Source: a virus. From it: a stretch of 38,523 bases of DNA. The stretch is taken from positions 1 to 38,523 of the IMG/VR virus record IMGVR_UViG_3300047552_000081. One strand, given 5' to 3'. Every line of letters starts with the position of its first letter. Positions within the stretch are counted from its first letter, which is position 1. Shown in pieces: positions 1-38,523 of the stretch. The notes beneath the pieces are model-generated. The model had not been told where the DNA came from, made no database searches, and was given only the letters and a program-made list of their open reading frames with translations. The position numbers were made by a program, and so were the translations under genes.

Positions 1-155
1 CCGCGACATGGCCGGACGGCACACCCAAGAGCACGCACACGGCGTTCACATGTAGAACAGAACCAACAGCAGCGCCCAAGAAGCGCAGCCGCCGGGGCAA
101 TACGCTGACCACCAAGCAAATGAAAGAAGTGCAGAGGCAGGCGCTAATGCGTGTG
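1..155. repeat. Left copy of 155-bp terminal direct repeat
   Basis: The first 155 bases repeat the last 155 bases of the window. The copies differ at one place: T at 53 here against G at 38421 in the other copy. This marks either a circularly permuted genome assembled past its own start or a true short terminal repeat. The mismatch changes a codon of the gene crossing the join from Trp (TGG) to Cys (TGT). P22-like phages usually package headfuls, which favours circular permutation, but the sequence alone cannot settle it. Confidence 0.95.
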
Positions 156-215
156 AACATGACCGCCAGCCTTGGCACCCATGGGAAAAAGATGATCACA
201 AAGGCGTCGATATGA
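3..215 (+). CDS. 3' part of small basic protein crossing the genome join
   Basis: This is the continuation of the gene that starts with GTG at 38362. The frame is open from base 3 and stops at TGA 213-215. Joined across the repeat, the protein is about 73 residues, rich in Lys, Arg, Thr and Ala, with a basic PKKRSRRG stretch near the middle. No domain is recognised. Its stop overlaps the next start as ATGA (212-215), the usual spacing in this operon. Tandem expression with its neighbours is therefore likely; its function is unknown. Confidence 0.7.
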   Translation, partial: ATWPDGTPKSTHTAFTCRTEPTAAPKKRSRRGNTLTTKQMKEVQRQALMRVNMTASLGTHGKKMITKASI

Positions 216-358
216 CCTGCAACAAAGACTGCCGCCAGGGCCGCGAGTGCGACTGCGGTGACCCAGATTTTGAATCCAACCTCAACCTGATCATCTTTGT
301 GGTCGCATGGGTGTTCGTAGCATCCTGCATCGGCTACGCATGGGGAGGCTGGAGATGA
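212..358 (+). CDS. Small Cys-rich single-TM membrane protein
   Basis: This 48-residue protein has an N-terminal cysteine cluster (CNKDCRQGRECDCG) followed by a hydrophobic segment at about residues 27-45 (LIIFVVAWVFVASCIGYAW). A short Cys-rich head with the pattern C-x3-C-x5-C-x-C before one transmembrane helix is a common layout among small proteobacterial phage proteins of unknown role. Both ends overlap neighbours by four bases (ATGA), which supports the reading and coupled translation. Whether the cysteines bind metal is not shown by sequence alone. Confidence 0.7.
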   Translation: MTCNKDCRQGRECDCGDPDFESNLNLIIFVVAWVFVASCIGYAWGGWR

Positions 359-663
359 TCTGCTCATGCTGCGGTGAAGAAAAGAACACCACCCATTTCT
401 CCTACGGTCGCCAAGGCTGGACGAAATACTGCAAGGTTTGTGGTGAATGGCTCAAGCTGTTCAAAGCACGCTTCGATGCCTCGTTTTGGCTTGATGACAA
501 GAAGACCCGCAAGTCGAAGGAAGCACTGCGGAAAGAAGCGAAGCAGGACACCGTGGTATCGCTCTACGGAGCATTCGGGATTCAGTTTCCCGTCGAGCAA
601 CAACATGGCGAGGTGCGTACTGTGTTGGCAGACGCGCCTTGGCCTTACAAGGAGGCAGCATGA
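355..663 (+). CDS. Zinc-ribbon-like protein ending in an MT-A70-like fragment
   Basis: This is a 102-residue protein starting at the ATG that overlaps the previous stop. Two CxxC pairs lie at the N-terminus (CSCC and CKVC), consistent with a small zinc ribbon, followed by a basic helical stretch. The last residues contain VLADAPWPY, which resembles the catalytic start (usually DPPW preceded by a strand) of MT-A70-type adenine methyltransferases. The protein then ends eight codons later. The tail may be what remains after most of a methyltransferase gene was lost, or a chance likeness. Any methyltransferase activity is very unlikely because the rest of the fold is absent. Confidence 0.7.
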   Translation: MICSCCGEEKNTTHFSYGRQGWTKYCKVCGEWLKLFKARFDASFWLDDKKTRKSKEALRKEAKQDTVVSLYGAFGIQFPVEQQHGEVRTVLADAPWPYKEAA

Positions 664-836
664 CACCTACCGCAGAACTGCGCTTTGTTGAGCGCGAGAT
701 TGGGTACAGCAAGACCGGCAATGTCACAGACTTCAAGACCATCCGTGTCTTGCAGCAGAAGTGGCGGCACAAGGATTACCCAATCGTTGTCGACACCGAG
801 TGGCGCGATGTGCCGCTGGTGAAGGAGGGCGTATGA
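660..836 (+). CDS. Small hypothetical phage protein
   Basis: This 58-residue protein starts at an ATG overlapping the preceding stop (ATGA at 660-663) and ends overlapping the next gene in the same way. It is charged, has no cysteine or membrane segment, and contains a WRHKDYPIVVDTEWRDV stretch that could form two strands. No family is recognised. Its place in the chain of overlapping early genes is the main support for it being real. Confidence 0.6.
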   Translation: MTPTAELRFVEREIGYSKTGNVTDFKTIRVLQQKWRHKDYPIVVDTEWRDVPLVKEGV

Positions 837-1039
837 CACGTCACTGCTACGCCAAACGGCGCTACTACGTGAAGCTGAAGAAGTGGAAGGCGCACGAAGA
901 CGGCGGCGGCACTAACTTTGAAGCAACACCGAGCCTAGGAAGGGCTATGTACTTGAACAGCAAGCTGCGCGTTAAGTATCGTCAGATTGATGTGCGCGGT
1001 ATCGGTAAACCTTATGTACTTGAAGGGAGTTGGAAATGA
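833..1039 (+). CDS. Small basic hypothetical protein
   Basis: This protein has 68 residues, strongly basic and rich in Tyr and Lys (RRYYVKLKKWK near the N-terminus). The start was chosen at ATG 833, which overlaps the upstream stop and is preceded by GAAGGAGG. The frame is open further upstream, but that extension would lie on top of the neighbouring gene. A basic surface could mean nucleic-acid binding, but no motif proves it. Confidence 0.6.
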   Translation: MTRHCYAKRRYYVKLKKWKAHEDGGGTNFEATPSLGRAMYLNSKLRVKYRQIDVRGIGKPYVLEGSWK

Positions 1040-1389
1040 CCGAAGCAGAGCGCATTGCACAAGAGCTTGTGGAAGAAATTGATGGCTTCCCACAGGCCAC
1101 AAAGCTGGAACAAGAAGCCTGCAACATGATTAGAAGCCAAGCGGCTGAGATTGAGCGGCTGACAAAGTCATTGGCACGAAAAGAAGATGAAGACTTCTGG
1201 ACGGGCGTTTGCGAATCCCTTGATATGGAAATTGCTTGCTGGCGTGTCAGCTACAACAATGGCAAGACTTGGACTATCTGGGAGACAGACCCCCAACCAT
1301 CAATGTTTGACACCAAACAAGGAATGATTGTCCACCCGCTATATGTTCCGAAGCACTGCGCGACCATGAAGGAGAACAAACATGATTGA
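1036..1389 (+). CDS. Hypothetical early protein, helical N-terminus, HPLY motif
   Basis: This 117-residue protein starts at ATG 1036, seven bases after GGGAG. A TTG two codons upstream is in frame but less well placed. Residues 1-55 are charged and helical and could form a coiled coil. The rest contains CWRVSYNNGKTWTIWET and VHPLYVPK. The HPLY(x)P element matches the PLYAAP motifs in the 350-residue protein two genes downstream, so these genes may share an origin. Function is unknown. Confidence 0.65.
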   Translation: MTEAERIAQELVEEIDGFPQATKLEQEACNMIRSQAAEIERLTKSLARKEDEDFWTGVCESLDMEIACWRVSYNNGKTWTIWETDPQPSMFDTKQGMIVHPLYVPKHCATMKENKHD

Positions 1390-1558
1390 ACGGGTTCTCC
1401 AAGCGCAACTACTGCTGGCTATATGGAACCCTGACTTGTGGCGCTGGTTCCCAGACAAGTACATCAGAACCAAGCAGCAACTCAACTACAAGGCCCGTGG
1501 GATTGTCTTGCATGATAGGGCACTTAACGGTGAAACAAAAGGAATGGAACGTGATTGA
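1382..1558 (+). CDS. Small Trp-rich hypothetical protein
   Basis: This 58-residue protein overlaps the previous gene by eight bases and the next by eight. The N-terminus (LQAQLLLAIWNPDLWRWFPDKYIRT) is hydrophobic and Trp-rich but too short and charged to be a clear transmembrane helix. ATG 1382 follows GAAGGAGAA, a good ribosome-binding site. It was preferred over reading the overlapping downstream frame from a TTG at 1386, because that extension lacks such a site. No family is recognised. Confidence 0.55.
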   Translation: MIERVLQAQLLLAIWNPDLWRWFPDKYIRTKQQLNYKARGIVLHDRALNGETKGMERD

Positions 1559-2603
1559 ACAGGCAAAAGCTACCGCACAGAGGCTGCGCCCTGAACTTGG
1601 TCAGCGCGGTTCTATTACCAACTCAATGCGGATCAAAGCAGCAGACACTATCGACGCACTGGTGCAAGCTATGGAACAACTACAAGAGCAGAACACCAAC
1701 GTGGATGCAACTTGTGCGGAGCTTGAGAAAGATAACCACGAATTGCTTGAGACCTGCAGCCAACTGAGAGCAGAAATGTATGCACTACGCAACGAAGTGA
1801 AGGCTATGGAGTGTGACGATGTAGGCGAGTTGCGTAAGGAGGTGGAGCGGCTGCGTGAGGTGCTTCTTTATACAAGATCAGTTTTACCAAATGAGCGCTG
1901 GGCAGACGATTCAAAGCGAATGATCGACGCCGCCATGAAGCATGAGCAAGCGGAGCCTGTCATGTTTGCATGGAAGCGCGATGATGGCACTTACTACGAT
2001 GCGTCTGGAACTGAACATTCAAAAGGGATGCACCCACTTTACGCAGCAACCAAGCATGAGCAAGCGGAGCCGGTGCTTTATCAAGTCACTTCTGAAATTG
2101 CACGAGGGGTATGGACAACAGTAAGGGATGTAGAGGAATACAACGAGTACACGGTGACAAACAAATGGAAAGGGCGAAAACTCTACGCAGCACCAACTGG
2201 TAAGCAATCCTTACAGGTTGAGCAGGAGCAAGCGGAGCCGGTGACGGATGACTTTATTCATAAAGTTGTGCGGTCTACGCAGCCTCACCTTGATGCAACC
2301 TGCAAGGATTGGAAAAAGGAATTTGATGAGTGCAAGTATTGGCTTGAAGCAGCACACGCAATCAACCCCACATCCAAGCAGGAGCCTGTTGCGTGGGCAA
2401 GCAAGGGGTTTGTTTCTGTTTACTTACCAGACGAGATAGATTTCATAGAGGGTGAAAAACTGACCCCTCTCTACGCCGCACCCAAGCAGGAGCAAGCCGA
2501 GTTGCTAAAGCAGGCGTTGGAAGCGTTGAACGATTGGCCCGGTGCGTTTGACAAATGCCGCGCAGCCATCAAAGCCATCAAACAGCACTTGGGGGAAGCA
2601 TGA
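1551..2603 (+). CDS. Modular repeat protein with QAEPV and PLYAA motifs
   Basis: This 350-residue protein begins at GTG 1551, eight bases after AAGGA. The frame stays open back to 1386, but there it overlaps another gene. Residues 1-110 are charged and helical (coiled-coil-like). From about residue 125 the protein becomes modular: units end in PLYAAxxK(H/Q)E and the next begins QAEPV, with about five such joints (near 1936, 2050, 2220, 2378 and 2485). Similar PLYAAP-type linkers are common in hypothetical and Ea22-like phage proteins, where they join variable short domains. The role is unknown. The near-repeated DNA at the joints could allow unit gain or loss. Confidence 0.75.
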   Translation: MIEQAKATAQRLRPELGQRGSITNSMRIKAADTIDALVQAMEQLQEQNTNVDATCAELEKDNHELLETCSQLRAEMYALRNEVKAMECDDVGELRKEVERLREVLLYTRSVLPNERWADDSKRMIDAAMKHEQAEPVMFAWKRDDGTYYDASGTEHSKGMHPLYAATKHEQAEPVLYQVTSEIARGVWTTVRDVEEYNEYTVTNKWKGRKLYAAPTGKQSLQVEQEQAEPVTDDFIHKVVRSTQPHLDATCKDWKKEFDECKYWLEAAHAINPTSKQEPVAWASKGFVSVYLPDEIDFIEGEKLTPLYAAPKQEQAELLKQALEALNDWPGAFDKCRAAIKAIKQHLGEA

Positions 2604-2812
2604 TCAGTGAATTCGACCACCCCGACCACGGATGGAAGTGGACGCGCCTTGAAGTTGAGTTCATCAACAAGAAGCTGAAAGAGGCTTACGACAAGGGCTA
2701 CAAGCACGGCGCAGCCGGTAGCACCATCACCGACCCCGCTGAAATCCGCCGTGTGTTTGAGATCGACGAAGCAGACTACCCGCATCCAGACTCCGGGTTT
2801 GCAAAGCTATGA
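2600..2812 (+). CDS. Small hypothetical protein
   Basis: This 70-residue protein overlaps both neighbours by four bases. It has a WKWTRLEVEFINKKLKEAYDKGYKHG segment that should form an amphipathic helix, then an acidic C-terminus (EIDEADYPHPDSG). No cysteine, membrane segment or recognised domain is visible. The start is ATG 2600 in an ATGA overlap, preceded by GGGGGAAGC. Confidence 0.6.
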   Translation: MISEFDHPDHGWKWTRLEVEFINKKLKEAYDKGYKHGAAGSTITDPAEIRRVFEIDEADYPHPDSGFAKL

Positions 2813-3078
2813 GCACCCCACCCATCAGCAGCGAGCGGTACAGGAACTGCGTCAGGGCGGTCTACAACGCGCTCAAGGACTCGGATGGCATGACGGCTTA
2901 CGAGTTGTCAGAGATGACGGGCTACCCGCGCTCCACGGTGAAGTTCGCACTGAACGACAATCTGTTGTTCTATGTGGATCGGTGGAAGATCACCCGTGGA
3001 CAGCACGAAACGCAGGTCTGGTGTGCTGCCGAGATGAAGCGGTTCGAGGACTGCCCGCGACCGGACATCGTATCGTGA
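2809..3078 (+). CDS. Winged-helix DNA-binding protein
   Basis: The 89-residue protein has a helix-turn-helix/wing pattern: a helix (RAVYNALKDSDG), TAYELSEMTGYPRSTVKFAL as the HTH, then a hydrophobic strand pair (LLFYVDRWKIT). This resembles small MarR/winged-helix regulators and phage replication-adjacent proteins. It is the last rightward gene. Its stop lies two bases from the stop of the opposing holin gene. It may regulate the operon, but its target is unknown. Confidence 0.65.
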   Translation: MSTPPISSERYRNCVRAVYNALKDSDGMTAYELSEMTGYPRSTVKFALNDNLLFYVDRWKITRGQHETQVWCAAEMKRFEDCPRPDIVS

Positions 3079-3080
3079 TG

Positions 3081-3500
3081 CTACTTGGCAGCCCCGCGCA
3101 CCTTTTCCCAAGATCGGCCCATCACATAGCCGGTCATCACCACGCCGAACAGTTGCAGGATGCTGTCGGGGATAGCGGCCAGCCAGCCTTTGAACCCGAC
3201 AGTAAACGTCGCTGCGGCACCCGGGTTGAAGATGGCCAGGACGCCCATTGGGATGCTCCAGAGCAGCAGGATGTAGACCACATACAGAAAGGATGGACGT
3301 GCACGGGACGTCCACGGGTCAGACGACTGAGCCTCTGCGATGATGGCCGACAACTGGGTCTTGATCTCGTCGAGATCCCCTTGCTGCTGCATTTTGAGCA
3401 ACTCGAGTTGGGCCTTGGCTTTTTCCGCTGGGTCAGGGAAGAGTTTGTCAATCAGTTTGCTACCGATGCCGAAGATACTTGAGAGAGTGATCGGGTCCAT
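3081..3500 (-). CDS. Holin, 3-TM GTA-type family
   Basis: The 139-residue protein begins MDPITLSSIFGIGSKLIDKL, has a charged helix (residues about 22-60) and then SRARPSFLYVVYILLLWSIP, a second hydrophobic segment after FNPGAAA, and a third (LQLFGVVMTGYVMGRSW). This order matches the three-helix holin family found with gene-transfer agents and many podophages. Such proteins gather in the inner membrane and open it at lysis time. The start follows AGGAG at good spacing. It lies just after the endolysin gene, forming the lysis pair at the end of the late operon. Confidence 0.85.
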   Translation of the reverse strand: MDPITLSSIFGIGSKLIDKLFPDPAEKAKAQLELLKMQQQGDLDEIKTQLSAIIAEAQSSDPWTSRARPSFLYVVYILLLWSIPMGVLAIFNPGAAATFTVGFKGWLAAIPDSILQLFGVVMTGYVMGRSWEKVRGAAK

Positions 3501-3509
3501 GCGCTGCTC

Positions 3510-3935
3510 CTATGCGAATACCTTGATGCCGCTCTTGTCAATCACCAGTGCCTGACGCTGCATACCGTTGAAGCTGATGTGCACCCATGAGTTGAACTCG
3601 TAGATGACCTGCTTGTAGTTCAGTGCCGACTTGGTGATGGCCCGCACAATCTCATCGGGCTTGCCGTAGTTGGGGCAGATGAAGTCAATGGCAAACCCGC
3701 TCAGGTGGTCACTCGTTGACTTGCCGCCCACGGCCTTGTTCAACTCGGGGCTGCGATACCATGAGTTGATGTGGATCGGCTGGCCCAGAAGTTGACGTAC
3801 AAGCTCCATGCCCAGCGCCGCCCGCTTCATGTTCAGCACCACGTCCAGCGGCGGGTCGTTCTCGATGCCCAGCCTGGCCGCCGTTTGGCTGGTGGTGGCT
3901 TCTTCGAGGGAGAAGTGGGCAGACAGTGGGGTCAT
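3510..3935 (-). CDS. M15-family peptidase endolysin
   Basis: The 141-residue protein matches the M15A/Peptidase_M15_3 pattern. SDHLSGFAIDF supplies His77 and Asp84 as zinc ligands, Glu113 (YEF) is the likely general base, and WVHIS supplies His119. These enzymes cut peptide cross-links of peptidoglycan. No signal peptide is seen, so release would need the neighbouring holin. The length is usual for a single-domain phage enzyme. It overlaps no neighbour and has an AGGT-type ribosome site. Confidence 0.9.
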   Translation of the reverse strand: MTPLSAHFSLEEATTSQTAARLGIENDPPLDVVLNMKRAALGMELVRQLLGQPIHINSWYRSPELNKAVGGKSTSDHLSGFAIDFICPNYGKPDEIVRAITKSALNYKQVIYEFNSWVHISFNGMQRQALVIDKSGIKVFA

Positions 3936-3938
3936 AGA

Positions 3939-5777
3939 CTACCTGCTGAGTGCGTTGTAGTTCAGCGCCTCGCCCACCTGCTTGGTCAGCGCGTTGGTGC
4001 GGGCGCGTTCTTCGGCGTAGCCAAGAACTTGACGTGCAACCGGCATCCGGCCCAACGGCGAGCGGTTGAGGTTTTCCAACTGACGAACCAACGCGCTGGC
4101 GGTGTTGGAGTAGTTCACCGCGCCGGGCACCTTGGTGTAAACGTCCAACGCTGTGTCGCGCAGATCGCGGATCTCTTCTGCGCCCTTTTTGCCAAAGATG
4201 TAGTCCAGTTTGCCGGACGAATCCAACTCGCGCACGATGGAGTCAAACTTGGCGGGCGATACGATGCGATTGCCGGACAGGTCGCGGCTGACGCTTTTTG
4301 TCACCGCATCCTGCATCATGGACAAAGTTTGCCCTTGCAACTCTTTCCACGCCTGTTGGCCTTGCGGCCCCGCCTTTTTAAGCGCCAGCGCCACGGCGTG
4401 CGTGTCGTCTAGGCTGCCTTTCATAATGGCGTGGTTCCACACATCCTCCAGCGCCACGGCGCGGTCGGTGGTTCCAAGCTTATTACGCAGCAGTTTGTCC
4501 ACAAACGATGCGTTTTCAAAGTCTTTGGCGTATTGCACGCGCAATGCACGCGCTTTGCCGTATAACTCGCCGCCCTGGCCTTCGGTGGAGGCGTCAATCA
4601 GTTGCTTCAACTGCTTGGCATGCACCGCGTTGGGCGTGCCTTCTTGCGTGTTGGCGTTGATGAACTTGCGCACATCCTCCAGCGCATTGATGGAAATTTG
4701 GCCGGTGCCTTTGGGGTCGTTAAGTTTGATCTGGTCTTCAACGCCAGCAAGAATAGGGGCCAACTTTTCGCGCACCGTTGGGCCTTGCTGCTGAATGTAT
4801 TCAAACACCGGCTGGTAAGAAACCGGCGCTTCCAATTCGCCCGCAGCCTTGGCGGCGTCATACGCGGCGTTAATTTTTTTCCATGCAACGTTTGCGCTAT
4901 CCACCAGCGCCTTATCAACAACCTTGCCAACGGGGCGAAGCATATCCGCGCCGTATTGGGTCGCGCCAGTGGCGTCGGCGTAGGCGTCAAAGTTGCTCAG
5001 GATGGCGTCATTGGTGGCGCGTTGGCGCTCAATAATCGGCTTGCCCACGGTCTCGGGATACATCTTGGCCGTCTCGGCTTCAAACTGCTGCTGGCCAGGC
5101 AAGCGGGTGGCCTCGCCCTTGGTTAGTTTGACCGGCACGCGCAGCCCTTCGGCAGTGGTTTGCCGCTGGAGTGCCTGCGCCGTCTCAGCCGCCCCCATGC
5201 CCGCCATTGCGGGTTGTGCTGGCGTTGAACGCACACGGGCCAGTGCGTTTGCGGCGGCCTGCTGCGCGGGCGCTAGGGCATTTGCTGCCGCTGGTGCGGC
5301 CAATGTACCAACCTGCGCTAAATGCGCCGCAGGGACGGCTCCAAGCGGCTCCAGCACGCTTCCAATGCCGCCCAAAATCTCGCGGGCTGTTTGGGTGCGT
5401 GGCTGGTAGAACTCGGCCTGCACCTTTTTGCCAAACTCGGCGGCGGCCTTCTTGCCCTCTGGCGTGAACGCCTGACCGCCAAACAGTTCATGCCCGAGTT
5501 GGGCGATGGGCGTCACCACGCCACTTACAGCAGCGCCTGCCAAGGCTGCTGGCGTTTCAATGATGCCAGCAATCCGGTCTTGCAGCGACGGCTCCGGCTC
5601 CGCCTGAGATATGGAGCGTTGGCCTGGAATGGCATCCGCGCCGGACTTGGGCGCTGGAGCCGCCGCAAACAGTTCTTTGGCCTTTGCCAAAACCTGCTCA
5701 TCACTAGCCCCAACGGGGCCGCGCAACTCGCGGATTGCACCGCTGGGGTCGCGCACCTTGTAGATGGTTGTTTCCAT
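3939..5777 (-). CDS. Large putative ejection (internal virion) protein, gp16-like position
   Basis: The protein has 612 residues from the ATG that overlaps the previous stop as TAATG. A six-codon longer start is possible but lies inside the upstream gene. It is rich in Ala, Gln and Lys, mostly helical, with hydrophobic Ala/Gly stretches at about residues 80-100 and 145-185. It is the last and largest of three consecutive genes placed where P22 has its ejection proteins 7, 20 and 16. I infer that it travels with the DNA into the host envelope. No enzymatic motif was recognised, and sequence likeness to P22 gp16 is not evident by eye. Confidence 0.65.
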   Translation of the reverse strand: METTIYKVRDPSGAIRELRGPVGASDEQVLAKAKELFAAAPAPKSGADAIPGQRSISQAEPEPSLQDRIAGIIETPAALAGAAVSGVVTPIAQLGHELFGGQAFTPEGKKAAAEFGKKVQAEFYQPRTQTAREILGGIGSVLEPLGAVPAAHLAQVGTLAAPAAANALAPAQQAAANALARVRSTPAQPAMAGMGAAETAQALQRQTTAEGLRVPVKLTKGEATRLPGQQQFEAETAKMYPETVGKPIIERQRATNDAILSNFDAYADATGATQYGADMLRPVGKVVDKALVDSANVAWKKINAAYDAAKAAGELEAPVSYQPVFEYIQQQGPTVREKLAPILAGVEDQIKLNDPKGTGQISINALEDVRKFINANTQEGTPNAVHAKQLKQLIDASTEGQGGELYGKARALRVQYAKDFENASFVDKLLRNKLGTTDRAVALEDVWNHAIMKGSLDDTHAVALALKKAGPQGQQAWKELQGQTLSMMQDAVTKSVSRDLSGNRIVSPAKFDSIVRELDSSGKLDYIFGKKGAEEIRDLRDTALDVYTKVPGAVNYSNTASALVRQLENLNRSPLGRMPVARQVLGYAEERARTNALTKQVGEALNYNALSR

Positions 5778-7039
5778 TATTTCACCACGCTCCATCCATC
5801 GTTGGAACCGCCTGAAACATGCTTGTCAATCTCGCCAGCGCCGGGCCCGGCCTGCACCTTCATGGCCTTAATGGCAGTCTCGCGGGCTTTTTGCTTCTGC
5901 TTCAAAACGTCTGCGCCTTCGCCGGGTGCGGGGAAGTAGTTTTTCTCCGCCGTTGCAAACTCGGACGGGGAAATGGAAGCGCCGGATTCTTTGCGCAGCA
6001 CCGCCGTGATGAAGTTGATGCGGGCCTGCATGGTTTTTTGCTGTTCGGAGCTAAGTCCGCCCATGATGGACGGCAGCACGTTGAACACGTTGTCTACGCC
6101 CTTGCTCATTGATTCACCAATCAGCGGGATAGCGCCCACGGTGCCGCTGACGCCAGCGCGAAGCAGGCCGGTATCTTTGGAGCCTTTGCCTTCCAAGTCT
6201 TTGAGGATCTTGTCTGCTTCGGCCATGCGCATGCCGTATGCAACCGACGACCCTTGGCCCTCGGTGAGTGGTTTCTCGGCGGCGGCTTTGGTCTTTTCAA
6301 ACGCCAACTGCTCGCGTGCGCGTGTGTCGGTTAGATTTTGGCCACGGATAGTGGCCGCCACAGATGCCGCGCTATCAGGGGATTGCGTCTTAGCCGCCTC
6401 AGTGATCTGCTGCTTAAACGTTGGGCTGTTGGGGTTGATGTCAATGGTGACAACTTTCCCGCCAAGGTCAATCTTCTCCGGCTTGGGCTGCACAAACTCC
6501 AGCGCCTTACGGCCCTCTTCGGTGCCGGTGACGTATTGCTGAATCAGGCTTTTTCGTGCTGCCGGATCGGCAATTTGCGCGAACTGAGCGCGAAACGGCT
6601 TGGTATCAATCTTTTGGGCGTCCAGCAAACCAAACGCTTGATCCAGCCCTGCGTCAGACGGGTCTTTGAGCGCGATCAGCAAGCCTTGACCAAGCGCCTT
6701 GTTTTGACTGGTGCGCACATCTTCCTGCGCTTTGGCTATCTCGGCTTGAGTTTTTTTAGCCTCCAGCATGGATTTCTGGTGCGCTTGCGCGGCTGTCGGC
6801 GAGATTGCGCCGAGTTTGGTCAAAAACTCGGGGCTGGATTGGTCGATGCCCGCGCCGTATAGGCCGCGCAGCGCGTTATGTTCTTGAATGCCGCGCTGGT
6901 ACTCGTCCATCTTCATCCGGTTGAGCATATTGGCCTGCTGCCCCTGCTCCAGTTGCTGCATCTGGGCATACTGTGCAAACGGGTCGGCGGGCTTGGCGAA
7001 CTGTGCGCCTTGGGCAATGAGAGCGTTAAGGTCTGCCAT
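5777..7039 (-). CDS. Putative ejection protein, gp20-like position
   Basis: The 420-residue protein is Gln/Ala-rich and helical. The first 60 residues (AQYAQMQQLEQGQQANMLNRM) suggest a coiled coil. A moderately hydrophobic Gly-rich stretch occurs near residues 295-320. It sits between the smaller Ala/Gln-rich protein and the 612-residue protein, parallel to P22 gp20. The role in DNA ejection is inferred from composition and position. Start is ATG 7039 after GAGG. Confidence 0.6.
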   Translation of the reverse strand: MADLNALIAQGAQFAKPADPFAQYAQMQQLEQGQQANMLNRMKMDEYQRGIQEHNALRGLYGAGIDQSSPEFLTKLGAISPTAAQAHQKSMLEAKKTQAEIAKAQEDVRTSQNKALGQGLLIALKDPSDAGLDQAFGLLDAQKIDTKPFRAQFAQIADPAARKSLIQQYVTGTEEGRKALEFVQPKPEKIDLGGKVVTIDINPNSPTFKQQITEAAKTQSPDSAASVAATIRGQNLTDTRAREQLAFEKTKAAAEKPLTEGQGSSVAYGMRMAEADKILKDLEGKGSKDTGLLRAGVSGTVGAIPLIGESMSKGVDNVFNVLPSIMGGLSSEQQKTMQARINFITAVLRKESGASISPSEFATAEKNYFPAPGEGADVLKQKQKARETAIKAMKVQAGPGAGEIDKHVSGGSNDGWSVVK

Positions 7040-7053
7040 GACTTAGTGACCTC

Positions 7054-7794
7054 TTAATTCAAGAACGACAGCGGATCGTTGCCGGGGTATTGGTACGACG
7101 ACCCTCCGCTTCGATTCAACCAGTTGTTAAAGTTCTGCTGATTCTGGTAGCTGCTGGCCATCGTGCCAAGCGCATTGTTCCAAGTGTTGCCCACACCCAT
7201 CGCACCGGCGGCGTTGGCCTGACCGGCAGCTTGCAACGCGGCAGCACCCTGAGCGCCATAGTTGCCAGCGGCGGAAGCCTGGTTGTTCACCGCCGCCTGA
7301 CCCGAGGACATCAAGCTGCCCAACGGGTTCAACTGGTTGGCGCGGTTGGTCTGGTAGCGGTTGAAGGCGTTGGTGTACTCTTGCGAACCCATGTCCTGAC
7401 CGTACCGCTGGGCGGCCTTCAGAGCACCGCCCGAGATGAGCCCCCCCCGAGCAGCAGCCTGCCGATCAAGTGCTTTCTGGCCTTCGGACACGCGGAACGC
7501 ATAGCCGGGATCGGCTTGGAAGTCCTGCATCCCAAAATCGCGGGCGTACTTGCCGTAACCGGCTGCCCCGGCGTTGCCGCCCAGCCCCAGCAACTCCATC
7601 AGTCGATTTTGGGCGGTCAACCCAGCTTGGGCGAATGGTTGGTTCCGAGCTACCTGCTCGTCATACATCTGCTTCTGAAGTTCTTGTGCGCGGGCTGCAG
7701 AGTCGGCCTGCATGCTCGCAGCCTGGCGCTGGCCTGCGGAGCTTGTAAGGCCGCCTATGACTGCTGAACCCAAGATTGCTGTTTGGATGCCCAT
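7054..7794 (-). CDS. Putative DNA-transfer/ejection protein, gp7-like position
   Basis: The 246-residue protein starts with a hydrophobic Gly/Ala segment (QTAILGSAVIGGLTSSAG) followed by a Gln/Ala-rich coiled coil and a long low-complexity Ala/Gly/Asn/Gln region. Proteins with this N-terminal pattern are commonly annotated as DNA-transfer proteins in podophages. It is the first of the three-gene ejection cluster. AAGGAG lies just upstream of the ATG. A membrane-active role is plausible but inferred. Confidence 0.65.
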   Translation of the reverse strand: MGIQTAILGSAVIGGLTSSAGQRQAASMQADSAARAQELQKQMYDEQVARNQPFAQAGLTAQNRLMELLGLGGNAGAAGYGKYARDFGMQDFQADPGYAFRVSEGQKALDRQAAARGGLISGGALKAAQRYGQDMGSQEYTNAFNRYQTNRANQLNPLGSLMSSGQAAVNNQASAAGNYGAQGAAALQAAGQANAAGAMGVGNTWNNALGTMASSYQNQQNFNNWLNRSGGSSYQYPGNDPLSFLN

Positions 7795-7797
7795 TTC

Positions 7798-8151
7798 TTA
7801 CTCCTTCACCAGCATTTCGCCGTTGTCTTTGAATCCAAGCCGACCAAGTATTCCATACATATACTCATGCCCGGTCGATACCTTGGTTGTGACTCGGGGG
7901 CCTTCAAATATCTTGCGCAAAAGTCCGGGGGTTGCCCACATTTTGCGCCATTTCGGCAAGACGGAAACGTGCACTTCGCAGTCCTTTTTGAAGAACGCCC
8001 CGATGCACTCGCCATCTCGCACAATCGCCTTGATTATCCAATCTTTCATCACTTCGCGGTAGGTGTCAAACGAAACATCTGCCGACCAGTCGGTGGCGAC
8101 ATAACCGACCCGCAGGGCCGCGTCGCGATCATCCACCAACTGAGTGGTCAT
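7798..8151 (-). CDS. GNAT-like small virion protein
   Basis: The 117-residue protein has the strand/helix rhythm of a reduced GNAT fold (WIIKAIVRDGECIGAFFKKDCEVHVSVLPKW, then KIFEGPRVTTKV and EYMYGILGRLGFK). Short GNAT-like proteins are found next to ejection-protein genes in T7-like and other podophages, including T7 gp13-type proteins. The acetyl-CoA loop (Q/RxxGxG/A) is not clear, so it may be structural rather than catalytic. Its start overlaps the previous stop by one base (TGATG). Confidence 0.55.
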   Translation of the reverse strand: MTTQLVDDRDAALRVGYVATDWSADVSFDTYREVMKDWIIKAIVRDGECIGAFFKKDCEVHVSVLPKWRKMWATPGLLRKIFEGPRVTTKVSTGHEYMYGILGRLGFKDNGEMLVKE

Positions 8152-8486
8152 CAGGTGACCTCACGACCGCTGGCGCGGATATTGATCGATGTGGCCGTTC
8201 CGGCAATCGTGCTGATGAACCCGCTGGCCGCCAACACATGACCGACCAGTTCGGGGAACGTGTAGGTCTCCGCCGGTTGCAGCGTCTTGGTCTTGGTGAT
8301 CAAGTTCTGGTTGCCTGCGGTGTCGGCACTGGTCACCAGATTCACGCTGATCGTGGCCGCCGCTGCCGAGTAGTTCGTGGCGGTGAACTTGTCAATGATC
8401 GTGGTGACACCTGTGGCGGTGTATTGGGATGTTTGAACCGCTTCAGCAATCTTGGCAGGGATTAACACTTTCACAGTAACTGTCAA
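8151..8486 (-). CDS. Small beta-rich structural protein, front end duplicated upstream
   Basis: The 111-residue protein is Thr/Ala-rich with alternating strands, typical of minor virion proteins. It must start at TTG 8486, seven bases after AAGGAG, because no ATG is in frame nearby. Its first 15 residues (MTVTVKVLIPAKIAE) are identical to the start of the HNH gene just upstream, but about ten of the fifteen codons differ synonymously. This suggests the gene was split by the endonuclease and its front rebuilt. Exact role in the particle is unknown. Confidence 0.75.
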   Translation of the reverse strand: MTVTVKVLIPAKIAEAVQTSQYTATGVTTIIDKFTATNYSAAAATISVNLVTSADTAGNQNLITKTKTLQPAETYTFPELVGHVLAASGFISTIAGTATSINIRASGREVT

Positions 8487-8497
8487 TTTAGTTCTCC

Positions 8498-8971
8498 TTA
8501 AACGTGTGCCCAGATTTGCATTTGAACGATTTGTCCAATCAAACTTTTGGACACTTGATATTTAATTGCAAGGTCTTTGTGTCCACACCCTCGCTGTCGA
8601 GGCTTGTAAATTGCTCGAATTTCTTTGACCATGCTTTCGGTCAATTTTGCATTTCCGTTGCGCGAACCTTTTGCGTCTCGATCACGAACATGACGATCCA
8701 TTGTATTGTCCGCGCTTGTACCTATTTCTAAATGCTCGGGGTTTAAACATTTGCGGTTGTCGCATTTATGGCGAACAACGACCCCGCGAATGTCAGCTAA
8801 TGTTTTATTATTAGCTTCACAATATGCAATCCGATGAGCTTTTAGCAATTTACCTTTAGAGTGAACTATTCCGTAGCCATCACGATTCTTAAACCCAGTC
8901 CACTCCCAGCATCCAGTCTGGTAGTTCTCGGCAATTTTGGCCGGAATCAACACCTTTACGGTGACTGTCAT
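8498..8971 (-). CDS. HNH homing endonuclease fused to captured gene start
   Basis: The 157-residue protein begins with the same 15 residues as the downstream structural gene. It then enters an HNH_3-type domain: GCWEWTG, a strand/His region (KAHRIAYCEA), and VVRHKCDNRKCLNPEHLEIG, holding the His and Cys pairs of the active-site zinc fold. A C-terminal helix-turn-helix (KDLAIKYQVSKSLIGQIV) ends with IWAHV, a usual end for this family. The start overlaps the upstream stop as ATGA, as expected for the original host-gene start. It probably cuts DNA lacking the insertion and spreads by repair. Confidence 0.85.
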   Translation of the reverse strand: MTVTVKVLIPAKIAENYQTGCWEWTGFKNRDGYGIVHSKGKLLKAHRIAYCEANNKTLADIRGVVVRHKCDNRKCLNPEHLEIGTSADNTMDRHVRDRDAKGSRNGNAKLTESMVKEIRAIYKPRQRGCGHKDLAIKYQVSKSLIGQIVQMQIWAHV

Positions 8972-9366
8972 TTCAGATCCTTTCTGTCCACTTTTCCGCT
9001 GATGGCGTGGAGCAATTCAATGTGGCGCTTGTAGCTGTCCTCACGGTGCGCTGCCATTACGTTGCTGAACTCTTTCCGGTCTTTTTCAGCGTTCTCAAAG
9101 AGTTTGACGATGTTGTCGTTCATGCGGTCACTTCTACGACGCTGCTCATCCTTCATGTCCCCAACCACGGTATCGACGTATTCCATGATCTTGTCGTTCA
9201 GGGTTGAATGTCCTGCATGAGTGGAGTCACTGAGCTTTTCGTGAGATTCGCGCAGGTCATCGTGTTCCTTCTGGTTGCGGTTCCATGCCCACGCTATGAG
9301 TCCGAGTGCTGGTGCCCATAGGAAGTCCTTGATGAAGTCCAGAATGTTGAATTCTTGCGGCGTCAT
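8968..9366 (-). CDS. Membrane-anchored coiled-coil protein, spanin-like layout
   Basis: The 132-residue protein has one N-terminal hydrophobic segment (about residues 16-29, LWAPALGLIAWAWN) followed by about 100 charged residues predicted as a long coiled coil. An inner-membrane anchor with a long helical tail is the layout of inner-membrane spanins and of some tail or ejection accessories. It lies far from the holin and endolysin, and no outer-membrane partner was found, so the spanin reading is only a suggestion. Confidence 0.6.
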   Translation of the reverse strand: MTPQEFNILDFIKDFLWAPALGLIAWAWNRNQKEHDDLRESHEKLSDSTHAGHSTLNDKIMEYVDTVVGDMKDEQRRRSDRMNDNIVKLFENAEKDRKEFSNVMAAHREDSYKRHIELLHAISGKVDRKDLK

Positions 9367-9557
9367 TTTTCAGATATAGGCTTAGTGGTGATGATTCGCA
9401 GTACGGTTACCGCGACACTGATCGCAATGCCAACATACATCTGCTCAATCTGGGTGAGCGGCAATAGGCCAACATAACCCTGCAAGACGGATAGCACGGC
9501 TAGGAGCAGTGCAAATATGACAGTGCGACTTTTTAGGAGTTGGATTAGTGTGGTCAT
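9363..9557 (-). CDS. Small two-TM membrane protein, possible second holin
   Basis: The 64-residue protein has two hydrophobic stretches (TVIFALLLAVLSVLQGYVGLLPL and MYVGIAISVAVTVLRII) joined by a short polar turn, and a basic C-terminus. The size and topology suit a class II holin or antiholin. ATG 9557 follows GGAAG and lies just after the tailspike stop. A longer frame runs into the tailspike gene and was rejected. It overlaps the next gene by four bases. Confidence 0.6.
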   Translation of the reverse strand: MTTLIQLLKSRTVIFALLLAVLSVLQGYVGLLPLTQIEQMYVGIAISVAVTVLRIITTKPISEK

Positions 9558-9561
9558 TGTC

Positions 9562-11388
9562 TTACTTCCAAAGAGGTATGTAGCACGGCGTTCCATCAGG
9601 AGCCAGTACCGTCACCCATGTGTATGGTGTCGCAACAGTTGCCCTGCTTTGAGTCCCAAGGTTTGCAGTAGTCGCAGCAAGCCCCGCATTGTTTAGAAAC
9701 TGAAATGCCGAGTAAGCCCTGTTAATTCCGAAAACATCAGTGATAGTTTCAGACCCTACAACGGCACCAGCCGCTGCATTACCGAATGCACTGTTTCCTA
9801 AATTGTCAGTAGATACTCTTGTCGCGTAGAAGTTTGATCCAGCACCTGTCCATTTGTGCCATGTGGTGCTTGGTATGTTTGATGAAGAGCTTTGCCGCAC
9901 AATGCCGGTTGATGTATATCCCCACCGAACATTTGCTTCTTGCTGAAGCTCTGAAATTTGTTTCCAGACACGCGCCAATTGGTTTGCAGACGAGGAAGCA
10001 TTCTTGTTGCGATCCATGCGAGTGGACACAACAGCATTTGGGTCATTGATGATGTAGTCAGTGCCAGCTCCGGTGTCAGCGTTGTAGTAGGTCAGGCCAT
10101 CCACTTCAATACCAAAGTGGTTTGCGTTGGTAGAGGCATCAAGGATTACAGGAGAGGTTTTACCGGCGTAGAAGTTGGCAAAAAGGTTGCTTACCTTTAC
10201 ACCATACTGAACTGTGCTTCCAAGTTTGATGCAGGTATCTAAGCGGCCCTCAAAGTAAACTGCATCAATGTTGGTTGCAAATATTGTGTCACTTACGCCA
10301 GAGCCTCCGATTGCAATACCGACCTGTACAGTGGTTGCAGCATTAACCCCTTCGATCATCACATTCTTGCCAATGTTCAAAACACGTCCATTGCCAAAGA
10401 AGCAAATATCACCGTCCTTATATTGCTGTGAAATAAATGTATTACTGAGATTGAAGCAAAGGAAGTTCTCGCAAGAGATTGCTCCGCCTTGATAGTTCGT
10501 GCTGTTGTGCCAGAAACGGCAGTTATCCACATCAATGTTATAGATGCCAACGCCACCATCGTAAGAGCCTTCCATCAACAAGCCCCAATATGTCGCAGCA
10601 CAACCATTCATGAAATAGTCTTTGAACTTAATTCCACCACCGGCAGGCATCGCAACACCGCCACCAGTTGCGGTTTTTATTTGGATTCCTTCGATATGGA
10701 CAGCATCAAGGTATTTGCTGGCGCTGATGTTGGTCTGGTAGTTGAAGCAATATCCAGTACCCGTAAAGTTAATCACGGTTGACCACATGCCCTGCCCAAT
10801 CACAGAAATCGTGTGATCTCGCCCAGAAGGGTCGCCGGTGCCAGACACATACGTTGGGGAAATAGTCGAACCAATGAGGTATGTTCCAGACGGAATACAC
10901 AAGGTTTTGTTTGCAGCAATGGCCGCCGTTAACGCTGTAGTGAATGCAGTGGCGGAATCTGATGCGCCGGTTGGGTCGGCTCCAAAATCCAGCACACTCA
11001 CACTCTCGCGCAGCTTGGTCTGTACCGTTGTAGCAACAGCGCCAGTGCCTGCTTGGATAAACCCGACGAGGGATGAGCCATCGGACGCAGCAAGTGTTGC
11101 CAATACGCCTGCAGTGGGCGACACTATGTTGTCAACGGTCCAAATTTCCACATCGGTGGCGGACAACAGTTTGAACTTGTAGGTGCCCGTGCCCAGCCAC
11201 ACGTTTGCCTCACCGCGCGAATCCAGAATGATCGGGTTGGTGTTGGTCGTGACGCCAGCCGAGTCCACATAAGTGGTCGTGGGGGAGGTCGTACCGGCAA
11301 TGTAGGTGTACAGTTTGCCACCAGCCAAAGGGTTGCCGTTGGCGTCGAAGAACTGCTGCTTGGCGTTGGGGGTGAGGGTTGCGGTCAT
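9562..11388 (-). CDS. Tailspike with beta-helix (pectate-lyase-like) domain
   Basis: The 608-residue protein starts MTATLTPNAKQQFFDANGNPL, a head-binding or particle-attachment segment common in phage spikes (residues 1-95). At about residue 130 it enters SVLDFGADPTGASDSATAF, the hallmark start of Pectate_lyase_3/right-handed beta-helix spikes, followed by repeated short strands to about 430 and a C-terminal region likely for trimerisation. Such spikes bind and often cut host surface polysaccharide. The start was set at ATG 11388 after AAAGGAT rather than five codons upstream. The receptor cannot be named. Confidence 0.85.
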   Translation of the reverse strand: MTATLTPNAKQQFFDANGNPLAGGKLYTYIAGTTSPTTTYVDSAGVTTNTNPIILDSRGEANVWLGTGTYKFKLLSATDVEIWTVDNIVSPTAGVLATLAASDGSSLVGFIQAGTGAVATTVQTKLRESVSVLDFGADPTGASDSATAFTTALTAAIAANKTLCIPSGTYLIGSTISPTYVSGTGDPSGRDHTISVIGQGMWSTVINFTGTGYCFNYQTNISASKYLDAVHIEGIQIKTATGGGVAMPAGGGIKFKDYFMNGCAATYWGLLMEGSYDGGVGIYNIDVDNCRFWHNSTNYQGGAISCENFLCFNLSNTFISQQYKDGDICFFGNGRVLNIGKNVMIEGVNAATTVQVGIAIGGSGVSDTIFATNIDAVYFEGRLDTCIKLGSTVQYGVKVSNLFANFYAGKTSPVILDASTNANHFGIEVDGLTYYNADTGAGTDYIINDPNAVVSTRMDRNKNASSSANQLARVWKQISELQQEANVRWGYTSTGIVRQSSSSNIPSTTWHKWTGAGSNFYATRVSTDNLGNSAFGNAAAGAVVGSETITDVFGINRAYSAFQFLNNAGLAATTANLGTQSRATVATPYTWVTVLAPDGTPCYIPLWK

Positions 11389-11408
11389 TGGTATCCTTTG
11401 CAATGCGC

Positions 11409-12182
11409 CTATGCGCTGATGTTATCACTGACCGTCAGAATTATCGACGGGATGCCAGGCACAGGAGCCACCGCGCCGCTGGCCAAAAGCTGGATGGTGA
11501 TGTCGTCCACGCTCCACATCAACTCGAAGTAGTCACCGGCCTTGAGGTCGGCCAAGAAGTTCCACGCGGCTACGGTCTCGGCGTTGTTGCCTTGGATGCG
11601 GATCTGAGTGGCCGAGTTGGCCACGTCCGTGCCGTTCACCCGCAGCCAGATGTAGATCAACCCCACGGTGGCCGTTGTCTTGTCGAGTTGGGCCGAGAAC
11701 TGGATGTTGTAGACGCCTTGGGTGTCCACATAGACCCGCGAGGTCGGAGTGCCGATGGTCACCCCAAACGTCAGGTCGGTGGTGTTGAAGGTCATCGCAT
11801 ACGCGGTGTTGATGACCGCAGCGGTCTGGGTGGTCGTATCGTAGAACGACCCGTATGCCGGACGCCGGTGGAACGGCTGGGGCAGCGGTGCGGCCTCCAG
11901 CGCCTCTACCCGCTTCATCATCTCGGCAATCTGGTCAATGCTGACCGCAGAGCCGTAACCAAGCTGCGCGGCATCCAGAGCCGCGTCAATGTCCACCTGC
12001 TGGTTCTGCACCGGCGGCCCAAGTTGCAGGTCAGTTAGTGAGCCCACATTCGTGCCGCCGCCGGTCAGGGTGAACAGGTTCAGGAAGAACCGATACCACT
12101 CACGGGCCATGAGCCCCGTGCGCGGGTCGATGAACTCAACGCGCGGCGCGGGGATCTGGGTGATGTTCGCGGGACTAGGCAT
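11409..12182 (-). CDS. Tail protein with C-terminal jelly-roll-like domain
   Basis: The 257-residue protein has a conserved-looking N-terminus (FIDPRTGLMAREWYRFFLNLF), a short coiled coil (IDQIAEMMKRVEALEAAP at about 80-98) and a C-terminal beta domain (YGSFYDTTTQ... VYNIQFSAQLDK... IYIWLRVNGTDV... DYFELMWS) resembling TNF/C1q-like jelly rolls. It follows the gp10-like gene, the place of the P22 tail needle. Sf6 has a needle with a TNF-like knob, so a needle or knob role is possible but inferred. It overlaps the upstream gene by eight bases. Confidence 0.6.
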   Translation of the reverse strand: MPSPANITQIPAPRVEFIDPRTGLMAREWYRFFLNLFTLTGGGTNVGSLTDLQLGPPVQNQQVDIDAALDAAQLGYGSAVSIDQIAEMMKRVEALEAAPLPQPFHRRPAYGSFYDTTTQTAAVINTAYAMTFNTTDLTFGVTIGTPTSRVYVDTQGVYNIQFSAQLDKTTATVGLIYIWLRVNGTDVANSATQIRIQGNNAETVAAWNFLADLKAGDYFELMWSVDDITIQLLASGAVAPVPGIPSIILTVSDNISA

Positions 12183-13620
12183 TGGTGCCGCTCACAATCA
12201 GTTCGGCACCCATGATGGCAATCTTCACGTTGTCGGTGCCCGAGACCTCGTACACGCGGTCGCGCAGCTTTTGGGTCATGCCCAGCCGACGCCAGAACAC
12301 CCGTTTGAAGTACTCGCCCGTGGCACCCATTGACGCCCAGTGCTCGTTGCTCCATGTGTGGCCGCCATCGTCCGACCAGCGCAGCATTACCTGTGCTTGA
12401 TCGGTGGACGCGCCGGAGCCAAACGCCGCACCAGTCTCACAGTCAAGTTGCAGACTGTGGTGCGCGGTGCGCTTGAGGTTGTTCTGCCCCGTTGGCAGCG
12501 CACGCCATGAGCGCAGCCACTTCTGAGGCGTGGTGTTGTCGATGTAGGTGTCGAGGTCAAGTTCGTAGATGTTCCCGTTTTCGAAGTCGCCTACGATGGT
12601 CACACCGCCAAAGTTGCATTGGCAGTTGGAACGGTGACGAGTGAACACGCCACCCTCAAATGCGGCCCGCTCGTGCCAGGCTTGCGTAGCCACATCGTAG
12701 ACCCATGTAGCGTTGGCGCTGGGGAAAGTCAGCACATAGAAGGCATGGCCTTCTTGCTGGTAGGTGTAGGCCAGCGCGTCCGAGATGTTGCCGTACTGCG
12801 CGATGGCGTACTCGATGGCGTGGGTGCTGATGCGCTGCCCCGTGTAGCCGTTGGCTCGGTACACGATGCCCTGACCACGGGCGTCAGTGCCCAGCCAGAA
12901 CAGGCCATTGTCCAGCTTGGCCAGCGAGTACGGTGCCACACAGCCGATCTCGTTGAAGGCACCCTGAATGCGCGTCAGGGGGAAGTCGGCCAGACCAGCG
13001 TCGTACCAGACCTCCACCGAGTCGGAGCCGAACAGCCACACCTCGCGGTGGTCAACGATCAGGGCCACCAGGTTGTCCGGTGCACCCTCGGCGCTGGCGA
13101 AGTCCAGCGGATCTACGCTGGTGCCGTCGAGCAGGCTTGTGACCCACACCCGCTGGCTGTTGGGCTCGTTGAATACGAAGTACCCGTCGAGATAGCTCAC
13201 AGTCACCGCGCCGGGGTAATCAGGGTCAGTGATCTGGGCGAACACGCCAGTCGATTCGTTGTAGATGAACCCATCGGGGTTGCAGGCAATGAACAACTGG
13301 GTGCCGTTATCGGCGATGCTGACCGGCCCGGTGCCCGTGATGTTGCCCAGCTTCACCGGCACCGAATCGGTGGCGGTCATCTGGTAGAACTCTGTGCCCG
13401 AGGCGACGTAGAAGTCGGTGCCGTTGGTCTGGTGCGCCCACAACCCACGGATGGGGCCGGTGCCTACGGTCTGGAGCAGACGTAGGCCTGGGGCGCGGTT
13501 CAGGAAGCCCGGCTCCTTGCCACCCTCGGGGATAGCTTCGGGGAACAGGTTGACCATGCGATTGTCGGCAGCATTGACGCTGCGGGCGACATAAGAACTG
13601 CCCAAAATGGGAGTTTTCAT
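12175..13620 (-). CDS. P22 gp10-like packaged-DNA stabilisation/tail hub protein
   Basis: The 481-residue protein opens SYVARSVNAADNRMVNLFPE, with GFLNRAPGLRLLQTVG after it, a pattern of phage stabilisation proteins (P22 gp10 type), followed by many short strand repeats as in a propeller-like hub. In P22, gp10 attaches under gp4 and plugs the tail after packaging. The gp4-like gene is immediately upstream apart from an inserted HNH gene, which supports the call. Start ATG 13620 follows TGGAGCG. Confidence 0.75.
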   Translation of the reverse strand: MKTPILGSSYVARSVNAADNRMVNLFPEAIPEGGKEPGFLNRAPGLRLLQTVGTGPIRGLWAHQTNGTDFYVASGTEFYQMTATDSVPVKLGNITGTGPVSIADNGTQLFIACNPDGFIYNESTGVFAQITDPDYPGAVTVSYLDGYFVFNEPNSQRVWVTSLLDGTSVDPLDFASAEGAPDNLVALIVDHREVWLFGSDSVEVWYDAGLADFPLTRIQGAFNEIGCVAPYSLAKLDNGLFWLGTDARGQGIVYRANGYTGQRISTHAIEYAIAQYGNISDALAYTYQQEGHAFYVLTFPSANATWVYDVATQAWHERAAFEGGVFTRHRSNCQCNFGGVTIVGDFENGNIYELDLDTYIDNTTPQKWLRSWRALPTGQNNLKRTAHHSLQLDCETGAAFGSGASTDQAQVMLRWSDDGGHTWSNEHWASMGATGEYFKRVFWRRLGMTQKLRDRVYEVSGTDNVKIAIMGAELIVSGTNA

Positions 13621-13661
13621 GCTTGCGCTCCAGTAATTCCGGTGTTAATATTCACGCTCAT
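13617..13661 (-). other. Possible 14-codon leader or gene remnant before gp10-like gene
   Basis: Minus-strand ATG 13661 opens a 14-residue frame (MSVNINTGITGAQA) whose TGA overlaps the gp10-like start as ATGA. This four-base overlap is the normal spacing between true genes here. The short frame lies just where the opposite-strand HNH gene begins. It could be a leader peptide, the end of a small gene broken by the HNH insertion, or chance. Confidence 0.25.
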
Positions 13662-13676
13662 TACCAAGGGGCGTAA

Positions 13677-14171
13677 ATGCACACCAAACTCACATGGCTC
13701 CACCTGCGAACGATTCTTGACTACAACCGAGAAACGGGCGTGTTTGTTTGGCGAGTTGACCGCAGCAAAGCGGTCAAAGCTGGCCACGTTGCTGGCTGCC
13801 TTGAAAAACGAATCGGGTACATCACGATTGGTATTGAAGGGAGCGTGTACAAAGCTCATAGACTCGCGTGGTTCCATGTTCACCAAGAATGGCCCAAGGG
13901 GTTGGTTGATCACATCAACGGCGACAAATCGGACAATCGGATTGTAAATCTTCGCGTAGTAGGCGCGGACGGCAATTCGCAGAACATCAGAAAACCAAAC
14001 CGCCGAAATAAATCTGGGTTTATGGGCGTCATCTGGTATCAGAACAAATGGCGAGCCAGTATGTCCGTCAATGGCAAATCCAAATGGCTTGGCGACTATG
14101 GTACGCCAGAAGAAGCGCATCAAGCCTATTTGGAAGCAAAGCGGAAATATCATGCTGCTTGCACCATTTAG
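13677..14171 (+). CDS. HNH-AP2 homing endonuclease, inserted against the late operon
   Basis: The 164-residue protein has an N-terminal HNH region (TGVFVWRVDRSKAVKAGHVAGCL... YKAHRLAWFHVHQEWPKGLVDHINGDKSDNRIVNLR), with DHINGDKSDN and NLR being the diagnostic HNH_3 elements. A C-terminal AP2-like DNA-binding domain follows (SGFMGVIWYQNKWRASMSVNGKSKWLGDYGTPEEAHQAY). This HNH-AP2 pairing is typical of free-standing phage homing endonucleases. It runs opposite to all its neighbours. Its stop is three bases from the gp4-like stop. Start ATG follows AAGGGG. Confidence 0.9.
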   Translation: MHTKLTWLHLRTILDYNRETGVFVWRVDRSKAVKAGHVAGCLEKRIGYITIGIEGSVYKAHRLAWFHVHQEWPKGLVDHINGDKSDNRIVNLRVVGADGNSQNIRKPNRRNKSGFMGVIWYQNKWRASMSVNGKSKWLGDYGTPEEAHQAYLEAKRKYHAACTI

Positions 14172-14174
14172 TAA

Positions 14175-14888
14175 TTACAGATTGCCCGCGTAGACGTTAA
14201 ACCGCTGACGAGTGGCCACCAGCGAGTACGGCATCGACATCACATCGTCAGGGTTGTTGATGCGCTTCAGATTGCGCTTGGAGGTCATGGCGATGCGGGC
14301 CACGCTGGGGCTGGGCTCCACGCCGAACTCGGCCGCAATCTCGCAAGCGAGGTTGTACTTGAACGCCCGCAGGTAGCCAGGCGGGAACGCCAAGGCGGTG
14401 GCCAGTGTGGCCGGTTGGGACAGTTCCTGCACCGAGATGAAGTGCCACTCCAAGTCCCGCGTGGGGTTGGGGTAGATCGTCATCGAGATGTCTGGATACT
14501 CCATGTTAATCCACATGACCTGTGGATAGGTGGAGGTCACCGTCTTGACCGCGATGCCATCGTACTGCTGCTGGTTGATGAACTTGATGCCGAAGCTGAC
14601 GTTCGTGCCGGGGTCGCGGTAGTAGGTGGAGTCGTCCAGCAGCACGGGACGCAGACCCACAAACTCGCCAGTGGGGCCGAGGTGGCGGGTAATCTCGCCC
14701 GCGGGCCATGTGAACACCTGGTCAATGGTGTTGTAGATCATCAGGCGCTCGATGCTCCACGAATCCAGCATCTGGTTCATGGCGTTGAGCGCATCTTGGG
14801 AGGTAGCTGCCGACGGGGTTTCGCCCTCGGCCAGAACGCCCAGCAACCGCAGGGCTGCATTGATTTGGTCACCTGCAGTGGTGGACAT
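14175..14888 (-). CDS. P22 gp4-like head-tail connector
   Basis: The 237-residue protein begins GDQINAALRLLGVLAEGETPSA with helices followed by DALNAMNQMLDSW, the typical opening of P22 gp4-like tail accessory factors. The middle is beta-rich and the C-terminus helical (PPGYLRAFKYNLACEIAAEFG). In P22, gp4 binds under the portal and starts tail assembly, and a related protein carries muramidase activity. No catalytic motif was identified here. The gp10-like gene follows on the same strand. Confidence 0.75.
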   Translation of the reverse strand: MSTTAGDQINAALRLLGVLAEGETPSAATSQDALNAMNQMLDSWSIERLMIYNTIDQVFTWPAGEITRHLGPTGEFVGLRPVLLDDSTYYRDPGTNVSFGIKFINQQQYDGIAVKTVTSTYPQVMWINMEYPDISMTIYPNPTRDLEWHFISVQELSQPATLATALAFPPGYLRAFKYNLACEIAAEFGVEPSPSVARIAMTSKRNLKRINNPDDVMSMPYSLVATRQRFNVYAGNL

Positions 14889-14890
14889 GA

Positions 14891-15088
14891 TCAGACTCCT
14901 TCGGTCACAACCTCAATTTTTCGCTTTCGTTTCAGCCTGAGAGTGTTCTCGCCTGCCACGTCTTCGTCGTCCGAAGGTGTATCGGGATTGTAGCGCACCC
15001 AGCCGTTTTTCTCATCATAAACGGCTTCCATTTCCAAGGTCGCAACCTTGGCCCCGTGAACGGGGTGCTTCATGTAAATGACTGCCAT
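14891..15088 (-). CDS. Small conserved-looking protein before gp4-like gene
   Basis: The 65-residue protein starts MAVIYMKHPVHGAKVATLEMEA and ends with a basic KRKRKIEVV segment. No domain is recognised, but a short protein of this kind often precedes the gp4-like gene in P22-type betaproteobacterial phages (family knowledge, not checked). ATG 15088 lies directly on the U-tract of a terminator-like hairpin and has no visible ribosome site. A second ATG at 15073 is an alternative with no better site. It ends two bases from the next start. Confidence 0.6.
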   Translation of the reverse strand: MAVIYMKHPVHGAKVATLEMEAVYDEKNGWVRYNPDTPSDDEDVAGENTLRLKRKRKIEVVTEGV

Positions 15089-15112
15089 ATAAAAAGCGGG
15101 GCCGAAGCCCCA
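15088..15112 (-). terminator. Rho-independent terminator after possible decoration gene
   Basis: Read on the minus strand this is GGGGC-TTCG-GCCCC followed by GC and TTTTTAT. The UUCG loop closed by C-G is an especially stable tetraloop, and the U-run is in place. It should stop or attenuate leftward transcription between the head genes and the tail genes. Confidence 0.85.
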
Positions 15113-15118
15113 CTAGTT

Positions 15119-15526
15119 TTAAGCGACCTTGTACACGGTCCAGGTGCCTTCGCCGGTCTTGCGGAACCGGAAGACCGCACTGGAAGTGACTGCCACAGCC
15201 ACGAAAGCGTTGCCGCCGTCAGTGATGCCAGTGGCGGTTGCCAGAGTCACGGCACCAGCGGTTGTGCCGGTGTTGACAATGGACAGGTCGAACGTGCTGC
15301 CAACGGTGGCGTTGGGAACAGCAGCGTCGATCAGGGTGCCAGTGGGCAGCGTGTAGGTAGCAGCCGATGTGCTGGGGTTAGCAACCAGCCAGTTGCCGGT
15401 CACTTGTGCCGCAGTCAGAGTTGCAGTCGCCGTTGCGGTCTGGGGAGCAGCCAGACGACCAAGGATAGTTTCGGCAGGGTTGCCTGCGCCGACTTGAAAA
15501 CCGCCGCCGCCATTAGGGATAGCCAT
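15119..15526 (-). CDS. Possible capsid decoration/head protein
   Basis: The 135-residue protein is Thr/Ala/Gly/Val-rich and beta-patterned after a Gly-rich start (MAIPNGGGGFQVGAGNPAETI). It sits directly after the coat gene between two identical terminators, which points to a product needed in its own ratio. Placement and composition suit a head decoration or fibre protein, but no domain is recognised. A strong AAAGGA site precedes the ATG. Confidence 0.55.
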   Translation of the reverse strand: MAIPNGGGGFQVGAGNPAETILGRLAAPQTATATATLTAAQVTGNWLVANPSTSAATYTLPTGTLIDAAVPNATVGSTFDLSIVNTGTTAGAVTLATATGITDGGNAFVAVAVTSSAVFRFRKTGEGTWTVYKVA

Positions 15527-15550
15527 GATGAGTTCCTTTCAAAGATGTTA

Positions 15551-15575
15551 CGAAGAAAGGGGCCGAAGCCCCGTT
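15551..15575 (-). terminator. Terminator after coat protein gene
   Basis: On the minus strand the sequence is again GGGGC-TTCG-GCCCC, followed by TTTCTT. The 14-base hairpin core is identical to the one at 15098-15111. The weaker U-tract suggests partial read-through, which would let coat be made in excess of downstream tail proteins. Confidence 0.75.
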
Positions 15576-15580
15576 TCAGT

Positions 15581-16789
15581 TTAGCCCCACAGACGGCAAG
15601 CCATCTGAGGACGAATTGCCGAGTAGCCGTAAAGCACATCGATACGGCAGGGCATACGATCATTGTTGATGTCGTACTGACGAACAATGCGCAGGCTGAT
15701 ACCGTTGTGGACGGCGCGGCTGGCCATGTCAACGCCTTGGGGCAGCAACAGGTCGGCGGTGGCGAAGGTGATCGCATCCTTGTGGTACACCAAGTTCTGA
15801 GCGTACTGAGTGGAGGCGGTACCCAGGAACACGATGGCCTTGCTGGTAGCGGGCAGGCTGTCAACGGTTGCCAGAGCGTGGGCCGACGAGTAGATCGGTG
15901 CCACGGTGATGCTGCCAGCGCCCGAGCCGTTCAGTGTCACATCGGACAGTGCTACAAATTGGAACAGCGAACCAGTGGATTCACGGGTCTGCGGGTTCAC
16001 AGAGTAGCAGTCGGCCACGGTGAACACGTCACCAGTGCGAACGGTAGCGGAAGCACCAGCGCCGGTGATGGCAATGGTCGTAGCGCCTTCGGTGGACACA
16101 GCAGCGGAGGTCGTGCCGCCGGTAGCTGTACGCGAGCCAGTGGTGAACTGCTTGATCGACTGAGACATATTGATCTCATCGAAGCCCAACACGCCAGTGC
16201 CCATCATGCCGTTCTTGAACTGGCGGGAGATGGTGTCGGTGGGGTTGAACAGACCCTTCATGCCTTCGACCAAGGAGGCGTTGGCAGCCGGGTTCACAGT
16301 GGCGTAACGCGGAGACATCACGGCAGCGTTTTCGTTCAGCTTTTGCTGGGCTTGCAGCAGAACAAACGAAGTGGCGGGCGTGGTGCCAGGCGTACCGACG
16401 GAGTTGCCGATTGCCTTGTAAGCATTGGCCACGTCTGCGTCGATGCTGGAGGCCAACTGGCTGATACGCGGCTTGAGCACACGGTCAGCGAAGTCGTCCA
16501 ACTGCATAGTCAGTTCGGCGGAGGTGAAGTTCACGCCGATGTGCTTTTGCGATGCCACGGGCAGGGTTGTGTACTGTTCGTTGTCGTCCTGAACTTGCAG
16601 GGCGGCACCGTCAGTCACCAGAGCGCGGTCGGGCAGGCGGATACGCAGAGTGGAACCGATCTTGGCACCTTCAACAGCGAAGCTGTCGTCGTACTGACGG
16701 TTGACGTTGCGGGTCAGAACAAGGTTGTTCTCGAGGATCTCGAGAGCCTTGCGGGTGATCATATCGATCGTGAGAATGCTATTAGACAT
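15581..16789 (-). CDS. Major capsid protein, P22 coat family
   Basis: The 402-residue protein opens NSILTIDMITRKALEILENNLVLTRNVNRQYDDSFA, followed by GSTLRIRLPDRALV and LTMQLDDFADRVLKPRISQLASSIDAD. This is the N-arm and HK97-fold pattern of P22-type coat proteins, and the length is close to the roughly 430 residues of P22 coat. It forms the icosahedral shell on the scaffold made by the upstream gene. A strong AAAGGA site and a hairpin terminator just after it suggest high expression. Confidence 0.9.
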   Translation of the reverse strand: MSNSILTIDMITRKALEILENNLVLTRNVNRQYDDSFAVEGAKIGSTLRIRLPDRALVTDGAALQVQDDNEQYTTLPVASQKHIGVNFTSAELTMQLDDFADRVLKPRISQLASSIDADVANAYKAIGNSVGTPGTTPATSFVLLQAQQKLNENAAVMSPRYATVNPAANASLVEGMKGLFNPTDTISRQFKNGMMGTGVLGFDEINMSQSIKQFTTGSRTATGGTTSAAVSTEGATTIAITGAGASATVRTGDVFTVADCYSVNPQTRESTGSLFQFVALSDVTLNGSGAGSITVAPIYSSAHALATVDSLPATSKAIVFLGTASTQYAQNLVYHKDAITFATADLLLPQGVDMASRAVHNGISLRIVRQYDINNDRMPCRIDVLYGYSAIRPQMACRLWG

Positions 16790-16807
16790 GATGTCCTTTC
16801 AAAAAAT

Positions 16808-17584
16808 TTAGCGGCGCTGCGCTTCGTACTTACGCATCTGGCGTTGACGCTCGGCTTCGATCCACTCTGACGTACTCATTGACTTGACGGACCGTGGGTC
16901 TGTCGTGTCATACGTCGGGTTTCCCGAAGCTCGCGCGGTCACCGGAGTAATGGGTGCTGGCGCAGAAGTTGTCTTTTTGACTGGAGGTGCTTCGGCCAAC
17001 TTGGCCTCCAACCGTCCAATCTCCTTTGCCTGCATAAAGGGCGACAGGCGGGAAATTCGATCTGCTTCCTTGGGGTTCGCTCCGAGGTAGTAGGCTACAT
17101 CGGGGCCAACGTCCGAGGCTTGGATAGTCTCGGCCATCACGTCAGTGATTCGGACATTCGGGTTATAGGCGACTTGCTCGAAGTCGTCGTACTTGGCCCG
17201 TGCTTCCTCCTCACGTTCGTGGTAGCTTTCAAGAACCGTGGCTTTCTGCTTGGCGGCGTCCCGTTTGGCAATCAACTCTTCGGCCTTCTTGAGCGCCAGT
17301 GCTTCCGCATAGGCTTCAGGAGACTCAAATTGATCAACCGGCGGCACATCCGCTGGCGCTCTCAGGACTTGCTGTTCGGCTTGTCGCTGGGCCTGTTCTC
17401 GTTCCCACTTACGTTGCTCTCTTGCGAGGCGCTTGCCAATAGCTGCATCAAGTTCTTCTTGTGTGAAGGTCTTGGTCGCTTCTTTCGGCGTTTCCGGCGT
17501 CGTAACTTCAGTTTCAGGTGCAGCCGTTGCTACCTGTTCTGGCGCGGGTGCTTCCGCTAAGTCTTGTTGGACTTCATCTGTCAT
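16808..17584 (-). CDS. Scaffolding protein
   Basis: The 258-residue protein is acidic and Glu/Ala/Thr-rich for about 45 residues. It then has a strongly charged coiled coil (ELDAAIGKRLAREQRKWEREQAQRQAEQ at about 46-75) and a long helical body, ending in a basic tail (ERQRQMRKYEAQRR) suited to binding coat. Its place just before the coat gene is that of phage scaffolds, which guide shell closure and then leave. Confidence 0.8.
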   Translation of the reverse strand: MTDEVQQDLAEAPAPEQVATAAPETEVTTPETPKEATKTFTQEELDAAIGKRLAREQRKWEREQAQRQAEQQVLRAPADVPPVDQFESPEAYAEALALKKAEELIAKRDAAKQKATVLESYHEREEEARAKYDDFEQVAYNPNVRITDVMAETIQASDVGPDVAYYLGANPKEADRISRLSPFMQAKEIGRLEAKLAEAPPVKKTTSAPAPITPVTARASGNPTYDTTDPRSVKSMSTSEWIEAERQRQMRKYEAQRR

Positions 17585-17637
17585 GGTGAACCTTACAGTT
17601 CCCTGGTCAATCGGGCCAGTACGGGGGTATTCTCACA

Positions 17638-18135
17638 TTATGCAGTGAGAGATGCAACTTTCTCTTGGAACGCCTTGATTCGGGCGTCCAGAGCGGCGCG
17701 GTCTGCTTCCAGAGCGGCGCGCAATTTGTCGTTCTCGGCAGCAGCTTGGGCCAAATTGGCCTCGGCAGCGGCCACACGGTCTTCACGGATCTGGACGTTG
17801 CTGTCGCGCAGGGTCAACTCGTCGCTAATCATCTTTTCGCGCGAGTCGATGGCCTTTTCACGCTCATCCAGTGCGGCCTTTTTGGCGCTTGCTGTGGCGT
17901 TCTTGGCCTTGGCATCAGCCAGCATCTCGCCGATGATAGCCTTGGTATCGGCAAGCTCCTTGGCGGCGGCTTCGCGGTCAGCGATGGCCAACTGGGCCGC
18001 GCTTACGGCACCCTGACGCAGGGCCAACTCGTCACGCACCTCAATCATCAGTTTCAGGTCGCCGGGGAACTGGTTGACGATGTACTCTAGGAACTTTGCC
18101 GAGTCGATGGCACCACTGGAATCATGGACGTTCAT
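17638..18135 (-). CDS. Coiled-coil protein before scaffold
   Basis: The 165-residue protein is almost entirely Ala/Glu/Lys-rich helix from about residue 25 on (LALRQGAVSAAQLAIADREAAAKELADT, REKAIDSREKMISDE) with clear heptad spacing. There are no cysteines and no membrane segment. It lies between small structural genes and the scaffold, so an assembly or scaffold-assisting role is plausible. No named family is recognised. AGGGG precedes the ATG. Confidence 0.65.
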   Translation of the reverse strand: MNVHDSSGAIDSAKFLEYIVNQFPGDLKLMIEVRDELALRQGAVSAAQLAIADREAAAKELADTKAIIGEMLADAKAKNATASAKKAALDEREKAIDSREKMISDELTLRDSNVQIREDRVAAAEANLAQAAAENDKLRAALEADRAALDARIKAFQEKVASLTA

Positions 18136-18144
18136 GGCGGCCCC

Positions 18145-18450
18145 TTAAGCGTAGTAGGTGACGTTGATCTTGGCGCTGGCCGTCTGCTCGATGAAGCGGA
18201 TCTTGCTCAGATCGCCGTCATATTGCAGGGTGGCACCAGCGGCCAGTGGCATACCAACGGAGGCCGTGGGGGCCACATCGTCGTCGCGCCAGCGCACGGC
18301 CTGTGTCTCGGCGGTGATGATGGCAATCGATGGCTTGCAGGCAAGACCGTTCAAATCGGTTTGGGGGACCGTCAGAGCAGTAGATGCACTCAGCGTGGTG
18401 ATCTGCTGGTAGCCCAGACGAGTTGTGACGGCTTTGAGAGTGAGTGCCAT
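18145..18450 (-). CDS. Small beta-rich virion protein
   Basis: This 101-residue protein alternates short strands with polar turns (QQITTLSAST... KPSIAIITAETQAVRWRDD... AGATLQYDGDLSKIRFIEQ... AKINVTYY). Similar small beta proteins are common in podophage head modules. The start overlaps the previous stop as TAATG, with GGAAG upstream. Its position in the virion is unknown. Confidence 0.6.
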   Translation of the reverse strand: MALTLKAVTTRLGYQQITTLSASTALTVPQTDLNGLACKPSIAIITAETQAVRWRDDDVAPTASVGMPLAAGATLQYDGDLSKIRFIEQTASAKINVTYYA

Positions 18451-19007
18451 TAGTGTTCTTCCGTAAATGACCGTAGTCGGATTATTGCTGTGCCGGAACC
18501 TACGGTCAAGGTGCCGACGTAAATGCCACCTGGCCCGTAGTGTACACCTTCGCGTACGTCTGCGGGGTCAGGATAGAGTGTGCCTCGGGCCGCCGCGCCC
18601 ACGATGATGGCCCCGTCGCCAGCGAGTACGCCAGTGGCTGCGTGGGTGACGGCTGCGTGGGAGCGGGCGGCGGAGCCGGTGAGCGTGGCACCAGCGCCAG
18701 CCAGAATGCCATCGGTTGCGTGAGCGCGGAATCGGGTGGCTGCGCCAGCGATGGACGCGCCACCGGCGGCCAGTGCGCCGTCTGCAGAGTGGGTGCGGAA
18801 TCGGAGCGCCGTGCCCGCCAGGGTTGCGCCAGCACCAGCCAAGGTGCCGGTGGCGGCGTGGGTTACGGCAGTGGTGGAGCGGGCTGCAGTGCCCGAGAGG
18901 GTTGCCCCGCCGCCGACCAGTGCACCCGTGGCGGCGTGACTGAGTACCGCGCTGTCAATCTGAAACGCATTTTGCTGGAAAGCTGAACTTTGAAAAGCCG
19001 TAGTCAT
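18450..19007 (-). CDS. Repeat protein with HAATGxLxGxGAxLxGxAAR units
   Basis: The 185-residue protein starts MTTAFQSSAFQQNAFQIDSA, an AFQ-repeat opening seen in phage structural proteins. It then carries about six units of roughly 21 residues with the pattern HA(A/T)(T/D)G-L-G-GA-L-G-AAR (residues about 24-150). The unit length and Gly/Ala spacing suggest a beta-solenoid or fibrous rod. The C-terminus (PADVREGVHYGPGGIYVGTLTVGSG) is a separate domain. It starts one base after the stop of an HNH gene and lacks a clear ribosome site, so coupled translation is likely. Confidence 0.7.
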   Translation of the reverse strand: MTTAFQSSAFQQNAFQIDSAVLSHAATGALVGGGATLSGTAARSTTAVTHAATGTLAGAGATLAGTALRFRTHSADGALAAGGASIAGAATRFRAHATDGILAGAGATLTGSAARSHAAVTHAATGVLAGDGAIIVGAAARGTLYPDPADVREGVHYGPGGIYVGTLTVGSGTAIIRLRSFTEEH

Positions 19008-19008
19008 G

Positions 19009-19566
19009 CTACTCAGCCCGTAATTTCTCTAGCACTTCTTCCCAATTTGACGGCAATCTTGATCTGCCGCGCACATACTCGTAACGAATGTTGCAGTTGA
19101 AACACAGAACCTCTAAATCGTCTACCGAGCGCTCGCCCGAGAGTATGCGCCTGCGCAAAAACCCAAGTATTGAGTTTTCCTGCCTTCCGTTGCCATCGAT
19201 GTGGTTTATCGTCAAGACACGAATATCGGTCTCTTTGCACACACCGCATTCCACGGCGCCGGTTTTGGACACAATCTTCAAAGCGCGGTATTTTTGAACC
19301 AAGTTCCTCTCGGACTTGACCTCAAGGTGGTACTTGCGGTTGTATTCCGGCTTGTCGGAAGAATCGACGCCGAGATCAAGTTTCACTCTTTCTGGAATGC
19401 CTTTTAACCGGGCCAATTCCCTTCGCCGTGCGTTTATTTCTTCTTTTCGTTCCGCAAGCTGCTTCCGCGCGTAAGCAACTCTTTTTTCACGGTTTTTTTG
19501 GTAATAGTCCCGTTGATACTGTTTAGCCTTCTCAACGTAAGACAGATTCACGGGCGCGGTGGTCAT
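19009..19566 (-). CDS. HNH endonuclease with long basic helical N-terminus
   Basis: The 185-residue protein has about 100 residues of Lys/Arg/Glu-rich helix (EKAKQYQRDYYQKNREKRVAYARKQLAERKEE). The HNH core follows: CGVCKETD, LTINHIDGNG and LEVLCFNCNIRYEY, with paired cysteines and the His-Ile-Asp-Gly-Asn element. The helical front may bind the target site. It starts one base after the methyltransferase stop and ends one base before the next gene. Its first four residues (MTTA) match that gene's start, echoing the captured-start arrangement at 8498-8971. Confidence 0.85.
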   Translation of the reverse strand: MTTAPVNLSYVEKAKQYQRDYYQKNREKRVAYARKQLAERKEEINARRRELARLKGIPERVKLDLGVDSSDKPEYNRKYHLEVKSERNLVQKYRALKIVSKTGAVECGVCKETDIRVLTINHIDGNGRQENSILGFLRRRILSGERSVDDLEVLCFNCNIRYEYVRGRSRLPSNWEEVLEKLRAE

Positions 19567-19567
19567 G

Positions 19568-20119
19568 TCAGAGTTTTGTCAGGGTGGCATGGGTGTCTTG
19601 GCAGGCTTCTTTGTAATTTGCCAAGGCGAATTGTATGTACTCTTGATTGCGCGCACCCAACTCGGGGGTGAACGAGTAACCCCATGTGGCTTGGAAGTCG
19701 CACTTGTAGCCGTCTTTGTTCCACTTGATGTCCGTGTGCGGGGCTTGGGTGGCTCGCCACTCCTTGGACAGGTAGTAGAAACTCATCTCGGACACGGGCG
19801 GCCACTGGTGCGTCGGATCACCATAGGCGCGGTTGCTGGCCCAGTGCGGCACGATGATGGTGGCTTTGGCGCCCTTTTTTAGAACACGGTGCAGTTCGTT
19901 ATAAAAGTGCACCCGTTCCTGTGCGGTGAGATGCTCCAAGAAATGAGAAGAATACGCTTCCTCAATAGAGGAATCCGCAAACGGCCACTTCGCGGTGCCG
20001 ATCTTAAGGACCGTATCCACACCGTCCATTTTGTATTGATCAACGCCATGAAAGCCCTCTTTCTTCTTGCTGCCGCAACCGATGTCGAGCTTCGTGGGTG
20101 CTTGTTTCTTTGTTGCCAT
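19568..20119 (-). CDS. SAM-dependent methyltransferase
   Basis: The 183-residue protein has motif I (KLDIGCGSKKKEGFHGVD, residues about 11-28), an acidic motif II region (WPFADSSIEEAYSSHFLEHL) and motif III-like RVLKKGAKATIIVPHW, the order of Methyltransf_11-type enzymes. The start at ATG 20119 follows AGGAAA; a longer frame overlaps the upstream glycosyltransferase. It is paired with that glycosyltransferase among virion genes, so the substrate may be a sugar or a surface structure rather than DNA. This is inference. Confidence 0.8.
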   Translation of the reverse strand: MATKKQAPTKLDIGCGSKKKEGFHGVDQYKMDGVDTVLKIGTAKWPFADSSIEEAYSSHFLEHLTAQERVHFYNELHRVLKKGAKATIIVPHWASNRAYGDPTHQWPPVSEMSFYYLSKEWRATQAPHTDIKWNKDGYKCDFQATWGYSFTPELGARNQEYIQFALANYKEACQDTHATLTKL

Positions 20120-20127
20120 TGTGTTTC

Positions 20128-20865
20128 CTACCAAGTGAAGTCTGCTGGGCCGAATTTGCCCTCGTAGTCGTAGTGGCCCACCTTGACGCTGCAATCCACA
20201 GCGCACCGATAGCCGTGCTTGCGGGCCTCAGACCAGAATGCAAGGTCTTGAGTGCCGACACCTTCGGTGGCGCTGGCCTTGGTGCGGAACCACGGCTTTG
20301 CGATGCGCTCGTCCTTGAACATATCCATGCGCCACACCGCCGCGCCCATACCGGTGCCGCAGCACTCCACCAGACCGCCGTTCGGGTCGGGCAGTTGCGG
20401 GCGGAAGTTGACCACGGGGTCTTTCGGATCGCCCCAGATCTGCGCCGCGCCGCCAGGCCCCTTGGTGTAGTAGAGGCCGGAAATGCAGGCCAGTTCTGGG
20501 TGCGCGTCGAGTTGGGACAGCAGCTTGACAATCGCGTCCGGTGGACAGATGTTGTCGTGCTCAAGGGTGAAGATGTACTTGAACTTCGCCAACTCGGGGT
20601 TTGCCAAGACGCTGGCAATGCACGAACTGAACGCCTCGCCAACCTCCATGCCGACGGCGAACAGCCGGACGAACTTGCCGTTCGGCGGGGTGAACATGGT
20701 CAGCCAGTTGGCGACCACCTTTGTCGGGATGGTGCCAAAGGCGGGCACGATCTGGATGCAGGACAGGTCCTTGTACCCGGCGTCCTTCTTCAGGCGTGTA
20801 ACCGTCTGCGTCAGGTCGGCGTTATGGACTCCGCCTGCGTAGCTGCTGATGATTTGTGGCTGCAA
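20128..20865 (-). CDS. GT2-like glycosyltransferase
   Basis: The protein has about 245 residues. FKYIFTLEHDNICPPDAIVKLLSQLD is the DxD-like metal and nucleotide-sugar site, GLYYTKGPGGAAQIW and CCGTGMGAAVWRMDMF follow in the order of GT-A enzymes, and VGTQDLAFWSEARKHGYRCAVDCSVKVGHYDY gives the ED-like base and the final His. I placed the start at TTG 20865, just after the upstream stop and GGGG. ATG 20916 is in frame but lies inside the upstream gene without a ribosome site. It may decorate virion or host glycans. Confidence 0.75.
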   Translation of the reverse strand: MQPQIISSYAGGVHNADLTQTVTRLKKDAGYKDLSCIQIVPAFGTIPTKVVANWLTMFTPPNGKFVRLFAVGMEVGEAFSSCIASVLANPELAKFKYIFTLEHDNICPPDAIVKLLSQLDAHPELACISGLYYTKGPGGAAQIWGDPKDPVVNFRPQLPDPNGGLVECCGTGMGAAVWRMDMFKDERIAKPWFRTKASATEGVGTQDLAFWSEARKHGYRCAVDCSVKVGHYDYEGKFGPADFTW

Positions 20866-20866
20866 A

Positions 20867-22480
20867 TTAAACCCCGTCGTCGAACTGAAGGTACATCCGC
20901 GCCTGCGACACTGCATTCGTCAGTTGCGACCAGTGGGCTGTGGCCGGCAGTACGCTAGAGGTGGCTGAAAACACGCCTTGGTTGAAGTCGCCCACATAGC
21001 TTGCATTCGACGCAAGCAACGTGCTGCCGAAAATCTTGCCCACGGTAATGTTGTTGATGACCGTGTTTTCCATGAAGCCAAGGCGCAGGGCAGCGGATGA
21101 GCCACTAGAGGAAACCCGCTGTGCGAACCAATACTCTTGCCCTGCCGACAGCGTGTTCGTGAATGGCATGTACAGGTGCTTCAAGCCCGTGTACAGCGAC
21201 ATTGGTGTCGTGGTCGTGGAAGAGGCGGAGTACGTTGCACCACCTTGCGCGACTTGGAATGTCACCGTGGAGCTGTTCATGCTCACGGCCATGAGAATCT
21301 GCGACGAACCCATCAGAGTCATCTGAGTGGAACTGGCACCGGCACCACGCGAGTACAGACCGTAGTCAATGGTGTATCCCGCTGTCCGTCCTGCTGTGGT
21401 CGATGCCGCACTGTTCGACATGCGGCGCTCGATGTAATAGAACGACACATTCTGGTCAGGCTGCAAACGCTGCATGTAGATGCTGTTCTGTCCCGGAGTA
21501 GATGTGGTTGTACCGGCAGGGTAGAAAGGCTCCCACTTGCCAACAGTAACGCCACCACCACCGCCACCAGCAACAGATGCTGTGATGGTCGAGCCGTTCA
21601 TGCCGAAGGTCACGCCGTTGGAGTTGCTAAACACCACGTCGCCGCTGGTAATCGTAGAGCCTGCTACAGCGATATTCGGCCCAGTCTGGTTGATTACACC
21701 GCCACCAGCTACCGACAAACTCAAGGCCATACCGTTGGTGTCCACACCGAGGGTAGCAGTTGCGTTTGTACCAGCGAATGTAGTACCTGTACCTGCACGT
21801 CCTGAAGTGACGTTGGTCGCTGCTGCCGTAGTAAGGAAAGCAGGCACACCGATAGTTGCACCAACCGAGTTTGCTGTACCCACAACGATGTTGCTGCCGC
21901 CTGTGGTGGTGGTAGCAAAGTTATGACTGTGGTTAGATGACGCTGCTGTGGTTATAGCATTGGTAGCACCAGCGGTAGTCAAGAATGCAGGTACACCAAT
22001 GCTCAGACCAGCTGAATTGTGCGTAGCAACTACAGCGGTGCCAGCAGTAGTAGTAGAAGTAAAGCCAGCACCAGCAATATTGCCGCTCGCTTGTGTTTGG
22101 ACGGTCTGTGCTGCATAGGTAGTGATGAATGCTGGAACGCCCATACTGAGGCCAGCGCTGTTGTGAGTGGCTACTACCGCAGTACCTGCAGTTGTTGTGC
22201 TGGTAAATCCAGCTCCAACAATGTTACCACTAGCTTGAGTCTGAACTGTTTGAGCAACTGTATTGGGGCCGATGATGGTCACGCCGTTAGACGTGGCGCT
22301 CAGGGTGATGTTGTTGCCGCCAGCCCAGATGATGTCAGAGCCGCTGATCTGCGAGGTGCCAGCGATGTTGCTGGCAATGTTCAGCACCATGTTGTGTGCT
22401 GAGTTCCAGTCCGAGGGGCGGACAACAGACGTTGCAGTCCCGTCCGCTACCGTCTGCGAGTAGGCGTGGAGGATGGACAT
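20867..22480 (-). CDS. Large repeat-rich virion protein, fibre/appendage-like
   Basis: The 537-residue protein opens with SILHAYSQTVADGTATSVVRPSDWNSAHN and continues with SGSDIIWAGGNNITLSAT, a common phage fibre opening. Residues about 75-170 are two tandem 48-residue units that differ at only a few positions, followed by weaker copies to about 280, then a Gly-rich hinge (VAGGGGGGV). The C-terminal 220 residues form a beta-rich domain (SFYYIERRMSNSAAS... KHLYMPFTNTLSAGQEYWFAQR). Repeats and layout suggest an extended adhesin or appendage. It does not resemble the tailspike at 9562-11388. Confidence 0.7.
   Translation of the reverse strand: MSILHAYSQTVADGTATSVVRPSDWNSAHNMVLNIASNIAGTSQISGSDIIWAGGNNITLSATSNGVTIIGPNTVAQTVQTQASGNIVGAGFTSTTTAGTAVVATHNSAGLSMGVPAFITTYAAQTVQTQASGNIAGAGFTSTTTAGTAVVATHNSAGLSIGVPAFLTTAGATNAITTAASSNHSHNFATTTTGGSNIVVGTANSVGATIGVPAFLTTAAATNVTSGRAGTGTTFAGTNATATLGVDTNGMALSLSVAGGGVINQTGPNIAVAGSTITSGDVVFSNSNGVTFGMNGSTITASVAGGGGGGVTVGKWEPFYPAGTTTSTPGQNSIYMQRLQPDQNVSFYYIERRMSNSAASTTAGRTAGYTIDYGLYSRGAGASSTQMTLMGSSQILMAVSMNSSTVTFQVAQGGATYSASSTTTTPMSLYTGLKHLYMPFTNTLSAGQEYWFAQRVSSSGSSAALRLGFMENTVINNITVGKIFGSTLLASNASYVGDFNQGVFSATSSVLPATAHWSQLTNAVSQARMYLQFDDGV
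21971..22114 (-). repeat. 48-codon tandem repeat, copy 2
   Basis: On the minus strand this is the second copy of the unit AAQTVQTQASGNI...GVPAF. It abuts copy 1 exactly. The two proteins are almost the same, but roughly 30 of about 42 compared codons differ synonymously, including Ser switches between TCN and AGY. Confidence 0.85.
22115..22258 (-). repeat. 48-codon tandem repeat, copy 1
   Basis: This is the first copy (in gene order) of the 48-codon unit, with only a few amino-acid changes from copy 2, for example Ala to Val, Ile to Met and Leu to Ile. The nucleotide match is poor because most third positions differ. Confidence 0.85.
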
Positions 22481-22481
22481 A

Positions 22482-22871
22482 TTAGGCGGGCAGGGCCGTG
22501 TAGGTCAGGCTGGAGCAAGAAACCGTGTCGCCGCTGGCCACGGTCAGGCCGTTGGACAGGTTGATGTCGCCGCTGGAGGCGGTCACGGCGCAGTGAATCA
22601 CCACAGTCCCTCCCGATGTCTCCAAGGTGGCGGTGGCAACGGGCGATGCGTTGCCGGTGGCGTTGGTGTCGCTGGTGATGGCGTTGGCGGTTGCCGTGCC
22701 GGAGGAGGATGCCCCGAAGGCTGTTGCTGACAGAGGTAGCGTGGCCACTGCGGTGCCTGGGGCCGAAACCGTGCCCGTGAGGCGAAATTTGAGGTTGCCG
22801 CTGGCTCCGATGAGCGCGGTGACCGCATCAGTCGCCGTGTCGCGGGCTGTCGTGCTGTGGGTTACGGCCAA
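22482..22871 (-). CDS. Small Thr/Ala-rich virion protein
   Basis: The 129-residue protein starts at TTG 22871, seven bases after AAGGAG, inside the end of the previous gene. No ATG fits as well. The sequence alternates strands with many Thr, Ala, Ser and Gly (MAVTHSTTARDTATDAVTAL... LKFRLTGTVSAPGTAVATL... TLETSGGTVVIHCAVTA), as in small phage head or fibre proteins. It is followed two bases later by the large repeat protein, with which it may act. Confidence 0.6.
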   Translation of the reverse strand: MAVTHSTTARDTATDAVTALIGASGNLKFRLTGTVSAPGTAVATLPLSATAFGASSSGTATANAITSDTNATGNASPVATATLETSGGTVVIHCAVTASSGDINLSNGLTVASGDTVSCSSLTYTALPA

Positions 22872-23001
22872 GATAGTTCTCCTTCAATTTGTCTGCGTCC
22901 AAGTGGCCGATCAGTTCGTACTGCTCGACTTTGCCGGTTTCCTTGCGCGTGATCTCCAGTGTAAACCGGAGTTCAGCCTTTTGGCCTTGGAGTTCAATCA
23001 T
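22828..23001 (-). CDS. Small hypothetical protein between portal module and virion proteins
   Basis: The 57-residue protein starts at an ATG overlapping the previous stop (ATGA) and overlaps the next gene by 44 bases. It reads MIELQGQKAELRFTLEITRK and then EQYELIGHLDADKLKENYLG, two strands and a helix. The pattern suits a small conserved phage protein with a family-like strand-helix core, but I do not recognise it. The next gene's AAGGAG lies within its KEN codons. Confidence 0.6.
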   Translation of the reverse strand: MIELQGQKAELRFTLEITRKETGKVEQYELIGHLDADKLKENYLGRNPQHDSPRHGD

Positions 23002-23360
23002 GCCAAGAAGCGCAATTTGTACAGGGTTGAGAGGTACAAGGCCACGATTTCGTCAATCAGATTGTGCAGTGCGGTGTCCTTGCGGTCAACCACATCGTAC
23101 CGCACATCCTCAATCTCTTTAAGCTGGTCGGCCAAGAATTCGATGATGTTGGTGGTCTTTTTGGCGCTCATCAGGGTGATCGGTCCCATCAGTCCGTGGC
23201 GGCCCTGGTAGGCTTCCGCGAAGCTGTCGGCCAGCCCCACAATCTCGTCGTAGAACGTGTTCAGCGCCGAGTGCTTGGCGTAGCTGCGGGTGTTCAGATG
23301 CACGGAATGGGTCACATCCCGCGCCAGGAACAGCATCCCGACAAAATCATTGGGCTTCAT
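22998..23360 (-). CDS. Helical conserved phage protein, DUF5856-like
   Basis: The 120-residue protein is all-helical: FVGMLFLARDVTHSVHLNTRSYAKHSALNTFYDEIVGLADSFAEAYQGRHG is the recognisable core, with His, Glu and Asp spaced as in ferritin-like or DUF5856-type phage proteins. A second half of charged helices follows. Whether the His and acidic residues bind metal is unknown. The gene overlaps the portal end by 14 bases and uses GGAGGA inside the portal gene as its ribosome site. Confidence 0.6.
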   Translation of the reverse strand: MKPNDFVGMLFLARDVTHSVHLNTRSYAKHSALNTFYDEIVGLADSFAEAYQGRHGLMGPITLMSAKKTTNIIEFLADQLKEIEDVRYDVVDRKDTALHNLIDEIVALYLSTLYKLRFLA

Positions 23361-25506
23361 TCATGTCCTCCTGCGGAGATTCGCGCTCCGGTGCGCCTCC
23401 GACCAAATCGCCAGTGTCCAAAGCAGCCGCAAGGGTGCCCAGAACAATGTCTTGGATCTGCTCGGGCGACATGGAGGCTTGTACCGCAGCAATCCGCTGT
23501 GTTTCAGCTTGATACGCCTTGATTTCAGCCTCGTAGTCTTTGCGCTGCTGCTCTTGCGCCTCGATAGACTTGCCGAAGTTCTGGATCATCTGGTGCATCT
23601 GCTCCATTTCCTGGCCCATCGCCTGCATCTGCTGGTTGGCAGCGGCCAAGGCGGGATCATCCTCGGAGTCGCCCAGAAGTTTGGGGTCAATGGTCTTTTT
23701 GAGGCGTTTGGCCAGTTCGTCTGCGCCAGGCCAGTCGAAGTTGCGCACGATCAGGTCGCCTGCAATGGCCCAGAGTTGCGGGTTGGCTTGCGATACCTGC
23801 ACCATCATGTCGGCAGCCTCTTGGCGCTTGGTGGCGTAGCCTGGGCCCGTTGTCACGCATACATCGTACTTGCCGACTGACGGGTTGTAAATCTTCTCCA
23901 CCACGTTGCCTTGCTGGTCTACGATCTTTTTGACCGGCTCCTGCTGGCTCGGGTTGATCTTCACCATGTCCGGCTCGCCGTCCTCGCCAATGATTCGGGC
24001 GATGCGCTCTGTGTCGTAGATTTTGGGTATCAGGTCCACCAGTTGACGGCAAACATGACGAACAGCGCGGGCCAGATTATCCACATAATGATAGGTTCCT
24101 ACGTCGCCTTCGCGTTGGCGGGCAATGATTGCGCGGCCCGATGTCTCGTTGGACTTCTGGCCAAGCGAGGCGTCATACTGGCCTGTGGTGGATTTGATGT
24201 CATCGGACGCGCCAGCCTTGGCCTGCAACAGGCCGCTGGATGCCATTGGGGGCTGGGCGCGTTGTGGCAGCGGCAGCATATTGCCAGCGCCGTCGGTAAC
24301 GTCTGGGTTGACCTCCAAATAGGGCCAGTTCTGGGTGTTGGCGGTCTTCCAGTTCTGCTCGTAGCCCTCAAACTGTCCGCCGTAGCCGATGAACGGAGCC
24401 TTGGGTGCCAGCGCCAGCATCTCGGCTTCCTGCGACACCCAGTAGTTGTACATCCGCTGGGCATCCTTGGCGTTACGCACCAGACCGGAGACGTGGATGC
24501 GACCGTCAACCTCGTACTCGTTGCCCACCACCCGCACGACGGGGATGTGCTTACCGGCCCAATCCTGCTCTTCCAGAATCTCGTAGCCGTTGATCTTGCA
24601 CCACTTGACGCGGCGGCGGTCTGCCTGACGGGACTTGACGGGCTTGCCAAACATGCTGCGCAGGTACTTGTCTTCTTTCGTGCCCTCAAACGCGGTGGCG
24701 TTGCCAGGGTACAGGTTCAGCGTGGCGCGGTCATGGTCAACGTAGAAGTACTCAGCAATGCGGATGGTCTTCTCGTTCATCCACTGCGCCAGCGAGTGAT
24801 CGCCCACGCCCAGCGATTGCAGGGTGTTGGCGGGGCTGGCGTTGGGGTACAGACGGTGGTACTCGTCCTTGGTGATGTCCTCAGTGATGAAGCACCACTT
24901 GGCGTCCGCGCCGCACGGGTCTTGGATCAGCGGGTCCATGTAAACGGAGAAACTGTTCCGAATGCGACCAATCTTGACGTCCTGGTCAAACGAGTCGTCG
25001 TCGCAGTACTCGGTCAGGATGCGAATGTACCCCTCGCCGTAGGCCACCTGATTCTCGCAGGCGGTGTCGTAGGCCACATCGGCATCCGAGATGTACTCGA
25101 TGTGGCGCACCATGCCGTTGAATATTTCGGCCACTTCCACGTCAGCGCCGTCGTCCACGGGGATGACTTTGCCAGCGGGCCGGTTCTGCCGTTGGTCGTT
25201 GGTGACCTGGCGGACGTGCTGCGGCAGCTTGTTGATGGTCAGGCACGGACGGGCGTTAATTGTCTGCCCTTGGACAGCGCCGCGAGTGGCCAGCACGTCG
25301 GCGGGCCACTGCCAGTGGTTGTCTGGGCTGCCCGCGTAAAAGCGCAGGTCGTCCAGTTCGTCCTCGCGGGACTCGGAATACGCCGAAATGGCAATATTCA
25401 TGCGGTCACGCGCCAACGACAGGATTTCGTCCTTGGTCTTGGAGCCTTTTGCGCCACTGACCGACAGGGATTCGACGGCGTTGACGCCAGAGTAGTCTTG
25501 TGGCAT
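23347..25506 (-). CDS. Portal protein, P22-like
   Basis: The 719-residue protein starts at an ATG overlapping the terminase stop (TAATG). The N-terminal part (RDRMNIAISAYSESREDELDDLRFYAGSPDNHW... NKLPQHVRQVTNDQRQNRP) and the central CENQVAYGEGYIRILTEYCDDDSFDQDVKIGRI match P22-type portals, which are likewise about 725 residues. The C-terminal 120 residues are helical and Gln-rich (QQMQAMGQEMEQMHQMIQNFGKS), consistent with the barrel of P22 portal. It forms the dodecameric DNA gate and the terminase dock. Confidence 0.9.
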   Translation of the reverse strand: MPQDYSGVNAVESLSVSGAKGSKTKDEILSLARDRMNIAISAYSESREDELDDLRFYAGSPDNHWQWPADVLATRGAVQGQTINARPCLTINKLPQHVRQVTNDQRQNRPAGKVIPVDDGADVEVAEIFNGMVRHIEYISDADVAYDTACENQVAYGEGYIRILTEYCDDDSFDQDVKIGRIRNSFSVYMDPLIQDPCGADAKWCFITEDITKDEYHRLYPNASPANTLQSLGVGDHSLAQWMNEKTIRIAEYFYVDHDRATLNLYPGNATAFEGTKEDKYLRSMFGKPVKSRQADRRRVKWCKINGYEILEEQDWAGKHIPVVRVVGNEYEVDGRIHVSGLVRNAKDAQRMYNYWVSQEAEMLALAPKAPFIGYGGQFEGYEQNWKTANTQNWPYLEVNPDVTDGAGNMLPLPQRAQPPMASSGLLQAKAGASDDIKSTTGQYDASLGQKSNETSGRAIIARQREGDVGTYHYVDNLARAVRHVCRQLVDLIPKIYDTERIARIIGEDGEPDMVKINPSQQEPVKKIVDQQGNVVEKIYNPSVGKYDVCVTTGPGYATKRQEAADMMVQVSQANPQLWAIAGDLIVRNFDWPGADELAKRLKKTIDPKLLGDSEDDPALAAANQQMQAMGQEMEQMHQMIQNFGKSIEAQEQQRKDYEAEIKAYQAETQRIAAVQASMSPEQIQDIVLGTLAAALDTGDLVGGAPERESPQEDMNEAQ

Positions 25507-26753
25507 TAAGATCCCATCCAAGATGATGCGCTTGGCGCGTGATTGCGCCGTACAGGTTCCACGATTTTACGCCGAACTGGGCCAGCCTTCCGCAAACCCT
25601 CGCAAGCATAGCGCAGGGCGTCGATCAAGTGATTGTTCTTGTCCTCAATCACCGGCAGGATTTCGTCCGTCCTTGGGTCCCGTTTATAGCTGTAAGTGTT
25701 GAGCTCGTCAATCAAGTGCTTGCAGCGCGGGTGCACCACAATGTCGTGCGATTGCAGGAAAGCGATGCCCTCCTCGATACTTCCAGCGCCTTTCTGGGCG
25801 GGCTGCACCTTCGGATAGCCGTGCTTTTGCATGTAGTTGATGGTCTCCGGCCGCGCCGAGTCGGCCCGGATGAACCACTTGCGCGACTCCGGCACGCGGT
25901 CAAACAGGTCGGGCAGGTTCACAATCTCGCACCCGATCATGTACGCCTCGTAGTCCACATACAGGCGGTTGCCCTCCACCGAGCAGCGCACTAGGCATGA
26001 CGGGTCAACCGAAAAGCCCCAGTCAGCGCCAAGCCGGAAGATGGTGCCTTCTGGGCGGTCAAACTCCTCCACCACCCAATTCTTGAAGATGCGGGCCTCG
26101 CTGTTTTTGAGGTAATCACCGCACCAGACGTGGTTCCACTTGTCAATGTCGCGCGCGCGGTCGTACTCCATTTCCTCGCGCAACTCATCGGGAAACCAAG
26201 GATTGTCGTCGTAGTTCACCGGCACCACCACGGAGCGCGGCGGCGGTTTCTCGCCACGCAGCAGCATGTCCACCGGATCGTCGGCCGAGTGCGGGTTCCA
26301 TGAGAACCACAGCTCGCTGTCAGGCTTGCGGATGGTCGGGCGCAGCAGGTCAAGGCTGCGCTGGCTTAAGGATTGAGCCTCCTCCACCCAAGCGCAGTCG
26401 TAGCCTTCCAGCGACTTGATACTGTCCGCCGTGTGGTTCTGCATACCTTGGAACAGGATCATGCCGTTGCCCTGCTTGGCCTTGATGACGGCATCCTGCA
26501 CCTCGAAGTACGCGCCAGCGTTCAGGGCTTGGATCTTGCCCTCCAGCAGCTTCTTAACGGATTGGTTGAGCGACTTCTGGATTTCCCGCACGCATACGCT
26601 GTTGCGGCCTTGGTTCATGATGTGGGCCTCGATCATCATCTCGGCCATAAAGTGCGACTTGCCCGAGCCTCGCCCGCCGAATGCGCCCTTGTATCGCGCG
26701 GGTTCCAGCAGCGGGACGGCCCAGGATGGGGTTTGGATCTGGAGAGTGGTCAT
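25506..26753 (-). CDS. terL: Terminase large subunit
   Basis: The 415-residue protein has Walker A GGRGSGKS (residues 26-33), Walker B with catalytic acid DCAWVEEA (about 119-126), the coupling motif FSWNPHS, and an RNase-H-like nuclease domain with Asp in LGADWGFSVDP, IRADSARPE and HLIDALRYA. This is the Terminase_3/PBSX-Sf6 type. It pumps DNA through the portal and cuts it at headful. It overlaps the small subunit by four bases. Confidence 0.95.
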   Translation of the reverse strand: MTTLQIQTPSWAVPLLEPARYKGAFGGRGSGKSHFMAEMMIEAHIMNQGRNSVCVREIQKSLNQSVKKLLEGKIQALNAGAYFEVQDAVIKAKQGNGMILFQGMQNHTADSIKSLEGYDCAWVEEAQSLSQRSLDLLRPTIRKPDSELWFSWNPHSADDPVDMLLRGEKPPPRSVVVPVNYDDNPWFPDELREEMEYDRARDIDKWNHVWCGDYLKNSEARIFKNWVVEEFDRPEGTIFRLGADWGFSVDPSCLVRCSVEGNRLYVDYEAYMIGCEIVNLPDLFDRVPESRKWFIRADSARPETINYMQKHGYPKVQPAQKGAGSIEEGIAFLQSHDIVVHPRCKHLIDELNTYSYKRDPRTDEILPVIEDKNNHLIDALRYACEGLRKAGPVRRKIVEPVRRNHAPSASSWMGS

Positions 26754-27181
26754 TTAACCACCACGCGCTCAATGCGCTGAATGGTCAGCGGGTTGTCCGC
26801 ATCGCCACTTAGCTCCAGCTTGTCGCCGTACTTCTTTGGGTACAGCTTGGACAGCAGCCACTTGCGTGTGTCAACTTGAAGTCGTTGTTTTTGGACCGCT
26901 CCGTTGTCAGTTGTTCCGCTTTCTGTGCTTCCAACTGGACAATCCGCTATTTCTAGGATGTCGCTTGCAATTTTCTCAAGCAAATCCTCTCTCGCGCGCG
27001 CGTATTCTACGGAAAGAGCATCGTCATCCTTGAGCCAGTCGTTAAAAGTGCTCTGATGCACGCCAGCGGCCTTGCACGCCTTGAACGCGCTCAATCCACT
27101 GCGCATCCCTGAAAGCACCAGTTTGCTGATGCTGGCGCGATCATCGCTGCCGGGCTTAGTTCGCTTAGGTTTGGTTGCCAT
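26750..27181 (-). CDS. terS: Terminase small subunit, Sf6-like
   Basis: The 143-residue protein has an N-terminal HTH (SAFKACKAAGVHQSTFNDWLKDDD, residues about 31-54), a long helical middle for oligomerisation (YARAREDLLEKIASDILEIAD) and TRKWLLSKLYPKKYGDKLE, a characteristic element of Sf6/terminase_2-type small subunits. It recognises the packaging start. The next gene is terL with an ATGA overlap. The start follows GGAGC. Confidence 0.9.
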   Translation of the reverse strand: MATKPKRTKPGSDDRASISKLVLSGMRSGLSAFKACKAAGVHQSTFNDWLKDDDALSVEYARAREDLLEKIASDILEIADCPVGSTESGTTDNGAVQKQRLQVDTRKWLLSKLYPKKYGDKLELSGDADNPLTIQRIERVVVK

Positions 27182-27365
27182 GTTCTAGCTCCTGCAAAAG
27201 TCGTTTGAGATAAACCGCCTGATCCAAGCACTCCTCGTAAGCGTGCTGCAACCATTGGCGGGTCGTAAGCGGATTGCCCGCCACCGTTACGCCGTACTTC
27301 TGTATGCCCATTATCTGCCTTCGCTGTATGTCCGCGCAAACCAGCGGTTCGGTATCAACCAACAT
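27165..27365 (-). CDS. Short MazG/NTP-pyrophosphatase-like helical protein
   Basis: The 66-residue protein reads DIQRRQIMGIQKYGVTV, then LTTRQWLQHAYEECLDQAVYLKRLLQEL. The KYG element and EExxD followed by a helix recall all-alpha NTP pyrophosphatases of the MazG group, but the protein is much shorter than a full domain (about 100). It may be a small homologue acting as a dimer, or no enzyme at all. ATG 27365 follows GGAGGG; longer frames overlap the upstream gene. It overlaps terS by 17 bases. Confidence 0.6.
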   Translation of the reverse strand: MLVDTEPLVCADIQRRQIMGIQKYGVTVAGNPLTTRQWLQHAYEECLDQAVYLKRLLQELEHGNQT

Positions 27366-27534
27366 GGCGGCCCTCCACAAACGCCGTGCGCAGTTGGTGC
27401 ATAGCATCCTTCAAATCCATCCGCACCTGCTCCAGCGCTTCGCGCAACTCAATGTTTTGCAAGTACTGCTCCCGCGCGTACTTGGCCAATGTGTCCGTTT
27501 GCCATGCCTCAAAGTTTGGTGTGTCTTTTGTCAT
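27355..27534 (-). CDS. Small helical protein
   Basis: The 59-residue protein starts at an ATG overlapping the previous stop (ATGA, 27531-27534) and ends overlapping the next gene by 11 bases. The sequence (NFEAWQTDTLAKYAREQYLQNIELREALEQVRMDLKDAMHQLR) is one long amphipathic helix region. Short proteins with W-x5-LAKYARE and DLKDAM are frequent just before terminase in related phages. The role is unknown. Confidence 0.65.
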   Translation of the reverse strand: MTKDTPNFEAWQTDTLAKYAREQYLQNIELREALEQVRMDLKDAMHQLRTAFVEGRHVG

Positions 27535-27827
27535 GCAAAAGACTCCAAATTTTTAATCAAAAAGCAATGTAATTCTGGCCGGTTGTCTTTTAATAATTTT
27601 GCATCTAATCCACGGCTAGTTAATCTATTTTTGCTTTTATCCCAAGATAACCAATAGTTGGCCTTATTCTGCACATAATCATTTGACAATAATTTTATTG
27701 ACAAATATCTGCCGCTCGGGTCTGTATCTCTTGCAAAAACAGACCACTCCGAACCATACATTTCTCGTAATTCAAACAACTCATCCCATTCGCTGGAAAG
27801 ATCGCGGTTGCCTTTAAACATGCCCAT
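27531..27827 (-). CDS. AT-rich hypothetical protein at head of late operon
   Basis: The 98-residue protein starts after AAGGAG and a TTTTTT spacer. Its DNA is visibly richer in A and T than the surrounding late genes, suggesting recent acquisition. The protein (WDELFELREMYGSEWSVFARDTDPSGRYLSIKLL... NYWLSWDKSKNRLTSRGLDAKLLKDNRPEL) is mixed alpha/beta, with no recognised family. It is the first gene after the late promoter, a common place for moron-type or counter-defence genes. Confidence 0.6.
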   Translation of the reverse strand: MGMFKGNRDLSSEWDELFELREMYGSEWSVFARDTDPSGRYLSIKLLSNDYVQNKANYWLSWDKSKNRLTSRGLDAKLLKDNRPELHCFLIKNLESFA

Positions 27828-27867
27828 AAAAAACTCCTTTTCCTGTTTGGTCTATAGACGCCCCTAT

Positions 27868-27896
27868 AGAGTATTTTATTTTTTGAAAGTAGTCAA
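27868..27896 (-). promoter_or_regulatory. Sigma70-like promoter for late/structural operon
   Basis: On the minus strand TTGACT (27896-27891), a 17-base spacer and TACTCT (27873-27868) fit a sigma70 promoter. Just past the -10 box, CTATAG occurs twice, ten and more bases apart (27852-27857 and 27864-27869), which may be a paired operator or spacing element. The first downstream gene begins about 35 bases after the expected start. Confidence 0.65.
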
Positions 27897-27921
27897 GCTG
27901 TCGGAACAATCTTGCACTGCG

Positions 27922-28043
27922 GACATTGGGACAAGGGACACCCCTTTTAATAAGGGGGTGTGTCCCAGTGTCCCAAGTGTGATTCCTCGCCTTGTCGTTG
28001 GGACATTTGTCCCAATTGTCCCTGTCCTGTCCCAATTGTCCCA
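27922..28043. repeat. GGGACA/TGTCCC cluster beside primase-polymerase gene
   Basis: Within about 120 bases the hexamer GGGACA or its complement TGTCCC occurs about nine times. Several occurrences are in pairs: GTCCCAATTGTCCC twice, and an inverted pair around TTTTAATAAG near 27950. This lies directly downstream of the primase-polymerase/helicase gene and upstream of the late promoter. It may be replication-origin iterons or a regulator array. It fills most of the 218-bp space between genes, which otherwise holds only the late promoter and leader. Confidence 0.6.
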
Positions 28044-28045
28044 CC

Positions 28046-29947
28046 TCACTTTTCAGCCCTGCGGATCAGCATAGAGCTAGCCATTGCGTTATCAATAACA
28101 ACCCAGCCGTGCGGGTTGTGTTCTGGATATGCCTTAATAATTTCCGCATTCAAAAGGTTATAAACCAAACGCCCCTGTTTACTGGCTTGTGCATATGTTT
28201 TAGCAGTTGCCTCGGTTAATCCCTCATTACTTATTAAATAGTTAATCAAAGCACTCCGTGAAAGGTATGGCGAGCCGTGTTGGTCTTCTGCACCAGAATG
28301 CCACCAAGCATTAGTAAATTTGCGAATATCTTTTGAATGCTCGGATTCACCTTTTGGTTTTTGATCTGGAGTTTCATCAGATATTTTAAAAACAGCGCCT
28401 TTAATTTCTTCGCCATCTTCATCAACCCAGCCTAGATCAACAGATTGCAACGTCCCCCAAATGGCTTGGGGCTCCTCGGTGTCCTTCATCTTGGTGCAAC
28501 TGACCTCAATCAAGCCGTCCTTCTTGGTGACCAAAATTTGAGAGTCCATCGAAGCCTTCCACGCGCTAGACCCTCGCGCCCGCCCCTTGGCCTCAATTGC
28601 GTTGCCGGTATGGTGCACCAAAGACACGCCAGCGTTCAAAGCGCGGCCAACAATTTGAACGGCGTTTAGCATGTTGCGCGTGTCCTTGGCGTCATTCTCG
28701 TTGCCGCTCATGTGGTTGTTCACCGTATCAATGGTGATCTGCACTGCATCCTCGGTGGTCAACTCCCGCACCGCCTTGATGATTTGGGCCGATGCGGTAG
28801 GGCTATCCATGTCGATGGCCTTGTTGGAGATAAGCAGGTTGTCCAAGCTGTCCACGTTGTGGGCTTTGCACCAAGAAGCAACCCGCTGGCGGATGCCGTA
28901 GTTGCCCTCGCCAGCCATATAGACGGCAATGCCTTTCTTTGTGCGGCGTCCATTCCAATCAAGCCCTGCGGCAATGTGGCAGGCAATGTCCAGTGCAAAA
29001 AACGTCTTCCCGCCCCCTGATTCTCCGTAAATCATGGTGACGCCCAGGTCAGGCACCCAGCCCTTGACAATCCACTTAAGCGGCGCCGGCTGGCCAAGAT
29101 ATGAACTCGCGCGGGTGAAAAAATATTCCTGCGTTTCGGCCTGTGCGGCAGACAGGATGAAGTCGGCGGCCTCTGCGCCAATACCACTGGCCGCTGCCAC
29201 ATCGCTCTCGGGCTCATACCTGGAAACGCTTTTGACGATCTGGGCCAGTTCGGACGATGGCAGCGGGATCTCGCACCGCGTCTCATTGGCAATTGACAGC
29301 GCGGCCATAATTTCGGCCTCGGTCATGCCATAGCGGCGCATTGCACCGCCCAATGCAGTCAACCCATTGTTGCGACTGCCTTGTATCAACCCGCCGCCGG
29401 TGGTCGCCTGCTGGCGCTCGGCCGGTTTGCGCATGGCGCTGTACGCGGTCATCCATGTGGACGGCACACGAAACGGGGCAACCCCATCAAAAGGATCGCT
29501 AGACGCTTCCCATTCGTAGCTTCTTCCCTCTATGGTGCTAGGAAAGGCCACAAAGTAGCGCCCATCGGCCAACAGGTCAACGCCTTCGGTAAGTTTGCAC
29601 GAACGAATTTCTGGCGTGTAGTCTGCAATGTGGTGATAGCCACCGCCTGCGGTCATTTGCATTGCCCCATCAGGGACAGCGCCATTTTTTGTAGTCCAAT
29701 CAGACCAAGACGCATCGCCGCCATTGCGCGGGTCAATGTCAAAAACGACAATCCCAGAGCGCTCGCCAGCGGCCACGCCAATGTTGAAATCAGGGTTTTG
29801 CGCCCACCATCTTGTGATCTGTTCGGCGTCTATGGTCGCATCTTTGACGCCGTGCTGAGTAGCTGGGACTTTGCCATTCGGCACCACTGGTATGACGTGC
29901 CAGCCCCATGAGGCATACGTCAGGGCTGCTTCAACTTTGGTCATCAT
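28046..29947 (-). CDS. Primase-polymerase with RepA/AAA helicase
   Basis: The 633-residue protein has an N-terminal bifunctional primase/polymerase domain (HVIPVVPNGKVPATQHGVKDAT... VVFDIDPRNGG with the catalytic Asp pair, residues about 1-170). A linker with a winged or primase-C element follows (GGLIQGSRNNGLTALGGAMRRYGM). Then comes a RepA/AAA_25-type ATPase with Walker A GESGGGKT near residue 310 and ITIDTVNNHMSGNEND as Walker B. It should prime and unwind phage DNA. ATGs at 29947 and 29944 are both possible. It overlaps the Cro-like gene by 17 bases. Confidence 0.9.
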   Translation of the reverse strand: MMTKVEAALTYASWGWHVIPVVPNGKVPATQHGVKDATIDAEQITRWWAQNPDFNIGVAAGERSGIVVFDIDPRNGGDASWSDWTTKNGAVPDGAMQMTAGGGYHHIADYTPEIRSCKLTEGVDLLADGRYFVAFPSTIEGRSYEWEASSDPFDGVAPFRVPSTWMTAYSAMRKPAERQQATTGGGLIQGSRNNGLTALGGAMRRYGMTEAEIMAALSIANETRCEIPLPSSELAQIVKSVSRYEPESDVAAASGIGAEAADFILSAAQAETQEYFFTRASSYLGQPAPLKWIVKGWVPDLGVTMIYGESGGGKTFFALDIACHIAAGLDWNGRRTKKGIAVYMAGEGNYGIRQRVASWCKAHNVDSLDNLLISNKAIDMDSPTASAQIIKAVRELTTEDAVQITIDTVNNHMSGNENDAKDTRNMLNAVQIVGRALNAGVSLVHHTGNAIEAKGRARGSSAWKASMDSQILVTKKDGLIEVSCTKMKDTEEPQAIWGTLQSVDLGWVDEDGEEIKGAVFKISDETPDQKPKGESEHSKDIRKFTNAWWHSGAEDQHGSPYLSRSALINYLISNEGLTEATAKTYAQASKQGRLVYNLLNAEIIKAYPEHNPHGWVVIDNAMASSMLIRRAEK

Positions 29948-30110
29948 TGACGTCAGCTTTCAATTTGCCGCCTGTTTTCACCTCCAGTTCATACTGCCTG
30001 CCCATCGGCGGAGTATCCCCCCACTGATAGATCACTTGGGGCCAAACACCCAACACCTCGGCAAGTTTTCGCAACCCGCCGTAGTAGTCAATAGCCTCCT
30101 GGGTCGTCAT
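29931..30110 (-). CDS. P22-Cro-like repressor
   Basis: The 59-residue protein reads TTQEAIDYYGGLRKLAEVLGVWPQVIYQWGD, then PPMGRQYELEVKTGGKLKAD. This matches the P22 Cro pattern: a helix, LAxxLG-x-QxIxQW as HTH, and the YxLExxTxGxLK dimer strand/helix. It would bind short palindromes and tune early transcription. It is encoded on the same strand as the upstream XRE gene, not divergent from it as in P22. The start follows AAGGCGG. Confidence 0.85.
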   Translation of the reverse strand: MTTQEAIDYYGGLRKLAEVLGVWPQVIYQWGDTPPMGRQYELEVKTGGKLKADVNDDQS

Positions 30111-30168
30111 GCTTTCCGCCTTTCTTGAAAAGATAGGATTGCATGATAACCGGATTTTTTATTTAATG

Positions 30169-30354
30169 CTAGTCATTCGTCACCTGTGAGCGCTCAACCA
30201 GATAGTCACTGAGCGCCTTCACGGTGCTGTAAGAGGGGTTGGTCTCGCCCTGCATGAACCGGTAAATGGTCATGTAATTCAGGTCCATGCGCTCGGCGAC
30301 CTTGCGCAAATTGGCGTCCTGGAGTTGCTGTCGTATCTGCTCCACTGTAAACAT
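30169..30354 (-). CDS. XRE-family HTH regulator (CI-like, short)
   Basis: The 61-residue protein is a bare HTH: LRKVAERMDLNYMTIYRFMQGETNPSYSTVKALSDYL, with the usual xLAxxxxLxxxTIxRxxxG-xxxP pattern at residues about 16-50. It has no protease or dimerisation tail, so it is not a full CI. It is the first gene leftward from the palindromic promoters and probably acts on them. GAGGG precedes the ATG. Bases 30111-30168 after it hold an AT-rich stretch without clear structure. Confidence 0.8.
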   Translation of the reverse strand: MFTVEQIRQQLQDANLRKVAERMDLNYMTIYRFMQGETNPSYSTVKALSDYLVERSQVTND

Positions 30355-30378
30355 TTTTTACCCTCGCTTAAAAAGTTG

Positions 30379-30412
30379 TTGCATTGTAGATTATTTTTGC
30401 GCTACAATGCAA
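30379..30412. promoter_or_regulatory. Palindromic face-to-face promoters and operator
   Basis: A perfect 11-base inverted repeat (TTGCATTGTAG, 12-base spacer, CTACAATGCAA) carries a promoter in each direction. Rightward is TTGCAT at 30379-30384, 18 bases, TACAAT at 30403-30408. Leftward is TTGCAT at 30412-30407, 18 bases, TACAAT at 30388-30383. Each -35 overlaps the other's -10. Polymerase cannot use both at once, and a dimeric repressor could bind the palindrome. It sits between the XRE gene and the Sak4-like gene. Confidence 0.7.
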
Positions 30413-30468
30413 GCACTGCGCAAACGGAATTAGCCAAAGGCGCAGCATTTAACCATAGGAGGGCCAAG

Positions 30469-31143
30469 ATGGCCATCAACTTGAAATCAACGGGCAGCCT
30501 GTCTGCCAATGGCGTGAAGGTGCTTGTGTACGGCCAAGCCGGTGCGGGCAAGACTTCACTTATTAAGACCCTGCCCCAGCCCATTGTGCTGTCGGCAGAG
30601 GGTGGTCTGCTGTCCATTCAGGACGCCGACCTGCCTTTCATTGAGATCGGCAACATGGCCGACTTGAAGGAGGCATACGAGTGGTTGGTGAGCAAGGAGG
30701 GTGACGCATTCAAAAGCGTGGCACTGGACAGCATTTCGGAGATTGCCGAGGTGGTGCTGAACCACGAAAAGAAGGCGACCAAAGACCCGCGCCAAGCGTA
30801 TGGCGCAATGCAAGAGCAGATGGCCGACATTATTCGCGCCTTCCGAGACCTGCCTGGCAAGCACATCTACATGAGCGCCAAGCTGGAAAAGACGCAGGAC
30901 GAGATGGGCCGCGTACTGTACGCGCCCTCGATGCCCGGCAACAAAACCGGCCAGAGCCTGCCCTACTTCTTTGACGAGGTGCTGGCGCTGCGGGTGGAAA
31001 AGGACAGCGAGGGAGCCACGCAACGCGCCTTGATGTGCGACAGCGACGGCCTGTGGCTGGCTAAGGACCGCTCGGGCAAGTTGGATTCTTGGGAAGCGCC
31101 GGACCTGACGGCGGTGTTTGCCAAGATTGGGGGCAAGAAATGA
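30469..31143 (+). CDS. Sak4-like RecA-fold ATPase (AAA_24)
   Basis: The 224-residue protein has Walker A YGQAGAGKTS (residues 21-30), IVLSAEGGLLSI after it, Walker B-like FKSVALDSISEI (about 80) and a core ending before LPYFFDEVLALRVE. This is the layout of the AAA_24/Sak4 phage ATPases, which with an SSB promote single-strand annealing. A DUF669-type SSB gene follows two genes on, supporting the call. AGGAGG precedes the ATG at 30469; a longer frame lacks a site. Confidence 0.85.
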   Translation: MAINLKSTGSLSANGVKVLVYGQAGAGKTSLIKTLPQPIVLSAEGGLLSIQDADLPFIEIGNMADLKEAYEWLVSKEGDAFKSVALDSISEIAEVVLNHEKKATKDPRQAYGAMQEQMADIIRAFRDLPGKHIYMSAKLEKTQDEMGRVLYAPSMPGNKTGQSLPYFFDEVLALRVEKDSEGATQRALMCDSDGLWLAKDRSGKLDSWEAPDLTAVFAKIGGKK

Positions 31144-31313
31144 CACATCAATCAGAAGGATACGCAGGCAGCCCACGCATTCCTAAGCAGCCTGTGCATG
31201 GATACAACTGCTACTGTGACAACTGCTGTAAGAAAGTCGCAGAAAAGCGCGGAAATTGGTACGACAGCGCTCATGCGAAAGAGATGAATCAAATTATGCG
31301 AGGCAAGAAATGA
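31140..31313 (+). CDS. Small Cys-rich protein in recombination cassette
   Basis: The 57-residue protein has CYCDNCCKKVAEKRG in its middle, giving several closely spaced cysteines that could bind zinc, within a basic protein. It overlaps the ATPase gene and the next gene by four bases each (ATGA). The function is unknown. It may be a small partner of the recombination or ssDNA machinery. Confidence 0.6.
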   Translation: MTHQSEGYAGSPRIPKQPVHGYNCYCDNCCKKVAEKRGNWYDSAHAKEMNQIMRGKK

Positions 31314-31705
31314 CCCTCCCAAACGACATGGGCGAACTGGCCACATTATGGATGAAAGCCAAGAAGACTGAAGAAGATGCAACAGCGGATCGCAGAAATA
31401 TTGAAGACCACTTCAAAAAGCTGGCAGGCATCGCAGACGACCTCGACGGCACCGAAACCATCAAGCACGACGCGGTTGAAATCAAAATCGTGGGACGCAT
31501 TGACCGTAAGGTTGACAGCGAAAAAGTGCAAGAACTGGCCGCCGAGCATGGACTGTCAGAACACCTGAGCAGCCTGTTCCGCTGGAAACCCGAACTGAAC
31601 ATGGCGGTCTGGAAAGCCGCCGACGCATCTATCACCCAAGCCCTCGCACCCGCAATCACGGCCAAGCCTGGCCGCCCCTCTTTCAAAATCGCAATCAAGG
31701 AGTAA
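31310..31705 (+). CDS. Recombination-cassette protein of unknown function
   Basis: The 131-residue protein starts at ATG 31310 (overlap) and shows helices (ELATLWMKAKKTEEDATADRRNIEDHFKKLAGI), a short beta part (IKHDAVEIKIVGRIDRKVDSEKV) and HGLSEHLSSLFRWKPELNMAVWKAAD. Proteins with this order are found between Sak4-type ATPases and DUF669 proteins in several phages. Its job is unknown; the neighbours suggest recombination or DNA replication. No nuclease motif is visible. Confidence 0.7.
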   Translation: MTLPNDMGELATLWMKAKKTEEDATADRRNIEDHFKKLAGIADDLDGTETIKHDAVEIKIVGRIDRKVDSEKVQELAAEHGLSEHLSSLFRWKPELNMAVWKAADASITQALAPAITAKPGRPSFKIAIKE

Positions 31706-31711
31706 ATCATC

Positions 31712-32215
31712 ATGGCATTTCTTACAGAATCTTTTGACGTTGACCAACTGCCCCAAGGCACTAGCAGCTTTGACCCGCTGCCCGCTGGTTGGTACACCGC
31801 CCACATCACGCAGGCCGAGCTCAAGGCCACCAATGACGGCAACGGCCAGTACATCAAGCTGCGCTACGACATCACCGGCCCGACGCACCAGGGGCGCGTG
31901 GTGTTTGGCAACCTGAACATCAAGAACGCCAGTGCCAAGGCGGAAGAGATTGGACGCCAGCAATTGGGCGAGGTGATGCGTGCCATTGGACTGTCCCGCG
32001 TGACCGACACCGATCAACTGATTGGCGGGCAGATTGGCATCAAACTGGACATCCGCGCGGCACGCACGGACGAACGAACCGGCAAGACCTATGACGCCAC
32101 CAACGAAGTGCGGGGCTTCCGCTCACTGACCGGCAGCGTGCCTGCGGCCCCAGCCCCTGCGGCGGCAAGCGCAGCACCGGCCAAGGCAACGCCTCCGTGG
32201 TTGGCTAAGAAGTAA
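31712..32215 (+). CDS. ssDNA-binding protein, DUF669-type
   Basis: The 167-residue protein opens MAFLTESFDVDQLPQGTSSFDPLPAGWYTAHITQAELK, then GQYIKLRYDITGPTHQGRVVFGNLNIKNASAKAEEIGRQQLGEVMRAIG, the DUF669 pattern of phage OB-fold ssDNA-binding proteins. A Pro/Ala-rich tail (about 140-162) ends in PPWLAKK, like the flexible partner-binding tails of SSBs. It pairs with the Sak4-like ATPase two genes upstream. The ATG follows AAGGAG. Confidence 0.85.
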   Translation: MAFLTESFDVDQLPQGTSSFDPLPAGWYTAHITQAELKATNDGNGQYIKLRYDITGPTHQGRVVFGNLNIKNASAKAEEIGRQQLGEVMRAIGLSRVTDTDQLIGGQIGIKLDIRAARTDERTGKTYDATNEVRGFRSLTGSVPAAPAPAAASAAPAKATPPWLAKK

Positions 32216-32221
32216 TCGACC

Positions 32222-32255
32222 AAAAAAAGCCCCAGCCTCGCTAGAGGACTGGGGC
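32222..32255 (-). terminator. Hairpin with leftward U-tract inside rightward operon
   Basis: GCCCCAG-CCTC and GAGG-A-CTGGGGC (32229-32255) form a stem of about eleven pairs with one bulge and a GCTA loop. Read leftward it ends in seven T's, a terminator for antisense transcripts. Read rightward it has no U-tract and would be at most a pause or RNA-stability hairpin. Confidence 0.6.
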
Positions 32256-32297
32256 AAGTAGGGAGAGATGACAACTAACCAAGGAGCAGATTTTATT

Positions 32298-32609
32298 ATG
32301 ACAGATTATTTAGAGCTTGAAGAAAAAATTGTGCAGTGGGCCAAAGACCGGCGCATTGTGCAAAACAGCACTTGCATGGCGCAAGCAATCAAAACGCTGG
32401 AAGAAGTTCACGAGTTGCTTGAAGCAATTTTGAAGCAAGAGCCGGAGGCGCAAAAAGATGCGTATGGCGATATTTTAGTGACGCTGATTGTTGGCTGTGC
32501 AACGGCTGGCGTGTCATTGGTTGATTGCCTGGAATTGGCTTATGGCCAGATCAAAGCCCGCAAAGGTTATTTGACCGAGCAAGGTGTTTTTGTAAAGGAA
32601 GTTGTATGA
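32298..32609 (+). CDS. MazG-like NTP pyrophosphohydrolase
   Basis: The 103-residue protein reads LELEEKIVQWAKDRRIVQNSTCMAQAIKTLEEVHELLEAILKQ, then EAQKDAYGDILVTLIVGCATAGVSLVDCLELAYGQIKARKG. The ExxE pair (EEVHE) and D-x2-GD at the second helix are the metal-binding signature of MazG-type enzymes. It probably hydrolyses non-standard or alarmone nucleotides. ATG 32298 follows AAGGAG. An ATG at 32268 is in frame, but its GGGAG lies too close to the start codon. ATGA overlap with the next gene suggests joint expression. Confidence 0.8.
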   Translation: MTDYLELEEKIVQWAKDRRIVQNSTCMAQAIKTLEEVHELLEAILKQEPEAQKDAYGDILVTLIVGCATAGVSLVDCLELAYGQIKARKGYLTEQGVFVKEVV

Positions 32610-33757
32610 ACAACGTTGATTTGTTCCCCGCAGAATTTGATGCGTTTTCCGCAATTGATTCGTTCAAGAAATTTTGCACGCATTTAGACAAACTTGAGCT
32701 GGACTCAAAGGTAAGTGCAATCAACTTGATGCGCGAAATTTTGCATGAAATCAGCCCATTCAAGACCGAGCCGGTTGATTTTGTGAAGTGGGTGAAAAAT
32801 CCATTGGTGCACGCCAATGATTACAACCCAAACAGCGTCGCCCCGCCGGAAATGGAGTTGCTAAGGGTTTCGATTGACGCGGATGGGTACACGCAGCCAA
32901 TCGTTTCGATGCCCAGCTTTGACGGGCGATATGAAGTGATTGACGGTTTCCACCGGCACCGTGTTGGAAAGGAATGCGCGGACATTCAATCTCGCGTGCA
33001 TGGCTATTTGCCACTGGTGCAAATCAGAAATTCTCAATACGACAAATCAAACCGCATGGCTTCTACCATTCGGCACAACCGCGCGCGCGGCAAGCACAAA
33101 GTTGATGCAATGTCTGACATTGTGATTGAGCTAAAGCGCCGGAATTGGAGTGACGAAAAAATTGCCAAAAACCTTGGCATGGATGCCGATGAGGTTTTGC
33201 GCTTGTGTCAAATCACCGGCCTAGCCGAAGCGTTCAAAGATCAAGACTTTTCCGAGGCATGGGAAGTTGATCGAGGCGACACGGTGATTGGCGAAAGCAT
33301 TACCGACATACTGGCTGATTTTGAGGCAAACGATAAAGGCCGCACTTATCACACTTTTGACAAGTGGGAGTGCTTCAAGGCTGGTTTCTACGCAGAGCGT
33401 TGCCCGAACAACATGACGCAAGAAGAGGGCGAAGCCGAATACACGGAATTCTTGGCTGATCTTGATCGATTCCGCGATGCGCTGGAGCATGTTGTAAATG
33501 AGTGGACATTTTCTTGCGAGCACTACCTAACCAATGAACGCATGAACAGGATTGCGTGGCTTGGCCAAGCTGCTGTTGCATACGCTATGGGCATCCCGTC
33601 AATGTGCCGTGGCGGCTATCACAAACTGTCCGATGAAGCCAAGAAAGCAGCGGACGCGCTGGCGCTTGAATACCTCAACAAGTGGCTGGAAAAAACCGGC
33701 AGAACTATCGTTGATTACGACCAAGCAGGCGGACGCACAGAGGCGGAGTTGTACTAA
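32606..33757 (+). CDS. IbrB-like ParB-fold protein with C-terminal extension
   Basis: The 383-residue protein has a ParB/Srx-type core: DADGYTQPIVSMPSFDGRYEVIDGFHRHRVGKE (about 92-125), then SNRMASTIRHNRARGKHKVDAMSDIVIELKRRNWSDEKIAKNLGMDADEVLRL with an HTH. This matches IbrB of E. coli, which works with IbrA to raise eib gene expression. Beyond about residue 245 is an added domain (HTFDKWECFKAGFYAERCPNN... CEHYLTNERMNRIAWLGQAAVAYAMGIPS). DNA binding or nucleotide sensing is likely; the phage role is unknown. It overlaps the IbrA-like gene as TAATG. Confidence 0.8.
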   Translation: MNNVDLFPAEFDAFSAIDSFKKFCTHLDKLELDSKVSAINLMREILHEISPFKTEPVDFVKWVKNPLVHANDYNPNSVAPPEMELLRVSIDADGYTQPIVSMPSFDGRYEVIDGFHRHRVGKECADIQSRVHGYLPLVQIRNSQYDKSNRMASTIRHNRARGKHKVDAMSDIVIELKRRNWSDEKIAKNLGMDADEVLRLCQITGLAEAFKDQDFSEAWEVDRGDTVIGESITDILADFEANDKGRTYHTFDKWECFKAGFYAERCPNNMTQEEGEAEYTEFLADLDRFRDALEHVVNEWTFSCEHYLTNERMNRIAWLGQAAVAYAMGIPSMCRGGYHKLSDEAKKAADALALEYLNKWLEKTGRTIVDYDQAGGRTEAELY

Positions 33758-34971
33758 TGTCATCCATCAAAAAACCGATTGGCATTGACGTTTTGCGTGC
33801 TGCGCAACAGCGCGTGCAATACGCCTTCGACCACTTTGAACAAATTTACATCTCGTTCAGCGCTGGGAAGGACTCCAGCGTAATGATGCACCTAGTGCTG
33901 GACGAAGCCATCAAACGCAAACGCAAAGTAGGCGTGTTGCTGATTGATCTTGAGGCGCAATACCTGCTGACAATCAAGCACGCAGAAGAAATGTTCAAAC
34001 TCTACGCAGACAACATTGATCTGTATTGGGTTTGCCTTCCCATCAAACTTAGAAACGCGGTGAGCAATTATGAGCCTGTATGGTGCGCCTGGGACCCTGA
34101 GCGAAAAAACGATTGGGTTCGTCCCATGCCGGAAGGATTGGGAGTCATTTCCGATCCATCGTTTTTTGATTTTTTCCAACCGCACATGGAGTTTGAAGAA
34201 TTTATCGAACTCTTTGCCGTATGGTACGGAAAGGGACGCAGTACCGCCGCCTTCATTGGCATCAGGGCAGACGAAAGCCTCAACCGATTCAGAACCATAG
34301 CCATTTGGGACAAGGAAACTCACTTTGGCAAACGTTGGACAACCAAAGTGATTGATGACGTTTACAACGTGTATCCAATCTACGATTGGCACGTCACCGA
34401 CATCTGGAAATACCACGCGGCATTTCCGCAAAAGCCACATAACGAAGTTTATGACCGCATGCAACTTGCTGGCGTGTCACTGAGTCAGATGCGTTTGTGC
34501 CAGCCCTATGGCGATGACCAGCGGCGTGGCCTGTGGCTTTATCACTTGATTGAGCCGCAGACTTGGGGTCGAGTGGTGGCGCGCGTGAACGGCGCAAATT
34601 CTGGTGCTCTTTACATTGAAGAAACCGGCAACGTGAACGGGTACAACAAAATTACGTTGCCGCCAGGGCACACATGGCGCAGCTTCACCAATTTGCTGCT
34701 TTCCACCATGCCAAAAGTTACGCGAGACCACTTTACAAGTCAATTCAACAAGTGGCTGCTTGGCTGGCACAAGCGCGGCTATCGCAATGGAATACCAGAC
34801 TTTGCGCCAAGAGAGCTGGAGAAAAAATACTGGGCTCCGTCTTGGCGTCGGATGGCAAAAGTGTTGCTGCGCAATGACTGGTGGTGCAAAGGGCTTGGAA
34901 TGCAGCAACCCAAGAGCGAAGCATATGGCAAATATCTGGCAATCAAGAAAGCCAAAAAGGAGCAAGCATGA
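33757..34971 (+). CDS. IbrA-like PAPS-reductase-family protein (DUF3440)
   Basis: The 404-residue protein has the PP-loop SFSAGKDSS (residues 33-41) that binds ATP in the PAPS reductase/ATP-pyrophosphatase superfamily, then VGVLLIDLEAQY and FIGIRADESLNRF, a DndC/IbrA-type element. The C-terminal half (YDWHVTDIWKYHAAFPQKPHNEVYDRMQLAGVSLSQMR... HKRGYRNGIPDFAP) matches IbrA/DUF3440. The catalytic Cys of true PAPS reductases is not seen, so activity is more likely adenylation or sulfur-linked chemistry of another type. It always accompanies IbrB-like proteins in known pairs. Confidence 0.85.
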   Translation: MSSIKKPIGIDVLRAAQQRVQYAFDHFEQIYISFSAGKDSSVMMHLVLDEAIKRKRKVGVLLIDLEAQYLLTIKHAEEMFKLYADNIDLYWVCLPIKLRNAVSNYEPVWCAWDPERKNDWVRPMPEGLGVISDPSFFDFFQPHMEFEEFIELFAVWYGKGRSTAAFIGIRADESLNRFRTIAIWDKETHFGKRWTTKVIDDVYNVYPIYDWHVTDIWKYHAAFPQKPHNEVYDRMQLAGVSLSQMRLCQPYGDDQRRGLWLYHLIEPQTWGRVVARVNGANSGALYIEETGNVNGYNKITLPPGHTWRSFTNLLLSTMPKVTRDHFTSQFNKWLLGWHKRGYRNGIPDFAPRELEKKYWAPSWRRMAKVLLRNDWWCKGLGMQQPKSEAYGKYLAIKKAKKEQA

Positions 34972-35999
34972 CCGCCATTCCAACCAAAACAAACAACATC
35001 CAGGCGCTGATTGATCTAGCCCACGAAAACCGCGCACAAGAATCTCGCGGCCATCTCGGTTGCTCCGCATTGGGTCACCCATGCGACCGCTGGCTGTGGC
35101 TGTCATTCCGCTGGGCGGTGTCACCCAAGTTCCCAGGGCGCATCCTGCGCGTGTTCCGCCGTGGGCAGATGGAGGAGGCCACCATCATCAACGACCTGCG
35201 CATGATTGGCATGGACGTGCGCGGCACCATCAACGGCAAGCAGGCGCGGGTGGACTTTGGCTGCCACGTCTCCGGCAGCATTGATGCGGTGATTGAGCGC
35301 GGCGTACCGGATGCGCCCAAGACGCGCCACATTGCCGAGTTCAAGACGCACAGCCTCAAGTCGTTCAACGATGTGGAAAAGAACGGCGTGGAGAAGTCCA
35401 AGCCGGAGCACTTTGTGCAGATGCAACTTTACATGCTGGGCACCGGCATAGACCGCGCGTTGTATGTAGCGGTGTGCAAGGACGATGACCGCATTTATAC
35501 AGAGCGCGTGCGGCTGGACAAGGAATTGGCGCAAAAGTATGTTGACCGTGGCCACCGCATTGCCCTGACTGACCGGATGCCCGAGCCATTGAGCGCAGAT
35601 CCTAGCTGGTATCAATGCAAGTTCTGCGACGGCTACGACCTGTGCCACGGCTCCAAGACCACCAAAAACGTGAACTGCCGCACTTGCGCCAATGCCACGC
35701 CATTGAGCGACGGCACCTGGCACTGTGCAAAGTGGGATGACGTTGTGCCGTTTAGCCACCAGAAGGACGGCTGCGAGAGCCACGTCCTGCACCCTGACTT
35801 GGTGCCGTGGCAGCGCAAGGACAGTCCGGTGGACTTTGTTGCCATCTATGAGATCGGCGGGCAGGATGTTGCCAACGGCGACCCCGGCGAGGGCGTTTAT
35901 GGTTCGCGCGAATTGCTAGCCAACGCTGCGGCGTGCGCTGGTGAGTGGAAGCAGTTGAAAGACCTGCGGCGCGAGTTCAATGGAAGGATTGTGGGGTGA
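34968..35999 (+). CDS. PD-(D/E)XK nuclease, Cas4/RecB-like, with Cys clusters
   Basis: The 343-residue protein contains GHLGCSALGHPCDRWLWLSFR, HVSGSIDAVIERG and HIAEFKTHS, the D...ExK active site, followed by KPEHFVQMQLYMLGTGIDRALYV (QxxxY). CKFCDGYDLCHG and NCRTCANATPLSDGTWHCAKW add eight cysteines that may bind an Fe-S cluster and zinc. This is the YqaJ/RecB-type exonuclease layout used with annealing proteins. It is placed right before a helicase. Confidence 0.85.
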   Translation: MTAIPTKTNNIQALIDLAHENRAQESRGHLGCSALGHPCDRWLWLSFRWAVSPKFPGRILRVFRRGQMEEATIINDLRMIGMDVRGTINGKQARVDFGCHVSGSIDAVIERGVPDAPKTRHIAEFKTHSLKSFNDVEKNGVEKSKPEHFVQMQLYMLGTGIDRALYVAVCKDDDRIYTERVRLDKELAQKYVDRGHRIALTDRMPEPLSADPSWYQCKFCDGYDLCHGSKTTKNVNCRTCANATPLSDGTWHCAKWDDVVPFSHQKDGCESHVLHPDLVPWQRKDSPVDFVAIYEIGGQDVANGDPGEGVYGSRELLANAAACAGEWKQLKDLRREFNGRIVG

Positions 36000-36001
36000 G
36001 C

Positions 36002-37603
36002 ATGCTCCGTGACTACCAACAACGCACCATAGACCAGCTTTACGCATGGTTTGAGGCGGGCCACGCGGGCAACCCCTGCTTGGTGCTTCCCACTGGCGCG
36101 GGTAAGAGCCACATCGTTGCGGCGCTGTGCAAGGACGCGCTGCAATCGTGGCCGGAAACCCGCGTGCTGATGCTGACGCACGTCAAGGAGTTGATTGAGC
36201 AGAACGCCGAGAAGATGCGCCAGCATTGGCGTGGTGCCCCGATGGGCATTTACAGCGCCAGCATTGGCAAGAAGCAATTAGGCGAGCCCATCACCTTTGC
36301 GGGCATCCAATCCGTGCGCAGCAAGGCCGCGCTCTTGGGGCATGTTGATCTGGTGATTATTGACGAGTGCCACTTGGTCAGCCACAAGGACGAAGGCGGC
36401 TATCGGACGCTGCTGGACAACCTCAAGGCCATCAACCTCAATTTGCGGGTGGTGGGGCTAACGGCCACACCTTACCGCTTGGGGCATGGGCTAATTACCG
36501 ACAAGCCCGCGCTATTTGATGCGCTGATTGAGCCGGTGACCATTGAGGAGTTGATCTTCAAGAAACACTTGGCCCCGCTGCGCTCCAAGATCACCAAGGC
36601 CAAGCTGACCACCGAGGGCGTGCACAAGCGCGGTGGCGAGTTCATTGAATCCGAGTTGCAGGCAGCGGTGGACACCGACGACAAGAACCATACAGTGGTG
36701 CGCGAAATCATTGCCTTGGCGGGCAGTCGGCGCTCTTGGTTGGTGTTCTGCGCTGGCGTCCAGCACAGCCGCCACATTGCCGAGGCGCTGACCTTCTATG
36801 GCATCAAGGCCGAATGCGTGACCGGCGACACGCCGAAGGCCGAGCGCGAGCGCATCCTGCGGGATTTCAAGGCAGGGCGCATTCAGGCGCTAACCAATGC
36901 CAATGTACTGACCACCGGATTTGATGCGCCAAACGTCGATCTGATAGCCATGCTGCGCCCAACTATGAGCGCCAGCCTGTACGTCCAAATGGCGGGGCGT
37001 GGCCTGCGCCCAAAGGAGCATACCGACCACTGCCTGGTGCTGGACTTTGCTGGCGTGGTGGAGACGCACGGCCCGATCACGGCCGTACAGCCACCGCGCA
37101 AAGGCGGCGACGGCAACGGTGAAGCGCCAGTAAAAGCGTGCCCTGAGTGCGACGAGTTGGTGCACATCAGCGTAATGGCGTGCCCCAACTGCGGCCATGA
37201 GTTCCCGCCGCCCGTGGAAAAGAAATTCCAACTGCGCAACGACGACATTATGGGCGTGGAGGGCAAGGATCTGGAGGTGACGGAATGGAACTGGCGCAAG
37301 CACATCAGCAAGGCCAGCGGTAAGGAGATGCTGGCCTGCACGTTTTATGGTGGCCTGAGCGACAAGCCGGTGACCGAGTATTGGCCCATCATGCACGACG
37401 GCTACGCGGGACAACGCTCACGCTCGGAGTTGGCGCAGATCGCCCGCAACGCCGGGGCCACGCTGGATTACTCGGTAGCCGACCTGTCTGACATTGCCGC
37501 CTGCATGAACCAAGGCGCTGCACCGCGCACGATTGAGTACAAGTTAGATGGCAAGTTTGCCCGCGTTTTAAGGAGGGAATGGAATGAGACCGCCGGAGCC
37601 TGA
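36002..37603 (+). CDS. SF2 DEAD/DEAH-box helicase with zinc ribbon
   Basis: The 533-residue protein has Q-like motif LRDYQQRTIDQL, Walker A PTGAGKS (30-36), DECH (VIIDECHLV, about 120), motif III GLTATPYR, then LTTGFDAPNVD and QMAGRGLRPKEH (motifs V and VI). A zinc ribbon CPECDELVHISVMACPNCGHEFP follows at about 380-402. It is close to RadD/YejH and SSL2-type helicases. It should open branched or duplex DNA for the flanking nucleases. ATG 36002 was chosen; GTG 35996 overlapping the previous stop is an alternative. Confidence 0.9.
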   Translation: MLRDYQQRTIDQLYAWFEAGHAGNPCLVLPTGAGKSHIVAALCKDALQSWPETRVLMLTHVKELIEQNAEKMRQHWRGAPMGIYSASIGKKQLGEPITFAGIQSVRSKAALLGHVDLVIIDECHLVSHKDEGGYRTLLDNLKAINLNLRVVGLTATPYRLGHGLITDKPALFDALIEPVTIEELIFKKHLAPLRSKITKAKLTTEGVHKRGGEFIESELQAAVDTDDKNHTVVREIIALAGSRRSWLVFCAGVQHSRHIAEALTFYGIKAECVTGDTPKAERERILRDFKAGRIQALTNANVLTTGFDAPNVDLIAMLRPTMSASLYVQMAGRGLRPKEHTDHCLVLDFAGVVETHGPITAVQPPRKGGDGNGEAPVKACPECDELVHISVMACPNCGHEFPPPVEKKFQLRNDDIMGVEGKDLEVTEWNWRKHISKASGKEMLACTFYGGLSDKPVTEYWPIMHDGYAGQRSRSELAQIARNAGATLDYSVADLSDIAACMNQGAAPRTIEYKLDGKFARVLRREWNETAGA

Positions 37604-37769
37604 GTTTGTAACCCTGTGGCGCAACGCGCCGCCAGCCCCAATGTGCTGCCATACCTGCGAGCATTACGGGGTGGACGGCGTGTGCACCGAGTTCTTTATG
37701 ACGCCGCCAGCCGAGTTTGCCGCCACCGTTGGCGCGTGCGACAAGTGGGAGGAAGAATGCCCCTTCTAG
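37584..37769 (+). CDS. Small Cys-rich protein
   Basis: The 61-residue protein contains CCHTCEHYGVDGVCTEF and CDKWEEECPF, six cysteines spaced as a small zinc knuckle. AGGAGG lies upstream. It overlaps the helicase end by 20 bases and the VRR-NUC gene by 13. Short proteins with CxxCxHY...GxC are frequent in phage recombination and early operons. The function is unknown. Confidence 0.65.
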   Translation: MRPPEPEFVTLWRNAPPAPMCCHTCEHYGVDGVCTEFFMTPPAEFAATVGACDKWEEECPF

Positions 37770-38110
37770 TACCCACCGAGCACCTGGAGCAGCGTGAGTT
37801 TGTGCAGTGGTTTCGCCAAACATATCGCGGCGTGCGCATCTTTGCCATCCCCAACGGCGGGGCCAGGCGGCCCTCGGAGGCCGGACGCCTGAAGGCCGAG
37901 GGCGTGAGCAGTGGCGTGCCGGATCTGTTTGTGCCAGCCTGGTGGCTGTGGGTGGAAATGAAACGCACCAAGGGCGGCGTGGTCAGCGAGGAGCAGCGCG
38001 ATTGGATGGGCTACCTGCGCGGCATTGGCTATGAGTGCATCGTCTGCCGTGGCGCGGAGGAGGCCAAGAGCATGGTGGCTGAGATTGCTAAGACTAGGGG
38101 AAACCCTTAA
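37757..38110 (+). CDS. VRR-NUC nuclease
   Basis: The 117-residue protein has EHLEQREFVQWFRQTYRGVRIFAIPNGGARRPSEAGRLKAEGVSSGVPDLFVP and WWLWVEMKRTKGGVVSEEQRDWMGYL: PN-GG, GVPDLF and E-M-K are the hallmarks of stand-alone VRR-NUC enzymes. These cut branched DNA such as Holliday junctions. It completes the set with the nuclease and helicase upstream. ATG 37757 follows GGGAGGAAGA. Confidence 0.9.
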   Translation: MPLLVPTEHLEQREFVQWFRQTYRGVRIFAIPNGGARRPSEAGRLKAEGVSSGVPDLFVPAWWLWVEMKRTKGGVVSEEQRDWMGYLRGIGYECIVCRGAEEAKSMVAEIAKTRGNP

Positions 38111-38125
38111 ATTGCAAAAAATAGT

Positions 38126-38153
38126 TTGCTTTGCTGTAAAAGGCGTTTATACT
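38126..38153 (+). promoter_or_regulatory. Sigma70-like promoter before last small genes
   Basis: TTGCTT (38126-38131), 16 bases and TATACT (38148-38153) fit a sigma70 promoter in the 69-bp gap after the VRR-NUC gene. The stretch is clearly AT-rich compared with its surroundings. It would drive the small-gene operon that crosses the join. Confidence 0.6.
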
Positions 38154-38179
38154 TTAGGCATCAACAACCGGAGCTAAAC

Positions 38180-38365
38180 ATGACCCACCGCCAACACTAC
38201 CTAGACGCCAACACCCGCCGCTACCCGCGCACCCTGCGCCAAGCGTTCGGGCCGCACACCAGCGAGATTATCAGCGAGCCATCGGAGCCATTCTGGACGC
38301 CGGTCCGGGTGGCGCTGACCGTGACCTACGCGCTGGCGCTGATCCTTGTGGTGGCTGTGCTGTGA
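38180..38365 (+). CDS. Small protein with C-terminal TM helix
   Basis: The 61-residue protein has a basic, Arg/His-rich front (THRQHYLDANTRRYPRTLRQAFG), an acidic turn, and one strongly hydrophobic segment at the end (VALTVTYALALILVVAVL). This is a tail-anchored-like layout. The ATG follows CGGAGC. Its stop overlaps the next start as GTGA. The role is unknown; it is the first gene after the promoter at 38126. Confidence 0.65.
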   Translation: MTHRQHYLDANTRRYPRTLRQAFGPHTSEIISEPSEPFWTPVRVALTVTYALALILVVAVL

Positions 38366-38523
38366 GCGCCGCGACATGGCCGGACGGCACACCCAAGAGC
38401 ACGCACACGGCGTTCACATGGAGAACAGAACCAACAGCAGCGCCCAAGAAGCGCAGCCGCCGGGGCAATACGCTGACCACCAAGCAAATGAAAGAAGTGC
38501 AGAGGCAGGCGCTAATGCGTGTG
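38362..38523 (+). CDS. 5' part of small basic protein crossing the genome join
   Basis: GTG 38362 overlaps the previous stop as GTGA and opens a frame that runs off the window end in phase with the frame at bases 3-215. In this copy codon 20 is TGG (Trp). The start copy of the repeat has TGT (Cys). The joined product is about 73 residues, with no recognised family. Confidence 0.65.
   Translation, partial: MSAATWPDGTPKSTHTAFTWRTEPTAAPKKRSRRGNTLTTKQMKEVQRQALMRV
38369..38523. repeat. Right copy of 155-bp terminal direct repeat
   Basis: This is identical to bases 1-155 except for G 38421 (T at 53). The last 102 bases and the first 52 of the repeat match perfectly, so the genome length without the overlap is 38,368 bp. 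Confidence 0.95.

Follow-up and report, generated by a model that had tools for sequence, protein, structure and literature searches.

How an HNH endonuclease gene and the structural gene behind it in a phage come to begin with the same residues, spelled largely in different codons, is the question raised by this locus. The window, meaning the whole stretch of viral DNA that was analysed, is 38,523 nucleotides long (IMG/VR record IMGVR_UViG_3300047552_000081, positions 1 to 38,523), and the features concerned are collected in Table 1. Residues 1-15 are identical in the HNH ORF and the 111-aa ORF (MTVTVKVLIPAKIAE, with TTG as the start codon of the latter) and QT is repeated at residues 18-19 in both, with NY at residues 16-17 of the HNH and AV at those of the 111-aa protein. 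Within codons 2-15, four are identical, ten differ synonymously and none differs nonsynonymously. The two fronts share 33/45 nucleotides and were not reported as a DNA repeat by a repeat finder. The upstream gene and the HNH ORF overlap by ATGA (8971-8968). The preliminary description of this DNA had already drawn attention to both ORFs, the shared front with QT two residues on, the roughly ten synonymous codons in fifteen, the ATGA overlap and the AAGGAG preceding the TTG, and all of these are confirmed here.

Table 1. Features of the HNH and 111-aa genes in the window
Feature	Position	Strand	Remark
Upstream gene, 132 aa, coiled-coil-like, function unknown	8968..9366	-	overlap of its TGA with the HNH ORF's ATG
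HNH ORF, whole	8971-8498	-	
Native front of the 111-aa gene, now HNH N-terminus	8915..8971	-	codons 1-10 minimum, 1-19 maximum
HNH endonuclease body (HNH_3 / phrog_6254) and C-terminal helix-turn-helix	8498..8914	-	
Shine-Dalgarno AAGGAG (8499-8494), overlapping the HNH stop codon, and spacer	8487..8499	-	
Recoded front of the 111-aa gene, TTG start	8424..8486	-	certain for codons 1-15, probable as far as about codon 21
Rest of the 111-aa virion-type protein gene, undisturbed	8151..8423	-	predicted jelly-roll
111-aa ORF, whole, behind the HNH ORF	8486-8151	-	

The first ORF of the pair is an HNH endonuclease: it matches the Pfam profile HNH_3 at 30.3 bits, above the curated cut-off of 24.8, and phrog_6254 at an E-value of 7.6e-29, and the catalytic and zinc residues H68, C70-D71-N72, C75, N77 and H80 are invariant in its alignment with relatives. 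Its closest cultured relatives, found in Acinetobacter phages, T7-like 13a (gp7.7) and phage tonijn, mostly start with a methionine within about three residues of window Cys21; the HNH of phage Aci07 starts slightly earlier, but with residues unrelated to the window front. Because the closest cultured relatives lack that front, the extra N-terminal residues of the window HNH are host-derived, an origin that protein comparison, the evidence available for it, establishes. Some environmental relatives, however, carry a native N-terminal leader (...KIAKNKESGCWEY), so that only residues 1-10 are unambiguously of host origin and the join can be placed only within codons 11-19. No other HNH with the same fused front, and no second copy of the window junction, was found in viral contigs. 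An endonuclease encoded by a group I or group II intron was rejected, since Rfam searches returned no intron match in the window region (E up to 1) or in five related loci (E up to 0.1) and the gene is complete without splicing.

The owner of the shared front is the 111-aa gene, since 163 relatives in this family have it as their conserved start. The gene is present as a single copy in 163/163 loci (two sets), and no HNH of the window type lies within 3-4 kb of it in these relatives. The finding that would have refuted the preliminary description, two full-length genes beginning with this segment in the absence of an HNH, is thus not seen among them. The uninterrupted gene that it predicted for relatives lacking the HNH is recovered as a conserved single gene start, but no near-identical empty allele of the window was found at the DNA level among relatives without the insert. 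The nine relatives of the upstream 132-aa gene yielded no empty allele either, each being followed by genes other than the 111-aa gene. The two tandem gene starts might suggest a tandem duplication of the 111-aa gene whose first copy was later destroyed by insertion of the HNH. This we find scarcely credible, since no relative carries tandem copies, the supposed first copy leaves nothing beyond its front, and the recurrences at unrelated genes described below always involve an HNH. In the predicted structure of the 111-aa protein (pLDDT 91), the front supplies the first strand, at residues 3-13, of a fold that is jelly-roll-like and weakly similar to virion proteins, and on this model the protein looks like a virion protein. 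In one relative (L004 3560-4126, MW202557.1) the 111-aa gene is unannotated, and an antisense ORF annotated over it bears the name contryphan-vn-tryptophan.

Codon composition bears on which of the two window copies is native. The HNH copy of the front has a GC3 of 0.64, like the neighbouring genes, while the downstream copy has a GC3 of 0.36, the same as that of the HNH body (0.36), against 0.80 in the body of its own gene. The front-minus-body difference of the window 111-aa gene falls below that of each of the 70 relatives examined; immediately beyond the join, codon 20 is a Ser codon (TCC) in the window and a Thr codon in 70/70 relatives. At the DNA level, the HNH copy matches its closest relative (L013) at 39/45 nucleotides; a search for the donor clade of the recoded front gave a best match of only 36/45 and was uninformative. 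Both N16 and A16 are natural alleles of the 111-aa gene (42/70 and 25/70 relatives, respectively). The downstream front thus appears compositionally foreign to its own gene and the HNH copy native, in line with the earlier proposal that the HNH copy retains the original start, which the GC3 of 0.64 and the match to L013 support. The ATGA overlap is the original coupling of the 111-aa gene's front with the upstream gene. We treat the compositional contrast as supportive only; it concerns just fourteen codons and was sought after the fact.

The synonymous divergence between the window fronts is itself not exceptional. Pairs of orthologues have a mean of 0.57, and 19% of pairs are at least as divergent as the two fronts, so the window alone is no proof of selection for recoding. 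Illegitimate recombination between two orthologous phages could have fused the front from one of them to the HNH passively, in frame, and left the intact gene from the other behind it, the codon differences (10/14 synonymous) being unselected divergence, and the start contexts of both ORFs look natural, TTG with AAGGAG also occurring in relatives L036/L037. This passive join is nonetheless unlikely in our judgement: the recoded front of the window is HNH-like in codon composition, and in the terS alleles described below one recoded front accompanies the HNH into recipient alleles that differ, its recoding stops sharply four codons beyond the junction, and the flanks are otherwise identical DNA.

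Similar arrangements recur next to other HNH genes. In an anchored scan of 237 distinct HNH ORFs, we set each HNH start against that of the following gene and each HNH end against that of the preceding gene, using as null 55,932 shuffled HNH/neighbour pairs, for which the maximum scores were 33 for starts and 28 for ends. The window scores 55, which places its front similarity outside chance; other start-anchored scores are 36 for L382 and 32-33 for L180/L182, and the end-anchored score of L188 is 45. An offset-tolerant version of the scan adds L175. In L382 (Stenotrophomonas pictorum), the HNH begins MNCFNAVGRVGKE and is followed by an SSB gene beginning MNNCNFIGRVGKD, probably representing the same captured-front arrangement at ssb; the ssb front had no match in phages, and a flank search across 198 genomes of the family of Stenotrophomonas pictorum found no clear empty ssb allele. 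The mirrored case is found in two separate metagenome records (L188 and L410), in which a tail-type gene ends KRLSNQELEKLTS, the next HNH ends KRLPNAELEKLTS and the HNH overlaps the following gene by ATGA; no empty allele of this tail gene was found by DNA match in phages, and its protein relatives are only distant. In L180-L182, the HNH begins MAKLTDKQELF; the terS behind it, which again starts at a TTG and has a ribosome-binding site of its own, begins LKQLTPKQELF. The cases are few, a handful among the 237 HNH ORFs sampled; HNH relatives are present in 1,648 phage records. Weak candidate end matches in L399, L369, L130 and L364 score close to the shuffled null and we do not count them as captures, L090 was set aside for an internal helix-turn-helix-like repeat, and L116/L117 were set aside as probable HNH paralogues. 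The weak HNH/neighbour similarities (end or start) of L369, L130 and L399 might be decayed captures.

This variety also bears on whether the front was retained for the benefit of the HNH, as a coupled translation start or as a peptide for association with the virion. The ATGA coupling is kept in the window, the residues of the front are unchanged and the 111-aa protein is virion-like, all of which such a benefit could explain. The captured ends, however, differ between elements (terS, ssb and a tail protein) and one of them is C-terminal, so no common peptide function is apparent, and residues 1-4 are predicted to be disordered in the window HNH. We consider retention for the benefit of the HNH very improbable, and note that use of the start codon and ribosome-binding site is compatible with the explanation that we prefer, invasion by a mobile element.

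The terS gene provides the empty, occupied and decayed alleles that the window lacks. In Pantoea phage PA-1, terS is uninterrupted and its first 12 codons match the front of the terS-element HNH at 35/36 nucleotides; the terS behind the HNH differs from that of PA-1 through codon 16, agreement returning from codon 17. The comparison is sharper between E. coli S163-2 (empty) and 2013C-4991 (occupied), which are identical at 59/60 nucleotides upstream. Codons 1-12 of S163-2 terS match the HNH front of 2013C-4991 at 36/36 nucleotides, while the recoded copy of codons 1-16 is only 29/48 identical; codons 17-34 (54/54) and 35-100 (198/198) are again the same, 252 nucleotides in all. Over the compared stretch, the two alleles differ by the HNH, the recoded codons 1-16, one upstream base and nothing else. 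The recoding extends four codons beyond the join, codons 13-16 being altered synonymously. The terS element is thus a presence/absence polymorphism with identical flanks, as is required of a homing element.

Further alleles indicate what moves and what stays. In L175, the recoded terS front is the same at 49/51 nucleotides although the HNH body is only 71-73% identical, and the stranded front, MALTDKQEMF, is found also on other intact terS genes. A constant recoded front behind different recipient fronts implies that the element brings the recoded front, and that the stranded one is the recipient's own. From the aligned alleles, then, the mobile unit consists of the HNH, a ribosome-binding site and the recoded front, inserted in frame, with the recipient's own front becoming the N-terminus of the nuclease. 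The recoded front, which arrives with the element, may possibly stem from a divergent homologue, because a few amino-acid changes are also present. Early entry into the gene, fusion to its start and a recoded downstream start, as first proposed for the window, are accordingly borne out in near-identical terS alleles, and the window has the same anatomy; the accompanying proposal that the host gene was rebuilt in place does not hold for terS, where the recoded front is constant across recipients and comes with the element.

Among 5,426 E. coli genomes, 21 carry the recoded terS front, with an annotated HNH under the match in 14 of the 21. In EJN001 (L531 1474-1550), only 59 nucleotides of the HNH are left, directly behind a lysis gene, and the recoded terS is intact; judged from its sequence alone, this relic documents the loss step of a putative homing cycle, the HNH being gone and the recoded front kept. 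Six further listed genomes have the recoded terS front with no HNH annotated. The occupied anatomy is present in finished E. coli chromosomes, and this bears on whether two related phages could have been joined in the window as an assembly chimera. The window comes from a single environmental record of a virus, and no second copy of its junction was found. A chimera can nevertheless practically be discounted, as the junction keeps the reading frame, the signals on either side of it are intact and the same anatomy occurs in those finished chromosomes and, for the 3'-end case, in two metagenome records. We also observe that the recoded terS fronts (L175 3497-3547, L180-L182 and L534) are 96-100% identical with HNH genes at 71-84%, a conservation of nucleotides as if the sequence itself were selected or recently exchanged. 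Separately, the terS genes of L181, L182, L498, L533 and L535, intact and occupied, stay near-identical as far as about codon 34-50, beyond which they diverge abruptly, forming a mosaic boundary near the homing site.

Taken with the terS alleles, the window is in our view very probably explained by a mobile HNH homing element that invaded a gene start and comprises 8971-8498 with the recoded front to about 8424. That this element works like the terS element is inferred by analogy, the case for the window resting on its architecture, its composition and the terS parallel. In the mechanism we propose, the HNH would cut the uninterrupted gene near codons 12-20, both the cleavage and its position being inferences. 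Repair would then copy in the HNH body, its stop, the ribosome-binding site and the recoded first 16-21 codons. The recipient's first codons would stay with the upstream neighbour and become the in-frame N-terminus of the nuclease, and the structural gene would be expressed in full from its recoded start. The insertion puts a gene front next to the remainder of the gene once more; left unchanged, that front would be recut and would form a direct repeat. The recoding may block recutting of the recreated site, and may prevent loss of the element through direct-repeat recombination with the stranded front. Escape from cutting is likely the reason for the recoding, although this resistance is inferred in the absence of cleavage data. 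More broadly, we lean, with reservations, towards a family of phage HNH elements with a natural cut-and-rescue design, in which a recoded 5' (or 3') gene end is heritable cargo that the element's own nuclease cannot cut and the nuclease is fused to the recipient's original end, allowing important genes to be invaded without an intron or intein.

Among known arrangements, that of the mobile ORFs of fungal mitochondria comes closest; the preliminary description had cited such ORFs in atp6 as analogous. These ORFs sit in atp6, atp9, cox2 and nad3 (Allomyces, Glomus), where the endonuclease brings in a foreign 3' gene end with mostly synonymous differences and strands the native end (PMC3630166). 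The likeness lies in the divergent replacement end, the stranded native end and the phase of some of these ORFs with the host gene. The fungal ORFs replace the 3' end and encode LAGLIDADG or GIY-YIG enzymes, whereas the window has the 5' end of a phage gene and an HNH; L188 is a 3' version that differs from them in its HNH. Defined by a divergent duplicate end and a stranded native end, the class of gene-end-replacing mobile ORFs includes both terS and the window, and the window is the 5'-end phage counterpart of the fungal elements. Strict membership among the latter (mitochondrial 3' end, LAGLIDADG or GIY-YIG) is not met.

Within phages, a homing endonuclease gene also lies inside an essential gene, without intron or intein, in the case of MobE and the nrdA of Aeh1. 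That nrdA reportedly remains split in two pieces, whereas the window gene is whole again through its duplicated front. MobE is an example of genes in pieces (Friedrich et al. 2007, as cited in PMC2988022). The HNH hidden in the methylase gene of phage ShiLan is likewise inserted without intron or intein and leaves the gene readable, but the methylase gene is read across the insert, and in the window the gene end is resupplied in recoded form (PMC11855218). Free-standing phage homing endonucleases, such as T4 seg/mob (PMC2988022), Skunavirus HNH (PMC12724721) and the ICP1 HEGs (PMC10448857), resemble the window HNH in being free HNH genes beside conserved genes, present or absent among relatives; in the parts of these sources available, their positions are intergenic or within introns or inteins, with no captured recoded end found. 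In keeping with the preliminary description, which knew of no named phage example, the open-access literature, incompletely covered, yielded no phage homing endonuclease with a captured or recoded gene end.

The usual view is that coding sequence is open to homing endonucleases only by way of introns, inteins or intergenic insertion. Natural recoded rescue would be a further route into coding sequence, by mobile elements able to rewrite virion and packaging genes at their ends. Synthetic Cleave-and-Rescue drives also link a nuclease to a recoded, uncuttable copy of its target, but as engineered systems, of which the window element would be a natural counterpart (PMC7951863). As phages of cultivable bacteria hold empty, occupied and decayed alleles, the full homing cycle and the cost of recoding are directly testable.

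The window also holds a second HNH, with an AP2 domain (13677-14171, plus strand), encoded on the other strand from the structural genes, where it overlaps a probably spurious 178-aa ORF (13617-14153, minus strand). Relatives of this second HNH occur in many phage contigs, two of which also carry the 111-aa gene (L435/L007 and L483/L008).
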